Made by a program: the position numbers and the translations under genes. A stretch of DNA of 64,000 nt, from the NCBI RefSeq assembly GCF_001027545.1, contig NZ_CP009498.1:62001-126000 (forward strand). Direction: 5' to 3'. Within the stretch, counting starts at the first letter, position 1, and each line of letters opens with the position of its first letter. Source of the stretch: Endomicrobium proavitum (lineage in GTDB: Bacteria > Elusimicrobiota > Endomicrobiia > Endomicrobiales > Endomicrobiaceae). Of this stretch, positions 1 through 64,000 are shown piece by piece. The notes beneath the pieces were generated by a model that worked only from the letters and a program-made list of their open reading frames with translations, made no database searches and had not been told where the DNA came from.

Positions 1-1258
1 CGTTTATAGCTGCATATTTAAATTGCGCAAAAAATTCCGTTAAAAATATTACGGCTTGCGTTATAAGAGAAATTACATATGCCAGCCCTTCGGCGGGTAT
101 GCGGGAAATAAAAGTAAGAAAGTAAAATATTATTCCAAGCGCAAGCATAATTCCTATGGCGGGCACTATAATTATGTTTGACACAAACGAGATAAGCGAA
201 ATCTTGCCGAAATAATACATGCATATTGGAATAAGTAAAATTTGAGCTGAAAGCGTTACCGCAAAAGTTTCGCATAAGAATTTTAGAATAGGGTTGTTAA
301 CGCTTTGAAACAATGTCATAATTTTAGAATAAAAATAAACTATGCCTATCGTTGCAATGTAAGACATTTGAAACGACGCGCCGAAAAGTTGTTGAGGTTG
401 GGCAATAAGTATTAATAACGCAGATAACGCCAGCGAGTTATATATTAGCGGTTCTCTGTCTAAAGCAAGCGATATTAACATGCAGGAAAACATTATTACC
501 GCGCGCATTACAGGCGGCTGCGCTCCCGTTATAAGCGCATACAAAAATAAAAACGGTATGCACAAAAGATAAGCTTTTTTAAGAGAAAATCCTAGAAGTT
601 TAAACAGAAATAAAAATATAACGCTTACATAAGCTACGTTTAAACCGCTTACTACCAAAATATGCATTAATCCTGCGTCTATAAAATTGTCCCTTGTTTC
701 TTTTTCCAAAGAGCTTTTGTCGCCCACAATTATAGGCTTTAAAATTTCAGCGCATTTTTTGGAAAAGTACGCGTCAAATTTATTTGATATGTCTTTTTGT
801 ATAAGCAGAGCGTATTTTTTTATAAAACTTGGTTTTGACGTTATGAATTCAAAATATTTAACGTCAAAGGTAGTGTAGATGTTTTCTCTTGCAAGATACG
901 TTCTGTAATTAAACAAAAGCGGCAAAGGAGCTTGCAGCGGTATTTTTAAACGCCCTTCTAACGCCAAAACGTCTCCGTAAGAAACGTTATATGCTGCAGG
1001 ACAGTTAACAAGAATTTTTTCGGATATTGTTTTACCGTTTACTTGTGAAGTTTGAAAAATAAATCTTTTTCCGTTTTTTACGGGTTCGGGGTCTGAAATA
1101 ATTTTTCCTTCTATGTTTACATCTGTTTTTGAATTTACCAGGTTTAGCAGCAAACTTTGTTTTTCCGGAGCGAAAAATCCGCAATAATCTAAAGTTATCA
1201 GCGTTAGCGCGTAAATAATGAAAACAGTTATTGCGGGTCTTTTTAGAAGAAGTTTCAT
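1..1258 (-). CDS. comEC: ComEC/Rec2 DNA-uptake channel, C-terminus beyond window
   Basis: The frame is open from an ATG at 1258 to the window edge (about 419 codons), so only the N-terminal part is visible. An N-terminal membrane segment (VFIIYALTLITL) is followed by a soluble DUF4131-type region at about residues 25-160. The ComEC core follows, with LMHILVVSGLNV near residue 200 and TGAQPPVMRAVIM near residue 245, both hallmarks of the family. ComEC forms the inner-membrane channel that imports single-stranded DNA during natural transformation. The usual C-terminal metallo-beta-lactamase-like domain would lie outside the window. The gene is transcribed divergently from thiL across 86 bases. 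A possible -10 on the minus strand is at 1316-1321, with only a weak -35. Confidence 0.9.
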   Translation of the reverse strand, partial: MKLLLKRPAITVFIIYALTLITLDYCGFFAPEKQSLLLNLVNSKTDVNIEGKIISDPEPVKNGKRFIFQTSQVNGKTISEKILVNCPAAYNVSYGDVLALEGRLKIPLQAPLPLLFNYRTYLARENIYTTFDVKYFEFITSKPSFIKKYALLIQKDISNKFDAYFSKKCAEILKPIIVGDKSSLEKETRDNFIDAGLMHILVVSGLNVAYVSVIFLFLFKLLGFSLKKAYLLCIPFLFLYALITGAQPPVMRAVIMFSCMLISLALDREPLIYNSLALSALLILIAQPQQLFGASFQMSYIATIGIVYFYSKIMTLFQSVNNPILKFLCETFAVTLSAQILLIPICMYYFGKISLISFVSNIIIVPAIGIMLALGIIFYFLTFISRIPAEGLAYVISLITQAVIFLTEFFAQFKYAAIN

Positions 1259-1308
1259 TTTGGCAATATAAAATTTTGAAATGCTGTTTAGACAAAGATG
1301 CAAAAATC

Positions 1309-1337
1309 TTCAAAAATTATAGCATAAATTGTATAAT
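1309..1337 (+). promoter_or_regulatory. Sigma70-type promoter of thiL operon
   Basis: TTCAAA (1309-1314), a 17-base spacer and a perfect TATAAT (1332-1337). The predicted transcription start falls at about 1344-1345, at or next to the thiL ATG, and no Shine-Dalgarno is visible. The transcript may therefore be leaderless. Confidence 0.55.
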
Positions 1338-1344
1338 CTTAAAT

Positions 1345-2328
1345 ATGAGCAATAAAACAATATCGTCCGTTGGCGAATTTGGATTTATAAACATAATAAA
1401 GAAAAAATTTGCTTTGCAGCGGCGCAATAAACAAGTTAGCGTTCCCATAGGCGACGACTGTTTTTGTTTTAAATCCGGCGGCATAAATTTATGCGTTACA
1501 AAAGATATGCTTGTTGAGGACGTTCATTTTAAAAAAGAGTGGACTTATCCTCAAGAACTTGGCGCTAAAGCCGTTGAGGTAAACGTAAGCGACGCGGCTT
1601 CTATGGGCGGCGCGCTGCCGAAATATATTTTTATAGGTTTAGGTTTGCCGCCTGAAACAGATTTTAAATATGTTGAAAAAATATATCAGGGAATTAAAAA
1701 CGCCTGCGCAAAGTATAAAATTTTACTTGCCGGCGGGGATAGCGTAAAATCTGATAAAATTATTATTTCCGTTACCGTTATAGCGGTAGGCGGTAAAAAT
1801 ATTGTTCAAAGAACCGGGGCTAAAGCCGGAGATTTGATAGGCGTTACAAATACTTTCGGCAATGCCGGCGCGGGCGTGGAACTTTTATATAAATACGCGG
1901 GTAAACGCAAATTTAATAAAGAAGAAAAATATCTGATAAAAAAACAAAACAGTCCGCAGGCGCGCTTAAAAGAAGCGGGTAAAATAGCTAAATATTTAAC
2001 TTCAATGACGGACGCTTCCGACGGGCTTTACGTTTCATTAGATCTTATTGCCGCAAAAGCGGGCGCAAATATAGCGCTTGAGAAAATTCCTCTGTCAAAA
2101 GAATTAAAGAACGTTTTTAAAGATAAACAAAAACAAATTAATTTGGCGTTATTTGGCGCGGAAGATTTTGAACTTGTTTTTACTGTTGCAAAATCTAAAG
2201 CCGCGGCAGTTAAAAAGTTAGTTCCTACGGTTTCCTATATAGGCGAAATAACCGATTCTAAAAAGGTAAAATATTTCTATAATGGCAAAGAACAAAAAAT
2301 TAAATACGCGGGTTTCAAACATTTTTGA
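1345..2328 (+). CDS. thiL: Thiamine-monophosphate kinase ThiL
   Basis: ThiL phosphorylates thiamine monophosphate with ATP to give thiamine diphosphate. The 327-residue product shows the PurM-like ThiL motifs in order: GDDC near residue 36, KDMLVEDVHF near 54, NVSDAASMGG near 79, GGDS near 129, TDASDGL in the middle and GAEDFEL near the end. The acidic residues in these motifs bind Mg-ATP in the family. An upstream in-frame extension to 1231 exists but lacks homology-like sequence. The ATG at 1345 starts directly before the canonical N-terminus (SVGEFGFI). No ribosome binding site precedes it. It is the first gene of a run with tsaE and tsaB. Confidence 0.93.
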   Translation: MSNKTISSVGEFGFINIIKKKFALQRRNKQVSVPIGDDCFCFKSGGINLCVTKDMLVEDVHFKKEWTYPQELGAKAVEVNVSDAASMGGALPKYIFIGLGLPPETDFKYVEKIYQGIKNACAKYKILLAGGDSVKSDKIIISVTVIAVGGKNIVQRTGAKAGDLIGVTNTFGNAGAGVELLYKYAGKRKFNKEEKYLIKKQNSPQARLKEAGKIAKYLTSMTDASDGLYVSLDLIAAKAGANIALEKIPLSKELKNVFKDKQKQINLALFGAEDFELVFTVAKSKAAAVKKLVPTVSYIGEITDSKKVKYFYNGKEQKIKYAGFKHF

Positions 2329-2734
2329 AACTTCTTCTGCCGAACAGACGCGCAAAATAGGCGGCGAATTTTCAAAACTTTTGAAAAAAGGCGATATTAT
2401 TTTTTTAAAAGGCGATCTTGGCAGCGGGAAAACAACTTTCACGCAAGGCGTTGTTAACGCGTTTGGCAATAAAGGGTTTGCAAGAAGCTCTTCGTTTATG
2501 CTTGTTTGTGAATATAGCGGCGCAAACGCGGCGGATAAACTTTTTCATTTGGATTTATACAGATTGTCTCAGGCAACTGTTTGGGATATAGGAATTGAAG
2601 AGTATATTTACGGCGATAATATTTCTATTATTGAATGGGCGGACAGACTTGTCGGCGTTAAGCCGAATTGGCTTGTTGAAATGGAATATGTCGGAGACAA
2701 TAACAGAAAAATTACAATAGAGTGTGTGAAATGA
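2282..2734 (+). CDS. tsaE: tRNA t6A synthesis ATPase TsaE
   Basis: TsaE is the ATPase that drives turnover of the TsaBD complex, which places threonylcarbamoyl on A37 of ANN-decoding tRNAs. The 150-residue protein has the P-loop GDLGSGKT at residues 44-51, the family segment FLKGDLGSGKTTF, HLDLYRL near 97 and IIEWADR near 118. The start lies 47 bases inside the end of thiL. No later ATG, GTG or TTG precedes the conserved region, so the long overlap is accepted. Its stop overlaps the tsaB start in an ATGA junction, suggesting translational coupling of the two t6A genes. Confidence 0.92.
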   Translation: MAKNKKLNTRVSNIFETSSAEQTRKIGGEFSKLLKKGDIIFLKGDLGSGKTTFTQGVVNAFGNKGFARSSSFMLVCEYSGANAADKLFHLDLYRLSQATVWDIGIEEYIYGDNISIIEWADRLVGVKPNWLVEMEYVGDNNRKITIECVK

Positions 2735-3387
2735 AAATTTTAGCGGTAGAAACTTCCGGAAAAACTTTTAGCGTAGCAATTAACGAAGACGGAAAAACTT
2801 TGGTTTCGTTTATTTATGATTGCGGACATGTGCATTCTGAAATGATAATTCCCGTAATTGAAAAAGCTTTAAGCGACACCGGAAACGCTTATAACTCAAT
2901 AGATAAGTTTGCAGTTTGCGCAGGCCCTGGAAGTTTTACCGGAATAAGAGTAGGAATGACCGTTGTTAAAACGCTGTCGCAAACGCTTAAAAAACCGGTT
3001 GTTTCAATAGATGCGTTAAGCATTCTTGAAAAATCTTTTATTGATATTTACGGCATTAAACTTGTGGCGGCAATAGATGCGTTAAGGGACGAGGTTTACG
3101 TTAAAAGCAAAAAAGGTATTGTAATAAAAAGCGTGGATTTATTTATAAAAGAAAATAAAAAATATAAAAATAAAATTATAATTATTGGCAATGCCGCAGA
3201 AGTTTACAAAGAAAAACTTGCCAAAAATTTAGGCAATATTTGTTTGCCTTCGGTATTTAATATTCCCAAAGCTTCCGTTCTTGCTTTTATGGCTCAACGT
3301 GAAAAAGGCGTCAGCTATTCCAAAGCGGAACCTCTTTACGTGCGCCGCTCGTGGGCAGAAGAGTCCGTGAAAATAAAAAGGAGCTAA
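2731..3387 (+). CDS. tsaB: tRNA t6A synthesis protein TsaB
   Basis: TsaB is the inactive ASKHA-fold paralogue of TsaD that scaffolds the t6A-forming complex. The 218-residue product opens with KILAVETSGKTFSVAI. It contains HSEMIIPVI near residue 40 and CAGPGSFTGIRVGMTVVK near 67, the signature of the family. A GTG at 2722 is an alternative start, but the ATG at 2731 overlaps the tsaE stop by four bases and places the conserved N-terminus exactly. A Shine-Dalgarno-like AAAAGGAG for the next gene lies inside its last codons. TsaD itself is not in the window. Confidence 0.92.
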   Translation: MKILAVETSGKTFSVAINEDGKTLVSFIYDCGHVHSEMIIPVIEKALSDTGNAYNSIDKFAVCAGPGSFTGIRVGMTVVKTLSQTLKKPVVSIDALSILEKSFIDIYGIKLVAAIDALRDEVYVKSKKGIVIKSVDLFIKENKKYKNKIIIIGNAAEVYKEKLAKNLGNICLPSVFNIPKASVLAFMAQREKGVSYSKAEPLYVRRSWAEESVKIKRS

Positions 3388-3389
3388 AA

Positions 3390-4136
3390 ATGGAAATTCA
3401 GGGCTATATACTTCATGTCAAAGGTTCCGACGATCGCTATCAACATATGCAGGAGCAAATTAGAAATCTTAAAATTCCGTTTAAATATATTTTAGACGGC
3501 GATCAATGCGACCTGACTGCTGAAATAATTTCAAAAAATTTTAAAGATAAGTTAGCTTGTGTTTCGGGAATTTCTTCATGTACATATAAACATTTTCTGT
3601 CTTTAAGAGACATGATAAAAAATAATGTTCCTTACGGATTGATTTTTGAAAACGATGTGTTTCTTGATAAAAATTTTGAAGCAGCTGTTCATAAAGCAAT
3701 TTCTGAAATAAAAGCAAGCAAGCAAGCAAGCAGTATAAAAAATTTTTATTTAAGTTTGGAAGATTCATTTATGAAATTTGTTAAAGGCAGCGCCCGCAAA
3801 AAAGGGCAAACCGTTTATAAAATAGAAAGAGGCGAATATGGCGGATATAATGGATATAACACAAGAGCCGCCGGAGCATATATCGTAGATTTGGAAGCGG
3901 CAAAGAATATAATAAAAGAAGTAGATTCAAATAAATGCGGGCTTGTAAGCGATTGGTTTTATACATATTGCGTCGGTGAAGGTATTATAAATTTATATTA
4001 TATTCATCCTACCATAGTTTCGCAGGGAAGTCATAATGGAAAGTTTAATTCTTTGTTCCCTGGGGTAAAACGTAAAGGGCGTTTGTCTTACCTGCTTCAA
4101 AAACAATATAAGAAGCTTCTTTGGCGCTTAAGATAA
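3390..4136 (+). CDS. Family 25 glycosyltransferase (LPS-type)
   Basis: This 248-residue protein resembles GT25 enzymes (LPS galactosyl/glucosyltransferases such as Lex2B or LgtB). The N-terminus EIQGYILHVKGSDDRY and the segment GISSCTYKHFLSLRDM precede the probable metal or nucleotide-binding acidic motif FENDV at residues 86-90. RAAGAYIVDLEAA follows near 155 and an SDWF motif after that. The sugar and acceptor cannot be told from sequence. The start was moved from an upstream in-frame position to the ATG at 3390, seven bases after AAAAGGAGC. It follows tsaB by two bases. The coding sequence contains five AAGC tetranucleotides (3712-3731), a possible phase-variation tract. It may build surface polysaccharide together with the LPS genes at 27-34 kb. 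Confidence 0.8.
   Translation: MEIQGYILHVKGSDDRYQHMQEQIRNLKIPFKYILDGDQCDLTAEIISKNFKDKLACVSGISSCTYKHFLSLRDMIKNNVPYGLIFENDVFLDKNFEAAVHKAISEIKASKQASSIKNFYLSLEDSFMKFVKGSARKKGQTVYKIERGEYGGYNGYNTRAAGAYIVDLEAAKNIIKEVDSNKCGLVSDWFYTYCVGEGIINLYYIHPTIVSQGSHNGKFNSLFPGVKRKGRLSYLLQKQYKKLLWRLR
3712..3731 (+). repeat. (AAGC)x5 tetranucleotide tract inside GT25 gene
   Basis: Five consecutive AAGC units encode the peptide KASKQAS at about residues 108-114 of the glycosyltransferase. A gain or loss of one unit would shift the frame. Confidence 0.85.
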
Positions 4137-4137
4137 T

Positions 4138-4968
4138 TTAGTATTTGCTTGAAGGTTCTAAGATATATACCGTAACGTCTCTAAACATCCACGATTGTTC
4201 TTCTTTGGCGTTGTTTACTCCCAAATCCACCCTGTTGCCTTTGATAAGATTTCCCGTATCTCCTGCATATCCGTAACCGTATCCTGAAATAAAAAGTCTT
4301 GTTTTTAAAGGTATAACTTTAGGATCTACGGCAACTATTCCTCTTTGCATTTTCTGTCCGAGAAAGGTTACGGTTCCATCTCCCCACGCAAGCGGGTCTC
4401 CGGGATAGTAAGCGGTTGCCACCATTTTTTTTCTTTTCATTTTTGAAAGATTATAAACTTTTTCTACTTTGTTGTCAGGCGTAAGAAGCGCAAGGCGGTA
4501 GTGCTCTTTTGCTATTGAACGTTCGTTTAAAACTTCTCTTTTGTGAAGTTTTCCGTCGTAATAAATATCGGAGACAATTCTTATTACGGTTTTTTCAACG
4601 CCTCTTTGAAGCTGCGTTTTTCTTAAGTTTGAATTGTAAACTCTGCTCCAAGTAACTCTAAACGGAATTTTTTCGGTTATTTTTTTTGTCTGTTTTTTTA
4701 CTCTTGTTATTTTTGCGGTTTTAAGAGGGGGAAGCGGTTTGTTTAAATCGCGTGAAATTATATCGTTTTTGCCAAGCGTTATGTTTATGCGCGCAAGAAT
4801 TGTTTTTAAAGGTATAAATTTGTAAGGTTTTACCGTAATAATTTTATTATCTACTCTAACATAAGCGCGAGACTTTGATATATCTATCAAGTGTAAAAGA
4901 ATTGAAAAAATAAATATGCCGGCAGCGGCGACGGCTATTTTTAGCGGTATTTTAATTTTAGTTTTCAT
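4138..4968 (-). CDS. Membrane-anchored G5/3D-domain protein (YabE-like)
   Basis: The 276-residue protein starts with a basic stretch and one membrane helix (residues about 8-30). A short DUF348-like region follows, then a G5-like segment at about 95-150. The C-terminal 3D domain at about 200-276 has the signature AVDPKVIPL, the aromatic GYGYGYAGDTG segment and GNRVDLGV; the three aspartates give the domain its name. 3D domains of the YabE/Rpf-like group and MltA act on or bind peptidoglycan, so a wall-remodelling role in the periplasm is inferred. The ATG at 4968 is preferred over a TTG at 4977. It overlaps the end of the radical SAM gene by 11 bases. It is the last gene of the tmk operon. 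Confidence 0.78.
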   Translation of the reverse strand: MKTKIKIPLKIAVAAAGIFIFSILLHLIDISKSRAYVRVDNKIITVKPYKFIPLKTILARINITLGKNDIISRDLNKPLPPLKTAKITRVKKQTKKITEKIPFRVTWSRVYNSNLRKTQLQRGVEKTVIRIVSDIYYDGKLHKREVLNERSIAKEHYRLALLTPDNKVEKVYNLSKMKRKKMVATAYYPGDPLAWGDGTVTFLGQKMQRGIVAVDPKVIPLKTRLFISGYGYGYAGDTGNLIKGNRVDLGVNNAKEEQSWMFRDVTVYILEPSSKY

Positions 4969-5560
4969 TTTCGTCAAGATACGGACGAACTCTAAATTCT
5001 ACGCCGGCGTCTTTTGCAATTTTTTCAACTTTTGACACGTCAAGCCCCGGAAGTTCTACGGCGGTTATTACAACCTGGGGGATGTATTCTTTAGCTTCTT
5101 TTGCAAATTTTATAATTTCGTCAAAAGATTCTTCGCCGAAAGCCGGACGGTTAAGTTCGTTATGTTCTTTAGGATTTGTTCCGTTAAGACTTATTGAAAC
5201 GGCATCCGCCAAACCTTTGAGCTGCGGTAAAATATTCTTTTGGTGATAACGGTTTGCAAGCCCCGCGGTATTTATGCGTACTTTGCCGCCGTTGTCTTTT
5301 ACCCATTTGGAAACTTCTTTTACAATATTAGGTTTTACAAGCGCGTCGCCGTAACCGCAAAAAATAATCTCGCCGTATTTTTTCGGATCGCCTATATTTT
5401 TTATGATATCCTGCGCGGACGGCTCTTTTTGAAGTTTTAAATCATTGCCGTGAAAATTGTTAGCCCATTTGTGTTTTATGCAATAAGGGCACGCCATCAT
5501 GCAGCGGTTGGTAATATTCAAATATAAATTGTTTCCAAAAACATAAGATATTGTATTCAT
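4958..5560 (-). CDS. TatD-associated radical SAM protein
   Basis: The 200-residue protein has the radical SAM cluster motif CMMACPYC (Cys20, Cys24, Cys27), which binds a 4Fe-4S cluster. IIFCGYGDALVK follows near residue 70 and SISLNGTNPKEH near 125. It matches the short radical SAM family known to be encoded beside tatD (TIGR04038 type), and tatD is the gene immediately upstream. Substrate and product are unknown, and there is no obvious SPASM or other auxiliary cluster domain. The ATG at 5560 follows AGGAAATAAA; a longer in-frame start at 5599 lacks family-like sequence and runs through a hairpin. Confidence 0.82.
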   Translation of the reverse strand: MNTISYVFGNNLYLNITNRCMMACPYCIKHKWANNFHGNDLKLQKEPSAQDIIKNIGDPKKYGEIIFCGYGDALVKPNIVKEVSKWVKDNGGKVRINTAGLANRYHQKNILPQLKGLADAVSISLNGTNPKEHNELNRPAFGEESFDEIIKFAKEAKEYIPQVVITAVELPGLDVSKVEKIAKDAGVEFRVRPYLDENEN

Positions 5561-5573
5561 TTTATTTCCTCTT

Positions 5574-5597
5574 GTTAAGGGCGCTTCGCCTCTTAAC
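5574..5597 (-). promoter_or_regulatory. Hairpin just upstream of the radical SAM start
   Basis: On the minus strand GTTAAG-A-GGCG-AAG-CGCC-CTTAAC folds into a 10-bp stem with one bulged A. It ends 13 bases before the ATG at 5560, next to the ribosome binding site AGAGGAAA. It has no U-tract, so it is more likely an mRNA stability or translation element than a terminator. Confidence 0.5.
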
Positions 5598-5665
5598 AAT
5601 ACTCGTCATACTTTTTACAGGCGATCTGGAAGCAACTGCAATGACTGCTGCTTACCTTCTTATCA

Positions 5666-6442
5666 TCATAACTTCTTATCTTCTAAAATGTTGAACAATT
5701 TTTTTGCGTTGTCAGTTGTTATTTTTGCCGCTTCTTCGTAAGAAATTCTTTTGATGGCTGCTATGGCTTTTAACGTTTCAATTACGTAAGCCGGTTCATT
5801 TCTTTGCCCGCGATAATTTTGCGCGGAAAGGTAAGGGCAGTCCGTTTCTATTAAAAGTTTTGAAATATCGGTTTCTGCCACAACTTGTCTTAATGTTTCA
5901 TTTTTCGGATAAGTTACAGGTCCGTCAACTCCCAAAAGAAATCCGCGGTCTGTAAAAAATTTAGCTTCTTGTGCGGCGCCCGTAAAATAATGCACAACGC
6001 CTTTTGGAAGAGTTTTGTAAGCTTTTAAGATATTTATAATATCGTCAAATGCTTCGCGGCAATGTATTATGAGAGGCTTATTGTGTTTAATAGCGATATC
6101 TATCTGTTTTATAAAAACTTCTTTTTGCAATTGTTTTGACTCGGTTTCGTAGTGATAATCAAGCCCTGCTTCTCCGACGGCTATAGCTTTTGGATTTTTT
6201 AAAAGTTCTTCAAGCTTTTTAAAATCTTTTTCAGAAACGTTTTGCGCTTCCTGCGGGTGAATGCCGAAAGACGCATATATATTGTCGCGCTTTGAAAACT
6301 CTAAAGCTGCGTCCCATTCTCCGGTTTCGCATGCTATTTCAAAAATATAACTTACGCCGGCGGCTTTGGCTCTTTGCAAAACAAACTCGCGGTCTTGGTT
6401 GAATTTAGAATCCGTTAAATGAGCGTGAGTATCTATAATCAT
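5666..6442 (-). CDS. tatD: TatD-family metal-dependent hydrolase/DNase
   Basis: TatD proteins are TIM-barrel metallo-hydrolases with 3'-exonuclease or D-aminoacyl-tRNA deacylase activity. The 258-residue sequence has the ligands of the family: DTHAHL (His6, His8), GEAGLDYH near residue 91, IIHCREA near 128, VHYFTG near 152 and IETDCPYL near 202. Its ATG overlaps the metG stop by four bases (ATGA), so the two are probably translationally coupled, as in the Bacillus metS-yabD pair. About 105 bases separate it from the radical SAM gene downstream. Confidence 0.92.
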   Translation of the reverse strand: MIIDTHAHLTDSKFNQDREFVLQRAKAAGVSYIFEIACETGEWDAALEFSKRDNIYASFGIHPQEAQNVSEKDFKKLEELLKNPKAIAVGEAGLDYHYETESKQLQKEVFIKQIDIAIKHNKPLIIHCREAFDDIINILKAYKTLPKGVVHYFTGAAQEAKFFTDRGFLLGVDGPVTYPKNETLRQVVAETDISKLLIETDCPYLSAQNYRGQRNEPAYVIETLKAIAAIKRISYEEAAKITTDNAKKLFNILEDKKL

Positions 6443-7986
6443 TTTTGCACAATGCGGGGAAATAAAATTCCCGGGTTTTCAAGTTTTGCGCCTGCGGAAA
6501 TAAATCCGTTTTCAGGAATTGTTTTATCGGCAAAATACTTTTTAGCCGTATCTGTTATATTTCCGTTTGCGCCTATTATTTTCCAAATTTTCTCGGATAT
6601 TTCGGGCATAAAAGGCAGCAGATGAATAATTATTAACGCTGTTGCCTGTAAGTATGAATTAATGCACGCCGGCAGTTTTTCAGGTTCGGTTTTTGCAAGT
6701 TTCCACGGCGCGTCGTTTTCTATTTGCTGGTTTACTAATGTAATTGCGTTTTGCAAAGCTTCGGCGGCTTTGTGAGGATGAATTGCGTCCATGGCCGGAG
6801 AAAAATCTTTATTTAAAATTTCCGCCGCTTTTTTTGTAAGTTCAAGCCCGTTTTGCGCGTTTGGAACTTCAAGGTTAAAATATTTTTCCGCCATTTTTAT
6901 TGTGCGCGAAATAAGATTGCCTAAATTGTTAGCCAAATCGGTATTATATTTTAAAGTAAAAGCGTTCCATGAAATATCGCCGTCGGGACCAAACGGTATA
7001 AGCGTTACCGCTAAATATCTTGCCGCATCAACGCCGAATTTATCTACAAGTTCCTGAGGCGAAATAACGTTGCCGAGGCTCTTTGACATTTTTATTCCGT
7101 TTGAAGTGAAAAATCCGTGGGAAGAAACTTTTTTAGGAAGCGCAAACCCGGCTCCCATAAGAAGCGCCGGCCAAATTACAGAGTGAAACCACAGAATATC
7201 TTTTGCCATTAAGTGAACGTCCGCAGGCCAGTATTTGTTAAAAGTTTTCTCGTCGGAAGGATAACCTATGCCGGTTATATAATTTATTAACGCGTCAACC
7301 CAAACGTAAACCGTTTGTTTTTGGTCAAACGGAACGGGTATGCCCCATTCCAAAGCGGCTCTTGAAACGCTTATATCTTCAAGACCAAGTTTTAATTTTC
7401 CTATAATTTCATTTCTTCTTTCTTCAGGCTGTATTTCAATATATTCTTTATGGTTTTTATCGGTAATTCTTTCAAGAAGCGCGTTTTGAAAAGACGATAG
7501 TTTGAAAAAATAATTTTCTTCCGCTTGTAGAACCGGTTTTGTTTTGTGCAGGTGGCAACATCCGTTTTCGTCTAAATCTTTCTCGGAATAAAATCTTTCG
7601 CAGCCCGTGCAGTAAAGAGCTTCGTATTTTTTCTTAAAAATTAAACCTTTATCAAAAAGTATTTGAACAAATTTTTGAACGGCCGTATCTTGTCTTGCTT
7701 CGGTTGTTCTTATAAAATCCGTATAAGATATGTTTAAAAGTTTCCAAGCTTCTTTAAAACGCGCGCTCATTTCATCTACAAGCTCTTTCGGGGTTTTGCC
7801 TTTTTCTTTTGCGGCGGCGGCAATTTTTGCGCCGTGCTCGTCTGTGCCCGTAAGGAAGAAAACGTCAAAATTATTCAAACGTTTCCATCTTGCGAGAATA
7901 TCCGAAGCTATTGTGGTGTAGGAGTGTCCTATATGCGGAATATCGTTCACATAATATATAGGTGTGGTAATGTAATATTTACGCAT
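6439..7986 (-). CDS. metG: Methionyl-tRNA synthetase
   Basis: This class I synthetase charges tRNA-Met. The 515 residues include HIGHSY near the N-terminus (PHIGHSYTTIASD), a zinc knuckle region (CTGCERFY then CCHLH), the anticodon-side VYVWVDALINY and KMSKSLGN near residue 300. The length matches forms lacking the C-terminal tRNA-binding (EMAP-like) domain. It starts one base after the ricT stop region with AAGGAATTAAA as ribosome binding site. Confidence 0.95.
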   Translation of the reverse strand: MRKYYITTPIYYVNDIPHIGHSYTTIASDILARWKRLNNFDVFFLTGTDEHGAKIAAAAKEKGKTPKELVDEMSARFKEAWKLLNISYTDFIRTTEARQDTAVQKFVQILFDKGLIFKKKYEALYCTGCERFYSEKDLDENGCCHLHKTKPVLQAEENYFFKLSSFQNALLERITDKNHKEYIEIQPEERRNEIIGKLKLGLEDISVSRAALEWGIPVPFDQKQTVYVWVDALINYITGIGYPSDEKTFNKYWPADVHLMAKDILWFHSVIWPALLMGAGFALPKKVSSHGFFTSNGIKMSKSLGNVISPQELVDKFGVDAARYLAVTLIPFGPDGDISWNAFTLKYNTDLANNLGNLISRTIKMAEKYFNLEVPNAQNGLELTKKAAEILNKDFSPAMDAIHPHKAAEALQNAITLVNQQIENDAPWKLAKTEPEKLPACINSYLQATALIIIHLLPFMPEISEKIWKIIGANGNITDTAKKYFADKTIPENGFISAGAKLENPGILFPRIVQK

Positions 7987-7987
7987 T

Positions 7988-8791
7988 TTAATTCCTTTTA
8001 TTTAACTCTTTTATTTGAGATATGGGAAACGTCTTAAAATCTTTATTACCGAAGTCCGCGGTGATAATTTCTTTTATGCAGTCTATTGCCGCCAAGCGCG
8101 CTTTTCCGTTTGGCGTTGAGATGGTTTCGCCTACGCGCGGCAATTCTTTTTTGATATTTTTATAAGTGTCGTTTTCGTAAGCTATGCAGCACATAAGCCT
8201 TCCGCAAAGGCCTGAAAGTTTGGTTGTGTTAAGAGAAAGTTCCTGCTCTTTTGCCATGTCTATGGTTACGGAATTAAAATCTTTTAAAAAACTCTGGCAG
8301 CACAAAACTTGCCCGCAGGTGCCTATGCCTCCGACAATTTTAGACTCGTCGCGAACGCCGATTTGCACCATTTGAATTCTTGTTTTTAAAACGTGTCCCA
8401 AATCTTTTATAAGCTCTCTGAAATCCACTCTGGTTTCGGACGTGTAATATACAAACAGTTTGGAGCGGTCAAAAGTATATTGAACGTAAGTAAGTTTCAT
8501 GTCTAATTCGTGGTTTTTGGCTTTTTCAAGAACCGTGGGAAAAACTTTTTCGGCTTTTTGCGCGTTCTCGTTTATTTTTTTTCTGTCTTCTTCGGTAACT
8601 TTTCTGATAATTTTACCGATATGTTCTTTGCCTTTTTGAATTTCTTTTTCTTTTTCAAAAACCACGCCGAATTCCACGCCGTGCTCGGTTTCAAGAATTA
8701 CCTCGTCGCCCGGGCGAATGTCGTGATGCGAGACTTCCGCGTATGTTTTATCTTTAATTCTTCTAAGCATTACTCCGGCTACGGATGGCAT
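7988..8791 (-). CDS. ricT: PSP1/RicT (YaaT) family protein
   Basis: The 267-residue protein carries the PSP1 C-terminal domain. The cysteine signature is visible: GGIGTCGQVLCCQSFL near residue 150 and LSGLCGRLMCCIAYE near 195. In Bacillus, RicT (YaaT) joins RicA and RicF in a 4Fe-4S complex that adjusts RNase Y and RNA maturation. No RicA or RicF is seen here, so that role is only inferred from the family. The position between holB and metG agrees with the Firmicute arrangement. Confidence 0.88.
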   Translation of the reverse strand: MPSVAGVMLRRIKDKTYAEVSHHDIRPGDEVILETEHGVEFGVVFEKEKEIQKGKEHIGKIIRKVTEEDRKKINENAQKAEKVFPTVLEKAKNHELDMKLTYVQYTFDRSKLFVYYTSETRVDFRELIKDLGHVLKTRIQMVQIGVRDESKIVGGIGTCGQVLCCQSFLKDFNSVTIDMAKEQELSLNTTKLSGLCGRLMCCIAYENDTYKNIKKELPRVGETISTPNGKARLAAIDCIKEIITADFGNKDFKTFPISQIKELNKRN

Positions 8792-8814
8792 ATGTTAACC
8801 TCTTTTTTTATTGT

Positions 8815-9780
8815 TCAAAGCTTAAACATCTTTGATGTTTTTTTTAAGTCGTATAAATCCAACAGCAAATTGTCCATTACGGTTTGCGCGTTTACGTTTT
8901 TTAAAATTAAGGCGCGCGCGTTGTTTAAGTATTCAAGCGTTTTTATAGCGCTGTGCGGATATAATCTGAAATCTTTTTTTGCTTCCGCGGTCATTGCGCC
9001 TATATATTCTAACGTTTCGTCTTTTGCAACTTTGCGCGATAAATTTAAAATATCGGCGGCGTCTAAATTTTCATTTTTTATTTTAAGCCACAAAGATAAA
9101 CCTTCGCTTTCGGCCGGGTCTATAAGTTTTTGAGCGTCTTCTATGGAACCTTCCGCTATTGCGGCTATTTCTTCGGCTTTTAACGCCGCAAGAGAATTAT
9201 TTAACATAAGATAACTTGCAATTTCGTTTTGCCCCAAAGGCTCAAAAAAAAGCGTTTGAGAACGCGAAACTATTGTCTGCGCAATAGTTTCTTTATGGCG
9301 CGCTATTAAAATAATTAAAGTGTTATCCGGCGGCTCTTCAAGCGTTTTAAGCAGAGAGTTTGCCGCCGCCGCATTCATTTTTTCAGCCGGTTCAACTATA
9401 AAAATTTTCCATTTTGCTTCGTGCGCTTTTGTTAAAACTTCTTTTTGCATTTCTCTTATGGTTTCAATTTTAAGAGTTTTCTGTTTTTCAATATCTTCGT
9501 CAAGCATTTCCGCCTGTTTTGCAAAATCTATAAAATGCAAATCCGGGTGGGAAAAATGCGATATCTTTTCGCAGTTAGAACATTTTCCGCACGCGCCGGC
9601 GTCCGTTTTTGTCCAGTCGTTTACCGTGCAGTTTAAAACTTTGGCAAGCTCTACGGCCGTGTGGCGTTTGCCTACTCCGTTTTGACCCATAAAAATATAA
9701 GCGTGCGGAAATTTTCCGCTTTTAAGCTGGCTTGCCAAAACGTTCTTTATTTTTTTCTGGCCTAATATATTTTCAAACAT
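8815..9780 (-). CDS. holB: DNA polymerase III delta-prime subunit
   Basis: This is a clamp-loader subunit of the AAA+ family. The 321 residues include ILGQKKIKNVLASQL, the P-loop GQNGVGKR at about residues 33-40, a zinc module (CGKCSNC) and ANSLLKTLEEPP near 140, which holds the sensor and arginine-finger-side SRSQT segment downstream. It overlaps tmk by eight bases. Presence of HFSHPDLHF after the zinc cysteines is typical of delta-prime/gamma family proteins. Confidence 0.92.
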   Translation of the reverse strand: MFENILGQKKIKNVLASQLKSGKFPHAYIFMGQNGVGKRHTAVELAKVLNCTVNDWTKTDAGACGKCSNCEKISHFSHPDLHFIDFAKQAEMLDEDIEKQKTLKIETIREMQKEVLTKAHEAKWKIFIVEPAEKMNAAAANSLLKTLEEPPDNTLIILIARHKETIAQTIVSRSQTLFFEPLGQNEIASYLMLNNSLAALKAEEIAAIAEGSIEDAQKLIDPAESEGLSLWLKIKNENLDAADILNLSRKVAKDETLEYIGAMTAEAKKDFRLYPHSAIKTLEYLNNARALILKNVNAQTVMDNLLLDLYDLKKTSKMFKL

Positions 9781-10429
9781 TTTTAATCTTCAATTTTGCG
9801 TCAATTTCTTTTTTTATTGCCGACCACGTTTTATTTATATCTTTGTCGGTTTTTACAACTTTAATTCTTTTCGGATATTTTTTTGCCTGCGCAAGATAAC
9901 CTTTGCGAACGTTTTTGTGAAATTCAAAAGATTCCATTTCTATTCTGTCGCCGCTTACCCCGTAAGATTCTTTATCTAAATTTTTTGCTTTTTTTAAACC
10001 TGTTTTCGGGTTTATGTCTAAATATATTGTAAGCTCGGGAATAAGTTTGCCGCTTGCCGCCGCGTTTAATTTGTTTATTAAAGACAAATCTAATTTTCTG
10101 GCAAATCCCTGATACGCTACCGTTGCGTCGGTAAATCTGTCGCAAATAACTACGGCTCCGCTTTTTAAAGCCGGACGCACTATTTCTTCAATATGCTGCG
10201 CGCGCGCAGCTTCGTATAAAAAAAGTTCGCTTAAAGGAGTAAGTTTTGACTTAGGATTTAAAAGAATTTTTCTTATGCTTTCGGCTGCAACGGTGCCGCC
10301 GGGTTCTCTTGTGAGAAGAACTTTAAAACCTTTGCTTTCAAGATACTTTTTTAAAAGCAGGGAATTACTCGTTTTTCCGGACCCTTCGCCGCCTTCAATG
10401 GTAATAAAAAAAGATTTATTTTTGTTCAT
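9773..10429 (-). CDS. tmk: Thymidylate kinase
   Basis: Tmk converts dTMP to dTDP. The 218-residue protein has the P-loop EGGEGSGKTS at about residues 12-21, LLTREPGGTVAAE near 40 and VICDRFTDATVAYQG near 93. The LID region contains KNLDKESYG and DRIEMESFEFH. It is the first gene of the minus-strand operon, with a good promoter 34 bases upstream of the start. Confidence 0.95.
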   Translation of the reverse strand: MNKNKSFFITIEGGEGSGKTSNSLLLKKYLESKGFKVLLTREPGGTVAAESIRKILLNPKSKLTPLSELFLYEAARAQHIEEIVRPALKSGAVVICDRFTDATVAYQGFARKLDLSLINKLNAAASGKLIPELTIYLDINPKTGLKKAKNLDKESYGVSGDRIEMESFEFHKNVRKGYLAQAKKYPKRIKVVKTDKDINKTWSAIKKEIDAKLKIKNV

Positions 10430-10462
10430 TTTTCTATACGTTTGTTTAAATATTAACGTATA

Positions 10463-10491
10463 ATTCTATAAAAAAAGGCGCAGGGTGTCAA
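10463..10491 (-). promoter_or_regulatory. Promoter of the tmk operon
   Basis: Reading the minus strand, TTGACA (10491-10486) is followed by a 17-base spacer and TAGAAT (10468-10463). The predicted start is about 27 bases before the tmk ATG. Confidence 0.75.
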
Positions 10492-10563
10492 AAATATGTT
10501 TTTGAAATTACAAATCGGAGTGTACTCAAAACAGTTCAACGCATCCTTTACTTGATTTTTTTG

Positions 10564-10592
10564 TTGAAAAAAAAGATTTTTTAATATATAAT
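10564..10592 (+). promoter_or_regulatory. Promoter of the OmpA-autotransporter gene
   Basis: TTGAAA (10564-10569), a 17-base spacer and TATAAT (10587-10592). The transcript should begin near 10599 and run about 155 bases before the ATG at 10756. Confidence 0.75.
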
Positions 10593-10623
10593 TCACGAAG
10601 TAAAACATAGCCGAAAAATATTC

Positions 10624-10632
10624 GGGGGGGGG
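10624..10632 (+). repeat. Nine-G homopolymer in the autotransporter leader
   Basis: An uninterrupted run of nine G lies directly after the hairpin CCGAA/TTCGG and before the terminator-like stem-loop. Long G runs are rare in this AT-rich DNA and are prone to slipped-strand change. Confidence 0.8.
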
Positions 10633-10668
10633 TATAAGTGTATCCCTTAAAATTTGTTGTATAAAAGC

Positions 10669-10702
10669 AAGCCTCGCGACGAAATGTCGGCGCGGCTTTT
10701 TT
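10669..10702 (+). terminator. Terminator-like hairpin in the leader (possible attenuator)
   Basis: AAGCC-CGC-GAC pairs with GTC-GCG-GGCTT (one bulge on each side) around a GAAAT loop and is followed by six T. There is no plus-strand gene upstream to terminate, because tmk is divergent. The hairpin therefore sits inside the leader between the 10564 promoter and the ORF at 10756. Confidence 0.65.
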
Positions 10703-10755
10703 GCTTTACAAAAAGTAAATCCGGACAGTTGATAAATATTTTTTAAGGGGAAAAA

Positions 10756-13700
10756 ATGAAAAAAACGTTTGTTTATTCTGTTTTTGTATTATCTTGTTTA
10801 TTTGTATTTATTGGCAATATCTATGGTCAGAGTTACCCTCGCATAGATAATAGCACCGGCGGGATAGTCAACGTAACTATCTCCACGACATTTGCGAATC
10901 TATCCGGCAGTGCTTATGGCGGCGCAGTGTATAATGATAATAACGGAAAAATAGATTTTCAAGCATCGGTGATTTTCTCTAGCAACAGTCCAACTGAAGA
11001 TGGCGGCGCAATTTATAACAAAGGAAATTCTTTGATTGAATTTCAAGGTCCAAGTGTGATTTTCGCGGGTAATAGCGGAACCAACAATGGTTATAACAAT
11101 GGAGGAGCTATTTATAGCGATAATTCTACTATTAATTTTAATAATACAATCGCGACTTTTATTGAGAATACCGCAGGAGATTATTGCAATGGCGGCGCTA
11201 TTTTGAACACATGGGGCTCTTTAACTAATTTTACTAATTCAGTCGTAACTTTTACTAATAACAGCACAGGTTTGGGTGGCTGGGGTTTTGGGGACGGCGG
11301 CGCTATTTCTAACCATATAAATTCTTCAGTTAGTTTTAATGGTTCAACCGTAACTTTTGTTGATAACACGGCAGGTTACGTTGGTGGAGCTATTTATAAC
11401 GAGGAATCTTTGATTGAATTTAGCAATTCAAACGTCCTTTTCGCTGATAACATGGCAAACGACTTCGGCGGAGCTATTTATAATAATATATCCATTGTTA
11501 GTTTTAATAGCGGTCTTGTGCATTTCAATAGTAACAGTGCGCAATATGGCGCCGCTATTATGAATGATGCATCTTTGATTACATTTAGCGGTTCAAGCGC
11601 GGCTTTCACAAATGGCACCGCAGATTATGATGCCGGCGCTATTTATAACATTGCTGATTCTACTGTTAGTTTTACCGGCGGGTTTGTGATTTTTGAGAAC
11701 AATAGCTCAAACAATGGCGATGGCGGCAGTATATTTAATGAAGGCGTGGTAGAAATAGCCGGAAGCATAATGAATTTTATAAACAACAAAGCAATAGCGG
11801 GAGCCGGAGGGGGAGTATTTGCGCAAGCAGGAAGCAGCATAACATTAGAAGGGTCAGGGAATTTCATAGGAAACGAAGCGGGAAGTTACGGAGGAGCAAT
11901 ATACGTGTCAAGCAGCGCAAGCGTAAGCATAATAGCAAACAACGGGGACATAGCGTTTGACAATAATAAAATGAACGGAAGCCCCAACGACATATACATA
12001 GCTGATTGGGGCGTGTTGAATTTAGGGGGAGCAAAAGATATATATTTTAAAAGCGGAATAGGGTTTAATACGACAACAAGCAGCATGAATATAAAAGTAA
12101 CAAAAGAGGGAAGCGGGGTAGTATATCTAGATTATAGTAACCCGTATTTAAGCAATTTAGAATTTAAAGAAGGAAGCATAGGTTTGCACAGCGCAGGAAG
12201 CAATAGCGTAGGAAACCAGTTGACAATAAACGAGTTAGACGCAAGCGCAAGCGGAAGTCAAAAGATATATATGAATGTAAAAATAAACGGACAAATAGAC
12301 GACGAGTCTGATAAAATAAGAATAATAGATAAATATGAAGGGAATATAGAAATAGCGGGCAAACAAGTGGGAACAATGGGAGCGCTGACAGCAGGGGACG
12401 GAATGAAAGCGGTAGAGTTCGGAGAGAACGCAGTAATAAACGGAAATTTTAGTTTAGAAGGCGGAAAAATAGATAACGGAGCATATGAAATAAAAATGTA
12501 TAAAGGGGACGACGCAACGTTTAGCGATTGGAGCGCGTCGGCAGACCCAAGGGATTATTATTTAAGAACAGCAGTAAGCGGAGCCGGAGGAAACCCAGTA
12601 CTAACGGACGTATATAAAACAATGGCAAACATGCCAATATTGAACGTGCTGTTGGCGCGAGCGGGAATGAACAGTTTAGAAAAACGCTTAGGTGACTTAA
12701 GAGGTTTTGGTGTTGGAATAGCCGGCGTGTGGAGCAGGGTATATGGAGTAAACGAGAAAGTAAAAGATATGGTGGACACAAATTTAAGTTTAATGGGAAT
12801 AGAAGCGGGTTTTGACGTTTTGGTAAATAGAGAGGAAAAGAATAAAATATATGTTGGAGGAATGTTTGGATATACGGGAGCATTGGAAGCCAAAACAAAG
12901 TTAGGGGTAGAAAACAGCAACGGAAACGGAAGGGGAGTAAGCGTAGGGTTGTATGGAAGCTGGATAGAAGAAAGCGGCTGGTTTGTAGATTTGGCAAGCA
13001 GATATTTCATAACAAGTTTTGATATGGCAAATTACAGTTCAATAGGCGATAAGTTGGAGTATAAACCTGAAAGGGACATATGGGCAACGGGAATAGAAGC
13101 GGGAAAAACGTTCAAGGTAGAGCAAGACGAGAATAAATATATAAGAATAGAACCGAAGTTAGAAGTGCAGTATCTAATGGCAGGCGACGATAAAACAACG
13201 GTAACCAACGGCGTAGGGAGTTTGGAGTATGGAAAAGCGGATTATGTAAAAGGAAAAGCGAATATATTGATAGGTTACGCAGTAATGAAAAACGGGGAAG
13301 TGAAGTATGAGCCGTATATAGAAATAGGATATAATCATGAGCTGGCAGGGAAAGGGAAAATGAGTTATAGCGGAGTAGGATATGAAAGCAACATAAGCGG
13401 AGGCGGTTTTGAAGGAGCGTTGGGAGTAGATGTAAAGGTGAGCGAAAATATATACATATACGGACAAGGAAATATAGAGAGCGGAGAAAAGTTTAGCGCA
13501 ATAGGAGCAAACGTAGGAGTAAGAATAGGAATAGGGGAAAAGGGAAAGGAAGCAGCAGTAGTAGAAACAAAAGCAAAGCCGGCGGTTGTTGAATCAACGG
13601 CAACGGCAGCGGTAGAAAAAGAAGATAAAGATATAGAAGAAGCCAAAGCAAGAAGGAAAGCGTCAATAAAAGCGTTTAGTATTAAGGCGGCAAGTTTTGG

Positions 13701-14004
13701 AGTAGGTAAATCAGAGTTAACGCCGAAAGCGAAAGAAGATATAAAAGAGATGGCGCAAGAAATAAAGAAGTATGAGTACACGTCGGTAACAATAGAAGGG
13801 CACACAGACGCAAGCGGAAAAGCGGAAGTAAATCAAGAGTTGTCTGAGAAAAGAGCAAAGAGCGTGAGAGAAGAGTTTGTAAAAGAAGGAATAGAAGAAA
13901 GCAAAGTGAGAATAATAGGATTTGGACACAGAATGTCGGTGGACACAAACGAAACCGCCGCAGGAAGAGCCAACAACAGAAGAGTAGAAATATTTGTAGA
14001 ATAA
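10756..14004 (+). CDS. Pmp-like beta-helix autotransporter with C-terminal OmpA domain
   Basis: The 1082-residue protein has a signal peptide (residues 1-25). A passenger at about 26-420 carries repeated GGAIYN-type and FxxN-type motifs as in chlamydial polymorphic membrane proteins, and ends in a module with NDIYI. The stretch YYLRTAVSG near residue 601 and GVWSRVYG near 657 mark the autotransporter junction. The beta-barrel spans about 640-927. A charged linker follows, then an OmpA-type peptidoglycan-binding domain at about 976-1082 with TIEGHTDASG, NQELSEKRAKSV and GRANNRRVEI. In a normal barrel the C-terminus faces the periplasm, so the OmpA domain could hold peptidoglycan while the passenger is outside (inference). 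From about nucleotide 11740 the codon choice changes to A-ending, purine-rich codons. Confidence 0.88.
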   Translation: MKKTFVYSVFVLSCLFVFIGNIYGQSYPRIDNSTGGIVNVTISTTFANLSGSAYGGAVYNDNNGKIDFQASVIFSSNSPTEDGGAIYNKGNSLIEFQGPSVIFAGNSGTNNGYNNGGAIYSDNSTINFNNTIATFIENTAGDYCNGGAILNTWGSLTNFTNSVVTFTNNSTGLGGWGFGDGGAISNHINSSVSFNGSTVTFVDNTAGYVGGAIYNEESLIEFSNSNVLFADNMANDFGGAIYNNISIVSFNSGLVHFNSNSAQYGAAIMNDASLITFSGSSAAFTNGTADYDAGAIYNIADSTVSFTGGFVIFENNSSNNGDGGSIFNEGVVEIAGSIMNFINNKAIAGAGGGVFAQAGSSITLEGSGNFIGNEAGSYGGAIYVSSSASVSIIANNGDIAFDNNKMNGSPNDIYIADWGVLNLGGAKDIYFKSGIGFNTTTSSMNIKVTKEGSGVVYLDYSNPYLSNLEFKEGSIGLHSAGSNSVGNQLTINELDASASGSQKIYMNVKINGQIDDESDKIRIIDKYEGNIEIAGKQVGTMGALTAGDGMKAVEFGENAVINGNFSLEGGKIDNGAYEIKMYKGDDATFSDWSASADPRDYYLRTAVSGAGGNPVLTDVYKTMANMPILNVLLARAGMNSLEKRLGDLRGFGVGIAGVWSRVYGVNEKVKDMVDTNLSLMGIEAGFDVLVNREEKNKIYVGGMFGYTGALEAKTKLGVENSNGNGRGVSVGLYGSWIEESGWFVDLASRYFITSFDMANYSSIGDKLEYKPERDIWATGIEAGKTFKVEQDENKYIRIEPKLEVQYLMAGDDKTTVTNGVGSLEYGKADYVKGKANILIGYAVMKNGEVKYEPYIEIGYNHELAGKGKMSYSGVGYESNISGGGFEGALGVDVKVSENIYIYGQGNIESGEKFSAIGANVGVRIGIGEKGKEAAVVETKAKPAVVESTATAAVEKEDKDIEEAKARRKASIKAFSIKAASFGVGKSELTPKAKEDIKEMAQEIKKYEYTSVTIEGHTDASGKAEVNQELSEKRAKSVREEFVKEGIEESKVRIIGFGHRMSVDTNETAAGRANNRRVEIFVE

Positions 14005-14017
14005 CAAAAACGGCAAA

Positions 14018-14082
14018 GTGAAAAGTGACACGAAGTGTCATCCCGGAATGTCTTAATCCGGGATCCATGTTTGCTAAATATT
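14018..14082. repeat. REP-like dispersed repeat, copy 1
   Basis: This 65-base sequence matches 63151-63215 at 61 of 65 positions. It contains two adjacent stem-loops: TGACAC/GTGTCA (14026-14040) and ATCCCGGA/TCCGGGAT (14040-14064). Confidence 0.88.
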
Positions 14083-14174
14083 ATACGTGTTCATTATTTA
14101 ACGGTAAAGTGAAAAGTGAAAATAACAACAAAGACGAAACGGCAATTGCAAATTAGCAAATAACGACAAAGATA

Positions 14175-14219
14175 AAACGGCAGATCCCGATTTAAATCCG
14201 GAATCTGCCGTTTCTTTTT
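14175..14219 (+). terminator. Intrinsic terminator after the OmpA-autotransporter
   Basis: AAACGGCAGAT pairs perfectly with ATCTGCCGTTT (14175-14185 with 14203-14213), and a T-rich tail follows. Confidence 0.8.
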
Positions 14220-14282
14220 GTTTGTAATTGCCGTTTCTTACCCTCGTACCATCTCAACTTCCCACCCTCTATTTTCGCTTTT

Positions 14283-14312
14283 TTGCCTTTTCGGGTGTAA
14301 AAGTAGTAAAAT
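14283..14312 (+). promoter_or_regulatory. Promoter of the M48 protease operon
   Basis: TTGCCT (14283-14288), an 18-base spacer and TAAAAT (14307-14312). The start codon at 14341 follows AAAAGGAAC. Confidence 0.55.
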
Positions 14313-14340
14313 AGGATAAATCTTGCCTTAAAAGGAACTT

Positions 14341-15591
14341 ATGAATATTTACATGCTGTTAATTGTTTCATTTATTTTTCTCATCTATGTTCTGCAGTCT
14401 GTTGCAGATATTTTAAACGTCAGAAACATATCTGCAAAAATTCCTAAAGAGTTTACCGGATACTTTAATAAAGACAGCTATGCCAAATCTCAAAAATATC
14501 TTAAAACAAAAACTAAGTTTTCTTTGCTGCAAGCTTCGTTTTTTACCGTTGTTGAGATAGTTTTTATATTTGCCGGCGGTTTTAATTTTGCAGATTTATT
14601 AGCGCGTTCTTTTGGTTTTGGGGAAATTGTTACGGGCTTAATATTTTTCGGACTTTTATTTTTTGCTCTTGAAATTTTAAAAATTCCGTTTGGCGCTTAC
14701 GATACTTTTGTAATAGAAGAAAAATTCGGATTTAATAAAACCAAAGCGGTTACTTTTATTGCGGATTTAATTAAAAACTGGGTTATAAGCGCGGTAATTT
14801 TAGGCGCAATTTTTATTGTTGTCTTGTGGTTTTTTACGGAGTTTGGAAAGTTTGCGTGGATTTATTCCTTTGCGGCTGTCGCCGTAATAGAGATGTTTTT
14901 TGCGTTTGTTTACCCAGTTGTAATAATGCCGTTGTTTAATAAATTTACTCCTTTGAAAAACGGAAAACTTAAAACCTCCGTTGAAAAATACGCGGCGAAA
15001 GAAAATTTTAAAATGAAAGGTCTTTTTACTATGGACAATTCGAAACGTTCCACAAAATCTAACGCTTTTTTTACCGGTTTCGGACGTTTTCGCAGAATAG
15101 TTTTATTTGATACTCTCATAAAAAAACATACGGTTGAAGAGCTTACAAGCGTGCTGGCTCACGAAATGGGGCATTTTAAATTGGGGCATATAAAGAAAGA
15201 TTTAATATACGGATTTATTTCTATGGCGTTTATGTTTTTTTTGCTTTCTGTTTTTATAAATTCGCCGTGGCTTTTTGAAGCTTTTAAAATGCAAACCGCG
15301 TCTGTTTACGCGGGCGTTGTGTTTTTCGGATTTTTATATATTCCGATATCTTTTATTATAGGTATTATCTCAAGCGCAATTTCCAGAAAGCATGAATACG
15401 AAGCTGACGCCTATGCCGTTAAAACTTATAAAAAGCCAAAAGCCATGATTGACGCTCTTAAAAAATTATCTGTGGATAACCTCTCAAATTTGTATCCTCA
15501 TAAATTTAAAGTGTTTTTGGAGTATTCTCACCCTCCTACGCTTGAAAGAATTGAGGCTATAAAGAAAATAAAAATTACGGAGAAAAAATGA
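14341..15591 (+). CDS. M48 family membrane metalloprotease (Ste24/CAAX protease 1-like)
   Basis: The 416-residue protein has several membrane helices in the N-terminal M48_N region (for example residues 3-22, 62-80, 95-115, 150-170 and 180-200). The zinc motif HEMGH lies at about 274-278 and the distal glutamate in EYEADAYA near 356. Two more helices lie between the two zinc sites. Ste24-type enzymes cleave membrane or lipid-modified substrates; bacterial members are often linked to envelope protein quality control. The stop overlaps the next ATG by four bases, so it is probably translated together with the autotransporter at 15588. Its native substrate is not deducible. Confidence 0.9.
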   Translation: MNIYMLLIVSFIFLIYVLQSVADILNVRNISAKIPKEFTGYFNKDSYAKSQKYLKTKTKFSLLQASFFTVVEIVFIFAGGFNFADLLARSFGFGEIVTGLIFFGLLFFALEILKIPFGAYDTFVIEEKFGFNKTKAVTFIADLIKNWVISAVILGAIFIVVLWFFTEFGKFAWIYSFAAVAVIEMFFAFVYPVVIMPLFNKFTPLKNGKLKTSVEKYAAKENFKMKGLFTMDNSKRSTKSNAFFTGFGRFRRIVLFDTLIKKHTVEELTSVLAHEMGHFKLGHIKKDLIYGFISMAFMFFLLSVFINSPWLFEAFKMQTASVYAGVVFFGFLYIPISFIIGIISSAISRKHEYEADAYAVKTYKKPKAMIDALKKLSVDNLSNLYPHKFKVFLEYSHPPTLERIEAIKKIKITEKK

Positions 15592-18500
15592 AAAAAATCC
15601 TGACAGCTTTTATTGCGGTTGTAATTTTTGTATGCACGGCTTGGGCAAGACAATATTTTGAAACCTATTCTCAAAGCAGCAATCCTCTTTTTTATTTTGA
15701 TATTGCCGATGCAGGAGATATGTTTTATGCAGGCAACGGATCTTTTGCGGACAGGGACGAGTTTTCAGCATGGACTCTTGGCGCGCGTCATATTTCCGTA
15801 ATAGAAGATGCGGCGGGTTACTGGTCGTGGCTGTTTGGAAGTTTGCCTGTAAATTCTAATGCCGTAACAGTTTCTATCGGCACGTACTTAATACAAAATG
15901 CCGATGCAATATCAACCATGGGCGCAAACGGCGGAGGCAAAACAACTTTGCTTGCCGCAATAATAGATAATGAATTTAGAGATTACTACAATACCGGTTT
16001 TGACGGAGGAGTAAAAGCTTACGGACAAATAAGAGTAGGTTTTGTCTCAGCTCCAAACATAGGGTATATGGGGAAACTTAAACTTTTGCCTGATAACGGA
16101 GCTTCGGCGCATATGTCAAGCGTAATTTTGCACGAACTTGGACACGCTCTTGGCATATCAAGCGATAAACTCTATTCCGGCAGCGATATGTTTTTTGCGG
16201 AGTATTCTTCCGGAACCGGAGCGCTTTCTCTTATGGATAATCACATTTACGACTCTACCGGAACAAAAGCGCAGATAGGAATGCAGATAATTTCAACCGC
16301 TGTTTACACAAGCGGCGCGTTTAATATAATACCGGTCGGCGACGCTTCTCTTGACGACCCGTCCGTAGGAGGATACGCTTTTTTTCAGGGGACAAACGTA
16401 AACGAAGTTATAGATCCGGACGATATGCACGACTACAACGATCTATATTTTGCCTTCAATAATCCTAATAAAATTTTTGGAATTCCGCTGCTTGGTTTAC
16501 GCGACGGCGCGGGAAACGCTTTTAGTCATACGGAACTTCGCAACAGCATGATGAGCCACCAGCAATACCGTAACTGGAGCACGTATATGGAAGCGGAACT
16601 TGCTCTTTTACAGGACATAGGCATTAATCTTGACAGAAAAAATTTTTACGGATATTCAATATACGCAGACAATGGTTTTTACGCAATTCCTTTGAATTTA
16701 ACTTATAGCGCAAGAAATTCTACCGGCGGTTATATTTCCGGGGAGTATAACTTTACGCCATACGCCGTAGGGCTGCATGTTTACGGAAGCTCAAACGCTT
16801 TTTTAACAATGACAAACGCAAGTATTTTAACGGAAGGTTTTTCTTCGGTTGGAATACGCGTGGACGGCGAGTGGAACTCTGTAAATATAGACGCCAATTC
16901 AATAGTTTCCGCTAACGGGGAATACGGCGCCGGCATTTTGGTAAGTTACGGCAAAAATCATAAAATATTCAGTTCGGGAACGGTTACGGCTTTAGGCGCA
17001 AACGGAATTGCCGCGCGTTTTGATTTCGGAGATAATATTCTTGGAAATTCCGTTGAATACAGAGGTTCGTTTATCAGAGGAAATACCGATGCTTACGGCG
17101 AGTGGGCGGCGGATAAAACTCTTTTGCCGGAGATTGACGGCGCGCTTGTAAATGCGTTTGCCGTTAGCGGCGCTCTTAAAGGAAATAAAGCCGCAATTTA
17201 TATTTCAAAAAATGCTTTTGTAGGGAAAATATTTATATTAAAAGGCGCAGAGCTTTCCGGCGATATAATTTCAGACTGGGATAAAAATGCGAATTTTATA
17301 CAGAATGCAACCCCAAATGCGCTTGTAACCGACCTTACTTTCGGGCTTTTGCTTGACAATGACGAAAATGCTTTTCCCGACATGTCTTTTAATATGTCTT
17401 ACAGCGGAAATATTGCTGCAAAAAAATCTTTAAACGTTTCGCATTTTGCGGGAAATCTTACTTTTGACGGAAAAATGACGGGGCTTAATCAGTTTTACGT
17501 TGGCGATAACGCTTCTTTTAATGTAGTCTCTTACTACGATTCGCCTGCGGTTATTGAAGCGGATAAAGTTATTTTTTCACCCGATGCCGTTTTAAATGTA
17601 AACGTTCAAAATTCTTTTGCGTATAAACTTAAAGCGCCGTTGCTTTTATTTGCCTCTCCGAACGTTACGTTGAATTCTTCGGATAATGTTTTTTTTAACG
17701 GAACGCTTAATACTCAGTCCGGTTTTTACGATAATTTAGACTCTCATTTTGCAATTGAAAACACTTCGGAAGGTTATGCTTTAAATGTTGTGTTTACGCC
17801 CACGGACGCAACGACGCTTTCCGCAGAAAGAACCGCCGCAAGCGCCGTCGGCGCGCCTTTGGCTGTTGCGGTAAACTCAAACGATTCAAATTCTATTTTT
17901 TCCGCGGCGTCTTTAGCGTTGAAAAATTTAGCGGGTGATTGGAACGTATGGTTTGCGCCTTCGTATAATTTTGCAAATTCAAACGACAGCGTAAATTATT
18001 CAATAAACTCTTTTTCATTGTCGGCGGGGCTTGATAAAAAGATTTCAAATTCTTTTGTTTTGGGAACGGGTTTAAGTTTTGCGCGTCCCGAGTATAAGTC
18101 GGACGCTGCAAATGTTCAAACTTCGGCTTTTTCCGCTTTTGTCTATGCGGGCGCAAATGTTTTTGAAAAGCTTGAAATAAATCTTTTCGCAAGCGGAACC
18201 GGAAATATTTATTCCCAAACAAGATGCGTCGGTGCGCAGAAATACGAAAGCGATTATAACGGCTCTGCGTATGATTTCGGCGTTAAAGTAAACCGCAGTT
18301 TTAAAGCGTCGGAAAAAATAACTTTAACTCCTTTTGCGTCTTACGAATATCTTGTTTTAAATGTTGCAGAATACAAAGAATCAAACGGAACTTACGCTTT
18401 AAAGTTTGACGATTCGTCTGAAAAAACATCAAGATTAAATACCGGAGCGCAGGCAGGTTTTGTAATTTCAAAAATTTTAACTTTAGACGCTAAAGTTTAT

Positions 18501-18734
18501 TATTCGGGACTTTTCGGCGACACTAAAGCGCAAACTCTTGTCAGCTTTATCGGCGACGAAAGCGTTTCAAACCTTACAACTTCAAACGCTTTAGATAAAC
18601 ATTCGCTTGGGGCAGGTTTAAAACTTTGGGCGCCTGTCGCGCAAAATTCAAAAATATCTTTCGGATATAATTTACTTATCGGCGAAAATACCGATAACCA
18701 CAGAATTGATTTGAATTTTGTTTTAGGCATATAA
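15588..18734 (+). CDS. Autotransporter with N-terminal metalloprotease-like domain
   Basis: The 1048-residue product has a signal peptide (1-20). A metallopeptidase-like domain at about 21-350 contains HELGHALGISSD at 182-193 and NSMMSHQQYRNW near 319, plausibly the Met-turn region of a metzincin. The classical third ligand position is Ser, with Asp next to it, so the zinc site may be modified or the third ligand may lie elsewhere. A segment of the form QDIGINLDRKNFYGYSIY then leads into a beta-helix-like passenger (about 350-770). The barrel covers about 780-1048 and ends in DLNFVLGI. It sits between M48 and M42 peptidase genes. A secreted, surface-attached protease is the likely role, but activity is unproven. 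Confidence 0.82.
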   Translation: MKKILTAFIAVVIFVCTAWARQYFETYSQSSNPLFYFDIADAGDMFYAGNGSFADRDEFSAWTLGARHISVIEDAAGYWSWLFGSLPVNSNAVTVSIGTYLIQNADAISTMGANGGGKTTLLAAIIDNEFRDYYNTGFDGGVKAYGQIRVGFVSAPNIGYMGKLKLLPDNGASAHMSSVILHELGHALGISSDKLYSGSDMFFAEYSSGTGALSLMDNHIYDSTGTKAQIGMQIISTAVYTSGAFNIIPVGDASLDDPSVGGYAFFQGTNVNEVIDPDDMHDYNDLYFAFNNPNKIFGIPLLGLRDGAGNAFSHTELRNSMMSHQQYRNWSTYMEAELALLQDIGINLDRKNFYGYSIYADNGFYAIPLNLTYSARNSTGGYISGEYNFTPYAVGLHVYGSSNAFLTMTNASILTEGFSSVGIRVDGEWNSVNIDANSIVSANGEYGAGILVSYGKNHKIFSSGTVTALGANGIAARFDFGDNILGNSVEYRGSFIRGNTDAYGEWAADKTLLPEIDGALVNAFAVSGALKGNKAAIYISKNAFVGKIFILKGAELSGDIISDWDKNANFIQNATPNALVTDLTFGLLLDNDENAFPDMSFNMSYSGNIAAKKSLNVSHFAGNLTFDGKMTGLNQFYVGDNASFNVVSYYDSPAVIEADKVIFSPDAVLNVNVQNSFAYKLKAPLLLFASPNVTLNSSDNVFFNGTLNTQSGFYDNLDSHFAIENTSEGYALNVVFTPTDATTLSAERTAASAVGAPLAVAVNSNDSNSIFSAASLALKNLAGDWNVWFAPSYNFANSNDSVNYSINSFSLSAGLDKKISNSFVLGTGLSFARPEYKSDAANVQTSAFSAFVYAGANVFEKLEINLFASGTGNIYSQTRCVGAQKYESDYNGSAYDFGVKVNRSFKASEKITLTPFASYEYLVLNVAEYKESNGTYALKFDDSSEKTSRLNTGAQAGFVISKILTLDAKVYYSGLFGDTKAQTLVSFIGDESVSNLTTSNALDKHSLGAGLKLWAPVAQNSKISFGYNLLIGENTDNHRIDLNFVLGI

Positions 18735-18745
18735 AGGAGAAGGGA

Positions 18746-19789
18746 ATGGATAAACTTCTTAAAGATTTATTGTTGTCCGACGGAGTTTCCGGATACGAAG
18801 AAAACGTTGCAAAAATTATGAAGGGCGCGCTTTCCAAAGTTGCGGATTTTGTTGAAACCGACAATTTCGGAAACGTGATAGCAAAAAAGGGGAAAGGCAA
18901 AAAGAAAATAATGATTGCCGCCCACATGGACGAAATCGGATTAGTCGTAAAACACATAAGTTCAAACGGTTTTATTTATTTTGTTAAAGTCGGCGCAATA
19001 AACGATTCTATTTTGCCCGGCATAGTTGTGGAAATTGTCAACAAAAAAGGCGAACATATAAAAGGCGTGCTGGGCACAAAACCGCCGCATTTAATGAGCG
19101 CGGAAGAAGCAAAAAAACCTGTAAAATTTGACAGCATGTTTATAGACATAGGTCTTGGTTCAAGAAAAGAGGTTGAAAAAGTTGTTGAAATAGGCGACCA
19201 GATAATTTTTGAACCGAACGCCGGCGTGTTAAACGGAGATATTTATTACGGCAAGGCCGCAGACAACAGAATAAGCTGTTACGCAATGGTGAAAGTTTTA
19301 GAAAAACTCCCAAAAAATTTAGACGCTGAAGTTTACGCGTGCGCCACGGCGCAGGAAGAAGTAGGTTTAAAAGGCGGCAAAACATCGTCATTTAAAGTAA
19401 ATCCGGATTTTGCTTTGGTAATAGATACAACGGTAGCCGGCGATATGCCCGGAATTGAAGAAAAAGTTTCGGCGCTAAAACTCGGCGCGGGCGTTGCCCT
19501 GACATTTTTGGAAGCTTCCGGCAGAGGCACAATTGTTCCTCAAAAAGTCAGACAGCTTATGCTTGAGGCGGCAAAGAAAAATAAAATTGCGCATCAAATA
19601 GATATAATAGACGGCGGAATGACCGACGGCGCCATAATTTATACAAACCGAGAAGGAATTCTAACCGGAATTTTAAGCATACCTACAAGATATATCCATG
19701 CGCCAACGTCGGTATTTAACATAAAAGATGTTGAAAGCGCCGTAGATTTAGCCGTTGAAACAATTAAAAAAGCGGCTAAAGAAATTTAG
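18746..19789 (+). CDS. M42 family metallo-aminopeptidase
   Basis: M42 enzymes are dinuclear, usually dodecameric cytosolic aminopeptidases (TET, FrvX, PepA/YsdC group). The 347 residues show AAHMDEIG near 57, AADNRIS near 172, the catalytic QEEVGLKGG near 204, VIDTTVAGDMP near 225 and RYIHAPTSV near 316. These supply the His, Asp, Glu, Asp and His metal ligands. There is no signal peptide, so it is cytoplasmic. It follows the metalloprotease-autotransporter by 11 bases with AAAGGAGAAGGG as ribosome binding site and probably shares its transcript, perhaps degrading imported peptides (inference). Confidence 0.92.
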   Translation: MDKLLKDLLLSDGVSGYEENVAKIMKGALSKVADFVETDNFGNVIAKKGKGKKKIMIAAHMDEIGLVVKHISSNGFIYFVKVGAINDSILPGIVVEIVNKKGEHIKGVLGTKPPHLMSAEEAKKPVKFDSMFIDIGLGSRKEVEKVVEIGDQIIFEPNAGVLNGDIYYGKAADNRISCYAMVKVLEKLPKNLDAEVYACATAQEEVGLKGGKTSSFKVNPDFALVIDTTVAGDMPGIEEKVSALKLGAGVALTFLEASGRGTIVPQKVRQLMLEAAKKNKIAHQIDIIDGGMTDGAIIYTNREGILTGILSIPTRYIHAPTSVFNIKDVESAVDLAVETIKKAAKEI

Positions 19790-19890
19790 AAAGGCAAAGT
19801 GGGAAGTTAAAAGCGGAATTAACGGTACAAAACAATTTGTTGTTGTTCTTTTTAGCTTTTAAATTTACGCTTTACATTCTGAGGTAATCA

Positions 19891-20712
19891 GTGTTAAATT
19901 TTGCAATACTTGCAAGCGGTTCAAGCGGCAACTGTTCGGTTCTTTGGAACGAAAAAGCCGCGGTTCTTATAGATTGCGGAGTCAGCGCTAAATATATAGA
20001 GCAAACTCTTTCTTTTTTGGGGCTTAAGTCTAAAGATTTATCTGCCGCTGTTATAACGCACGCGCATATAGATCACATAAGCGCATCCGGCTTAAACTTT
20101 CTTATAAAAAATAATATCCCGCTTTATTCCTGCGAAGATGTTTTAAGCGATATATTTGAAAAATATCCGGATAAAGCCGAAAATTGCAATGCCCGCAAAA
20201 GAAACGACGGTTTTAAAATAGAAGATATTAATGTTGAAAGTTTTAGTCTGTATCATAGAGATTCCAAAATTTCCGCTACTCTCGGCTTTACTTTTTCATC
20301 GGAAGTTGCGGGAAGAAAATATAAAATAGGCTATGTCACAGATACGGGAAAAGTTTGTAAAAATATAATTAAAAGCCTTGCCGACAGCAATATACTTGTT
20401 ATAGAATCCAATTACGATGAAGAGATGCTTAGCTCAAGTTTTCGTCCTTATGAGAATAAAAAATGGGTTTTAAGCGAGTTTGGGCATCTTTCAAACGCTG
20501 CCTGCGCGCAGGCAATAGCCGAAATTAAAATTTCATCGCGCGCCAAAGACAGTTTAAAGTATGTGTTTCTTGCGCATTTAAGCAAGCATCACAACTATCC
20601 GGAACTTGCGCTTAAAGTTGCAAAAGATTGTCTTTCGGCGCAAAAAATTTCAGGCGTAAACGTTTTTTCCGCCAAAAGAAACGTAAAAAGCCGTACAATA
20701 AAGATAGCGTAA
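19891..20712 (+). CDS. MBL-fold hydrolase, WalJ/YycJ type
   Basis: The 273-residue protein has the opening FAILASGSSGNCSVL, characteristic of the YycJ/WalJ branch, and the metal motif THAHIDH near residue 57. YVTDTG near 150 and FLAHLSKHHN near 230 supply further ligands. YycJ-like proteins are suggested to act as nucleases linked to cell wall or DNA metabolism; the exact substrate is uncertain. It starts with GTG at 19891 after TGAGG. The 101-base gap from the M42 gene opens with GGCAAAGTG, a sequence also found after other stops in this window. Confidence 0.85.
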   Translation: MLNFAILASGSSGNCSVLWNEKAAVLIDCGVSAKYIEQTLSFLGLKSKDLSAAVITHAHIDHISASGLNFLIKNNIPLYSCEDVLSDIFEKYPDKAENCNARKRNDGFKIEDINVESFSLYHRDSKISATLGFTFSSEVAGRKYKIGYVTDTGKVCKNIIKSLADSNILVIESNYDEEMLSSSFRPYENKKWVLSEFGHLSNAACAQAIAEIKISSRAKDSLKYVFLAHLSKHHNYPELALKVAKDCLSAQKISGVNVFSAKRNVKSRTIKIA

Positions 20713-20723
20713 GCCTTTAGCTC

Positions 20724-20752
20724 TTTACAAATTTGCTAAAATAGGGTATAAG
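20724..20752 (+). promoter_or_regulatory. Promoter of the small zinc-ribbon gene
   Basis: TTTACA (20724-20729), a 17-base spacer and TATAAG (20747-20752). The ORF at 20804 is preceded by AGAGGGGGAG. Confidence 0.6.
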
Positions 20753-20803
20753 ATAAACAGATTAACTATTTGAAAAAGCATTATATCAACAGAGGGGGAG
20801 ATT

Positions 20804-20950
20804 ATGGCAGAAGCAAGATGCATGAAATGTAAGAAACAGGTTGAAGTGAAAAATCCTCAGGATGTAATTATGAAAAACGGTATGAAGGCGCTTTCCGGAG
20901 TATGTCCGGATTGCGGAACAAAAGTTTTTAAGATTGTAGGAAAAAAATAA
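20804..20950 (+). CDS. 48-residue zinc-ribbon protein (DUF5679-like)
   Basis: This short ORF encodes a basic 48-residue protein with two cysteine pairs: CMKC at residues 6-9 and CPDC at 34-37. They are separated by KKQVEVKNPQDVIMKNG and followed by GTKVFKIVGKK. The pattern and length match the DUF5679 family of stand-alone zinc ribbons, whose function is unknown. A nucleic-acid or ribosome-associated role is possible but not shown. It has a very strong ribosome binding site, its own promoter and its own terminator, so it appears to be a separate, well-expressed transcription unit. Confidence 0.85.
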   Translation: MAEARCMKCKKQVEVKNPQDVIMKNGMKALSGVCPDCGTKVFKIVGKK

Positions 20951-20962
20951 GATAGTTTTAAA

Positions 20963-21001
20963 AGAGCCGGCGAAAAATAATATTTTCGCCGGCTCTTTTT
21001 T
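20963..21001 (+). terminator. Intrinsic terminator after the zinc-ribbon gene
   Basis: A 14-bp perfect stem (AGAGCCGGCGAAAA with its complement) is followed by seven T. Confidence 0.9.
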
Positions 21002-21040
21002 TATTTAAATTATAAAAAGATAGCGGGAAAATAAGATATA

Positions 21041-21049
21041 TGTTATACT
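21041..21049 (+). promoter_or_regulatory. Extended -10 promoter of the second Pmp-like gene
   Basis: TGTTATACT fits an extended -10 (TGnTATACT). No clear -35 hexamer is seen at the usual distance. The ATG is at 21091 with a weak AAGGTG 14 bases upstream. Confidence 0.45.
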
Positions 21050-21090
21050 TACGCCGTTAATACATATATATAAGGTGTAACGCTAATAAA

Positions 21091-24000
21091 ATGAAAAAAA
21101 TACTCTTCTATCTTACGGTTATGTGTGTTTTTGCCGTAAATGCTTACTCTCAAACGGTGAGTGTTTCAAGCTTTACCTACTTGCAGCAACTTTACCAGTC
21201 CGGCGGCTCTCAAGATATAAGTTTAACGTCAAACATATCGTTTGCAGATTGGCTTGGCGCTCCGGGGTTTTCCCTTTCAATGTCGGTTGACGGTCAGTCT
21301 TTATACTCTTTTGACGGTGCCGGCGCTTACGGCGGCTTTTACGGCGACCCTATGTCTATGGGAAGTTTTTCATTCAATAATACCGCGCTTAAAAATTTTG
21401 TAAGTTCAGGAGCGGTTTCGGTAACGTTCGGCACTTTCAATTCTTCAAACACCTCTTTTAGCAATAACGGCAACGTTTTAACCGGCGGAGCCGTTAGTAT
21501 AGCCTTATCAAACTCCCAATTAGACGGCAATATAGTTTTCAGTTCAAATTCCGCGGGCGCTTCGGGCGGAGCTTTTGCAGTGGTTGCAAGCGATGTTTTG
21601 TTTACGGGAAACTCTTATTTTTACGGCAACACGGCGGCTGTAGATGCCGGCGCGCTGCTTGTAACTTTTGACAGTTACGTTACATTTAACGGAAGTTCAA
21701 TTTATGAAAACAACGTTTCTACTTCCGCTTCCGGAGACGGTTACGGCGGAGCTGTGGCGGTTTTTGAATCTACCGCTATTTTTTCTTACGCGGAATTTAG
21801 TTCAAACCTTGCCGACAGAGGCGGGGCTATAGCCGTTATAGACGGAGATTTGCCCGGCAGCGGTTCTTATGTTTCTTTCGGCGACGTAATTTTTAACGGC
21901 AATACGGCCACGTCCATAGGCGGCGCGGTATATGCCGACGGGTCGGTAATAGATTTTAACGGCGATGCGCTGTTTCAAGATAACAATGCTCAGTCCGGCG
22001 GAGCCGTGCGCGCCGATATTTCCGTTGTAAACTTCAACGGCGACTCCGTTGCGTTTTCTTCAAACCACGCAACATATAACCCCGGCGGAGCATTTTACCT
22101 TTTCAGATCTACCGTAAATTTTAATTCCGCATATTCTTCTTTTTCTTACAACGCTTCAAATTTTAACGGCGGCGCAATATTTGCAAACTATAAATCTTCA
22201 GTCCTTTTTTCTACGGGCGCCGCTCTTTTTGAAGGAAACAGAGCTTCCCTTAACGGCGGCGCTGTTTACGCGCTTTCTTCAAATGTAGAATTTCAAAATG
22301 TAAGTTTTATAAATAACACGGCGCAGAGCGGTTTGGGCGGAGCCGTTTATATAGCGGGTACCGCCGCAAGCGTTGCCACGGCAACGTTTAGAACTTCCGT
22401 TCAAGGCTTAAGTTCTTCTACGGTTTTTAGCGGAAACGCCGCAGGCTCGTCGGGTAACGGAATGTATATAGGCGATTATTCAAAAGTTTATTTTATAACG
22501 GATTCGGGCGCAAGCGTGGAGATGTATGATAACATAGCTTCCGGCGCAGGCGTAACCGGTTCAAAAATTTATATTTCCGGCGCGGGATATTTTAACCTTT
22601 ACGCAAACTCGCTTTCAAATAAAGCGGATGTTGAATTATCCGGAAATCTTAATTTTAAAAACGGAGCAGCTCTCGGCGCGGGAATGCTTACGATTAATCC
22701 GGGTTCTTTTATAGACATGCTTGACGGCGCGACAAATTCAATAAACGCGGCTTATATCAACAATGCGGGAAGAGTGGATTTAGAAACTTTTGATACGGTA
22801 AACGATTCTTTAAACTCTTCCGGCGCTCTTGTTTTAGACGCGGCAAACAGCGTTTTAAATGTAACCATTCAAAATTATACGCCGCAAAAAAGAATATACA
22901 AACTTTTCAGTTACGGTTCTCTTGCGGGACAGTTTAACAGCGTAAATATCCTCGGAGTGGCGCTGCTGCCGTCGGATTATCAAATATTATACGGAACCGG
23001 TTACGACAGTTTTATCACGCTTATATTAAACGGAGATACGCAGAGCAATTTTAGCGCTATAACGGGGCTTACTTTTAACCAAAGCGAAACGGCGAAAATT
23101 TTTGACAATGTTGCGCAAACAGCTTCTGGAGATTTGTTAGATGTAATTTTGGAAGTTCAGCTTTTAAGCAATACCGCCTTGCAGAAAGACGCTTTAGGTC
23201 AGAGCGCGGGATATTTTCTTGCAAACGTTTTAAGAAACGCCGCTATAGAATCTTCGCACAAAGACATATACGATAAAATGAACGGTCGCGCAACTTCATC
23301 TCTTGTGTCCGGAATATGGGCGCAGGCAATAGGCGGCAACGTTTCCCGCAAAGGCGATGAGAATTCAATAAATGAATTCCGCAGCAACTCTTCCGGCGCA
23401 ATGATAGGTTATGACAAATTTGATTATAATACAAACGTTGTTTTCGGACTTTTCGGAAAATATAAAAACAGCGATATAAAGCAAGATCCGCAAAATTCTG
23501 CCGCGGCAATGAATGCCGGCGCAGGAATTTACGTAGGCTGGATAAGCGAATATGTGGACATTAAAGTTTTGGCTGAAGGCGGTTTTGACAACTATGACAC
23601 ATCAAGATATATTCCGTTTGTAAACAGAACCGCAACGGCAAAATTCAACGGGCTAAACTACGGCGGAAACGTTGAAGCTGCCGCTAAAATTCCGTTAATC
23701 GGCAATTTTAAAATAAGACCTTATGCGGGATTTGAAGCTAAAAATTCAAGCTATGAAGATTTTAAAGAAAGCGGCGCGGGAAGTTTAAATTTAAATGTTA
23801 AAGGCGGAAACTATTTCAGAAGCGCAGCTCGCGGCGGAATAGGTTTTATTCTTGACAATAAAAATTTTAGTTTCTATGTTCAAGGAGAAGGAAAATATTT
23901 AACCTCCGGCGATATCAGCGAAATAGAAAGCGCATTTGACGGCGCAAAATCTTTATCGTTTAAAACGCGCGGATATACGGAAAACAAATTTAGTTACGGC

Positions 24001-25017
24001 GCGGGCGTTGGCGTGTCGCTTGCGTTTTCTCAATACTTTAGACTATTCGCAAACGGAAATTATTATTCCGGTGCGGATAAATTTGAAGATTTATACGCAA
24101 ACGCAGGCATAAGAATTGCTTTTGGAGACTCTGCGCCTGTTATTGAAAAAGCGGGCAGCGCAGACGCAAAACCTGCGGAAAAATCTATGCCTTTAACCTC
24201 AAACGAACCGCTTGAAACAAGCGAAGTTGCTTATCAGCCGCCTGTGGATGCGCAAAATTATGCTCCTAAAAATCCGCAGCTGCAAGTTCCTGAAACTACG
24301 CCTCAAGACGTTAGCGCCGCAGAACAGATTACGGATTTGAATGCCGATACTGCTGCGCCTGAAGACGTTCCTCAAGTTTCTATAGAGAGCGCTTTAGACG
24401 CTGTTTCTTCGGATGCGGATAAACTTGCCGCCGACCGGAATCAGCTTCAAAATATTTTGCCGCCAAATGCGGTTCCTGTAACGGATGCGCCGGTTGCGCA
24501 GCCTGTTGCCGAGGATGTTCCTGAAGCTGCGGCTGAAGAAGTTCCGTCGGTGCGTCCGTCTATAATTCCTGATAATGCGGTTGCTGTAACTCAAGCGCAG
24601 CCTGCGGCTTTTATTGCTGCTGCTGAAGTTTCGGCGCCGGCGCCTGTTGTTGTGGAAGAACCTGTCGCAAAAACTCCGGCTGTAGTTAAACCGGCTGCGG
24701 CTCCAAAGAAAGCTGCGGCTGTAAAGCCTGCTGCAAAAAAAGCTAAAACAACTGCGGTGAAATCTAAAGCTGCAGCTAACAATAAGAAAGCCGCAACTGC
24801 GGTTAAAAAAGCTGCGCCTAAAAAGGCGGCTGTAGCGGCGGTAAAAAAAGCTCCCGCAAAAAAAGCGGCGGTACAACAAGCTGCGGTAAAAAAGAAATCG
24901 GCGGTCAAAACTAAAGTATCTCCGGCAAAAGCGGCTGCAAAAACCGTAAAGCCGGCGGCTAAAAAAGCTCCCGCAAAAAAAGCTTCAGCCAAGAGAGCCG
25001 TAAAAAAGAAAATTTAA
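21091..25017 (+). CDS. Pmp-like autotransporter with acidic linker and histone-H1-like tail
   Basis: The 1308-residue protein has a signal peptide (1-21) and a beta-helix passenger with repeated GGAVYA/GGAIFA and FxxN motifs (about 120-460). A linker with QSNFSAITGL near 651 leads to a beta-barrel at about 740-1012 (GIWAQAIGG to AGIRIAFGD). The barrel shares RPYxGxEAKN and GNYFRSAARxG with the giant protein at 50128. The reading frame continues about 296 residues past the barrel. First comes an acidic Ala/Pro/Glu-rich part (1013-1195), then a tail of KKAA/PAKKA repeats ending in AVKKKI. The last 108 residues contain 34 lysines. The tail should lie in the periplasm if the barrel inserts normally. 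It could bind peptidoglycan, teichoic-like polymers or nucleic acid; none is shown. Confidence 0.87.
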   Translation: MKKILFYLTVMCVFAVNAYSQTVSVSSFTYLQQLYQSGGSQDISLTSNISFADWLGAPGFSLSMSVDGQSLYSFDGAGAYGGFYGDPMSMGSFSFNNTALKNFVSSGAVSVTFGTFNSSNTSFSNNGNVLTGGAVSIALSNSQLDGNIVFSSNSAGASGGAFAVVASDVLFTGNSYFYGNTAAVDAGALLVTFDSYVTFNGSSIYENNVSTSASGDGYGGAVAVFESTAIFSYAEFSSNLADRGGAIAVIDGDLPGSGSYVSFGDVIFNGNTATSIGGAVYADGSVIDFNGDALFQDNNAQSGGAVRADISVVNFNGDSVAFSSNHATYNPGGAFYLFRSTVNFNSAYSSFSYNASNFNGGAIFANYKSSVLFSTGAALFEGNRASLNGGAVYALSSNVEFQNVSFINNTAQSGLGGAVYIAGTAASVATATFRTSVQGLSSSTVFSGNAAGSSGNGMYIGDYSKVYFITDSGASVEMYDNIASGAGVTGSKIYISGAGYFNLYANSLSNKADVELSGNLNFKNGAALGAGMLTINPGSFIDMLDGATNSINAAYINNAGRVDLETFDTVNDSLNSSGALVLDAANSVLNVTIQNYTPQKRIYKLFSYGSLAGQFNSVNILGVALLPSDYQILYGTGYDSFITLILNGDTQSNFSAITGLTFNQSETAKIFDNVAQTASGDLLDVILEVQLLSNTALQKDALGQSAGYFLANVLRNAAIESSHKDIYDKMNGRATSSLVSGIWAQAIGGNVSRKGDENSINEFRSNSSGAMIGYDKFDYNTNVVFGLFGKYKNSDIKQDPQNSAAAMNAGAGIYVGWISEYVDIKVLAEGGFDNYDTSRYIPFVNRTATAKFNGLNYGGNVEAAAKIPLIGNFKIRPYAGFEAKNSSYEDFKESGAGSLNLNVKGGNYFRSAARGGIGFILDNKNFSFYVQGEGKYLTSGDISEIESAFDGAKSLSFKTRGYTENKFSYGAGVGVSLAFSQYFRLFANGNYYSGADKFEDLYANAGIRIAFGDSAPVIEKAGSADAKPAEKSMPLTSNEPLETSEVAYQPPVDAQNYAPKNPQLQVPETTPQDVSAAEQITDLNADTAAPEDVPQVSIESALDAVSSDADKLAADRNQLQNILPPNAVPVTDAPVAQPVAEDVPEAAAEEVPSVRPSIIPDNAVAVTQAQPAAFIAAAEVSAPAPVVVEEPVAKTPAVVKPAAAPKKAAAVKPAAKKAKTTAVKSKAAANNKKAATAVKKAAPKKAAVAAVKKAPAKKAAVQQAAVKKKSAVKTKVSPAKAAAKTVKPAAKKAPAKKASAKRAVKKKI

Positions 25018-25032
25018 CAATAAAATATAAAT

Positions 25033-25074
25033 AAAAAAAGAGCCGGCTTCTTTTAAGAAGCCGGCTCTTTTTTT
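25033..25074. terminator. Bidirectional terminator between convergent genes
   Basis: An 18-bp perfect inverted repeat around TTTTAA, with A-rich and T-rich flanks, serves both the autotransporter (+) and typA (-), whose stop lies six bases away. Confidence 0.92.
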
Positions 25075-25079
25075 ATTTT

Positions 25080-26915
25080 CTATTCTTCGTCGCTTTCATT
25101 TTTAGAAGAACGTTTTCTTACTAAGTGGTCTAAAGCCTTTTTTCTCAAACGTATGGAAGTGGGCGTAACTTCTACAAGCTCGTCGGGAGCTATATATTCT
25201 ACCGCTTGTTCAAGATTCATAATTCTCGCAGGGGTAAGAACTGCCGCGTCGTCGGCGCTTTTGCTTCTCATGTTTGTAAGTTTTTTCTGTTTGCAGGGGT
25301 TTACTACCATATCTTTTTCTCTTGAGTTTTGCCCTACAATCATCCCCGCGTAAACTTCAAGCCCTGACCCTACAAAAAGCTGTCCGCTTGTTTGTAAGTT
25401 GTCTAAAGCGTAGGCGGTTGTTTTGCCGTGTTCTTTTGCAATAAAAACTCCGTTTGTTCTTAAATCGGAAAGATTTGTTTTTGGAAGGTAATCAAAGAAA
25501 CTGTGATGCATAATTCCTTCGCCGCGCGTGTTTGTAAGAAACTCGTTTTTAAAACCTATTAAAGCTCTTGCGGGAATTATGTATTCAAGCCTTATTCTGT
25601 TTTCGCCTTCGCTTACCATGTTTTCAAGTTTCGCCGCGCGCTTGCCGACAAGTTCAAAAATAACTCCCTGATACTCTGAGTCTATATCAAGGGTAAGGTA
25701 TTCCATAGGTTCGCAAAGTTTTCCGTTTTTTTCTTTGTAAATTACTTCGGGAGAAGATACGGCAAGCTCAAAACCTTCGCGTCTCATGGTTTCTATTAAA
25801 ATGGTTAAATGCAATTCGCCTCTTCCTGAAACTTTGAAACGTCCTTCGCCGTCAAGAGGAGTAACTTTCAGCCCTACGTTTGTCTGCGCTTCTTTTTCAA
25901 GCCTCTCTTTAAGATGGCGGCTTGTTAAGAATTTTCCTTCGCGTCCGGCAAAAGGGGAATCGTTTACAAGAAAGTCAATTGAAACGGTTGGCTCGTCTAT
26001 GGAAAGAGGATCAAGCGGCGCTACGTCGTAAATTCCGCAAACCGTGTCGCCTACTTCTACGCCTTCAAGACCTGATATTGCCACAATGTCGCCGGCTTTG
26101 CCTTCCTGAACTTCGCGTTTTGCAAGTCCTGCGAATTTATCTATTCTTACGGCTTTTGTAATTTTAGGGTTTGCGACATTTTTTACGTTTACAAGCGCAA
26201 CCGGCTGACCTTTTCGGACGCTTCCGTTTAAAATTCTGCCTATTCCTATAGCGCCTAAAAAATTGCTGTAATCAAGCATTGTTATCTGCATTTGAAGCGG
26301 TTTTTCGGCATTTGCAAACGGCGGCGGAACGTGAGTCATTATGGTTTCAAAAACAGGTTCAATATCCGTTCCTTTTTCTTCCATAACTTTGCTTGCCCAG
26401 CCGTCGCGGCCGGAAGCGTAAAGAATAGGGAAATCAAGCTGCTCGTCGGTAGCGCCGAGTTTCATAAATAAATCAAAAACGTCGTCAACAACTTTGCTTG
26501 GAGAGGCAAAAGGTTTGTCCATTTTGTTTATTATAACTATCGGGCGAAGCCCCAAAGACAAAGCTTTTCTCAAAACAAATCTTGTCTGCGGCATAGGACC
26601 TTCAACCGCGTCCACCATAAGCACTGCGCCGTCAACCATTTTAAGCACGCGTTCAACTTCGCTTCCGAAGTCGGCGTGTCCGGGAGTGTCAACTATATTT
26701 ATAGTGTTTCCTTTGTAATCTACGGAAGTGCATTTTGCAAGAATGGTAATGCCTCTTTCTCTTTCAAGAGGATTTGAATCTAAAACCATATCCTGCGCGG
26801 CGTCGCTTTTTACTTTAAACTGACCTGAAAATTTTAACAGAGAGTCAACAACGGTTGTTTTGCCGTGGTCAACGTGGGCGATAATTGCAATGTTTCTGAC
26901 GTCGTTTCTTTTCAT
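25080..26915 (-). CDS. typA: Ribosome-associated GTPase TypA/BipA
   Basis: TypA is a translational GTPase that binds the ribosome and aids 50S assembly and stress adaptation. The 611 residues show the G1 loop AHVDHGKTT near 13, the switch sequence RERGITI near 52, DTPGHADFG near 76 and NKMDKP near 130. EF-G-like domains follow, and the TypA-specific C-terminal region includes [12 protein letters not shown] and [10 protein letters not shown]. The start ATG is preceded by a terminator-like hairpin and no good Shine-Dalgarno. It is a single-gene unit convergent with the lysine-tailed autotransporter. Confidence 0.95.
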
Positions 26916-26924
26916 AAATCCATT

Positions 26925-26950
26925 AAAAAACCGACCCGAATAAGGGGTCG
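26925..26950 (-). terminator. Terminator-like hairpin in the typA leader
   Basis: On the minus strand CGACCC and GGGTCG form a stem (26950-26932) followed by T6. It ends ten bases before the typA ATG. With the promoter at 26982-27010 it lies inside the typA leader, so premature termination could control typA. Alternatively it ends a short independent RNA. Confidence 0.6.
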
Positions 26951-26981
26951 TATTTTCTTATCCTTTTTTTAGAGTTCGCTT

Positions 26982-27010
26982 ATTATAATATATATTGTGT
27001 TTTTTTACAA
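26982..27010 (-). promoter_or_regulatory. Promoter of typA
   Basis: Reading the minus strand: TTGTAA (27010-27005), a 17-base spacer and TATAAT (26987-26982). The predicted leader is about 60 bases. Confidence 0.65.
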
Positions 27011-27014
27011 ACAA

Positions 27015-27157
27015 TGCGCGCTTTGCACACGAATAATAGGCGCTTGGATGTAAGCAATGCCGCAACGGCAAAAATACCGAAATTTATTAGCTTTTAAGTT
27101 AGTATTTGCCGCACATCTGCTTATCAACTCATCCTCTATTTGCGCTCAAAGCGCGCA
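27015..27157. repeat. Nested imperfect inverted repeat
   Basis: Four blocks on the left recur in inverse order on the right: TGCGCGCTTTG (27015-27025 with 27147-27157), GGATG/CATCC, TAAGCA/TGCTTA and CGGCAAAAATAC/GTATTTGCCG. Spacers between blocks differ in length on the two sides. The whole could fold as a long interrupted stem of about 143 bases. Confidence 0.75.
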
Positions 27158-27160
27158 ACA

Positions 27161-27189
27161 TTGACATTTAAGATACGCTTTTATACAAT
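27161..27189 (+). promoter_or_regulatory. Promoter of the heptose/Kdo/Lpt/PTS gene run
   Basis: TTGACA (27161-27166), a 17-base spacer and TACAAT (27184-27189). hldD starts at 27218 after ACAAGGAGTTTT. Confidence 0.75.
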
Positions 27190-27217
27190 ATATATCTGAA
27201 AATACAAGGAGTTTTAC

Positions 27218-28180
27218 ATGATAATTTTAACAGGCGGCGCTGGCTTTATAGGCAGCTGTTTTTTATGGAAATTAAACAGTGTCGGTATTAAAGATGTGCT
27301 TGTTGTTGACCACCTCAATGAAACCGAAAAGTGGAAGAATCTTGTAGGAAAAAAATATTACGATTACATGCAGAAGGAAGATTTTTTTAACGCCGTTGTT
27401 TGCAGACAGGTTCCAAAACCCGAGGCTATAATTCACTTGGGAGCATGCAGCTCCACTACTCTCACCGACGCTAACTACTATATAAAAAACAATTACGAAT
27501 ACTCTAAAGTTTTAGCTCTGTGGGCTTTTGAGCTGGGCATTCCTTTCATCTACGCTTCGTCTGCCGCTACATACGGCGACGGCGCTTTCGGTTATGATGA
27601 CGACATATCAAAACTTAATAATTTAGTTCCTCTTAACATGTATGGTTTTTCAAAACATATGTTTGATATGTGGCTGTTAAATAATAATTATATTAATAAA
27701 ACCGCCGGCATAAAATTTTTTAACGTTTTTGGACCCAACGAATATCACAAAGGCGATATGAGAAGCGTCGTCTGCAAAAACTACGACGACGTGGCTTCAA
27801 AAGGCATTATAAAACTTTTTAAATCTTATAAAAAAGAATATGCCGACGGCGACCAAAGAAGAGATTTTGTTTACGTAAAAGACGTTGTTGAAGCTATGTA
27901 TTTTCTGCTTACAAACCCTTCAAAAACCGGAATTTTTAATTTGGGCGCCGGAAAATCAAGAACGTGGAACGATATTGCAAAATCCATGTTTGCCGCGGCA
28001 GGGAAAAAAGAAAAAATAGAATACGTTGAAATGCCGGAATTTTTAAAACCAAAATATCAGTATTTTACCGAAGCAAAAATGGACAATCTCAAAAATGCGG
28101 GATACGCAAAACCTTTTACGGAGCTCGAAGATTCCGTTAAAGATTATTGCGGTTATTTGAAAAATAAAAGCTATTTATAG
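27218..28180 (+). CDS. hldD: ADP-L-glycero-D-manno-heptose 6-epimerase
   Basis: HldD is a short-chain dehydrogenase-type epimerase that finishes the ADP-heptose precursor of the LPS inner core. The 320-residue protein begins with the NADP-binding GGAGFIGS (residues 6-13). It has HLGACSSTT near 76, SSAATYGDG near 113 and the catalytic YGFSK near 142. NVFGPNEYHKGDMRS near 170 is specific for the family. It is the first gene of a long co-directional run of envelope genes. Confidence 0.95.
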   Translation: MIILTGGAGFIGSCFLWKLNSVGIKDVLVVDHLNETEKWKNLVGKKYYDYMQKEDFFNAVVCRQVPKPEAIIHLGACSSTTLTDANYYIKNNYEYSKVLALWAFELGIPFIYASSAATYGDGAFGYDDDISKLNNLVPLNMYGFSKHMFDMWLLNNNYINKTAGIKFFNVFGPNEYHKGDMRSVVCKNYDDVASKGIIKLFKSYKKEYADGDQRRDFVYVKDVVEAMYFLLTNPSKTGIFNLGAGKSRTWNDIAKSMFAAAGKKEKIEYVEMPEFLKPKYQYFTEAKMDNLKNAGYAKPFTELEDSVKDYCGYLKNKSYL

Positions 28181-28230
28181 AAGACAGGAAGTTAGGAAGA
28201 TAAGAGGTCAGGCAGCTGCTAAACTTCAAA
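28181..28230 (+). repeat. Purine-rich GAAGATAAG-type repeat after hldD
   Basis: The spacer begins right after the hldD stop with AAGACAGGAAGTTAGGAAG and related units, then GGCAGC. A similar run (GAAGATAAGAAGTTATGATG followed by GATAAGAAGGTAAGCAGC) is read on the minus strand across the tatD stop near 5640-5680. It looks like a short dispersed repeat lying next to stop codons. Confidence 0.45.
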
Positions 28231-28269
28231 ACTGCCAAGCTATCCAAACCTCTATTTCGCGGAGTTTTA

Positions 28270-29250
28270 ATGAATCTTTTAAAATTGATAGAAGCGTTTA
28301 AAAAACAGTCTGTTCTTGTAATAGGCGACACTATGGTTGATAAATTTATCTGGGGAAAAGTCGGAAGAATTTCTCCCGAAGCGCCGGTGCCCGTAGTGGA
28401 AATTACAAAAGAAACGGAAACTCTCGGCGGAGCCGGAAACGTTGCAAATAACATAACGTCTCTGGGCGCAAAAGCTTACGTGGTAAGCGCCATTGGGGAA
28501 GACAACACCGGAAACTCCCTCATTAAACTTCTATCCGAAAAAAATATAAATTCCGATTACGTTGTTTACGACGCCCACAGACCCACTATAATTAAAACAA
28601 GAATAATTGCGGCAAGCCAGCAGGTTGTGCGCGTGGATAGAGAAATTAAGGGAAGTTTCGCGCATTCTACGGAATTAAAAATAATAAAAAATATAGAGCA
28701 ACTTTTGCCTAAAGTTAACGGCGTTATTATTTCCGATTACGGAAAAGGAGTCGTAAGTCCGAAAGTTTTAACGAAAGTTATTGCTCTTGCCAAAAAATAT
28801 AAAATTCCCGTTACGGTAGATCCTAAGATAGAAAATTTTAAAAAATATAAAAAAGTTACGACAATTACGCCTAATACGAAAGAAGCTATAGAAGGCATGA
28901 GCGCAAGAAACATCTCTACGGATGCCGATATAGAAAATCTCGGCAGAAAAATTCTTAAAACTTTAAATTCGGAATCGGTTCTTATAACGCGCAGCGAAAA
29001 AGGCATGACTCTTATAGACCGCAACGGGAGAGTTACAAATATTCCCACAAGAGCCAAGGAAGTTTACGACGTTACCGGCGCAGGCGACACGGTTATTTCC
29101 ACAATGACATTGGCGCTTGCGGCAAAGGCAGATTTAATAAGCGCGGCTGAAGTAGCAAATTTTGCGGCCGGCATAGTTGTAGGCAAAATAGGAACCGCAA
29201 CCGTAACGCCGGAAGAATTAAACAAAACCATAACGGAATTTTACAAATGA
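28270..29250 (+). CDS. hldA: D-glycero-beta-D-manno-heptose-7-phosphate kinase (HldE N-domain type)
   Basis: This PfkB-family sugar kinase phosphorylates heptose-7-phosphate at C1. The 326 residues show VIGDTMVDKFIWG near 17, APVPVVE near 39, the GGAGNVANN sugar-binding segment near 51 and the catalytic TGAGDTV near 268. E. coli HldE carries a second, nucleotidyltransferase domain; here the protein ends after the kinase domain, so a separate adenylyltransferase must exist elsewhere. It overlaps kdsB by four bases (ATGA). Confidence 0.92.
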   Translation: MNLLKLIEAFKKQSVLVIGDTMVDKFIWGKVGRISPEAPVPVVEITKETETLGGAGNVANNITSLGAKAYVVSAIGEDNTGNSLIKLLSEKNINSDYVVYDAHRPTIIKTRIIAASQQVVRVDREIKGSFAHSTELKIIKNIEQLLPKVNGVIISDYGKGVVSPKVLTKVIALAKKYKIPVTVDPKIENFKKYKKVTTITPNTKEAIEGMSARNISTDADIENLGRKILKTLNSESVLITRSEKGMTLIDRNGRVTNIPTRAKEVYDVTGAGDTVISTMTLALAAKADLISAAEVANFAAGIVVGKIGTATVTPEELNKTITEFYK

Positions 29251-29972
29251 AAACCGCGGCGGTAATTCCGTCAAGATACGCTTCTACGAGATTTCCCGGA
29301 AAGCCTTTAGCTTTAGTAAAAGCAAAACCGCTTGTGCAGCGCGTTATTGAACGCGTGCAAAAGTGTAAAAACGTAGATTTGGTTGCGGTAGCTACCGACG
29401 ATAAAAGAATTTTTGACGCTGTTACGTCTTTAGGCTATAAAGCGTTTATGACTCCGCAAAGCTGCAAAAGCGGCACGGACAGAATTGCATATGTCGCAAA
29501 AAAATATCTTAAAAATTACGATATTTTTTTGAACGTTCAGGGCGACGAGCCGTTAATAGATTATATGCTTGCGGATAAACTTGCGTCGGAACTTAAAAAT
29601 TCTAAAGCCGAATACGTAACGGCGGCTTTTCCGATTACGGATGTTGCGGATATAAGAAATCCAAACGCCGTAAAAGTAGTTTTAGATTCTTTCGGATTTG
29701 CTCTTTATTTTTCGCGTTTGCCGGTGCCCTACAACAGAGACGGCGCAAAAGTTAAATATTATAAGCACATGGGCATTTACGGATACACAAGAAATTTTCT
29801 TTTAAACTTTTCAAAAATGCGCCCGTCTGTTTTGGAAAAGGCGGAATCTCTTGAACAGTTAAGAGCGCTTTCCAATGGCAAAAAAATAAAAGTTGTTATT
29901 GTAAAACAAGATTCTATTGGCGTAGATGTGCCGGCTGACGTTAAAAGAGTTGAAAAACTTTTAAGGAAATAG
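29247..29972 (+). CDS. kdsB: CMP-Kdo synthetase (3-deoxy-manno-octulosonate cytidylyltransferase)
   Basis: KdsB activates Kdo with CTP to CMP-Kdo. The 241-residue protein has IPSRYASTRFPGKPLA at about 6-21, VATDDKRI near 47, the NVQGDEPLI motif near 94 and YKHMGIYGYTR near 173. These residues bind CTP, metal and Kdo in the family. It overlaps the kinase gene and ends one base before kdsA. Confidence 0.95.
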   Translation: MKTAAVIPSRYASTRFPGKPLALVKAKPLVQRVIERVQKCKNVDLVAVATDDKRIFDAVTSLGYKAFMTPQSCKSGTDRIAYVAKKYLKNYDIFLNVQGDEPLIDYMLADKLASELKNSKAEYVTAAFPITDVADIRNPNAVKVVLDSFGFALYFSRLPVPYNRDGAKVKYYKHMGIYGYTRNFLLNFSKMRPSVLEKAESLEQLRALSNGKKIKVVIVKQDSIGVDVPADVKRVEKLLRK

Positions 29973-29973
29973 A

Positions 29974-30801
29974 ATGCAAAATAAAAAAATTCAAATATCA
30001 AAAAATATAATTTTATCAAACGATAAACCGTTTGCGGTTATTGCGGGGCCTTGCGTTATTGAAAGCGAAAAGCACGTTATGGCGCTTGCCGCCAAACTTA
30101 AGAAAATTACCTCCAAGCTAAATATTCCGTTTATTTTTAAAGCCTCTTACGACAAAGCTAACCGCTCGTGCGGGTGTTCTTACAGAGGTCCTGGAATTCA
30201 AGAGGGGCTTAGAATTCTTGCAAGAGTAAAAAAAGAGTTAAGTCTTCCAATTCTCACCGATGTTCACACCGAAGAACAAGCCGCACAAGCCGCTCAAACG
30301 GCAGACATACTTCAAATTCCGGCGTTTTTATCAAGACAAACGGATTTAATTAAAGCGTGCGTTCAAACCGGAAAACCGGTAAATATAAAAAAAGGGCAGT
30401 TTCTTGCCCCCGAAGATATTTTTAACGTTATAGACAAAGCCGAGAAATTCGGCGGAAAAAAAATTACCCTAACGGAAAGGGGCGCAAGTTTCGGCTATCA
30501 CAACCTTGTCGTAGATTTTAGAGGATTAGCGATAATGAAACGCTCGGGTTACCCTGTGGTTTTTGACGCAACCCACAGCGTTCAGCTGCCGGGCGGCGCG
30601 GGAACAAAAAGCGGCGGTAACAGAGAGTTTGTTCTTCCTCTTTCAAAAGCTGCCGCGGCTGTCGGCATAGCCGCGCTTTTTCTTGAAGTTCACGAAAATC
30701 CGGATAAGGCGTTGTCCGACGGAGCAAACAGCGTTAATTTAAATTATTTTGAACAAATATTAAAAGATATTAAAGCAATAGATAAGGCGGTAAAAGCATG
30801 A
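29974..30801 (+). CDS. kdsA: Kdo-8-phosphate synthase
   Basis: KdsA condenses arabinose-5-phosphate with phosphoenolpyruvate. The 275 residues include VIAGPCVIES near 22, FKASYDKANRSC near 55, DVHTEEQA near 92, KKGQFLAPED near 133 and FDATHSVQLPG near 194. RSCGC contains the Cys found at the metal site of metal-dependent (class II) enzymes, so a metal-dependent form is likely. The stop overlaps the next start in ATGA. Confidence 0.95.
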   Translation: MQNKKIQISKNIILSNDKPFAVIAGPCVIESEKHVMALAAKLKKITSKLNIPFIFKASYDKANRSCGCSYRGPGIQEGLRILARVKKELSLPILTDVHTEEQAAQAAQTADILQIPAFLSRQTDLIKACVQTGKPVNIKKGQFLAPEDIFNVIDKAEKFGGKKITLTERGASFGYHNLVVDFRGLAIMKRSGYPVVFDATHSVQLPGGAGTKSGGNREFVLPLSKAAAAVGIAALFLEVHENPDKALSDGANSVNLNYFEQILKDIKAIDKAVKA

Positions 30802-31034
30802 CACAGGAAAATAAAAATTTTGCTCAAGGGCAAAATGAAACTTCTCAACCCGAAGCGGTTGTATGGAAGCCAAATTATAAATGGCTTGCAAAAGTCGCGG
30901 GAATTATTTTAGCTTTTGTAATAGTTTTGTTTTTTACTTTAAACATTGTGTTAAAGCCTTATATGCGCAATATTCCATCTGAAATTACGCCGTGGCTTAA
31001 TAACGGCGGCGCTCAAACTCAAACGGTAAGATAA
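30798..31034 (+). CDS. Small single-pass membrane protein between kdsA and kdsC
   Basis: The 78-residue protein has a hydrophilic Gln/Asn-rich N-terminus (1-26), one strong membrane helix at about 33-51 (VAGIILAFVIVLFFTLNIV) and a short C-terminal part with Pro and Asn. There is no lipobox and no cleavable signal, so N-in/C-out anchoring is likely. The start overlaps the kdsA stop by four bases and the stop overlaps the kdsC start by one, strong support for a real, coupled gene. No family was recognised. A role as a membrane partner of Kdo enzymes is only a guess from position. Confidence 0.7.
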   Translation: MTQENKNFAQGQNETSQPEAVVWKPNYKWLAKVAGIILAFVIVLFFTLNIVLKPYMRNIPSEITPWLNNGGAQTQTVR

Positions 31035-31573
31035 TGAAAATCAGCGCAAAAATTTTAAAGAAAGCAAAAAAAATTAAACTTCTCGCAAGCGACGTTGACG
31101 GAGTGCTTACCGGAGGAGAAATAATAATTTTAAATAACGGCGAAGAAGTAAAAATTTGGAACGTAAAAGACGGTTTAGGTTTTTCAGATTTGCTTCGCCA
31201 AGTTTTTCCGAGAATAAAAACGGCGTGGATTACCGGAAGAAAATCCGAGCAGGTAAAAAACAGAGCGGAAAATTTGAAAATAGATTATCTTGTTCAGGGA
31301 AGCTCTGATAAAATATCGGCATTAAACGCTATTCTTTCGGAAACAGGTTACGATGCTTCTCAAACCGCTTACATCGGAGACGACATAGTTGATATCCCTG
31401 TTTTAAAAAAAGTCGGTTTTTCAATATGCCCTAAAGATGCTTCTTGCGACGTAAAAAAATATGTAGATTACGTTTCTGCTTTTGACGGCGGGGAAGGCGT
31501 TGCAAGGGAAGCCGTTGAAATAATTCTTAAAGCCAAAAACGAATGGAAAAAAGTTTTGGAAAAATATAAATGA
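31034..31573 (+). CDS. kdsC: Kdo-8-phosphate phosphatase
   Basis: This HAD-superfamily phosphatase releases Kdo from Kdo-8-phosphate. The 179-residue protein has DVDGVLTGGE with the nucleophile Asp20 and acid Asp22, WITGRKSEQV near 68 and AYIGDDIVDIPVL near 114. The cap-less C0 form of about 170-190 residues is typical and makes tetramers. It sits between the small membrane protein and an acyltransferase and overlaps both. Confidence 0.92.
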   Translation: MKISAKILKKAKKIKLLASDVDGVLTGGEIIILNNGEEVKIWNVKDGLGFSDLLRQVFPRIKTAWITGRKSEQVKNRAENLKIDYLVQGSSDKISALNAILSETGYDASQTAYIGDDIVDIPVLKKVGFSICPKDASCDVKKYVDYVSAFDGGEGVAREAVEIILKAKNEWKKVLEKYK

Positions 31574-32472
31574 GCGCAATAAAAAAAATCAGAAGGAAAA
31601 TTTATTACTATGTGGCTTTTGTAGTTTCTAAAGTTGTTTTGGCTATTCCGTATAAATTTTCCGTAGGCGTTTTAGGGCCTTTTTTTGGGGCTATAGGTTA
31701 TTGCGCCGCGCGCAGTTCAACGGCAATAGCTAAAAAAAATCTCAGAGAATGTTTTCCTAAAAAATCGGAAAAAGAAATTTCTAAAATCGCAAAAGCAGTT
31801 TTTATAAATCAGGGAAAGAATTTTTTTGAGCTTGCAAATTTCCCCAAGCTTAATAAAGAGCGTTTGGAAAAAATTGCTTCCGTTGAAAATGCGGATTTAA
31901 TAAAAAAGTCGTTAGATAAAGGCAAGGGAATTCTTTTTGTAAGCGCTCACGTCGGAAATTGGGAAATTATCGCCGCAATGACGGCCGGTTTCGGAGTTCC
32001 CGTAAACGTTGTGGCTAAAAGAATTTATATAGAAGGTTTAAACAACATGCTTGTAGGTTACAGAACAAGCAAAAACGTAAAAGTTATTTTAAAAGATTCT
32101 CCTGATACCGCCAGAAAACTTATTAAGGCTTTAAAAGGCGGCGAGATAATAGCAATGCTTATAGATCAAGACACAAACGTTCCGGGAGTGTTTGTGGATT
32201 TTTTCGGCAAGCCCGCGTGGACGCCTTCTGGGCTTGCCGTGCTTGCATTAAAAACCGGCGCGCAGGTTCTTGTAGGGCTTGATTGTCGCGTTGGCAAGTA
32301 TGCTCATAAAGGTATTATTTCCGGACCTGTTTTAATTGAACCTTCCGGAAATTTTAACAACGACGTAGCCGCTCTTACGCAAAAAGCGACAAACGTTTTG
32401 GAAAATTACATAAAAAAATATCCCGAGCAGTGGGTATGGTTTCACGAAAGATGGAAGACAAAACAAACTTAA
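31570..32472 (+). CDS. Lipid A acyltransferase family protein (LpxL/HtrB-like)
   Basis: The 300-residue protein has an N-terminal membrane-facing helix (VVSKVVLAIPYKF) and the catalytic H-x4-E motif in AHVGNWE near residue 128. Further family motifs are LIDQDTNVPGVFVDFFGKPAWTPSG near 197-221 and the C-terminal WVWFHERWK. The family transfers a secondary acyl chain to Kdo-lipid IVA at the inner membrane, which suits its place among Kdo and Lpt genes. Which acyl chain it adds cannot be told. Confidence 0.88.
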   Translation: MSAIKKIRRKIYYYVAFVVSKVVLAIPYKFSVGVLGPFFGAIGYCAARSSTAIAKKNLRECFPKKSEKEISKIAKAVFINQGKNFFELANFPKLNKERLEKIASVENADLIKKSLDKGKGILFVSAHVGNWEIIAAMTAGFGVPVNVVAKRIYIEGLNNMLVGYRTSKNVKVILKDSPDTARKLIKALKGGEIIAMLIDQDTNVPGVFVDFFGKPAWTPSGLAVLALKTGAQVLVGLDCRVGKYAHKGIISGPVLIEPSGNFNNDVAALTQKATNVLENYIKKYPEQWVWFHERWKTKQT

Positions 32473-32497
32473 CGGATAAAATATAAAAGGTGTAGCG

Positions 32498-33034
32498 ATG
32501 CGGATTTTAAGATACGAGAGAATATTATTTGTTTTTGCGGCTTTAATATGCGTTGCGTTAGCGTCTTGCAAATCTGAAAAAACGATTATAGAAGAAACGC
32601 CTCCTATGACGGAGCAGGCTGTTGAGAAATTTACCATTACCGAAACGGAAGCGGGAAAAGTAAAAATGGTTCTTGAATCCGAATCGGCAATTATTAACGA
32701 AGACACGCAAAAAGCGTTTTTAAGGCTGCCGAGAGTTAAGTTTTATCAGGACGGCAAATATGCATCTACTCTAATTACCGAAAGCGCCGATATAAACCTT
32801 GAAACTTATGATATTGCCGGACACGGAAAATGCACCATAGATACGGTAAACAACGAGCATCTTCAAACCACTAACTTAGGATATGACGCAAAAAAGAAAA
32901 TAGTTTTCAGCAAAACCGACGTAACTCTCACCAGAGACGGCGACACGGTTTACGGCAAAGGTTTTGAGGCGGATACAAAGCTTGATAAAATTGTTATTAA
33001 GAAACAAAAAATCATTATCAATAAAAATAATTAG
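32498..33034 (+). CDS. lptC: LptC-like LPS-transport lipoprotein
   Basis: The 178-residue protein has a signal sequence with a lipobox (ALASC, Cys24). A beta-jellyroll type region at about 45-175 follows, with repeated GKVKMVLES, DGKYASTL and GYDAKKKIVF segments typical of LptC/OstA folds. LptC bridges the LptFG transporter and LptA in the periplasm. E. coli LptC has a membrane helix rather than a lipid anchor. Here the residue after the Cys is Lys, not Asp, so inner-membrane retention by the E. coli rule is not evident. It lies next to lptA and lptB. Confidence 0.78.
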   Translation: MRILRYERILFVFAALICVALASCKSEKTIIEETPPMTEQAVEKFTITETEAGKVKMVLESESAIINEDTQKAFLRLPRVKFYQDGKYASTLITESADINLETYDIAGHGKCTIDTVNNEHLQTTNLGYDAKKKIVFSKTDVTLTRDGDTVYGKGFEADTKLDKIVIKKQKIIINKNN

Positions 33035-33710
33035 CGCAGCGTTTGCCGTGCTTTTTCTTTTTGTTTGCAATGCGGCAGCTCAAAAGATTTCGCAGCAAAC
33101 TGTAATAACCGGCGATTCTATGGAAGTGCGCAGAAGCGGCGACGTTACGGTTTCAAAAGGCAATTCTAAAGCCGTAAACGGAAACAACGTAATAACTTCG
33201 GACAATATGATTTACAACAAAAAAAATTCTTTGCTTGAAGCGTCCGGCAGAGTTAAGATTGTTTCCGTAGTAAATACAAAAGAACCTCTTGAAGCTTACA
33301 GCAGTTTTGCAGAATACGACATTAACACGGAAAAGGGAAAACTTTGGGGCGCAAAAACAAACGTAAAATATTTTCTTTCAGGTTCCAGCGCGCCGGTTGT
33401 TTTAAAAGCGCAGGAAATTTATTTTAACGGCGGGCTTGAAACATTAAGCGCTTTTAAAGACGTTGAAATAATAACTTCTTCGGGAACGATATTTTCCGAT
33501 AAAGCCGTTTATAATAAAAAAGACGACACAATTACCATGGAAAAAGACGGCGAAAGTTTAAAAAGACCGACCGCGGATATTTATTACGACGGAAGAAAAG
33601 CTTTTTATGAGGCCGATAAAATGATTTTTCACGCTTCTTCGGACAGCAAAAAAATAATTATGACCGGCGGCGTCAGCGGGAAAATGGAAATGGAAGATAA
33701 AATACAATGA
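32964..33710 (+). CDS. lptA: LptA/OstA-domain LPS-transport protein
   Basis: The product of up to 248 residues has a basic N-terminus, a hydrophobic signal segment (IISAAFAVLFLFVCNAAA) and OstA-type beta strands. These include ITGDSMEVRRSG, ITSDNMIYNKKNSLLEASGRV and DKAVYNKKDDTITM, as in LptA, the periplasmic bridge protein. No ATG precedes the signal sequence. TTG codons at 32964, 32982 and 32991 are candidates, and the one at 32982 has GAGG 12 bases upstream. All choices overlap the end of lptC. The longest is given here. It is followed by lptB with a four-base overlap. Confidence 0.78.
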   Translation: MRRIQSLIKLLLRNKKSLSIKIISAAFAVLFLFVCNAAAQKISQQTVITGDSMEVRRSGDVTVSKGNSKAVNGNNVITSDNMIYNKKNSLLEASGRVKIVSVVNTKEPLEAYSSFAEYDINTEKGKLWGAKTNVKYFLSGSSAPVVLKAQEIYFNGGLETLSAFKDVEIITSSGTIFSDKAVYNKKDDTITMEKDGESLKRPTADIYYDGRKAFYEADKMIFHASSDSKKIIMTGGVSGKMEMEDKIQ

Positions 33711-34426
33711 TATTAAGATCTGAAAATTTATTTAAAAAATACAAATACAGAATGGTTGTTAACGGCATAAGCATAAGTGTTAAACAAGGCGAAGTCGTCG
33801 GGCTTTTGGGCCCCAACGGCGCCGGCAAAACCACGACGTTTTACATGACGGTAGGACTTATAAAACCATACGACGGAAACGTTTATTTGGGTTCTGATAA
33901 AATAACGGATTGGCCTATGTATATGCGCGCAAGATCCGGAATAGGCTATCTCTCGCAGGAATCTTCTATTTTCAGAGGCTTAAGCGTGCGGGATAATCTT
34001 ATGGCTATAGCGCAGCTTTTGCCGGTGTCAAAAAAAGAGCAGCAGGAAAAAGTAGATTCGCTTCTTGAAGATTTCGGACTTACAAAACTAAGTTCCCAAA
34101 TGAGCGTAACTTTATCCGGCGGAGAAAAAAGAAGACTTGAAATAGCCCGTGCGCTGGTTAACGATCCGAAATTTTTGCTTTTGGACGAACCGTTTGTGGG
34201 CATAGACCCTATAACCGTTGACGACATACAAAGAATAATAAAGAAGCTTAAAGCGCAAGGTTTGGGCATTCTTATAACGGATCATAACGTCCGCGAAACG
34301 CTTGAAATTATAGACAGGGCTTACATAATTTACGAAGGCAAAATTTTGCTTGAAGGAAACGCGAAAGAACTTTTAGAAAATCCGAAAGCAAGACAAGTCT
34401 ATCTTGGCGACAATTTTAAGATGTGA
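33707..34426 (+). CDS. lptB: LPS export ABC transporter ATPase
   Basis: LptB powers extraction of LPS from the inner membrane. The 239-residue protein has Walker A GPNGAGKTT near 39, the Q-loop SQESSIFRGLSV near 87, the signature LSGGEKRRLEIARAL near 139, Walker B FLLLDEPFVGIDP near 158 and the switch His in TDHNVRETL near 194. The partners LptF and LptG are not in the window. Confidence 0.95.
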   Translation: MILRSENLFKKYKYRMVVNGISISVKQGEVVGLLGPNGAGKTTTFYMTVGLIKPYDGNVYLGSDKITDWPMYMRARSGIGYLSQESSIFRGLSVRDNLMAIAQLLPVSKKEQQEKVDSLLEDFGLTKLSSQMSVTLSGGEKRRLEIARALVNDPKFLLLDEPFVGIDPITVDDIQRIIKKLKAQGLGILITDHNVRETLEIIDRAYIIYEGKILLEGNAKELLENPKARQVYLGDNFKM

Positions 34427-34550
34427 TCGCCGAAAGCGGTCACCGCCCGTCTTCGGGACTTTGTTCCTACGCCGCGGCGAGTTAAATATATGCAATAAGC
34501 TTTGTAATTATAAGTTTCAAATTTGATACCATTATATAAAGGAGACATTA

Positions 34551-35099
34551 ATGCAGATTAACATTACGGCAAGGCATCTGAAGCTTACCGATGCCATCGG
34601 TTCTTATGTGCGAAAGAAAGTTTCCAAAGCCTCAAAGTTTTATGACGGCGATGATGTTTGGGCGCACGTTATTTTGTCCGTAGAAAAAAGCAGACAGATT
34701 ACCGAAATAATTTTTCACGTCGGCAAACTTGCGTTTAGAGTAAAGGAACAGTCTTTAGATCTTTACGCGTCGGTAGATCTTTCCGTTGATAAACTTGAAA
34801 AACAACTCAGAAAACAAAAAGAAATATCCAAAATTCACAGAAAGAAAAATTTAAAAGCGGCAAAAGATAAAAAAGCGGATTTGGACGCTTTCTCTTACGA
34901 CTCCATGGAAGACTCCGGAACGAAAATTTCCGAAGTAAAACGCTTTGATTTAAAACCCCGCACAATAAATGAAGCTATTGAAGATTTGGACGTTCTCGGA
35001 TACAGAGTTTACATGTTTCTTAACGAGCAGACCGACAGCGTAAACGTTTTATACAGAAACGACAGCGGTTCAATAGTTTTGTTAGAGCCTGAAATATAA
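34551..35099 (+). CDS. hpf: Long-form ribosome hibernation promoting factor
   Basis: The 182 residues comprise the N-terminal HPF/RaiA domain (1-100; MQINITARHLKLTDAI) and a C-terminal dimerisation domain (about 127-182; VKRFDLKPRTINEAIEDLDVLGY). The two-domain long form dimerises 70S ribosomes into inactive 100S particles in slow growth. A 124-base spacer separates it from lptB. That spacer contains GC-rich inverted repeats (34430-34490) without a U-tract, and AAAGGAGA before the start. It leads into ptsN, as hpf does in Proteobacteria. Confidence 0.93.
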   Translation: MQINITARHLKLTDAIGSYVRKKVSKASKFYDGDDVWAHVILSVEKSRQITEIIFHVGKLAFRVKEQSLDLYASVDLSVDKLEKQLRKQKEISKIHRKKNLKAAKDKKADLDAFSYDSMEDSGTKISEVKRFDLKPRTINEAIEDLDVLGYRVYMFLNEQTDSVNVLYRNDSGSIVLLEPEI

Positions 35100-35142
35100 A
35101 GCCGGAAAGAATAAATTTAAGTAAATCTTCGGAGGCGTGTAA

Positions 35143-35601
35143 ATGAAAATTATGGATTTTTTAAGTCCCGACGCAATTGTTGTTGACTTAAAAGCTGCCG
35201 ATAAAAAATCGGCTATCGTAGAACTTGTGGACGTGCTCAAGGACGCGAAGAAAGTAAAAAAGACGGATGAAATTATTGACGTGGTTCTTGAAAGAGAAAA
35301 ACTCGGTTCTACCGGCATCGGGCAGGGCGTGGCTATTCCTCACGGAAAAACCGACGCTTTGCAGGAGCAGGTGGGAGTTTTGGGCATTTCAAGAAAAGGA
35401 ATAGAGTTTAATTCTCTTGACGGGGAACCGGTTCACATTGTGTTTTTGCTTGTAGGACCCGTTGAAGTTGCCGGACAGCATTTGAAAGCGCTATCTAGAA
35501 TTTCAAGACTTTTTAAAGATAAATTTTTAAGACAGGCAATAAAAGAAGCAAAAACAGTGGACGAAGTTTTGAAAATTATACAGCAAGAGGACGCTTATTA
35601 A
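35143..35601 (+). CDS. ptsN: PTS EIIA-Ntr/fructose-type protein
   Basis: The 152-residue single-domain EIIA protein has the active-site motif VAIPHGKTD with His67, and LGSTGIGQG before it. VFLLVGPVEVAGQHLKAL near 107 completes the family pattern. Without attached IIB or IIC domains it is likely regulatory, like PtsN, which receives phosphate from HPr. It overlaps hprK by one base. Confidence 0.9.
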   Translation: MKIMDFLSPDAIVVDLKAADKKSAIVELVDVLKDAKKVKKTDEIIDVVLEREKLGSTGIGQGVAIPHGKTDALQEQVGVLGISRKGIEFNSLDGEPVHIVFLLVGPVEVAGQHLKALSRISRLFKDKFLRQAIKEAKTVDEVLKIIQQEDAY

Positions 35602-36548
35602 TGGCTGTTTTAGACGTAGGAATTTTGCTTAATGAAAAAAGCGAAGAACTCAAGCTGGAGCTTGTAGCCGGTAAAAACGGGTTGAACAAAAAAATAACCG
35701 TCGCCGATATAAGCCGTCCGGGTCTTGCGTTTTCCGGTTACTTTGAGCATTTTCCTTACGAAAGAACGCAGGTTATAGGAATAAGCGAATACACTTATTT
35801 AAATTCTTTAGATTACGGCCAGCAGTTAAAAATGCTTCACAAAATTTTTTCTCATCCAAACGCTACGTGCTGCATTCTTACAAGAGGGCTTGAGCCCACT
35901 AAAGCTATGTTTGAAGAGCTTGAGTCGTTACAAATTCCGCTGATAAAAACTAGTCTGAATTCTTCTTCTCTTATAAGCGACCTTATTTATTATTTTGACG
36001 GCAAACTCGCCCCTACAATAAAAATTCACGGGGTGCTCATTAATGTTTACGGTCTTGGCGTTCTTATAATGGGGCATGCCGGAATAGGTAAATCCGAATG
36101 CGCTTTGGAGCTTGTAAAAAGAGGACACATGCTTGTTGCCGACGATATGGTAAATATAAAAAAAATGTCGGGACGCACTCTTTTGGGAAGCGGTCTTGAA
36201 ATAACCAAGCATTTAATAGAAGTTAGAGGCGTAGGAATAATAGACGTAAAAAGTCTTTTCGGAATAGGCAGTATTTTGGACGAGTCTCACATAGAATACG
36301 TTATAAAACTTGAAGAGTGGGATAAAGTTAAAAAAACAGAAAGAGTCGGAATGGACGAGTTATACACGGAAATTTTGGGCGTAAATGTTCCTGAAATTAT
36401 TGTCCCTGTGGGGCCGGGAAGAAACCTTGCGGTTTTGGTTGAAACCGCCACGCTTAACCAAAGACTTAAAAACAAAGGTTATTTTACGGCTAAAGAACTC
36501 AGCGCGAGACTTCAAAAAGCAATTTCGCAAAAAAACGGCAATGAATAA
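35601..36548 (+). CDS. hprK: HPr kinase/phosphorylase
   Basis: HprK phosphorylates HPr on Ser46 and reverses this with phosphate. The 315-residue protein has an N-terminal MurF-like domain and the catalytic His in IKIHGVLINVYG (His143). The P-loop GHAGIGKS is at 158-165 and the HprK signature region EVRGVGIIDVKSLFG lies near 209. HPr encoded at 42766 has Ser46 in the right context, so the pair should work together to sense energy state. Confidence 0.95.
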   Translation: MAVLDVGILLNEKSEELKLELVAGKNGLNKKITVADISRPGLAFSGYFEHFPYERTQVIGISEYTYLNSLDYGQQLKMLHKIFSHPNATCCILTRGLEPTKAMFEELESLQIPLIKTSLNSSSLISDLIYYFDGKLAPTIKIHGVLINVYGLGVLIMGHAGIGKSECALELVKRGHMLVADDMVNIKKMSGRTLLGSGLEITKHLIEVRGVGIIDVKSLFGIGSILDESHIEYVIKLEEWDKVKKTERVGMDELYTEILGVNVPEIIVPVGPGRNLAVLVETATLNQRLKNKGYFTAKELSARLQKAISQKNGNE

Positions 36549-37401
36549 ATTTTATATTGTTTCCGGAATGTCCGGCGCCGGCAAAAGTCAGGCGCTAAAA
36601 GTTTTTGAAGATTTCGGTTTTGTCTGTGTGGACAACATGCCGCTTCAAATGGTCGTCGGCTTTGCGGACTTGTGTCTTAAAAACCCGTCAAAATACAAAA
36701 ACACAGTAATAAGCATAGATTCAAGAGCAGGCAAATCTTTAGACTCTTTCTTTGACGTTTTAAACTCCCTTAAAAGAAAAAAAATAAACTACAAAATAAT
36801 CTTTTTTAACGCCGCTGATTCCGTGCTTATAAGAAGATATTCCGAAACAAGGCGCAGACATCCTCTCGGGAAATCCGTTTTGGAAGGCATTAGTCTTGAA
36901 AGAAAAATGCTTGATAAAGTTTTCGGAGTGTCCGACGAAATAATAGATACTTCAAATATGACTATGGGCGAGCTTAAAGAAACAATTTCAAAACTTACCG
37001 GAGCAAACATAAACGCAAAACAAAACCTTAACGTGTCGGTAGTGTCATTCGGCTATAAATACGGAATTCCAAACGATGCCGATATAGTTTACGACGTGCG
37101 CTTTATAACAAATCCGAACTATGTGCACGGTTTGAAATTTAAAACCGGCAAAGATAAAGCCGTTAAAGATTACATAGTAAAACAAAAAGAGTTCGGAGCT
37201 TTCTTTAATATATTTTCAAAACTTATCGCAGTTACTCTTCCGGGATATATTAAAGAAGGCAAAAGTTATCTTACAATAGCAATAGGCTGCACCGGCGGAA
37301 GACACCGTTCCGTTTTCACTGCGGAAAAACTTTCCGCGTTTTTGAGAAATAAAAAATATAAAGTAAAAATTAACCACAGAGATATTTTGCGCTCAAGATA
37401 A
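36541..37401 (+). CDS. rapZ: RapZ/YvcJ nucleotide-binding RNase adapter family
   Basis: The 286-residue protein has the N-terminal P-loop GMSGAGKS (9-16), DNMPLQM near 34, SRAGKSLDSF near 62 and the C-terminal CTGGRHRSV near 251. In E. coli RapZ guides RNase E to GlmZ and so controls GlmS; in Firmicutes YvcJ is linked to competence. The in-frame ORF extends upstream, but the ATG at 36541 gives the conserved start and overlaps hprK by eight bases. It is one base from yvcK in overlap. Confidence 0.93.
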   Translation: MNKFYIVSGMSGAGKSQALKVFEDFGFVCVDNMPLQMVVGFADLCLKNPSKYKNTVISIDSRAGKSLDSFFDVLNSLKRKKINYKIIFFNAADSVLIRRYSETRRRHPLGKSVLEGISLERKMLDKVFGVSDEIIDTSNMTMGELKETISKLTGANINAKQNLNVSVVSFGYKYGIPNDADIVYDVRFITNPNYVHGLKFKTGKDKAVKDYIVKQKEFGAFFNIFSKLIAVTLPGYIKEGKSYLTIAIGCTGGRHRSVFTAEKLSAFLRNKKYKVKINHRDILRSR

Positions 37402-38345
37402 TGAAAAAAATAAAAATAGCCGCAATCGGCGGCGGAACCGGTCTTTCAACGCTGCTGAGAGGTTTAAAAAAATATAACTGCGATATAACGGCTATAGTAA
37501 ACGTTGCTGACGACGGCGGCAGTTCCGGCAAACTTAAAAAAGAGCTGGGCGTTTTGCCTCCCGGCGATATAAGAAATTGCCTTGTTGCTCTTTCGGAAGA
37601 AGAAAGTCTTATGTCAAGACTTTTTCAATACAGATTTCCCGCAAAAGGCGCTCTCGGAGGACATTCGTTCGGAAATCTTTTTTTAACGGCGATGTCGGCA
37701 ATATCGGGCGGGTTTGATAACGCAATAGCAAGAAGCGGCGAAGTTCTTGCCATAAGAGGGCAGGTTTTGCCGGTAACGCTTTCTTCGGTTACGCTTGAAG
37801 CGGAACTTGAAAACGGAAAAATAATTTCCGGCGAAACAAAAGTGTCGCAGGCAAAATCAAAAATAATAAAAGTTAATTTAAGTCCCGCGGCGCCTCCTGC
37901 GGCGGGGGAAGTTTTGGAAGCCATAAAAAAAGCGGACGCAATAATTTTCGGCCCCGGTTCTTTATACACTTCAATAATAGTTAATTTTCTTGTGGACGGC
38001 GTAACCGAAGCATTGAAGGCGTCCAAAGCGTATAAAATTTATGTTGCAAATATTATGACTCAACCGGGCGAAACTTCCGGATATAAATTGTCTGACCATA
38101 TAAAAGCTATTGAAGATCATTCGTATAAAGGCGTTGTTGACTGCATAATTGCAAACAGCGCGAAAGTTCCGGCAAAGGTTGCCAAGAGATATAAAAAACA
38201 AAATTCATATCAGGTTGCAATTGATAAAACAGGGATTAAAACCGTTAAAAGTAAATTATTTTCAAATGAAATTTACGCAAGACACAATTGCGACAAACTT
38301 GCTTTTGCTATAAACAAAATTATTAAGGAACGAATCCATGATTAA
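37401..38345 (+). CDS. yvcK: YvcK/CofD-like gluconeogenesis factor
   Basis: The 314-residue protein opens with IAAIGGGTGLSTLLRGLK and contains VADDGGSSGKLKKELGVLPPGDIRN near 36-60. ALGGHSFGNL near 80 and FGPGSLYTSI near 183 also match the CofD-type fold. YvcK proteins bind UDP-sugars and steer carbon between cell wall precursors and gluconeogenesis in Firmicutes and Actinobacteria. Pairing with rapZ is the Firmicute arrangement. It overlaps the EIIA-Man gene by eight bases. Confidence 0.92.
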   Translation: MKKIKIAAIGGGTGLSTLLRGLKKYNCDITAIVNVADDGGSSGKLKKELGVLPPGDIRNCLVALSEEESLMSRLFQYRFPAKGALGGHSFGNLFLTAMSAISGGFDNAIARSGEVLAIRGQVLPVTLSSVTLEAELENGKIISGETKVSQAKSKIIKVNLSPAAPPAAGEVLEAIKKADAIIFGPGSLYTSIIVNFLVDGVTEALKASKAYKIYVANIMTQPGETSGYKLSDHIKAIEDHSYKGVVDCIIANSAKVPAKVAKRYKKQNSYQVAIDKTGIKTVKSKLFSNEIYARHNCDKLAFAINKIIKERIHD

Positions 38346-38754
38346 AATTGTCGTGGCAACCCATGGAAATTTTGCGCAGGAACTTATCAACGCCGCAGAA
38401 AGCATAGCGGGCAAACAGTCTAATCTTTACGCCGTAAAAAGAGCCGCAAACGACAGCCTTGCGCAAATGCAGCAAAAAATAGAAGAGCTTTTAAAAAGCG
38501 TCGGCGGTTCTCAGGAAGACGGGGCTTTAATACTTGCGGACATGCTCGGCGGAACTCCGTGCAACGCGGCAGCCCCAATGTGTAAAATTTTTAACACCGA
38601 ACTTATTGCCGGCGTAAATCTTCCAATTCTTTTGTCGGCAATTTTCGCAAGCAAATCCGCAACAAGCGCCGCAGAGCTTGCCTGTAAAGTTTTGCAAGAC
38701 GGACAAAAAAGCATAGTTAACGTAAAGAAAATGCTTACAGACAGAGCGAAGTAA
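38338..38754 (+). CDS. Mannose-family PTS EIIA
   Basis: The 138-residue single EIIA domain has the phosphorylatable His9 in VATHGNFA and ADMLGGTPCNAAAP near 67, typical of the mannose/sorbose family. It would take phosphate from HPr and pass it to the IIB protein encoded next. The expected IIB, IIC and IID genes follow at 38766, 41329 and 41976. Confidence 0.92.
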   Translation: MIKIVVATHGNFAQELINAAESIAGKQSNLYAVKRAANDSLAQMQQKIEELLKSVGGSQEDGALILADMLGGTPCNAAAPMCKIFNTELIAGVNLPILLSAIFASKSATSAAELACKVLQDGQKSIVNVKKMLTDRAK

Positions 38755-38765
38755 AGGGGAAAATT

Positions 38766-39263
38766 ATGCCTGTAGTTGTTGTGAGAATTGACGACAGACT
38801 TGTGCACGGACAGATAGTGCAGGGCTGGCTTAAAAATATAAATATTGACGTTATCGTTGTGGTTTCAGACGCAGTGGCAAAAGACCCTATGCAGCAAATG
38901 CTTATGTCTATGGCTATGCCGTCTTCCACGCGTTTAGAAGTAAAAAATGTTAACGAAGCCGGCGCAAGTCTTGCAAAAGGCGCGTATGAAAAAGATAAAA
39001 CTATGATTTTGGTTTCCAACCCCGCCGACATTTTAAAGATGATAGAGCTCGGCGCGGATTTTAAATCCGTTAACGTGGGCGGAATGCATTTTGTGCCCGG
39101 AAAAAGACAGCTTTTGTGTAACTTGTCGGTAGATGACGACGATGTCAAAAATCTTTACGCTATTTATTCCAAAGGCATTGAGATAGAAGGAAGAGTTCTT
39201 CCTTTAGACGACAGATTGAATATTATACCTATAATAGAAAAAGAATATAAAGGTTTGAAATGA
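38766..39263 (+). CDS. Mannose-family PTS EIIB
   Basis: The 165-residue protein has the active-site His14 in RIDDRLVHGQIVQGW and the later NVGGMHFVPGK segment typical of mannose/sorbose IIB. It donates phosphate to the incoming sugar via the IIC/IID membrane pair. A GAAGTAAAGGGGAAA ribosome site precedes it. Its last bases overlap the GH57 gene start. Confidence 0.92.
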   Translation: MPVVVVRIDDRLVHGQIVQGWLKNINIDVIVVVSDAVAKDPMQQMLMSMAMPSSTRLEVKNVNEAGASLAKGAYEKDKTMILVSNPADILKMIELGADFKSVNVGGMHFVPGKRQLLCNLSVDDDDVKNLYAIYSKGIEIEGRVLPLDDRLNIIPIIEKEYKGLK

Positions 39264-41332
39264 GTAAAGTTAAATTTATTTTTTGCGTTCACAATCATCA
39301 GCCCGTCGGAAATTTTGAATGGGTTTTTGAAAAGGCTTATCAGGTTTCCTATAAGCCTTTTATGGATGTTATGTTAAACCACCCTAAAATAAAATGGTGC
39401 ATGCACGCAAGCGGCATGATTTGGGAGTTTTGCCAAAAAGAACACCCCGAATATATTAAAAACGTTAAAAAACTCGTTGCAAGCGGTAATCTTGAAATTT
39501 TATCAGGCGGATATTACGAGCCTATCATTTCGTCCGTTCCGGATAGGGATAAAAACGGACAAATACAAAAACTTACGCAATACGTTAAAGACGTTTTCGG
39601 CTGCCGCGAGGCGCACGGCGCATGGCTTGCCGAGAGAGTTTGGGAGCCGTCTCTTGCAAAACCTTTGTGCGAAAGCGGCATAAAATATACTGTTTTAGAC
39701 GACGCTCATTTTGCGGCCTCGGGAATAAATACCGACGATTTAAAAGGATATTATGTTACCGAAGAGCAGGGATGTTCTTTAAATGTTTTTCCCATAAGCC
39801 AGCGTTTAAGATATACGATTCCTTTTCACGACGTTAATGAAACTATAGAATACTTTAAAGATTTGTCGCGCCAAAATGCAGACAAAAACTCCGTTGTGGT
39901 TATGGCTGACGACGGCGAAAAATTCGGCATGTGGCCGGGAACAAACAAACACGTTTATGAAAACGGATGGTTGGAACGTTTTCTTACGGCGCTTGAAGAA
40001 AATTTTGACACGGTGGAAACCGCAACTTTCTCGGAAGTTTTAAAAACAGAAAAACCTTCGGGAAGAGTTTATCTTCCGTGCGCGTCTTACTTTGAAATGT
40101 CGGAATGGTCTCTTCCGGCGCCTGCGCAGGAAAAGTTTGACAACGTTTTGGCAAAATACGGCTCAGACCGGGACGCAAAAACTTTTCTGCACGGCGGGTT
40201 TTGGCGCAACTTTTTAACTAAATACGAAGAAGCAAACAATATGCATAAAAAAATGCTGCGCGTAAGCGATAAAGTTGGGAAATATGTTTTAAGCAAAAAA
40301 CCGCTTGCGCAAAAAGCGTTGGATAATCTTTACGCAGGTCAGTGCAACTGCGCGTATTGGCACGGAGTTTTCGGCGGGCTTTATCTTCCTCATTTAAGAA
40401 AAGCGGTTTACGCGTCTCTTTTAAAAGCTGAAAATCTTTACAATAAATCTTTTTTAAAACGAGCCGGCTGGTTAGCAGATGATTTTAGCCGCGCAGGCAA
40501 AGAAGATTTTCTTTACGAAAGCAAACACCAAAATATTTACGTAAACCCGCAAGACGGCGGCAGTATTTTTGAATGGGATATCTTTAAAATAAACCATAAT
40601 TTTTCTGATGTTTTAACCAGAAGATACGAGTCTTACCACAAAAAACTCAAAGACAATATAAATAATGCGGTTGTGGCGACCGATAACGAGTATGAAGTTC
40701 AAACAATACATAACGACGCCGTAAAAGTTAAAGAGTTCGGTCTTGATAAATTTTTGGTTTACGATAACTACAGAAGAACTTCTTTGCGCGACCATTTTGT
40801 GGGCACGGATATAAAATATGAAGATTTTGCTTTTTCAAGATATTGCGAAATGGGCGATTTTACCGCCGGAGAATATAAAGTTATCTCCCGCGCGGCAAAC
40901 CTTGAACTTGAAAGAAACGGCAAGGCTTACGGTAAAGATATCAGCGTGAAAAAAAATATTTCCGCGCAGCACGACGGATACGAAGCTGCATATGAAATTA
41001 CCAACAATTCAAGCGAATCTATTGAAATTTGTTTTATTTGCGAGCAGGTTTTCGCTTTTTCATCAAAAGACGGAGACGACACAGCTAACGACAAAAACGT
41101 TTCCGGCTGGAAAAGATACGACGATTATTACAAAGCGGAAGTTGAACTTAAATTTTCGCAAGACTGCGATTTGTTCGTTTACCCGCTTGAAACTGTTTCC
41201 GCTTCCGACAGCGGATACGAAAGAACTTATCAGGGCACCGTTGCCGCGCCCGTTGCAAGATTTCATTCAACGCCCGGCGGCACGGTAAAATTTTCAATAA
41301 AAACGTCGGTAAATTTTAAAACTATAATATGA
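39260..41332 (+). CDS. GH57 alpha-glucan enzyme (4-alpha-glucanotransferase/alpha-amylase type)
   Basis: The 690-residue cytosolic protein starts with FIFCVHNHQPVGNF (GH57 region 1). Region 3 is AWLAERVWEP with the likely nucleophile Glu125, and VVMADDGEKFG supplies the likely acid/base Asp217 or Asp218. LSGGYYEPII near 81 is also characteristic. A C-terminal beta-sandwich of the DUF1926 kind (about 425-690) follows the barrel and a helical DUF1925-type region. GH57 enzymes of this length remodel maltodextrins or glycogen. It is unusual in lying between PTS IIB and IIC and overlaps both by four bases. Confidence 0.88.
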   Translation: MSKVKFIFCVHNHQPVGNFEWVFEKAYQVSYKPFMDVMLNHPKIKWCMHASGMIWEFCQKEHPEYIKNVKKLVASGNLEILSGGYYEPIISSVPDRDKNGQIQKLTQYVKDVFGCREAHGAWLAERVWEPSLAKPLCESGIKYTVLDDAHFAASGINTDDLKGYYVTEEQGCSLNVFPISQRLRYTIPFHDVNETIEYFKDLSRQNADKNSVVVMADDGEKFGMWPGTNKHVYENGWLERFLTALEENFDTVETATFSEVLKTEKPSGRVYLPCASYFEMSEWSLPAPAQEKFDNVLAKYGSDRDAKTFLHGGFWRNFLTKYEEANNMHKKMLRVSDKVGKYVLSKKPLAQKALDNLYAGQCNCAYWHGVFGGLYLPHLRKAVYASLLKAENLYNKSFLKRAGWLADDFSRAGKEDFLYESKHQNIYVNPQDGGSIFEWDIFKINHNFSDVLTRRYESYHKKLKDNINNAVVATDNEYEVQTIHNDAVKVKEFGLDKFLVYDNYRRTSLRDHFVGTDIKYEDFAFSRYCEMGDFTAGEYKVISRAANLELERNGKAYGKDISVKKNISAQHDGYEAAYEITNNSSESIEICFICEQVFAFSSKDGDDTANDKNVSGWKRYDDYYKAEVELKFSQDCDLFVYPLETVSASDSGYERTYQGTVAAPVARFHSTPGGTVKFSIKTSVNFKTII

Positions 41333-41979
41333 TAATAGAAAATATTTTTATTCTTGCGTTTATTGCTGCTTTATGCAGTCTTGACATAACGGCTTTCGGT
41401 CAGTTTATGATTTCAAGGCCTATATTTTGCGCGCCGCTTTTCGGCTGGCTTATGGGCGACATAACTTCCGGGCTTTGGATAGGAATGATTGCTGAAATGG
41501 TTTGGATTAACGCTATTCCTATGGGCGTTGCCGTGCCTATAGATATTACGTCAATAGCAATACTTGCCACTTACTGGGCTTCTAAATTCTTCCCGGGAAT
41601 GCAGGAGGCGGCTATCTGGGGAATTGCTTTTGCGGTTCCGCTGGCGTATTTTTATAAAGAGATGGACGTGGCGGGAAGAAACTTTAATATTAAAATTATG
41701 CGCTGGGTTGAAAAGGGGCTTCACGAGGGAAAAGAGTCCAGAATAGATATAGGAATAGTTTTAGGGTTGGGGTTATTTTTTTTAAGAATTTTTGCATTTT
41801 ATTTATTTGCAATGTTTATCGGCGGATTTATATACCAAGGCATTTTCCTTCAATTTACGGTGTTTATTCTTTTGGGTTTCAAAAAAGCGTGGTACTTGCT
41901 TCCCGTGTTTGGTTTCGGCGCCATGCTTTACAACTTTAGAAGCGTCAGAATTCCTTTGATTAAAGGAAGAAATAAATGA
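41329..41979 (+). CDS. Mannose-family PTS EIIC
   Basis: The 216-residue membrane protein has several hydrophobic helices and SRPIFCAPLFGWLMGD near 27 and IGMIAEMVWINAIPMG near 51. The latter matches the sugar-binding region of mannose/sorbose IIC. It is somewhat shorter than many IIC proteins (about 250-265 residues). It overlaps the GH57 and IID genes by four bases each, indicating coupled translation. Confidence 0.88.
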   Translation: MIIENIFILAFIAALCSLDITAFGQFMISRPIFCAPLFGWLMGDITSGLWIGMIAEMVWINAIPMGVAVPIDITSIAILATYWASKFFPGMQEAAIWGIAFAVPLAYFYKEMDVAGRNFNIKIMRWVEKGLHEGKESRIDIGIVLGLGLFFLRIFAFYLFAMFIGGFIYQGIFLQFTVFILLGFKKAWYLLPVFGFGAMLYNFRSVRIPLIKGRNK

Positions 41980-42764
41980 TTAAAACTTATTTCAGAATGT
42001 TTTTAAGAGCTTTCTTTATACAGTCTTTGTGGAACTTTGAAAGGCTGCAAAACGTCGGTTTTTTGTTTGTAATGAAACCTTTTTTTAGAAAAATATATAA
42101 AAATAAAAACGACAGACGCGAAGCTTTTTTGAGACACACCGGTTTTTTTAATACGCATCCGTATATGGCTAACGTAATTGTGGCTATTTGCGCAAACTGC
42201 GAGAGAATAATATCGCAGGAAGGGCTTAAAAACGCTCCAGATATAAACCTTTTAAAAAGTTCTATGGCAGGACCTCTTGCCGCAATTGGGGACTCTTATT
42301 TTTGGGGCACTTTAAGACCCGTTGTCGCGTTGTCGTGTATATTTATGACAATACTTTTTTCGCGCGTTTTAAGCGGCAGTTTAACCGGTTACGGCATAAT
42401 AATTCCCGTAATGTTTTTCTTTTTGTATAACGCGGTGCATGTGCCCGTTCGGTTCTGGCTGTTGTTTGCGGGGCTAAAGCTTGATAAAAACAGCATTTAT
42501 ATAATAGCCAAACTGGAAGTTAAATTTTTCCTTGAAGTGCTTAAATATATCGGAGTTTTGCTTCTTTTGGCGTCTATAGCAATATATTTTCAGGTTTTCG
42601 GGTTTGGTCCGGGAAACAATATATTTTTTGCGGGGTTTATTCCCGACGCGGCGGTTTTGGGCGCGGTGCTTGTGTTGTCCGCTTTAGCCGGAAAGTTCAG
42701 CCCGACGTTTGCGTTTTATACGCTTCTTATTTTGTGCGTAGTTATCTCTTATTTAGGAATATAA
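41976..42764 (+). CDS. Mannose-family PTS EIID
   Basis: The 262-residue membrane protein has the N-terminal RMFLRAFFIQSLWNFERLQNVGF typical of IID. NTHPYMANVIVAI near 55 and SMAGPLAAIGDSYFWGTLRP near 88 are also diagnostic. Together with IIC it forms the transport unit. It is followed by ptsH after one base. The sugar imported is not known; this family handles mannose, glucose, fructose, sorbose and hexosamines. Confidence 0.9.
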   Translation: MIKTYFRMFLRAFFIQSLWNFERLQNVGFLFVMKPFFRKIYKNKNDRREAFLRHTGFFNTHPYMANVIVAICANCERIISQEGLKNAPDINLLKSSMAGPLAAIGDSYFWGTLRPVVALSCIFMTILFSRVLSGSLTGYGIIIPVMFFFLYNAVHVPVRFWLLFAGLKLDKNSIYIIAKLEVKFFLEVLKYIGVLLLLASIAIYFQVFGFGPGNNIFFAGFIPDAAVLGAVLVLSALAGKFSPTFAFYTLLILCVVISYLGI

Positions 42765-42765
42765 A

Positions 42766-43029
42766 ATGAAAGAAAAAATTATTACAGTGTCAAATAAACT
42801 CGGACTTCACGCAAGACCGGCGGCTCTTTTGGTTCAAACCACGTCAAAGTACAGCGCTACAGTAAAAATTTACAAAGACGATTATGAAGTTGATGCAAAA
42901 AGCATAATGGGCGTTATGACTTTAGCCGCGGCTTTGGGCAGCAGTTTGAAATTTATCGCAGACGGCCCCGACGAAACGGAAGCTCTTGACGATATAGAAA
43001 AACTTTTTAACGCAGGATTTCACGAATAG
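42766..43029 (+). CDS. ptsH: Phosphocarrier HPr
   Basis: The 87-residue protein has the EI-dependent phosphorylation site His15 in LGLHARPA and the regulatory Ser46 in AKSIMGVM, exactly at the usual numbering. Presence of Ser46 matches the HprK gene 6 kb upstream. HPr passes phosphate from EI to the EIIA proteins encoded in the same run. Confidence 0.95.
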   Translation: MKEKIITVSNKLGLHARPAALLVQTTSKYSATVKIYKDDYEVDAKSIMGVMTLAAALGSSLKFIADGPDETEALDDIEKLFNAGFHE

Positions 43030-43037
43030 GAGAAAAG

Positions 43038-44789
43038 ATGCCCGATCAAAAAGACGTCATACTTCACGGTGTCGCGGCGTCGCCGCAAATAGCCATAGGC
43101 AGAGTTTTTTTATTTGAAGATGATGATTTCTCAATGTCTTTGGTTAAGCGCAATATTGCCGAAAAAGACAGAGCCGGCGAGCTTAAGCGTTTTAACGCGG
43201 CTATGGATAAAACGCGGCTTGAGCTTAAATCTTCTTACGAGAAAATAAACGAAATTTTAGGCGAGAACTACGCTAAAATAGCGGACGTCCATCTTTTAAT
43301 ATTAGGCGATCCGGCGCTTGAGCGCGACGTAAAATTTGCAATAGAAGCCGGCGCTAACGCGGAATACGCGGTGTTTAGCGTTATAGACAAAGTAGTAAAA
43401 TCGTTTGAAAAAATGCAGGACGAATATTTCAGAGAAAGAAAACAGGATATTCTTGACGTAGGCAAAAAAATTATAGCTCATCTTTTGGAAAAGCAAAAAA
43501 GAACTCTTTCCGACATTAAGGAAGATTCAATAGTTGTGGCGCACAATCTTACGCCCGCCGACACCGTTGCCATAAGAGAGAAGTTTGTAAAAGGATTTGT
43601 TACCGATATCGGCGGAAAAACGTCTCACACTGCGATAGTTGCGCAAGGTCTTGAAATTCCCGCGGTTGTGGGTTTAAAAAATATTTCTCATCAGGTTGCA
43701 ACCGGCGACCTTATTATAATAGACGGAAACAAAGGTCTTGTTATTTTAAACCCTACGCCGGAAACCGTTGAAAAGTACAAAACAGAGTCTGCGCTTTTGT
43801 CCGAAAAAACAAAAGAGCTTAAAAAAATAAAAAATCTTCCGGCAGAAACGCCGGATAATTATAAAGTTTCAATTTTTGCAAATATAGATAATCCCGACGA
43901 AGTAAAATCAGTTTTAAATAACGGCGCAACGGGAATAGGGCTTTACAGAACGGAATTTATGTTTTTTAACCGTTCGGTTCTTCCGAATGATAAAGAACAT
44001 TTTGAAAACTATAAAAAAGTAGCCGAAGAAATGAGCCCTTATGCCACAATAATAAGAACGATAGACGTCGGCGGAGACAAGCTTGCCGACGCCGGACTTT
44101 TAAATTTTGACGCGGAAGCAAATCCGTTTATGGGGTTGCGCGCAATAAGATTATGTTTAAAATATCCCGACATTTTTATAGATCAGCTTAAAGGAATTTT
44201 AAGAGCGTCGGCTTTCGGAAAAATAAGATTGATGTATCCTATGATTTCAGGGCTGGACGAGCTTTGCGAAGCAAATAAAATTTTAGAAAAAGTAAAAGAA
44301 GAGCTTAGAAAAGAAAAAGTTGCTTTTGATGAAAATATAGAGGTAGGCGCAATGATAGAAGTTCCGTCTGCCGCCGGAATAATGGACGTTTTGGCCAAAG
44401 AGCTTGATTTTGTTTCAATAGGCACAAACGATTTAATTCAATACACTTTGGCGGTTGACAGGGTAAATGAAAACGTAGCCAATTTATACGACCCGCTTCA
44501 TCCGGCTATTTTAAGGCTTATAAAAAGAATAATAGAAGAAGGGCACAAAGCAAAAATAGACGTGGGTATGTGCGGCGAAATGGCGGGCGACCCTTACTAT
44601 ACGCCTGTGCTTTTGGGGCTTGGGCTTGACGAATTCAGCGTTTCGTCGGCGCAAATACCAAAAATTAAAAAAGTTATAAGGAGTATAACAATAACGGACG
44701 CAAAAAAACTTGCCGAAGATATTTTGGCAAACGCCGACAGAAAATTCTCTTCAAAACTTTTAGACAAAGTTCAATCTAAATTAAACTAA
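43038..44789 (+). CDS. ptsI: PTS enzyme I
   Basis: The 583-residue EI takes phosphate from phosphoenolpyruvate. The N-terminal half has the active His near residue 197 in GGKTSHTAIVAQ. The C-terminal TIM barrel has GIGLYRTEFMF near 295, MIEVPSAAG near 438 and the Cys-containing MCGEMAGDP near 511. It follows ptsH by eight bases. With HPr, two EIIA types and IIB-IIC-IID the whole relay is encoded together. Confidence 0.95.
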   Translation: MPDQKDVILHGVAASPQIAIGRVFLFEDDDFSMSLVKRNIAEKDRAGELKRFNAAMDKTRLELKSSYEKINEILGENYAKIADVHLLILGDPALERDVKFAIEAGANAEYAVFSVIDKVVKSFEKMQDEYFRERKQDILDVGKKIIAHLLEKQKRTLSDIKEDSIVVAHNLTPADTVAIREKFVKGFVTDIGGKTSHTAIVAQGLEIPAVVGLKNISHQVATGDLIIIDGNKGLVILNPTPETVEKYKTESALLSEKTKELKKIKNLPAETPDNYKVSIFANIDNPDEVKSVLNNGATGIGLYRTEFMFFNRSVLPNDKEHFENYKKVAEEMSPYATIIRTIDVGGDKLADAGLLNFDAEANPFMGLRAIRLCLKYPDIFIDQLKGILRASAFGKIRLMYPMISGLDELCEANKILEKVKEELRKEKVAFDENIEVGAMIEVPSAAGIMDVLAKELDFVSIGTNDLIQYTLAVDRVNENVANLYDPLHPAILRLIKRIIEEGHKAKIDVGMCGEMAGDPYYTPVLLGLGLDEFSVSSAQIPKIKKVIRSITITDAKKLAEDILANADRKFSSKLLDKVQSKLN

Positions 44790-44807
44790 GCGGGATGAAA
44801 ATAAATA

Positions 44808-46595
44808 ATGTCAAATATAAGAAATTTTTGCATAATAGCGCATATTGACCACGGTAAAAGCACTCTTGCCGACAGACTTTTAGAATATACCGGAACAATT
44901 TCCAAACGTGAAATGAAAGAGCAGATTCTTGACGGCATGGAGTTGGAGCGCGAGCGCGGCATTACAATAAAAGCCAAAGCCGTCAGAATGAATTATACGG
45001 ATAAAAACGGCAATCCTTACGTTTTAAATTTAATAGATACTCCCGGACACGTTGATTTTACTTACGAGGTTTCCCGCGCGCTTGCCGCGTGCGAAGGCGC
45101 AATACTTGTTATAGACGCTACCCAAGGCGTTGAAGCCCAGACGCTTGCCAATACCATGCTTGCAAAGAACGCAAACCTTAAAATAATTCCCGTTATAAAT
45201 AAAATAGATCTTCCGACTGCCGACGTTGACAGCGCATACGAACAGATGAAAGAAGGTCTTGACGTTGACGCGGAACCTATTCTTGCAAGCGCAAAAGAAG
45301 GAATAGGAATAAGCGAAATTGTAGATTCTATCGTCGCAAACGTTCCGCCGGCGGTGGTTAATTCCGACGAGCCGCTATCGGCTTTAATATTTGATTCTTT
45401 TTACGATTCTTACAGAGGCGTTATAGTAATTGTTCGAGTTTTTGACGGTAAAATTAAAAAGGGCATGAAAGTGCGCTTTATAGCTTCTAACGCGGAATAC
45501 GAAGTTCTTGAAGTGGGTTATATGAAATTAAAACCCGTAGAATTTGACAGTTTATCGTCGGGAGATGTAGGCTACGTAGTTGCCGGCATTAAAGATATTC
45601 ACGATATAAAAATAGGCGACACAATTACCGAAAGCGCCCGTCCTACAAAGCATCCTCACGCAGGTTATAAAGAAATACATCCTTTTGTTTTTGCGGGGCT
45701 TTATCCTAACAGCACGTCGGAATACGACGGTTTGAAAATGGCTTTGGAAAAATTAAAACTTTCCGACTCGTCGCTTATTTATTTTCCGGAAACTTCCGTA
45801 GCGCTTGGTTTTGGTTTCAGATGCGGGTTTTTGGGTTCGCTGCATTTGGAAATTGTAAAAGAAAGGCTTGAAAGAGAGTTCGGTTTAAGTCTTTTGGTTA
45901 CGGCTCCTAACGTAGTTTATAAAGTAAAAACTAAAGGCAAATATATTACCATAGACAACCCCGCAAGATTTCCAAACAACGCCGACATTGAAGAAATTTG
46001 GGAGCCTTACGTGGAGGCTACAATAATATGTCCCGTAGATTATTTGGGCGCTATTTTAGAGCTGTGTCAAAAACGAAGAGGCACGCAAACCCAGATGAAA
46101 TACATGAACACCAAAATTGTGGTATTAAAATATCATCTGCCGCTTGCTGAAATTATCGTAGGTTTTTACGACGCGTTAAAATCCGTGTCAAAAGGATACG
46201 CGTCTTTTGATTACGAGCACACCGCCGAGCAGCAGGGCGACCTTGTAAAACTTGAAATTATGATAAATTCCGAAGTTGTCGACGCGTTTTCAGTTATTAC
46301 GCACAAAGATAAAGCTCAAACTTCGGCGCATTATTTGACGGAAAAATTAAGAGGCATTATTCCAAGACATATGTTTGAAATACCTATTCAGGCTAAAGTA
46401 AACAATAAAATTATTGCCAGAGAAACAATATCGGCAATGCGCAAAGACGTTTTGGCAAAATGTTACGGCGGAGATATAACAAGAAAGAGAAAACTTCTTG
46501 AAAAGCAAAAAGAAGGGAAACGCAAAATGCGCCAATTCGGCAGAGTAGAAATTCCGCCGGAAGCGTTTGTGGCGGTTTTGAAAATTGACGACTGA
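44808..46595 (+). CDS. lepA: Elongation factor 4
   Basis: LepA is a ribosomal GTPase that back-translocates or rescues stalled ribosomes. The 595 residues have AHIDHGKST near 11, RERGITIKAK near 45, DTPGHVDFTYEVSRA near 72 and NKIDLPTAD near 126. The LepA-specific C-terminal domain includes RKRKLLEKQKEGKRKMRQFG. It is the last gene of the co-directional run, 18 bases after ptsI. Confidence 0.95.
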   Translation: MSNIRNFCIIAHIDHGKSTLADRLLEYTGTISKREMKEQILDGMELERERGITIKAKAVRMNYTDKNGNPYVLNLIDTPGHVDFTYEVSRALAACEGAILVIDATQGVEAQTLANTMLAKNANLKIIPVINKIDLPTADVDSAYEQMKEGLDVDAEPILASAKEGIGISEIVDSIVANVPPAVVNSDEPLSALIFDSFYDSYRGVIVIVRVFDGKIKKGMKVRFIASNAEYEVLEVGYMKLKPVEFDSLSSGDVGYVVAGIKDIHDIKIGDTITESARPTKHPHAGYKEIHPFVFAGLYPNSTSEYDGLKMALEKLKLSDSSLIYFPETSVALGFGFRCGFLGSLHLEIVKERLEREFGLSLLVTAPNVVYKVKTKGKYITIDNPARFPNNADIEEIWEPYVEATIICPVDYLGAILELCQKRRGTQTQMKYMNTKIVVLKYHLPLAEIIVGFYDALKSVSKGYASFDYEHTAEQQGDLVKLEIMINSEVVDAFSVITHKDKAQTSAHYLTEKLRGIIPRHMFEIPIQAKVNNKIIARETISAMRKDVLAKCYGGDITRKRKLLEKQKEGKRKMRQFGRVEIPPEAFVAVLKIDD

Positions 46596-46761
46596 AAACG
46601 GCAATTGAAAATTGAGAATGGAGAATTGAGAATTAAAATCAAAGACTTTTTTTTGGCATTTTAGGCATAACAACAAGCATTGTGATGTCATTGCGTGCTG
46701 CGATACGGAATCCATTTTTACTAATGATAGCCTTTCTCATTATTTTGAACTTTGCCGTTTT
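46595..46761. repeat. Intergenic element bounded by inverted AAAACGGCAA
   Basis: AAAACGGCAA (46595-46604) and its inverse TTGCCGTTTT (46752-46761) enclose about 147 bases between lepA and lepB. Inside are short tandem units (ATTGAGAATGGAG and ATTGAGAAT). The same ACGGCAA ends flank most of the 14005-14236 spacer. No ORF and no target-site duplication were recognised. Confidence 0.5.
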
Positions 46762-46785
46762 AATATTGTAGTTTAAAGGGGAATT

Positions 46786-47544
46786 ATGGAACTTAAATTG
46801 TTTATAGCGGGTTTAATTTTATTTGCAGTTGCAATGTTTATGCTTACCATAAAGAAAAAGTTTACTTCCGAAAGTTCCCAAAAAACTTTTAAAACAATTT
46901 ATTCATGGGTTGATACCGGCTGGACGGCGCTTATAATTGCGTCGTTTTTAATGTTCTTTTTTGTTCAGGCTTTTAAAATTCCGTCGGGCAGCATGAGGGA
47001 TACTTTGCTTGAAGGCGATCATCTTTTTGTTAATAAATTTATTTACGGTTTTCATATTCCGCTTTCGGGCGGCGCAAGATTTTTGCCTATTAAAAACGTT
47101 TCCAGAGGCGATATAGTTGTTTTTCAAGCGCCGCAGTCCGCGCTTTCTTTTGAAGAAAAAAAAGCCGGCATTACAAAAGATTTTATTAAACGCTGCATAG
47201 CTGTTGCCGGAGATAAAGTTCAAATAAAAAATAAAAAACTTTATGTAAACGACGTTGAAGTAAACGAACCTTACGTAAAAGCCAAAGACGTAAATATTTA
47301 TTCCGGAACAGATCTTGCAGACTATCAGCAAAATTGGGAAAAAGGCAGATTTGCGTCGGTTCGTCCGGATTATATAAGAGATAATTTTGGCCCCGTAACA
47401 GTTCCTGCAGGGCATTACATGATGCTTGGCGATAACAGAGATTACTCTTTTGACTCGCGCTTTTGGGGACCGCTTCCCGATAAATTCATAAAAGGCAAAG
47501 CCTTGTTTTTATATTGGCCGGTTAATCGCTGGAGAGTAATTTAG
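46786..47544 (+). CDS. lepB: Signal peptidase I
   Basis: LepB removes signal peptides from exported proteins. The 252-residue protein has two N-terminal hydrophobic segments (about 3-22 and 46-62), the nucleophile Ser69 in KIPSGSMRDTL and the general-base Lys near 135 in IKRCIAVAGDKV. The C-terminal box GDNRDYSFDSRFWGPL also matches. A TTTAAAGGGGAATT ribosome site precedes the ATG. It would process the autotransporters in this window. Confidence 0.95.
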   Translation: MELKLFIAGLILFAVAMFMLTIKKKFTSESSQKTFKTIYSWVDTGWTALIIASFLMFFFVQAFKIPSGSMRDTLLEGDHLFVNKFIYGFHIPLSGGARFLPIKNVSRGDIVVFQAPQSALSFEEKKAGITKDFIKRCIAVAGDKVQIKNKKLYVNDVEVNEPYVKAKDVNIYSGTDLADYQQNWEKGRFASVRPDYIRDNFGPVTVPAGHYMMLGDNRDYSFDSRFWGPLPDKFIKGKALFLYWPVNRWRVI

Positions 47545-47553
47545 GAGGCGTGA

Positions 47554-47973
47554 ATGAATTGGATTTTTTGGATAGTTCTTGCGGTTGTTTTAGCAACTCT
47601 TGAAATTATAACTCCTTCGGTTTTTTTCTTTATGTGTCTTGCCATTGGCGCGCTGTTTGCGGCTGTTGCGACATTTTTTGACGTTTCAAACTGGTTTGAA
47701 TTCGGAATTTTTATAACTGTGTCCATAGTGTCAATTTACACAATAAGACCTCTGTTTAAAAAATTGATGAGCAAATCTGAAACTGTAAATTCCAACGTTG
47801 ACGCTTTAATCGGCGCGCAGGCTGTAGTAACGGAAAAAATATCTTTGCAAAAAGCCGGTTTTGTGAAAGTTAACGGCGAGATATGGCTTGCCGAATCCGA
47901 CGGTGAAATTGAATCCGGCGAGACAGTGAAAATTAAATCGGTCAGCGGAACAAAAGTGTTTGTAAAAAAATAA
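47554..47973 (+). CDS. NfeD-like membrane protein
   Basis: The 139-residue protein has two or three N-terminal membrane helices (about 3-20, 25-45 and 47-65). A small beta-rich OB-type domain follows at about 85-139, with LIGAQAVVTEKI and GEIWLAESDGEI as in NfeD. NfeD proteins pair with SPFH proteins in membrane microdomain organisation, and the SPFH partner is encoded 12 bases downstream. Confidence 0.9.
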   Translation: MNWIFWIVLAVVLATLEIITPSVFFFMCLAIGALFAAVATFFDVSNWFEFGIFITVSIVSIYTIRPLFKKLMSKSETVNSNVDALIGAQAVVTEKISLQKAGFVKVNGEIWLAESDGEIESGETVKIKSVSGTKVFVKK

Positions 47974-47985
47974 AAGGAGTAAAAT

Positions 47986-48912
47986 ATGGCGCTTTTAATT
48001 TGGGTAATAGCAATTTTTGCGGTAATCTTTATTGCAAACTCAGTGAGAATAATTCGTCAATACGAAAAAGGGCTTGTTGAAACATTGGGCAAATATACGG
48101 GCACAAGAAGCTCCGGAGCAAATATTATAATTCCTATGTTTCAAAAAATAGTTAAAGTTGATATGAGGGAACGCGTTATAGATGTGCCTCCTCAAAATGT
48201 TATTACAAAAGATAACGTTTCGGTAACTGTTGACGCTATAATTTATTTTCAGGTTACAGACCCCGTAAAAGTTGTTTATAACATTGAAAACTTCGCGCTT
48301 GCCGCTTTGAAACTTGCACAGACTAATTTAAGAAATATCGTCGGAGAAATGGAATTGGACAGCACTCTTACTTCAAGAGAAAAAATCAATGCGCAGCTTA
48401 GAATAGTTATGGACGAAGCTACTGATAAATGGGGCGTAAAAGTAAACAGAGTTGAAATTCAAAAAATTGAACCTCCGAGAGATATAACCGACGCGATGTC
48501 AAAACAAATGAAGGCCGAAAGAGAAAAAAGAGCAAATATTTTGGAAGCCGAAGGTTTAAGACAGGCGGCAATTTTAAAAGCCGAAGGCGCAAGGCAAGCT
48601 GTTATTCTTGAAGCGGAAGCTACAAAAGAAAAGAACGTTCTTGAAGCTACCGGTCAAGCCGAGGCAATTAAAAGAGTTGCCGACGCAGAAAAATACGAGA
48701 TAGAAATAGTTTACAAAGCCATTCACGAAGGTAAGCCGACAAATGACCTTATAGCTATAAAATATCTTGAATCCCTTGCGAAAGTTGCCGACGGGCAGGC
48801 GACAAAAATTTTCCTGCCTTTAGAAACCGCGGGCGTAACGGCTTCAATAGGCGGAATTGCGGAACTTTTTAAAGACCCTGCAAAGCTTGCAAAAACTATA
48901 GAGAAAAAATAA
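47986..48912 (+). CDS. SPFH/band 7 (stomatin-like, QmcA-type) protein
   Basis: The 308-residue protein has an N-terminal membrane helix (2-20) and the band 7 domain (RQYEKGLVETLGKY through VNRVEIQKIEPPRDI). A long helical part follows, rich in Ala/Glu repeats of the form EAEGLRQAAILKAEG, likely a coiled coil for oligomer assembly. Such proteins form membrane rings and work with NfeD and membrane proteases. A Rho-independent terminator follows the stop. Confidence 0.92.
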   Translation: MALLIWVIAIFAVIFIANSVRIIRQYEKGLVETLGKYTGTRSSGANIIIPMFQKIVKVDMRERVIDVPPQNVITKDNVSVTVDAIIYFQVTDPVKVVYNIENFALAALKLAQTNLRNIVGEMELDSTLTSREKINAQLRIVMDEATDKWGVKVNRVEIQKIEPPRDITDAMSKQMKAEREKRANILEAEGLRQAAILKAEGARQAVILEAEATKEKNVLEATGQAEAIKRVADAEKYEIEIVYKAIHEGKPTNDLIAIKYLESLAKVADGQATKIFLPLETAGVTASIGGIAELFKDPAKLAKTIEKK

Positions 48913-48925
48913 CAAAGGTTATACA

Positions 48926-48960
48926 TAAAAAAGCGTCATCCGTTGGGGTGGCGCTTTTTT
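48926..48960 (+). terminator. Terminator after the SPFH gene
   Basis: AAAAAGCGTCATCC pairs with GGGTGGCGCTTTTT (with G-U pairs) and runs into T6. Its T-tract ends eight bases before the hemW ATG. Confidence 0.85.
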
Positions 48961-48967
48961 AACTTAT

Positions 48968-50038
48968 ATGACAGGATTATATATTCACATTCCATTTTGC
49001 AAACAGAAATGTTTTTACTGCGATTTTTTTTCGGTAAAGTATGATAACGCATTGGCGGATAAATATGTTGAAGCCGTAATAAGTCATGCAGGTCAATACA
49101 AACCAGTTAAAGTAAGTACAATTTATATAGGCGGCGGCACTCCTTCTGTTTTATCCGAAAAACAAATCGCGCAACTTTTAACTTCAATAAATAAAACCTT
49201 TGATATTTCTTTATTAACGGAATTTACCTGCGAATTAAATCCGGAGTCCGTAACGCCGGAAAAATTAAAAATTTTAAAAGATAACGGCGTAAACAGATTA
49301 AGCATAGGTCTTCAGTCGTCGCAAGATAAAGACTTGCAAGCTCTCGGCAGAATTCACAATTTTGATACTTTTGCGCAAGCTTTCAAATTTGCAAGAGAAA
49401 CAGGTTTTAATAATATAAATTTGGATTTAATATACGGCTTGCCAAATCAAACGCTGTCCGATTGGCAAAAAAATTTAAACGAAGCTCTGCAATTTAACAG
49501 CGAACACATCTCTCTCTACCCTTTGACAATAGAACCAAACACGCCTTTGTATGCAAACGGAACGTCCACCGATGATACTTTGCAAAGAAGAATGTATGAA
49601 GCCGCCGCGGAAATTTTCAAAAAGGCGGGCTTCAAACATTACGAAATTTCCAACTGGGCTAAAGCCGGCAAAGAAAGTATTCACAACAGCAATTACTGGC
49701 GCAATGCGGAATACATAGCCCTTGGAGCCGGCGCGTCCGGTTACTACAATAAAAAAAGATACAAAATAGTTGAAGATATAGAAAAATACATCAAACAAAT
49801 TAACCTATTTATTGACGAAGAAGTTATAACCGACGATATTTGTGAAACGGAAACAATAATTCTCGGGCTTCGTCTTTTAAACGAAGGAGTGGATGTAAAA
49901 TATTTTAAAAGCGCGGCGCATAAAGCGGCTTTGGAACGCTTTTTAAGCCAAAAACTTTTAGTCTTAAAAAACGATAGAATTATGCTTGCAAAAAATGCCG
50001 TTTTTACGTCAAACCAAATACTTTCCGAATTTGTCTAA
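48968..50038 (+). CDS. hemW: HemW-like radical SAM heme chaperone
   Basis: The 356-residue protein has the radical SAM motif CKQKCFYC (Cys11, Cys15, Cys18) in the context LYIHIPFCKQKCFYCDFF. IYIGGGTPSVL and RLSIGLQSSQDKDLQALGR follow, and IYGLPNQTLSDWQ is typical of HemW rather than HemN. HemW carries heme and is proposed to insert it into respiratory proteins. The start is fixed by the family N-terminus. It has no Shine-Dalgarno and directly follows a terminator, which is odd. Confidence 0.92.
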   Translation: MTGLYIHIPFCKQKCFYCDFFSVKYDNALADKYVEAVISHAGQYKPVKVSTIYIGGGTPSVLSEKQIAQLLTSINKTFDISLLTEFTCELNPESVTPEKLKILKDNGVNRLSIGLQSSQDKDLQALGRIHNFDTFAQAFKFARETGFNNINLDLIYGLPNQTLSDWQKNLNEALQFNSEHISLYPLTIEPNTPLYANGTSTDDTLQRRMYEAAAEIFKKAGFKHYEISNWAKAGKESIHNSNYWRNAEYIALGAGASGYYNKKRYKIVEDIEKYIKQINLFIDEEVITDDICETETIILGLRLLNEGVDVKYFKSAAHKAALERFLSQKLLVLKNDRIMLAKNAVFTSNQILSEFV

Positions 50039-50045
50039 ATATACA

Positions 50046-50074
50046 TTGACAAAACCACCTCTGCCGACTATACT
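50046..50074 (+). promoter_or_regulatory. Strong promoter of the giant autotransporter gene
   Basis: A consensus TTGACA (50046-50051), a 17-base spacer and TATACT (50069-50074). AAAGGAC precedes the ATG at 50128. Confidence 0.8.
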
Positions 50075-50127
50075 TAACAGCAGGGCTTTACAAATTTAAT
50101 TGAATTTTCATATAAAAGGACAAAAAA

Positions 50128-53100
50128 ATGAAAAGATTACTGTTTTTAACTCTTGCGTTGTCATTCGCGTTTGTTTTTGCAACGTCGGTAAAAGCCGAAA
50201 CTTATACCGGAGATTTTCTGTTATATGACGGTTTGAGCGTGAATACAAACGGCGGGGCGTTGTATCTTCCTGGAGGACAGACTACTTTTGATACACTGAT
50301 TACTTCTTTTACAAATAACAGCTCCGGATATTACGGTTCCGGCGGCGCAATATTTATTGGCAGAAACGGCCAGTATGCCACATTAATTTTTAATGGCGAC
50401 ACGTATTTCGGCAATAACTCTAAAAATGCAATAGTTGTAGATTACGGTTCAAAAGTTTACTTCAACGGGCATACTCACATATTTGAAAATAACACTCCAA
50501 ATGCCATTTCTTTTGGCGGTAACGATGAAACTTTGGTGCAGTTTTCGTCGGCAAATGTGTTTTTTAGAAATAATGCTATTAGCGCTAACGGTTTTTCAGG
50601 CAATTATGCGGCGGGTGTGCCGGGCGTGCCTGACAGCAGCTATATAATTTTTAACAATTCAACAGTTACGTTTACAAATAGAAACGGCAGCACGTTTGTG
50701 GAATCTGCCAATAACGGAGCAGTGTTTAACGGCGGAACTGTAATTTTTGACAGCAATTCTGTCTCAATAAATTTTTCAAACAGCTTTGACCAAATTGTTT
50801 TTAACCCTAACAGCGTAGAATTCAACTATAACTATTCCAACGGTAACGGCATACAAGTAAAAGATTTGGACAGGTTTTTAAACTTTAAACTTTCAGCCGC
50901 CGGCAATAAATCTCAAAACGGCGGCTTCTTAAATTTTGTAAGCACAAGCGTAGTTTTCAATAAAGAAATAGAATTTATCGGAAATTCGGCTGTTAACGGC
51001 GGCGCAATTTACGCCGACAACTCGGTTTTAACTTTTAATAATAAAACTACTTTTAAAAATAACGCTTCGCAAAACTCAGGCGGAGCAATTTATTTACAAA
51101 ATTCTACTGCAAATTTTAACAGCGCAAACGGAGAAATATTATTCTCTTCTAACTCATCTCAAGGGAAAGTAAACGATATATATGCAAACAACTCTGTTTT
51201 GAATTTCAATACGGTAAACAATGCAATAACAGTCAGCAACATAAAAACCGAAAATTTTTCTTATATAAATAAAACCGGCAACGGAACTTTGTATTTTGAT
51301 TGGGACGCTTATAACAACGGTTATAATTCTACAACCTTAAATAATACAATATTTGATATTTCCGCAGGGACAGTTACCGTGTATTCGTATTACGAGCAGT
51401 CAAAAGGGGCTTTAATAGCAAACAATGCGTATCTTAATTTTGGAACGGTTATTTTTACAAGTAATACTAATAATAACGGCGGCGCTGTTTACGCAAACAA
51501 TGCAAATGTATCTGTTGCCGGCATGACAGCGGCTTTTGAAGGGAACGTAGCTGCAAACTCCGGCGGCGCAATTTATGCTTCAAACTCAATAGTAAAATTC
51601 GGAAATTTGACTACAAGGTTTGATTCTAATAAAGCTGCATTCGGCGGCGCAATTGCAATAAGCGGAGGAAGTTTAGAGCTTAACAATGGCGTTACTACTA
51701 ATATGCAGTTTGGTCCTACATTTATAAAGAATTCCGCAACAAATAACGGCGGTGCAATTTATGCTATAGACGGCGCAAAAATAAATGACACTAATTATAA
51801 TGTGATTACTGCATTTAATCCTCCTGCAGGCAACGGAACTCCTGTATTGGCTAACGCCCAGCTTACAACTTCTTTTGAAAGAAATACTGCTTCATGGGGC
51901 GGCGGCGCTATAGCGACTATGGGAGTAAATACTGCGGTTAATTTTAACAGAACGGTAAAGTTTACCTCTAATACTGCAAGCGCCGGAGGCGGCGCTATTA
52001 TGGCTGACCAAAATTCGGTAATTAACTTGAACGGAAAGTCGTTATTTTTAGGAAATAATTCAGGCAGTATCCAAAATGAATACGGAGCTTCCGGCGGCGG
52101 AGCAGTTTTTGTTGCCAATAGCGCCGTTGTGAATTTTTCAACATCTTCAACAGTTTCTTTTACAAGCAACACTGCTGCCAATTACGGCGGAGCGTTAAGC
52201 TTAAAACGTTACGGTACGGCTAATTTTTACGGAAACATCTCTGACTTTATCGGAAATAATGCAACTTACGGCGGCGCAGCGGCGTTATTTTCTAACTCAA
52301 ACAGCTACGGTGGAAGCTTGCTGAATTTTATAGGCGGGCAAGTTAGTTTCGCAAAAAATACCGCTACCTATGGCGGAGCAATATATGTTGGCGGTTACCC
52401 TACAATTTCATTGGTAAATTTCTCACAGACAACCGTCACGTTTGCAAACAATACTGCAAACCTTGGCGGTGCAATTTATGTAGGAGAATCAAACGCCGCA
52501 AATAGAATTGAGTTTAACAACTCAAGAGTAGTTTTTGCAAGCAACGCTGCCACAGGCGCGGATAAATCTGAAATATATATCGTAAACAGCGGTTCATATT
52601 CCGGCTACAATGTCCCCGGAGAAGTAATTTTTAACGGTGGAACGGTAGTGTTTTCAAGTTATACCGGCACAATCGGAAAATTTGTTAACGACTGGAGCCG
52701 CGTAACTTTTAATCCTGATGTTATAGAGTTTTCAAATAATATTAATCTTTCTTCAATTTACGATTGGAATGTGTTTAAAAATTATAAGATTAACGCAATA
52801 GGGAACACCGGCGGATTTTTAGATATTATCAATCAAAATATTTCGTTTAATAATAATTTAAATGTAATAGGTAACAATGCTGGAAGCATGGCGTCTGCCG
52901 ATGGATCTGCGTTGTATATAGCAACCGGCGTTGTAACATTTTCGCAGCTGAATGCTTCAGGAAATAAATCGCGCGGAGCTTTAAGCGCAATGTATTCTAA
53001 AGTATATTTTAACGGAGCCTCCCAATTCTATGATAATGCAGTTTCTTTCGGTCCCGGCGGTGCGGTTAGTGTTCAATATAGCTCGGTTGTGTTTAATCAA

Positions 53101-56100
53101 AATGTAACTTTTACAAGTAATGCCACAGCTATTTATGGCGGCGCAGTATATGCCGATAGAAGTGATATTTTATTTAATGCTTATGCGAATTTTGTGAACA
53201 ACTATGCCAACGGCAGCGGCGGCGCGGTTGCTGCTTATGATAATGCGTATATTCAGTTTGCAAATGTGGATTTCACAAATAATTCTACATTTGCCGGCGG
53301 AGCTTTGCTTGCAGATTATGCAAGTAACGTAGTGTTTAACGGCGCAACCAATTTTACAGCAAATAAAACTGACGGTAAAGGCGGCGCTATTTACGCTTCA
53401 TCTTCGGTAATAACATTTAGCAATACTTCAGTTTCGTCATTTATCGGAAATAGTTCAGATAAAAGTAATGGCGGCGCGCTGTATTTGAATTCAGCGGTAA
53501 CTAATTTCAACGGCGATGCTTATTTTGCCAATAACAGCGTAGGCAACGTAAATATAAGCACAACGTATATAGACGGTGTTCTTGATTGGATATCGTATGG
53601 CTCTGATGAAACTTATTATTACAAGAGTCTTAGTGAGCACGGTGATGGCGGAGCTATATATTTAAACAGTAATTCTGCTTTGAATTTCAACAGTCAAAGC
53701 ACGGAGTTTGTCGGCAACGGCGGAGAGTATAAATCAATTAATACTTATTTAGATACTTATCATTCTATCTCCGGCACAGGTGGAACTCAATATGGCGGAG
53801 CCATATATCAAGCAACAGGCTCTTCTATAAATTTTAACAACGGTTTAGTAAAGTTTGTAGGAAATACGGCGGGCACCGGCGGAGCGGTGTATTCAAATTC
53901 CGGAAGTTTGCTTAGTTTTAATAATTCAACGGTGATATTTGAAGGAAATACTGCAACATCGGAATATAGTCCGCCGGCATATTACTATAGAGGCGGAGCT
54001 ATGGTGTTATACGGCTTAACCAAATTTGATAATGTAAAAGGCGTTTTTAGTAACAACTATTCTCCGGTCGGCGCGGGCGCAATAGCTGTTGGAGATCAAG
54101 GCTATACGGGCACATACGGAATTCCTAATAATATAGATTTTAATGCATATAGAAATAATTTAAAAATATCTAATTCAACAATATCATTTCATTCCAATTC
54201 TTCAGTTTATTCTGAAAAATCTTCTTACCCTTCAGGTTTTGGCGGAGCGTGGGGCATTGGCGACAATGCAATTGTCCGCGTAGATTTTAGCAATATTAAT
54301 TTTACAAGTAATACGGCGCAGAGCGGCGGAGCCATACAAGCATATTCCTCAAAAATTATTTTTAACGACGGAGAAACAAATTTTGTCGGCAATGAAGCTA
54401 AAGGATCTACCGGCGGAGCTATTGAGGCGCTCGGATCAAGTATTGATTTTATAAACGGCATAGTAAATTTTAGCTTGAACAAATCTTCCGCAGCAGGCGG
54501 CGCCATAAATACTAGAACAAACGGCGGAGGCGGTTATCATTATCAAAGCATGACATCTTGGGTGCGTCTGGCAGCCTCTTCTATTTCATTTGTTAATGAA
54601 CAAGCTGCATTTACAAATAATATTGCAGGCACATCCGGCGGTGCAATATATTTTGCTTCAGGCGATGATCTTGACGATGTTTTTGTGGATGGTCGTTTAG
54701 TAACGAGTTATAAAGGTAAATTGTTGTTTGACAGCAGCACAGCGACATTTAAAAACAACGTCGCAGGCGAATACGGCGGCGCGCTGTATTTGGCGCCTAA
54801 CGGCATAACTGTTTTCAACAATACTTATGCTCAGTTTTTAGGAAACACCGCTCTTGGCGGCGGCGCAATAACCGTTTCAAGTGCGTCATTGAAGTTTGTA
54901 AATTCTAACGTTGAATTTTCTTCTAATGCGTCTATGTTTCAAGCTGCAGTTCCTTTTTATCGCGGAGGCGGCGCTTTGGAAATAAAAGACGGATCAAATG
55001 TAAGTTTTGAAAGCTCCACAATAAAATTTAACAACAATGTTTCTATTGCGTATGGAGGAGCAATAGGCGTAGGCTCTATGGGTGATTATCCTCCGCAAGA
55101 AACAAGAAGCTTTTTGAGTTTCAAAAATTCTACAGTTGAATTTACAAATAACGGAGCAATAGGCAGCTATTTGTCAACCACTCAAGGCGGAGCTTTATAT
55201 AGCGGCAATTCCGATGTAACTTTTGAAAATAGTAAAACGTTGTTTGCAAATAATACCGCTGTGTTCTATTACCCCGGACCTATGTATGATTCCGAAGGCA
55301 ATCTTATTACTATCGGCGGCAGCGGTAGGGGCGGCGCAGCAAATGTAATATGGAGTAAGTTGAATTTCACAAAAACAACAGGGTTTACGGAAAGCAATGC
55401 TGTTAAGTTTAGCAGTAATACGGCTACTTTGGCGGGAGCGCTTTACATAGCCGGTTCAACTGTAAATATTAAATCTGACAATGTAGAATTTTCCGGAAAC
55501 GTTGCCCGTTCTACCGGCGGTGCGGTTTATATAGCCGGATATGGCTACTTATCCTATAGCATAGGTCTTTTAAATTACAGCAACGCATACTTAAATATAG
55601 TTGCGGATACAATTTCCTTTGTAGGCAATTCGGCTGCTAAAGACGGCGGCGCAATATATGCAAACGCCGGCAGCAGCATAACTTTATCCGGCGGCAATAT
55701 TTTATTTACCGGAAATACCGCAAACGGTAAACCTAATGATATCTACGCTGAAAACTCATATTTCAACTTTAACCTTGCATCCGGACAATACGCAAGACTT
55801 GAAGGCGGAATTGTTGCAACCGGCGCAGATAATACCATTGTAAAAACCGGAGCAGGAGATTTAACTTTAAGCGGAATAAGCCGTTTAAACGGAACTTTTA
55901 ATATTCTTGCGGGAACTTTTTCTTTAGATCGCGCATCTTTTACGTTTGAAACCGGAACGTTCAACCTTGCAACGCAAAACAGAACCATAGTTACAAATAA
56001 TTCAGTTGTAACAATTGCCGACAGCGTAAATTCCGACGGTTCTAAATTGAATTTTTCAAATAAGAGCACAACTGATAACGGCGGCGCGTTGTATAACACT

Positions 56101-59100
56101 TACTCTAATATTTATATAGGCGCTCCTGTTGAATTTGCAAATAACAGCGCTAATTTTTACGGCGGCGCGTTGTTTGTTCTTGGCGGCATTACAACATTTA
56201 ATAATGATGTTGCTTTTAAAAACAATACGGCAAGAGCGGCAGGCGGCGCGTTAATTTCAGATTTGAATTCAACTGTAAATTTTTACGGCGACAATGTATT
56301 ATTTATAAACAATGGAACCACTGACGGAAACGGTCAATCTTACCAGGGCGGCGGAGCTATTTACGCAAATAGAGCCGGCGGAATTGTAAATTTCTACGGC
56401 GGAAATGTTTTGTTTTCAACAAACTCTACCGGACGTGACGGCGGCGCAATTTACGCCAACAATTACGGAAGCGTCAATTTCTCTTCAAGTAATGTAAGTT
56501 TTATAAATAACCAAGCTCAATACGGCGGCGCCATAAGCGTTAGAAGCGGCAACATTTCTCTTAACGGCGCGGCAGGCTTTATAAATAACAAAGCGTCAAC
56601 ATACGGCGGCGCAATATTTATGTCCGGCGGAGTTGTTACTCTTGCAGCTACAACAGGCGATATTCTATTTGCGTCAAACACCGCAAACGGAGCCGCAAAC
56701 GATATATTCCTTGGCGGAAGCAACTTAACAATAAACTTTGGCGGAGCTAACAATATAGTATTAAACGGCGGCATAAAAACTGATGTCAACTCAAGTAATG
56801 TTACCATAAACAAAACAGGCGCGGGACAGCTTTACTTAACCGGCAGTAACTATATAAAAGGAAACTCTAACATAACCGGCGGCGCATTGGTAATAGCAAA
56901 TTCCAATTTTGAATACGACGGCGGTAATCTCAATGTAAACGGAACTTCCGGATATAGACCATATGATAGCGATATTATTAATGCCGGTGTAAGAATATTC
57001 AATTCGCAAGCTTCGTTTAATAATGTTGATATGAATATATCCGGTAATTCTTCTTCTGTAGTAATGTCGTCTGTCCCTTTTTATATGAATCCAACGTATA
57101 GATTTGAGGCGGCTTACGGCGGAGCTATGTCGGTGCATAACAGTACTGTTGTTTTCGGCGGCGCAGCTCAATTCACAAATAACTCTATTGTAGGCGGAGG
57201 TTATAATAATTCGGTTTATAACAATTCGCACGGCGGCGCATTGGGAATTTTGCAAAGCAATGTTGATTTTAACGGCGATGTTTTGTTTGCGGAAAATACC
57301 GCGGGCGTGGGTTTAGATAGACATGGCAATGCAGGGGCGGTATATATAGGTTCAAGCACGGTCAACTTCAATGCTAAAACTGCGTTTGTAAACAATACTG
57401 CAGGCAGAGGAGCGTATGCGGCTCCGGGTAACGGAAGCGGAATATACGCAGAAAATTCTCGAATCTATTTTAATGGTATTTCTTCGTTTACGGGAAACGC
57501 AGGGCAAAATGCTACTGCAGGCGCCGGAATTTACCTTGCACAAAGCACTCTCGCGTTTACAGCTGACGCATATTTTGCCAACAGCGCAGGCAGCGGCGGT
57601 GGAATTTATGCGCGGGGCTCATATATAAATTTTGCAAATAGTAATATAAGTTTTATAAATAACGGCGGCGGCTATGGTTCACTGAACGGCTCTTATGCTT
57701 TGAGCATTGAAGGGTCTTCTCTTGTTGAATTTGATAATGCTCGCGCATATTTTATAGGCAACATGGGCGGGTTGGGCGTAGCTGCCTCAACGGTTGTGTT
57801 TAATGGCGGGTCTGCGTTATTTCAAAACAACAAAATAGATGTAGCGGGCGCAGCTATAAACCTTAGAAGCGGGGTTATAGATTTTAACTACGCAACTGTT
57901 GAATTTACGGGTAATAAATATCAAAGCGGAGACTCAATGGCGCCGGAAGAATACCGAGGCTTGGGCGGCGCAATATATGCAACTGCCGGATTAATTAATT
58001 TTACAGATTCGCAAGTATATTTCACAAGCAATACAGCGCGCAACGGAAGCGTAATTTATGCGATACGCGGCAGCACGGTAAATTTTGTAGGCGGCAACGT
58101 AACGTTTGCATATAACGTTTCTACCGACAGCGGAGCTGCAAATATTTATGTTGATGAAACTTCTACGGTAACGTTTGTAAATACCGGAAGAGCGTATTTC
58201 TCTAACGCGTCGGCGCGAAGCGGCGGGGCGGTGGCATTGCATGCGGCGGCTCTTTCTCACGACGCAGCGGCAAATTACGTGGCTAACCGCGCAGAAGAAA
58301 ACGGCGGAGCGATAGCGGCATTTGAAGGCTCAACGGTATCGTTTAAAAATATATCCGCAAATTTCAGCGACAATTTGTCAAGCGTAGGCGGAGCAATTTA
58401 CGCTTATAAAGCTAACGTAACGTTCGGCGAAGAAAGCGCGTCGCCAAGCCCGTTAAGAGCTCCGGCTTTTGCGCCTCAAAAAGTTGTTTTGAATAATCCT
58501 ACAATAACATTTGCAAACAACGTCGCGCTTTCAAGCGGCGGGGCGTCGGCATATGTTGAAGCAATTCTTGAAGCGAAAAATGCAACGATGTTATTTATAA
58601 ACAACAGAGCGCAGTATTCCGGCGGAGCAATATATTCCGAAAAATCAACAATAACAATTTCAGGAAAAGGCGAATACATTAACAACCAAGCCGGCACGCA
58701 GGGCGGAGCGATATACTTAACGGGCAGCACAATAATATTGTCGGCAGCGACAGGGGAAATATTGTTTAAAGGCAACACAGCCAACGGCGTAGCAAACGAC
58801 ATATACCTTGATAATGATTCGCTGTTAAATTTCAACGCTGCAGGCGCAAACAAAATAATACTTGAAGGCGGCATCAACAGCAGCGCCTCGGGCGCAAATA
58901 TAAACGTAACTAAAACCGGCAGCGGCATATTGCAACTTGGCGGAGCAAACGAAGTTTACGGAACGTTTAGCATAACCGACGGCGAAACAGCGTTTATAAA
59001 ATCGGCAAGCTATAAAGGAACAACGCTTTCGGCAACAGGAAGCGGCGTGCTGAACGCAGCCAACGCAAAAGCAAATATAATAGAAGTAACAAACTTTGAA

Positions 59101-60405
59101 AGTACAAACGAATTGAAGCTGGATATATTTGCAAACGGAGCAAGCGATAAAATATACGCAAACAACGCAACGCTCGGCGGTAACTTGTATGTAAGAGCAG
59201 GTGTAGGCGTGTATGAAAATGAAGTATTTAATTTCATATCAGCCAGCAATACGGTAACGGGAACGTTTGCAACAAACATCATAACAGGAAGCGGTTTAAC
59301 AACAAACTACGACTACGCAACGCCGGGCTTGGTGAAAGTAACGGTAAGCGGCGTAAATCAAAGCAACTTCAGAAATTTCACAGGATTAAGCTATAACGCG
59401 CAGGAAACCGCAAAAGCGTTGGATAAAATATCAATAACAAGAAGCGGCGCAATAATAGATATAATAAATGAAGCGGTCTTTGCCGGCGAAGCCGAGCAAA
59501 AAGCGTTGCTGACAGCGACAAGCGGATATTTTATAGCCAACGTAATAAGAGGGGCAGGACAGTCGGACAAAGAAGAAGTGTATAACAGAATAAACAACGA
59601 CCAGAAACAATCGGCGTGGGCGCAGGGCGGGTTAAGCAGCGCAAAATACGGCGAAGACGCGAATTCAGTAGGGGAAGTGAAAGTAAAAAATAACGCATTT
59701 GCCGCAGGTTACGACGCATTCGCCGGCGAGAAAACGCTGATAGGCGTTTACGGTAAATACAATGCGGGAAGCGTAGAACAAGCAGGCAACAAAGCGGACG
59801 TGTCAAACGTAGGCTTGGGCGTTTACGGCGGCTACGTAGCCGATAAGTATGAATTCAAAGCGTTGATAAGCGGAAGCTACGACAGTTATGATACAACAAG
59901 ATACATAGCAGGCGACATAGCCAAAGGCGATTTTGGAGGGTTTAGCGTAGGAGCGGACGTAGAAGCGGCGTTCAAAGAAGAAGTGGTGGCAAACATAAAC
60001 TTAAGACCATACGTAGGAATAGAAGCCAAGAATATAAACTACGGAAGTTTTAAAGAAGAAACGGCAAGCGCGTTAGGATTAGAAGTGGAAAGCGGCAACT
60101 ATTTCAGAAGCGCGGCAAGAGCAGGTTTGGGAGTAAGTTACGACAACAAGATAGTAAACGTATTTATCAACGGCGAAGCGAAATACTTAATAGCGGGCAA
60201 AGACAGCGAAATAGAAGCAAGCGTAGCCGACACAAAATTTAACAGCAAAAGCTACGAAGAAAACGGTTTGTTGTACGGAGCGTCAATAGGAGCGGAAGTA
60301 AAAGTGTATAAAGAGTTGAAAGTATTCATAAACGGCAACTACCTAACGGCCGACAACTACGAAAACATAACAGGAAAAGCAGGAATAAGTTTTAACGTGA
60401 AATAA
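50128..60405 (+). CDS. Giant Pmp-like autotransporter adhesin (3425 residues)
   Basis: The protein has a signal peptide (about 1-23, ending SVKA) and a passenger of about 3000 residues made of beta-helix repeats. These show dozens of GGAIY/GGALY and FxxN/FVGN motifs, as in chlamydial Pmps. At least four capping modules with NDIY or NDIF, followed by a Gly-Gly-Ile strand and a KTGxGxL strand, occur near residues 350, 1869, 2190 and 2889, dividing it into large segments. QSNFRNFTGLSYNAQETAK near 3078 leads into the barrel (about 3158-3425; SAWAQGG to GKAGISFNVK). The barrel is homologous to that of the 21091 gene. There is no extension after the barrel. Surface adhesion is inferred from the fold. 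The last 2.2 kb use A-ending, purine-rich codons unlike the rest. Confidence 0.88.
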   Translation: MKRLLFLTLALSFAFVFATSVKAETYTGDFLLYDGLSVNTNGGALYLPGGQTTFDTLITSFTNNSSGYYGSGGAIFIGRNGQYATLIFNGDTYFGNNSKNAIVVDYGSKVYFNGHTHIFENNTPNAISFGGNDETLVQFSSANVFFRNNAISANGFSGNYAAGVPGVPDSSYIIFNNSTVTFTNRNGSTFVESANNGAVFNGGTVIFDSNSVSINFSNSFDQIVFNPNSVEFNYNYSNGNGIQVKDLDRFLNFKLSAAGNKSQNGGFLNFVSTSVVFNKEIEFIGNSAVNGGAIYADNSVLTFNNKTTFKNNASQNSGGAIYLQNSTANFNSANGEILFSSNSSQGKVNDIYANNSVLNFNTVNNAITVSNIKTENFSYINKTGNGTLYFDWDAYNNGYNSTTLNNTIFDISAGTVTVYSYYEQSKGALIANNAYLNFGTVIFTSNTNNNGGAVYANNANVSVAGMTAAFEGNVAANSGGAIYASNSIVKFGNLTTRFDSNKAAFGGAIAISGGSLELNNGVTTNMQFGPTFIKNSATNNGGAIYAIDGAKINDTNYNVITAFNPPAGNGTPVLANAQLTTSFERNTASWGGGAIATMGVNTAVNFNRTVKFTSNTASAGGGAIMADQNSVINLNGKSLFLGNNSGSIQNEYGASGGGAVFVANSAVVNFSTSSTVSFTSNTAANYGGALSLKRYGTANFYGNISDFIGNNATYGGAAALFSNSNSYGGSLLNFIGGQVSFAKNTATYGGAIYVGGYPTISLVNFSQTTVTFANNTANLGGAIYVGESNAANRIEFNNSRVVFASNAATGADKSEIYIVNSGSYSGYNVPGEVIFNGGTVVFSSYTGTIGKFVNDWSRVTFNPDVIEFSNNINLSSIYDWNVFKNYKINAIGNTGGFLDIINQNISFNNNLNVIGNNAGSMASADGSALYIATGVVTFSQLNASGNKSRGALSAMYSKVYFNGASQFYDNAVSFGPGGAVSVQYSSVVFNQNVTFTSNATAIYGGAVYADRSDILFNAYANFVNNYANGSGGAVAAYDNAYIQFANVDFTNNSTFAGGALLADYASNVVFNGATNFTANKTDGKGGAIYASSSVITFSNTSVSSFIGNSSDKSNGGALYLNSAVTNFNGDAYFANNSVGNVNISTTYIDGVLDWISYGSDETYYYKSLSEHGDGGAIYLNSNSALNFNSQSTEFVGNGGEYKSINTYLDTYHSISGTGGTQYGGAIYQATGSSINFNNGLVKFVGNTAGTGGAVYSNSGSLLSFNNSTVIFEGNTATSEYSPPAYYYRGGAMVLYGLTKFDNVKGVFSNNYSPVGAGAIAVGDQGYTGTYGIPNNIDFNAYRNNLKISNSTISFHSNSSVYSEKSSYPSGFGGAWGIGDNAIVRVDFSNINFTSNTAQSGGAIQAYSSKIIFNDGETNFVGNEAKGSTGGAIEALGSSIDFINGIVNFSLNKSSAAGGAINTRTNGGGGYHYQSMTSWVRLAASSISFVNEQAAFTNNIAGTSGGAIYFASGDDLDDVFVDGRLVTSYKGKLLFDSSTATFKNNVAGEYGGALYLAPNGITVFNNTYAQFLGNTALGGGAITVSSASLKFVNSNVEFSSNASMFQAAVPFYRGGGALEIKDGSNVSFESSTIKFNNNVSIAYGGAIGVGSMGDYPPQETRSFLSFKNSTVEFTNNGAIGSYLSTTQGGALYSGNSDVTFENSKTLFANNTAVFYYPGPMYDSEGNLITIGGSGRGGAANVIWSKLNFTKTTGFTESNAVKFSSNTATLAGALYIAGSTVNIKSDNVEFSGNVARSTGGAVYIAGYGYLSYSIGLLNYSNAYLNIVADTISFVGNSAAKDGGAIYANAGSSITLSGGNILFTGNTANGKPNDIYAENSYFNFNLASGQYARLEGGIVATGADNTIVKTGAGDLTLSGISRLNGTFNILAGTFSLDRASFTFETGTFNLATQNRTIVTNNSVVTIADSVNSDGSKLNFSNKSTTDNGGALYNTYSNIYIGAPVEFANNSANFYGGALFVLGGITTFNNDVAFKNNTARAAGGALISDLNSTVNFYGDNVLFINNGTTDGNGQSYQGGGAIYANRAGGIVNFYGGNVLFSTNSTGRDGGAIYANNYGSVNFSSSNVSFINNQAQYGGAISVRSGNISLNGAAGFINNKASTYGGAIFMSGGVVTLAATTGDILFASNTANGAANDIFLGGSNLTINFGGANNIVLNGGIKTDVNSSNVTINKTGAGQLYLTGSNYIKGNSNITGGALVIANSNFEYDGGNLNVNGTSGYRPYDSDIINAGVRIFNSQASFNNVDMNISGNSSSVVMSSVPFYMNPTYRFEAAYGGAMSVHNSTVVFGGAAQFTNNSIVGGGYNNSVYNNSHGGALGILQSNVDFNGDVLFAENTAGVGLDRHGNAGAVYIGSSTVNFNAKTAFVNNTAGRGAYAAPGNGSGIYAENSRIYFNGISSFTGNAGQNATAGAGIYLAQSTLAFTADAYFANSAGSGGGIYARGSYINFANSNISFINNGGGYGSLNGSYALSIEGSSLVEFDNARAYFIGNMGGLGVAASTVVFNGGSALFQNNKIDVAGAAINLRSGVIDFNYATVEFTGNKYQSGDSMAPEEYRGLGGAIYATAGLINFTDSQVYFTSNTARNGSVIYAIRGSTVNFVGGNVTFAYNVSTDSGAANIYVDETSTVTFVNTGRAYFSNASARSGGAVALHAAALSHDAAANYVANRAEENGGAIAAFEGSTVSFKNISANFSDNLSSVGGAIYAYKANVTFGEESASPSPLRAPAFAPQKVVLNNPTITFANNVALSSGGASAYVEAILEAKNATMLFINNRAQYSGGAIYSEKSTITISGKGEYINNQAGTQGGAIYLTGSTIILSAATGEILFKGNTANGVANDIYLDNDSLLNFNAAGANKIILEGGINSSASGANINVTKTGSGILQLGGANEVYGTFSITDGETAFIKSASYKGTTLSATGSGVLNAANAKANIIEVTNFESTNELKLDIFANGASDKIYANNATLGGNLYVRAGVGVYENEVFNFISASNTVTGTFATNIITGSGLTTNYDYATPGLVKVTVSGVNQSNFRNFTGLSYNAQETAKALDKISITRSGAIIDIINEAVFAGEAEQKALLTATSGYFIANVIRGAGQSDKEEVYNRINNDQKQSAWAQGGLSSAKYGEDANSVGEVKVKNNAFAAGYDAFAGEKTLIGVYGKYNAGSVEQAGNKADVSNVGLGVYGGYVADKYEFKALISGSYDSYDTTRYIAGDIAKGDFGGFSVGADVEAAFKEEVVANINLRPYVGIEAKNINYGSFKEETASALGLEVESGNYFRSAARAGLGVSYDNKIVNVFINGEAKYLIAGKDSEIEASVADTKFNSKSYEENGLLYGASIGAEVKVYKELKVFINGNYLTADNYENITGKAGISFNVK

Positions 60406-60420
60406 AAACAAAACTCAACA

Positions 60421-60455
60421 AAAAAGCCCGCTGATTTTTCGGCGGGCTTTTTCTA
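60421..60455 (+). terminator. Terminator after the giant autotransporter
   Basis: AAAAAGCCCGC and GCGGGCTTTTT form an 11-bp stem around a T-rich loop, followed by a T-rich end. Confidence 0.88.
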
Positions 60456-60456
60456 T

Positions 60457-60484
60457 TTGAAGTCATTGAATAAATTGATATAAT
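60457..60484 (+). promoter_or_regulatory. Promoter of secA
   Basis: TTGAAG (60457-60462), a 16-base spacer and a perfect TATAAT (60479-60484). The ATG at 60523 follows TTTTAAAGGAAAAA. Confidence 0.6.
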
Positions 60485-60522
60485 AAATAACTAAATTTAT
60501 ATTATATTTTAAAGGAAAAATT

Positions 60523-63132
<2,610 letters not shown>

Positions 63133-63150
63133 AAAAAGACAAAGTTTAAA

Positions 63151-63215
63151 GTGAAAAGTGACACGAAGTGTCATCCCAGAGTGTCTTAATCCGGGATCCA
63201 TGGCTGCTAAATATT
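63151..63215. repeat. REP-like dispersed repeat, copy 2
   Basis: It matches 14018-14082 with four differences. The first stem-loop is intact (63159-63173); the second (63173-63197) has one mismatch. It begins 18 bases after the secA stop. The rest of the spacer to 63419 holds AATTGATAATTGAGAAT and a small CGCC/GGCG hairpin only. Confidence 0.88.
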
Positions 63216-63419
63216 GGATGTGTTTCCATATATCTTTTAAAGTGTAAAGTTCAAATAAGGGCAATTGATAATTGAGAATTTAACGCCAAACAACACAATC
63301 CGCCTTCGGCGTTTCGCTTCTGCTGCGCGATATAAATTAAATATTGCGTTGTAATGTAGCGAAGACGAACAAGTTCAGCTTCACATAATCTGTTATTGCG
63401 CGTCTGCAACTATATGCAT

Positions 63420-64000
63420 ATGAAATATATTAACAAATATAAAAACATTCTTTTGTCCGTATTAACGGGTTTATTGGCGGTGGCTGCGTTTCCGAAAATA
63501 GACCTGTTTTTTTTGGCTTGGATAGCGTTTGTTCCGCTTATTAGCGTTGCGTTAAATTCCGGTGTGAAAAAAAGTTTTTTTTACGGTTTTCTTTCCGGAT
63601 TTATTTTTAACGCCGCGGGGCTTTACTGGCTTGTGCCGATGCTTGAATTTAATACGGGTTCTTACGTTCAGGCGTTTGTCGCCGCCGGCGCATTGTGGAT
63701 TTATCTTGCGCTGTATTGGGCTGTTTGGGCGCTTTTAGTTAATGTGGCGCAAAAACACTCGCCTAAAAAATATTTCCAGTGGATTGCCGTGCTTGCGCCG
63801 CCTTTAATTTGGGTTTTGCTTGAATACGCCAGAACTTATTTCTTAACGGGCTTTCCGTGGATGCTTTTAGGATATTCGCAATATAAATTTACGGAAGCTA
63901 TCCAAATTGCGGAATACGCGGGCGTTTACGGAGTTTCTTTTATTATTGTTCTTTGCAACTTTTTATTTTATTTTTGGGTATTTAAAAAAGAAAAAAAATA
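63420..64000 (+). CDS. lnt: Apolipoprotein N-acyltransferase, N-terminal part
   Basis: The frame is open from ATG 63420 (an ATG at 63414 is also possible) to the window end, giving 193 residues. It is very hydrophobic with several membrane helices. Family features are PKIDLFFLAWIAFVPLI near 26, SGFIFNAAGLYWLV near 60, WVLLEYARTYFLTGFPWMLLGYSQY near 132-156 and IAEYAGVYGVSFIIVLCN. Lnt adds the third acyl chain to outer-membrane lipoproteins. The nitrilase-like catalytic domain lies beyond the window. No clear ribosome site was seen. Confidence 0.88.
   Translation, partial: MKYINKYKNILLSVLTGLLAVAAFPKIDLFFLAWIAFVPLISVALNSGVKKSFFYGFLSGFIFNAAGLYWLVPMLEFNTGSYVQAFVAAGALWIYLALYWAVWALLVNVAQKHSPKKYFQWIAVLAPPLIWVLLEYARTYFLTGFPWMLLGYSQYKFTEAIQIAEYAGVYGVSFIIVLCNFLFYFWVFKKEKK

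Follow-up and report, generated by a model that had tools for sequence, protein, structure and literature searches.

A lysine-rich tail behind an autotransporter barrel in Endomicrobium proavitum and its possible role as a periplasmic anchor

In diderm bacteria the outer membrane is held to the cell wall either by folded domains (OmpA, LysM, SLH) or by covalent links. In the EstA/NalP class of autotransporter barrels the solved topology places the C-terminus on the periplasmic side, and a helix leading into the pore is usual in autotransporters. Lysine-rich proteins of the Hc1 and AlgP type are cytoplasmic DNA-binding proteins. The barrel adhesin YeeJ is anchored to the wall through a periplasmic LysM domain (PMC5595812), and the KKAAPA/KKAAAKK repeats of HBHA bind the anionic polysaccharide heparan sulfate outside the cell (PMC3293801); HBHA also binds DNA (PMC10665949). 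Endomicrobium proavitum Rsa215 is a free-living termite-gut elusimicrobium with a finished, PacBio-sequenced chromosome of 1,588,979 bases (PMC4505116). We describe here an autotransporter gene within a 64,000-nucleotide stretch of this chromosome (the window), the product of which continues well beyond its barrel into a lysine-rich tail. The features of the gene and its surroundings are as follows.

13696–13980, plus strand: OmpA domain behind the barrel of the neighbour gene 10756–14004 (PF00691, E 2.3e-22, residues 981–1075)
20960–20999, plus strand: terminator upstream of ORF 21091–25017 (17-pair stem, then a T run)
21091–25017, plus strand: PMP-type autotransporter with C-terminal lysine-rich tail, 1308 aa (ORF; Pfam PF03797 and PF02415; NCBIfam POMP repeat)
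21091–21150, plus strand: Sec signal peptide MKKILFYLTVMCVFAVNAYS (sequence read by eye)
21151–23295, plus strand: passenger, with PMP repeats and a linker helix into the barrel (PF02415, TIGR01376; AlphaFold2 helices before strand 1)
23296–24126, plus strand: 12-strand autotransporter barrel, residues 736–1012 (PF03797; pLDDT 94.0; EstA/NalP structure matches)
24127–24693, plus strand: acidic Ala/Pro/Val/Glu-rich linker, residues 1013–1201, net −21 (charge count; mostly pLDDT <50)
24382–24456, plus strand: sole predicted helix of the linker, residues 1098–1122, pLDDT about 70 (AlphaFold2)
24694–25014, plus strand: polycationic Lys/Ala tail, residues 1202–1308, net +35 (charge count, BLAST, AlphaFold2 disorder)
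25031–25076, both strands: strong two-way terminator between ORF 21091–25017 and the convergent typA (20-pair stem)

The terminator at 20960–20999 suggests that ORF 21091–25017 is probably transcribed alone. Its product has both the barrel domain and the PMP repeats of type Va/PMP autotransporters: PF03797 matches residues 742–989 (E 1.2e-36, profile positions 1–254 of 255), PF02415 matches in the passenger (E 1.7e-8), and TIGR01376 is found in five stretches (NCBIfam). The N-terminus is, by eye, a typical Sec signal. In the AlphaFold2 model the barrel is closed, with a mean pLDDT of 94, and the final strand stops at residue 1011; the nearest solved structures are full-length EstA (TM 0.89), AaaA and NalP (TM 0.80). 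Modelling of residues 691–1308 gives helices ahead of strand 1, in keeping with the helix that usually enters the pore in autotransporters, then the barrel and, behind it, an extension that lacks order apart from helix 1098–1122. As modelled, no part of the barrel is missing, and it belongs to the EstA/NalP class.

The first-pass annotation had reported an extension of about 296 residues past the barrel, an acidic linker giving way to a basic tail, and 34 lysines in the last 108 residues, and all three hold. The extension comprises residues 1013–1308 and begins at position 24127; the lysine count is exact, and the final 108 residues also contain 40 alanines and one arginine and lack acidic residues. 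Over 60-residue stretches of the entire protein, net charge is highest in the tail (+21) and lowest in the linker (−11). KKA occurs nine times in the tail, KKAA five, AKKA four, and PAKKA and VKKA twice each. The binomial probability of 34 lysines in 108 residues is about 1e-24 at the protein's own lysine rate and 7e-10 at 10% lysine. The codons are mixed (Lys AAA 26, AAG 8; Ala GCT 16, GCG 14, GCA 7, GCC 3), and tandem near-repeats of 15 to 39 bases are just 71–83% alike, so the tail did not arise by recent slippage. Two antisense ORFs overlie it (24394–24879 and 24591–24992) and look like artefacts of composition. An origin of the tail as a copy of another part of the genome was rejected: BLAST finds no second copy in E. 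proavitum, although with composition correction weak kin could be hidden, and DNA comparison gives no convincing match to the segments behind the barrels of sister genes. The idea that the linker descends from those of sister proteins was also set aside; a PAPVVVE stretch is common to both, but in comparison with shuffled sequences it does not reach significance (at best 17 of 300).

A frameshift through sequencing error at the barrel end, fusing two genes, had been raised as an objection to reading barrel and tail as one protein. Only PacBio reads went into the assembly (PMC4505116), and the tail contains runs of A; both could favour such an error. However, codon-usage log-odds score the same frame best in every 153-base block from the barrel through linker and tail to the stop. 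Seven possible start codons lie in the linker and early tail and none is preceded by a ribosome-binding site, so that a second gene would have no start signal; a terminator follows the stop, and family members commonly extend beyond the barrel. The continuous codon frame, the absent internal starts and the terminator make a frameshift or gene fusion unlikely, and the first two rule it out as far as the sequence allows; we consider it scarcely credible.

The same absence of start signals bears on the proposal that the tail holds DNA. It might do so in the periplasm, with DNA that is extracellular or has been taken up, or an internal start might yield a histone-like protein. DNA binding is known for the AKKA/PAKKA repeats of HupB and HBHA, the latter of which doubles as a surface adhesin (PMC10665949). 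Against this, the protein has an apparent signal peptide and a barrel, which would export it, the start codons of the linker lack ribosome-binding sites, and a Pfam/NCBIfam scan of the tail returns nothing above cut-off. The Hc1 family (PF07432) is absent from the E. proavitum genome by profile search. Membership of the tail in a histone or Hc1 family was thus rejected; the histone resemblance is compositional only, the histone reading of the first-pass annotation is not supported, and DNA binding is very improbable.

Among its sister proteins, the usual occupant of the place behind the barrel is an OmpA domain. Pfam profiles identify 23 PF03797 barrels in the E. proavitum genome, along with 21 OmpA domains above cut-off, and when genome coordinates of the two are paired, 13 of the 23 autotransporter barrels have an in-frame OmpA domain downstream. 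The in-frame barrel and OmpA arrangement is thus the norm in this genome, gene 10756–14004 included. Two further barrels are directly followed by a separate OmpA gene, and others stop with the barrel or shortly behind it, or bear short tails such as NDLPDELQNALR. The lysine tail is found on one of the 23, that of ORF 21091–25017, and has no PF00691 match at E up to 1, whereas the sister proteins match strongly. Across 57 distinct barrels sampled from E. proavitum and related genomes, 31 have OmpA, at least 13 have nothing, and the rest have short, charged or lysine-rich extensions; additional C-termini from relatives include TPR-like and long K/E coiled-coil extensions. A maximum-likelihood tree built from 55 barrels requires at least 18 changes of the module behind the barrel, OmpA being the commonest, and the near-identical E. 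proavitum barrels L006, L010 and L168 bear different modules, indicating that exchange is recent and frequent. The segment behind the barrel is an exchangeable, probably periplasmic module in this autotransporter family.

Several other endings were seen. Two giant autotransporters, L195 and L200 (G000:C1 near 348400–349253 and 791959–792900), with open frames of 7051 and 8163 aa, both terminate in a 74-residue KVYVVTYNDKNFYFRDTQ module. Behind each lies a small, separate gene, the apparently exported product of which carries the OmpA domain, as if the anchor had turned into a second protein. In the E. proavitum barrels L007, L012, L013 and L015 the C-terminus is a conserved short motif such as NDMPDDLQNALR, preceded in L007 by YNDDDLSDELRNALSG repeats; L026, from another genus, has the related ending DLQRALKP. 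Three related barrels (L080, L097 and L107) have an extension of about 240–330 residues with a TPR-like repeat. One 1152-residue autotransporter gene is present twice, at G000:C1:157168–160002 and 638234–641068, in opposite orientations with equal match scores and different flanks.

The relationship to OmpA is also seen at the locus itself. In three related genomes (G015, G027 and G032) the gene convergent with typA encodes a barrel and OmpA protein, and Pfam confirms PF00691 in those of G027 and G032. Synteny with the three covers the typA side only, and their barrels are not the closest by sequence, so an exchange of OmpA for the lysine tail at this locus is likely and not proven. The parallel drawn earlier with the OmpA anchor of gene 10756 stands, with OmpA the usual module in the genome (13 of 23) and the sample (31 of 57) and the occupant of the typA locus in relatives.

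Lysine tails recur elsewhere in Endomicrobiaceae. Ranked by net charge over 60 residues behind the barrel, ORF 21091–25017 is first (+21), followed by L167 of genome G014 (+20), and L171/L166 of G018 (+16) also rank high; a K/E-rich coiled coil equals them at +16 but is of mixed charge. L167 comprises barrel, OmpA and lysine tail (VKPAAKVKKTSSVKKTASAKTATTKRAAAK, ending KKKIKK), and L166 signal, barrel and lysine tail without OmpA. L166 and L167 group as sisters (99/90) on the 55-barrel tree, a long way from ORF 21091–25017, which itself has no firm placement. On this tree lysine tails were gained at least twice, in ORF 21091–25017 and in the L166/L167 lineage, and comparison of the two sisters indicates that the tail both joins and replaces OmpA. 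A tail-profile search of 295 genomes of the phylum reported only ORF 21091–25017 and G018, which is a lower bound because G014 was missed although its tail was in the model. A scan of named genomes with a 6-row barrel alignment yielded 19 termite-gut Endomicrobia loci, and a PAKKA tail was present at none of these. The search for such proteins in related genomes that had been suggested thus yielded two, and the idea that lysine tails are not known on outer-membrane barrels is too strong in view of them, though the open-access literature searched contains no precedent for lysine tails behind autotransporter barrels. Lysine tails behind barrels are real and recur, but they are a rare form of an architecture already known, in which a barrel is joined to a periplasmic anchor.

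Next to the G018 barrel and lysine-tail gene is a homologue (L166:1–1689) of another gene of the window, 15588–18734, to which it is 42% identical. Gene 15588–18734 encodes an autotransporter with a metalloprotease-like HELGHALGI motif in its passenger and overlaps a CAAX/M48 protease gene (14341–15591) by 4 bases.

Lys/Ala/Pro-rich stretches are easily gained and may be mere spacers, and the tail could be such a low-complexity segment, with little or no specific binding and retained because it is harmless. It is disordered in the AlphaFold2 model, no other barrel of the genome has it, the extension varies among relatives, and 13 of the 57 manage without any. A spacer does not readily account for the sharp switch from acidic to basic, to a net +35 within 107 residues and with acidic residues lacking from the last 108, nor for recurrence in a distant lineage, and the mixed codons and poor DNA repeat identity speak against fresh slippage. 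We consider it unlikely that the tail is simply a spacer.

We favour the reading that the tail is an unstructured electrostatic anchor in the periplasm, attaching to peptidoglycan or another anionic envelope polymer and replacing OmpA, with a probability of roughly 0.55. Its periplasmic position, proposed from the outset, is well supported by analogy with the solved topology of the EstA/NalP class, provided that the barrel inserts like other autotransporters, and would put the tail at the site of the OmpA domain in sister proteins. The acidic disordered linker would reach away from the outer membrane, and the terminal disordered polycation, multivalent and of low specificity, could interact weakly and at many points, through its charge, with an anionic polymer, for which the peptidoglycan sacculus is the likeliest candidate. 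Barrel and displayed passenger would thereby be held to the cell wall, as by the OmpA domain in sister proteins. Anchoring is the function we infer, and peptidoglycan is the most likely ligand since its synthesis is retained by most Endomicrobiaceae (PMC11257099) and the alternative module belongs to a peptidoglycan-binding family. No match to the YkuD L,D-transpeptidase (PF03734) was found in the E. proavitum genome, with controls matched in 6 of 14 genomes; a covalent tether of the Lpp/BbpA type was rejected on this ground, and a non-covalent tether fits better than a link of the Braun-lipoprotein type. An anchor is not obligatory in the family, as at least 13 of the 57 sampled barrels end at the barrel.

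A periplasmic polycation could have another partner, be it an acidic protein of the periplasm, anionic inner-membrane lipids or the phosphates of lipid A on the inner leaflet, and could help the barrel to assemble or retain the passenger until export instead of tethering to the wall. The anatomy would be identical to that of an anchor and charge alone does not select the ligand; moreover, L167 of G014 has the tail besides OmpA, so the tail may do something that OmpA does not. However, the module that recurs as the alternative at this place is the peptidoglycan-binding OmpA domain, and we think another partner quite unlikely. If the wall anchor is correct, the tail might represent a distinct kind, a charge-only polycation tether to the sacculus gained repeatedly in Endomicrobia and substituting for or supplementing OmpA; this broader proposal is possible and we hold it tentatively. 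If true, a charge-only autotransporter tether that evolved by module exchange in the absence of YkuD would be a simpler solution. The near-identical barrels with different periplasmic modules offer a natural series for asking why autotransporters are anchored.

Compared with known systems, ORF 21091–25017 is like the Chlamydia-type Pmp/type Va autotransporters (PF02415, PF03797) in its apparent signal peptide, PMP-repeat passenger and 12-strand barrel, but classical members stop at the last barrel strand whereas this protein runs on for 296 residues. It shares with OmpA-family proteins and its barrel and OmpA sisters the order of barrel, linker and periplasmic C-terminal module, with a disordered polycation instead of a folded peptidoglycan-binding domain. 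The inverse autotransporters YeeJ and intimin resemble the proposed anchor in that a barrel adhesin is tethered to peptidoglycan by a periplasmic segment; theirs, however, is a folded LysM domain, N-terminal to a barrel of another family. Histone H1-like Hc1 and AlgP resemble the tail in composition only, with no family match. Mycobacterial HBHA and HupB have C-terminal disordered Lys/Ala/Pro repeats (AKKA/PAKKA) like those of the tail, and in HBHA and HupB these bind polyanions; they lack a barrel, and the kinship is shown in composition only. KKA/PAKKA repeats comparable to the KKAAPA/KKAAAKK type of HBHA were counted in the tail, and while HBHA also acts outside the cytoplasm, the tail is predicted to face the periplasm and not the surface.

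Follow-up and report, generated by a model that had tools for sequence, protein, structure and literature searches.

How a bacterial autotransporter reaches several thousand residues, and whether it does so by joining complete passengers or by growing within one, is the question raised by a gene in the stretch of DNA analysed here, a window of 64,000 nucleotides that corresponds to genome positions 62001-126000 of the single 1,588,979-bp contig of the termite-gut bacterium Endomicrobium proavitum. The gene encodes a protein of 3425 residues, hereafter the giant, in which one module recurs four times. The first-pass annotation took this module for a beta-helix cap or linker and proposed that the giant may have grown by fusing or duplicating several complete passengers. 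The features of the locus, in window coordinates, are the following:

50046..50074, + strand: sigma-70-like promoter, TTGACA-17-TATACT, 11/12 matches, with no simple-repeat leader here
50128..60405, + strand: ORF of the giant, a 3425-aa autotransporter-type protein with an ATG start
50128..50196, + strand: probable Sec signal peptide, about residues 1-23, of typical look on inspection of the sequence by eye
50956..51417, + strand: module 1, residues 277-430, from the profile; lineage undecided
55576..55968, + strand: module 2, residues 1817-1947, from profile and tree; internal lineage, with a PATR-like stretch at 1905-1931
56482..56940, + strand: module 3, residues 2119-2271, from profile and tree; internal lineage, weak placement
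58576..59034, + strand: module 4, residues 2817-2969, from profile and tree; terminal lineage
59035..59613, + strand: pre-barrel junction, residues 2970-3162, from the junction profile
59614..60336, + strand: autotransporter beta-barrel PF03797, residues 3163-3403, E 4.6e-31 and 1.5e-29
60425..60452, + strand: terminator-like hairpin and T-run 3' of the stop codon of the giant, read by eye

The giant is probably a single-gene transcription unit, because the best promoter-like site of its region lies just upstream (first of 33 sites, with 26.7 expected in shuffles) and a terminator-like hairpin follows its stop codon. This hairpin is absent from the terminator scan since its loop of 10 exceeds the limit of the scan. 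The barrel was likewise overlooked when the whole protein was scanned and was found by separate scans. With this C-terminal translocator barrel, and with a beta-helical passenger predicted in the same chain (model of residues 1740-2300), the giant would be a type Va-like autotransporter adhesin made up of signal peptide, beta-helix, junction and beta-barrel. Its passenger would form a right-handed beta-helix of ~3100 residues, built from Pmp-type GGA[ILV]/FxxN rungs of about 27 residues each. From these sequence features we infer that the protein is displayed at the cell surface and is adhesive. Autotransporters usually end in an aromatic residue; the C-terminal residue of the giant is Lys.

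Chlamydia-Pmp repeats run along the giant (PF02415 of Pfam at 2.6e-38; TIGR01376 of NCBIfam at 5.7e-44, in 13 stretches). The E. proavitum proteins thus resemble chlamydial Pmp proteins in their GGA[ILV]/FxxN rungs (TIGR01376, PF02415), which the giant itself contains, in their autotransporter barrel and in forming a multigene family, but they differ in their recurring PATR-containing modules, in sizes up to 8155 aa and in belonging to a different phylum. Among the Pfam matches of the giant up to E 0.1, PF07548, which we take to be the Pmp middle domain, is missing, and other Pmp-specific domains gave no match at this threshold either. Because the middle domain is not matched, we do not file the giant in the chlamydial Pmp family. 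Similarity to PATR was detected as well: TIGR02601 matches residues 1903-1933 with 20.7 bits (cut-off 19.85), and PF12951 scores 17.3, 25.7 and 25.7 bits, all below the Pfam cut-off of 27. A PATR-like rung before the barrel is shared with PATR-bearing autotransporters (PF12951 / TIGR02601), such as BmaA and BmaB of Brucella, for which the available text of one study reports several PATR copies per passenger (PMC8111173). Unlike in these proteins, the PATR-like rung of the giant is combined with a Pmp rung, and in this protein family terminal copies belong to largely different lineages from internal ones.

The recurring NDI module in the giant was confirmed by profile as four copies of ~145 residues each. 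The NDI motifs lie at residues 349, 1870, 2191 and 2890, and each is followed by KTGxGxL (residues 382, 1906, 2229 and 2929). The consensus given in the first-pass annotation needs two corrections of detail: copy 3 reads NDIF, and copy 1 is without the Gly-Gly-Ile strand. Given the Pmp repeats and the PATR-like match at 1903-1933, the module appears to be a Pmp rung passing into a PATR-like one, the last Chlamydia-Pmp-type rung being joined to the latter by an NDI[YF] turn. The module extents in the giant were set by a profile that included the giant's own copies, but detection is not circular, because an independent profile of 94 modules, all from other genomes, recovers all four at full length (97.4, 97.8, 113.6 and 131.7 bits); elsewhere in the giant this profile reaches at most 39.2 bits, in partial matches of about half-length. 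Local scores between the modules range from 136 to 321, compared with maxima of 108-147 for 42 other stretches of the giant against the same modules. Modules 3 and 4 are the closest pair, with 68 of 149 aligned residues identical, while the weakest pair, modules 1 and 2, scores 136 and does not exceed the background stretches. Giants with permuted rungs proved an invalid null, as they retain modules nearly whole within one fragment, scoring up to 133 bits. That the modules are a product of chance or composition, such that any Pmp-rung protein would show them, is almost certainly wrong: all of them do contain ordinary GGAI/FxxN rungs, partial matches do occur elsewhere in the giant and pair 1-2 does lie within background, but four full-length copies at 97-132 bits versus 39 bits for the next best, with the profile from other genomes, refute such an origin for every copy, as does a rule of terminal position valid in 44/44 proteins.

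This rule emerged when 62 Pmp-rich ORFs were compared, 20 from E. proavitum and 42 from relatives. In all 44 proteins with both a module and a barrel (the barrel of the 8155-aa protein being taken from a separate barrel search), 162-244 residues separate the end of the last module from the barrel. The protein of the gene at window position 10756, whose passenger had been said to end in the same module, does conform, its module lying 162 residues before the barrel:

11761..12231, + strand: terminal module of the 10756 protein, residues 336-492, from the profile

In the E. proavitum protein encoded at window position 21091, which has a barrel, no module exceeds the threshold; a 33-bit module match in it ends 213 residues before the barrel. 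A profile of the pre-barrel junction gave 53 terminal matches versus a single internal one, which is marginal (E 0.0099). The number of modules increases with the length of the passenger (Spearman 0.82, 41 proteins): passengers below 1000 aa have exactly one module in 21/21 cases, and longer ones usually have more. The view of the module as a closer of passengers is therefore right for the last module, which normally closes the passenger (44/44), and is not supported for internal modules, which would not be ends of fused passengers. Module 4 of the giant is an ordinary terminal module, which together with the junction and the barrel forms the C-terminal translocator cassette of the family.

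If internal modules were caps, one of the two roles first suggested, the helix should stop at them. An AlphaFold model of residues 1740-2300, based on a four-row alignment of window sequences, instead predicts a beta-solenoid (pLDDT 80.3) whose strands continue through modules 2 and 3; confidence dips directly behind each of these modules. Foldseek returned no PDB match for this model at E 0.001 or better, and a PDB sequence search none at E 0.01. VIA-align, a second look at Foldseek's own candidate chains, whose E-values are poor, aligned the model to pertactin (Z 18.1, 394 residues, 3.6 A, over model residues 41-541) and to 8egr_A (Z 22.9, 422 residues, 2.9 A); both are single chains with continuous helices. 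According to this prediction, the helix would be continuous through the internal modules, which would not act as caps where they sit. The model of residues 2700-3425 is poor (pLDDT 51.7), too poor beyond about model residue 340 for the junction and barrel.

For the origin of the internal modules, 135 modules were classed by position as 76 internal, 44 terminal and 15 undecidable, with some of the internal ones coming from sequences without a visible barrel. On a tree of 118 modules, from which the undecidable ones and two duplicates were removed, the terminal and internal labels need 5 changes versus 34.8 when shuffled (0/500 as low); near-copies inflate this clustering, yet the pattern spans several genera. 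A tree constrained to keep all 42 terminal modules together exceeds the free one by 34.9 lnL, and a tree with module 1 of the giant added to this clade does so by 29.0 lnL, neither of them being rejected; the deep branches are mostly unsupported, with 58 of 115 inner branches open. Internal and terminal modules thus seem, from their sequences, to be largely separate lineages across genera, and modules 2 and 3 of the giant appear to fall with the internal one.

These data bear on the idea, which we consider improbable, that the giant is a series of complete passengers joined head to tail, in which each module was once the C-terminus of a passenger. In its favour, the module closes normal passengers, and the free tree groups module 1 with terminal modules (support 80); a tree with this module inside the terminal clade is not rejected, so that it could be the relic of a terminal module. 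Against it, modules 2 and 3 group with internal modules, the junction has one marginal internal match versus 53 terminal ones, and neither the junction profile nor the barrel search found a junction or barrel after the internal modules of the giant. The segments between modules are also irregular in length (252, 1386, 171 and 545 aa). Compared with 200 permutations of rung order, the six segment pairs gave uncorrected p-values of 0.01-0.10; pairs A-D and A-B (p 0.01 and 0.02) slightly exceed the permutations, while the remaining ones are not clearly alike beyond rung level. Self-similarity, which had been offered as a check of the earlier proposal, gives a mixed outcome: it is evident over 100-150 residues at the modules and reaches only these values between them. 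The lineages are largely separate, the helix is predicted to run through the modules and there is hardly a trace of an internal junction. Trees, junction profile and segment comparison thus do not support fusion of complete passengers for modules 2 and 3; in-line growth, with an internal lineage of modules, has the better support.

How such growth may proceed is seen in the paralogues, which together with the giant make up a large mosaic family. The genome of E. proavitum encodes 23 autotransporter barrels, and at least 20 Pmp-repeat ORFs, with proteins of up to 8155 aa, add up to 46,979 aa and so occupy about 141 kb, some 9%, of the 1.59-Mb genome. The 8155-aa paralogue contains internal DNA repeats that are 77-96% identical, many of them with modules, at offsets such as 508, 597 and 687 aa. 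Judged from these repeats, paralogues change by tandem duplication of units of rungs plus an internal module. Growth by duplication, the other half of the original proposal, can therefore be followed in this paralogue but not in the giant, in which no DNA repeats of at least 150 bp were found; that the giant itself grew by such internal duplications, none visible in its present DNA, is what we infer. Twelve gene pairs have common 3' blocks of 93-98% DNA identity that begin 6-193 aa before the terminal module (blocks of at least 1500 bp and over 85% identity, among ten chosen genes). When gene 10756 is compared with its paralogue at genome position 643502, identity jumps from 67-75% upstream to 98.2% from residue 331, five residues before the module. 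Terminal module, junction and barrel, with an OmpA domain in those genes, thus travel as a cassette, and paralogues exchange such 3' cassettes at a seam directly upstream of the terminal module. The giant has no near-identical partner in the genome, and only its barrel region matches others (63-65%).

Several further observations concern these paralogues. The protein encoded at 10756-14004 carries its barrel (residues 658-905) and then an OmpA peptidoglycan-binding-type domain (981-1075) in one chain, an order that is, to our knowledge, unusual, and its ending residues recur in several paralogues. The autotransporter encoded at 21091-25017 has a long Lys/Ala-rich tail after the barrel, partly encoded by tandem DNA repeats. 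Two 100% identical copies of 3339 bp are found at genome positions 156739-160077 and 638159-641497; they are preceded by ORFs of different length (154308-156647, 779 aa, and 641589-642857, 422 aa), each of which ends soon after an intragenic G8 tract, possibly a slip-strand switch. The genome has two copies (132312-139624 and 853219-860616) of a two-gene unit for a 452-aa protein and an autotransporter of about 1870 aa, and these are alike at the protein starts compared.

Taken together, we consider it probable that the modules are in-line parts of the helix, of which the internal lineage was multiplied with rung blocks and the terminal one belongs to the cassette. In this scheme, Pmp-type rungs would pass through the NDI turn into a PATR-like rung, and modules 2 and 3, perhaps also module 1, would derive from the internal lineage and have multiplied within the passenger along with blocks of rungs. 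Whether they serve a purpose is a separate matter. Internal modules may be repeated folding nuclei that sustain C-to-N translocation of the very long helix, an idea we entertain tentatively by analogy, because PATRs are said to act in this way near the barrel. They might instead be functionless hitch-hikers of unequal recombination between repetitive genes, tolerated by the helix, a possible reading if a somewhat doubtful one. Recombination across the family is indeed heavy, and modules are included in the recent internal duplications of the 8155-aa paralogue. The number of modules follows passenger length, and the internal lineage is kept apart from the terminal one across genera, but both points speak only weakly against hitch-hiking, as simple block duplication predicts the same.

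Many paralogous autotransporter genes, but not that of the giant, are preceded by short leader ORFs with simple repeats, with a terminator-like hairpin between leader and gene:

AACAC leaders: genome positions 215369, 410829, 646969, 817379, 1241359 and 1588828
G-tract leaders: genome positions 817644 and 327167, and window 10624-10632 (gene 10756)
CAGA/AGAC leaders: genome positions 154115, 367690, 477904 and 643011
AAGC leader: genome position 188540
10624..10632 of the window, + strand: G9 tract, part of the leader of gene 10756; the terminator-like hairpin lies at about 10669-10698

Of 13 leaders scanned by a script, 10 have the hairpin between leader ORF and gene, and the best hairpin of the remaining three lies elsewhere. 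The AACAC arrays precede autotransporter genes in 6/6 cases, and one reading frame of these six leaders ends 34-44 nt short of the hairpin, two others reaching or crossing it. The arrangement of repeat-bearing leader ORF, terminator and surface-protein gene is like that of pil1 in Streptococcus gallolyticus, described in the accessible portion of the source as a phase-variable attenuator with a simple repeat in a leader ORF followed by a terminator (PMC3894217); it differs in that several units (G, AACAC, CAGA and AAGC) precede many genes of one genome, and the likeness in E. proavitum is one of sequence. The leader of gene 10756 may be dead, because the ATGACC that provides the start codon of the two other G leaders reads ATAGCC there. 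Repeat leaders of this kind, with CAGA arrays at genome positions 520017, 1360040 and 131588, also precede genes for further proteins predicted to be exported or OmpA-like, and at 298318 a G9 tract lies between TTGACA and TATAAT-like boxes upstream of another exported protein. Among relatives, 1 of 35 upstream regions has a simple-repeat leader, in draft genomes in which such repeats may be collapsed.

A search with a 14-row alignment of the module matched 39 of 198 genomes drawn from the phylum at 1e-15, of which 36 belong to the family of E. proavitum and 3 to one other family; in a smaller sample, 12 of 25 genomes match, E. proavitum itself counted. A conserved position next to secA was rejected, as none of 80 secA loci, several with short upstream flanks, has a Pmp-rich ORF nearby. 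The most-sampled genus (g8), perhaps the endosymbiont genus Endomicrobiellum, has small genomes, mostly of 0.6-1.3 Mb, with 0-3 modules among the matches listed, so the repertoire of giant surface proteins may have disappeared when protist hosts were entered. In its available portions, a 2024 comparative study contains neither 'autotransporter' nor 'adhesin' and names pilins as the sole appendages of these bacteria (PMC11257099). These proteins are likewise undescribed in the accessible text of the Elusimicrobia/Endomicrobia literature on autotransporters, Pmp, phase variation and adhesins (including PMC12483993), a scope outside which the subscription papers on E. proavitum fall.

The two lineages of modules offer a test of how autotransporters of 3,000-8,000 residues are exported and evolve. 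At its fullest, the picture would be one of a modular, recombining and phase-variable repertoire of giant helices in E. proavitum, with passengers expanded by duplicated units whose modules are folding checkpoints of export, cassettes swapped at a seam and expression switched by leaders (for paralogues, not for the giant), a combination that we regard as unlikely to hold in all its parts. E. proavitum is a cultured, free-living relative of the endosymbionts of termite-gut protists, and for this reason a large repertoire of contact surfaces would bear on the origin of that symbiosis.
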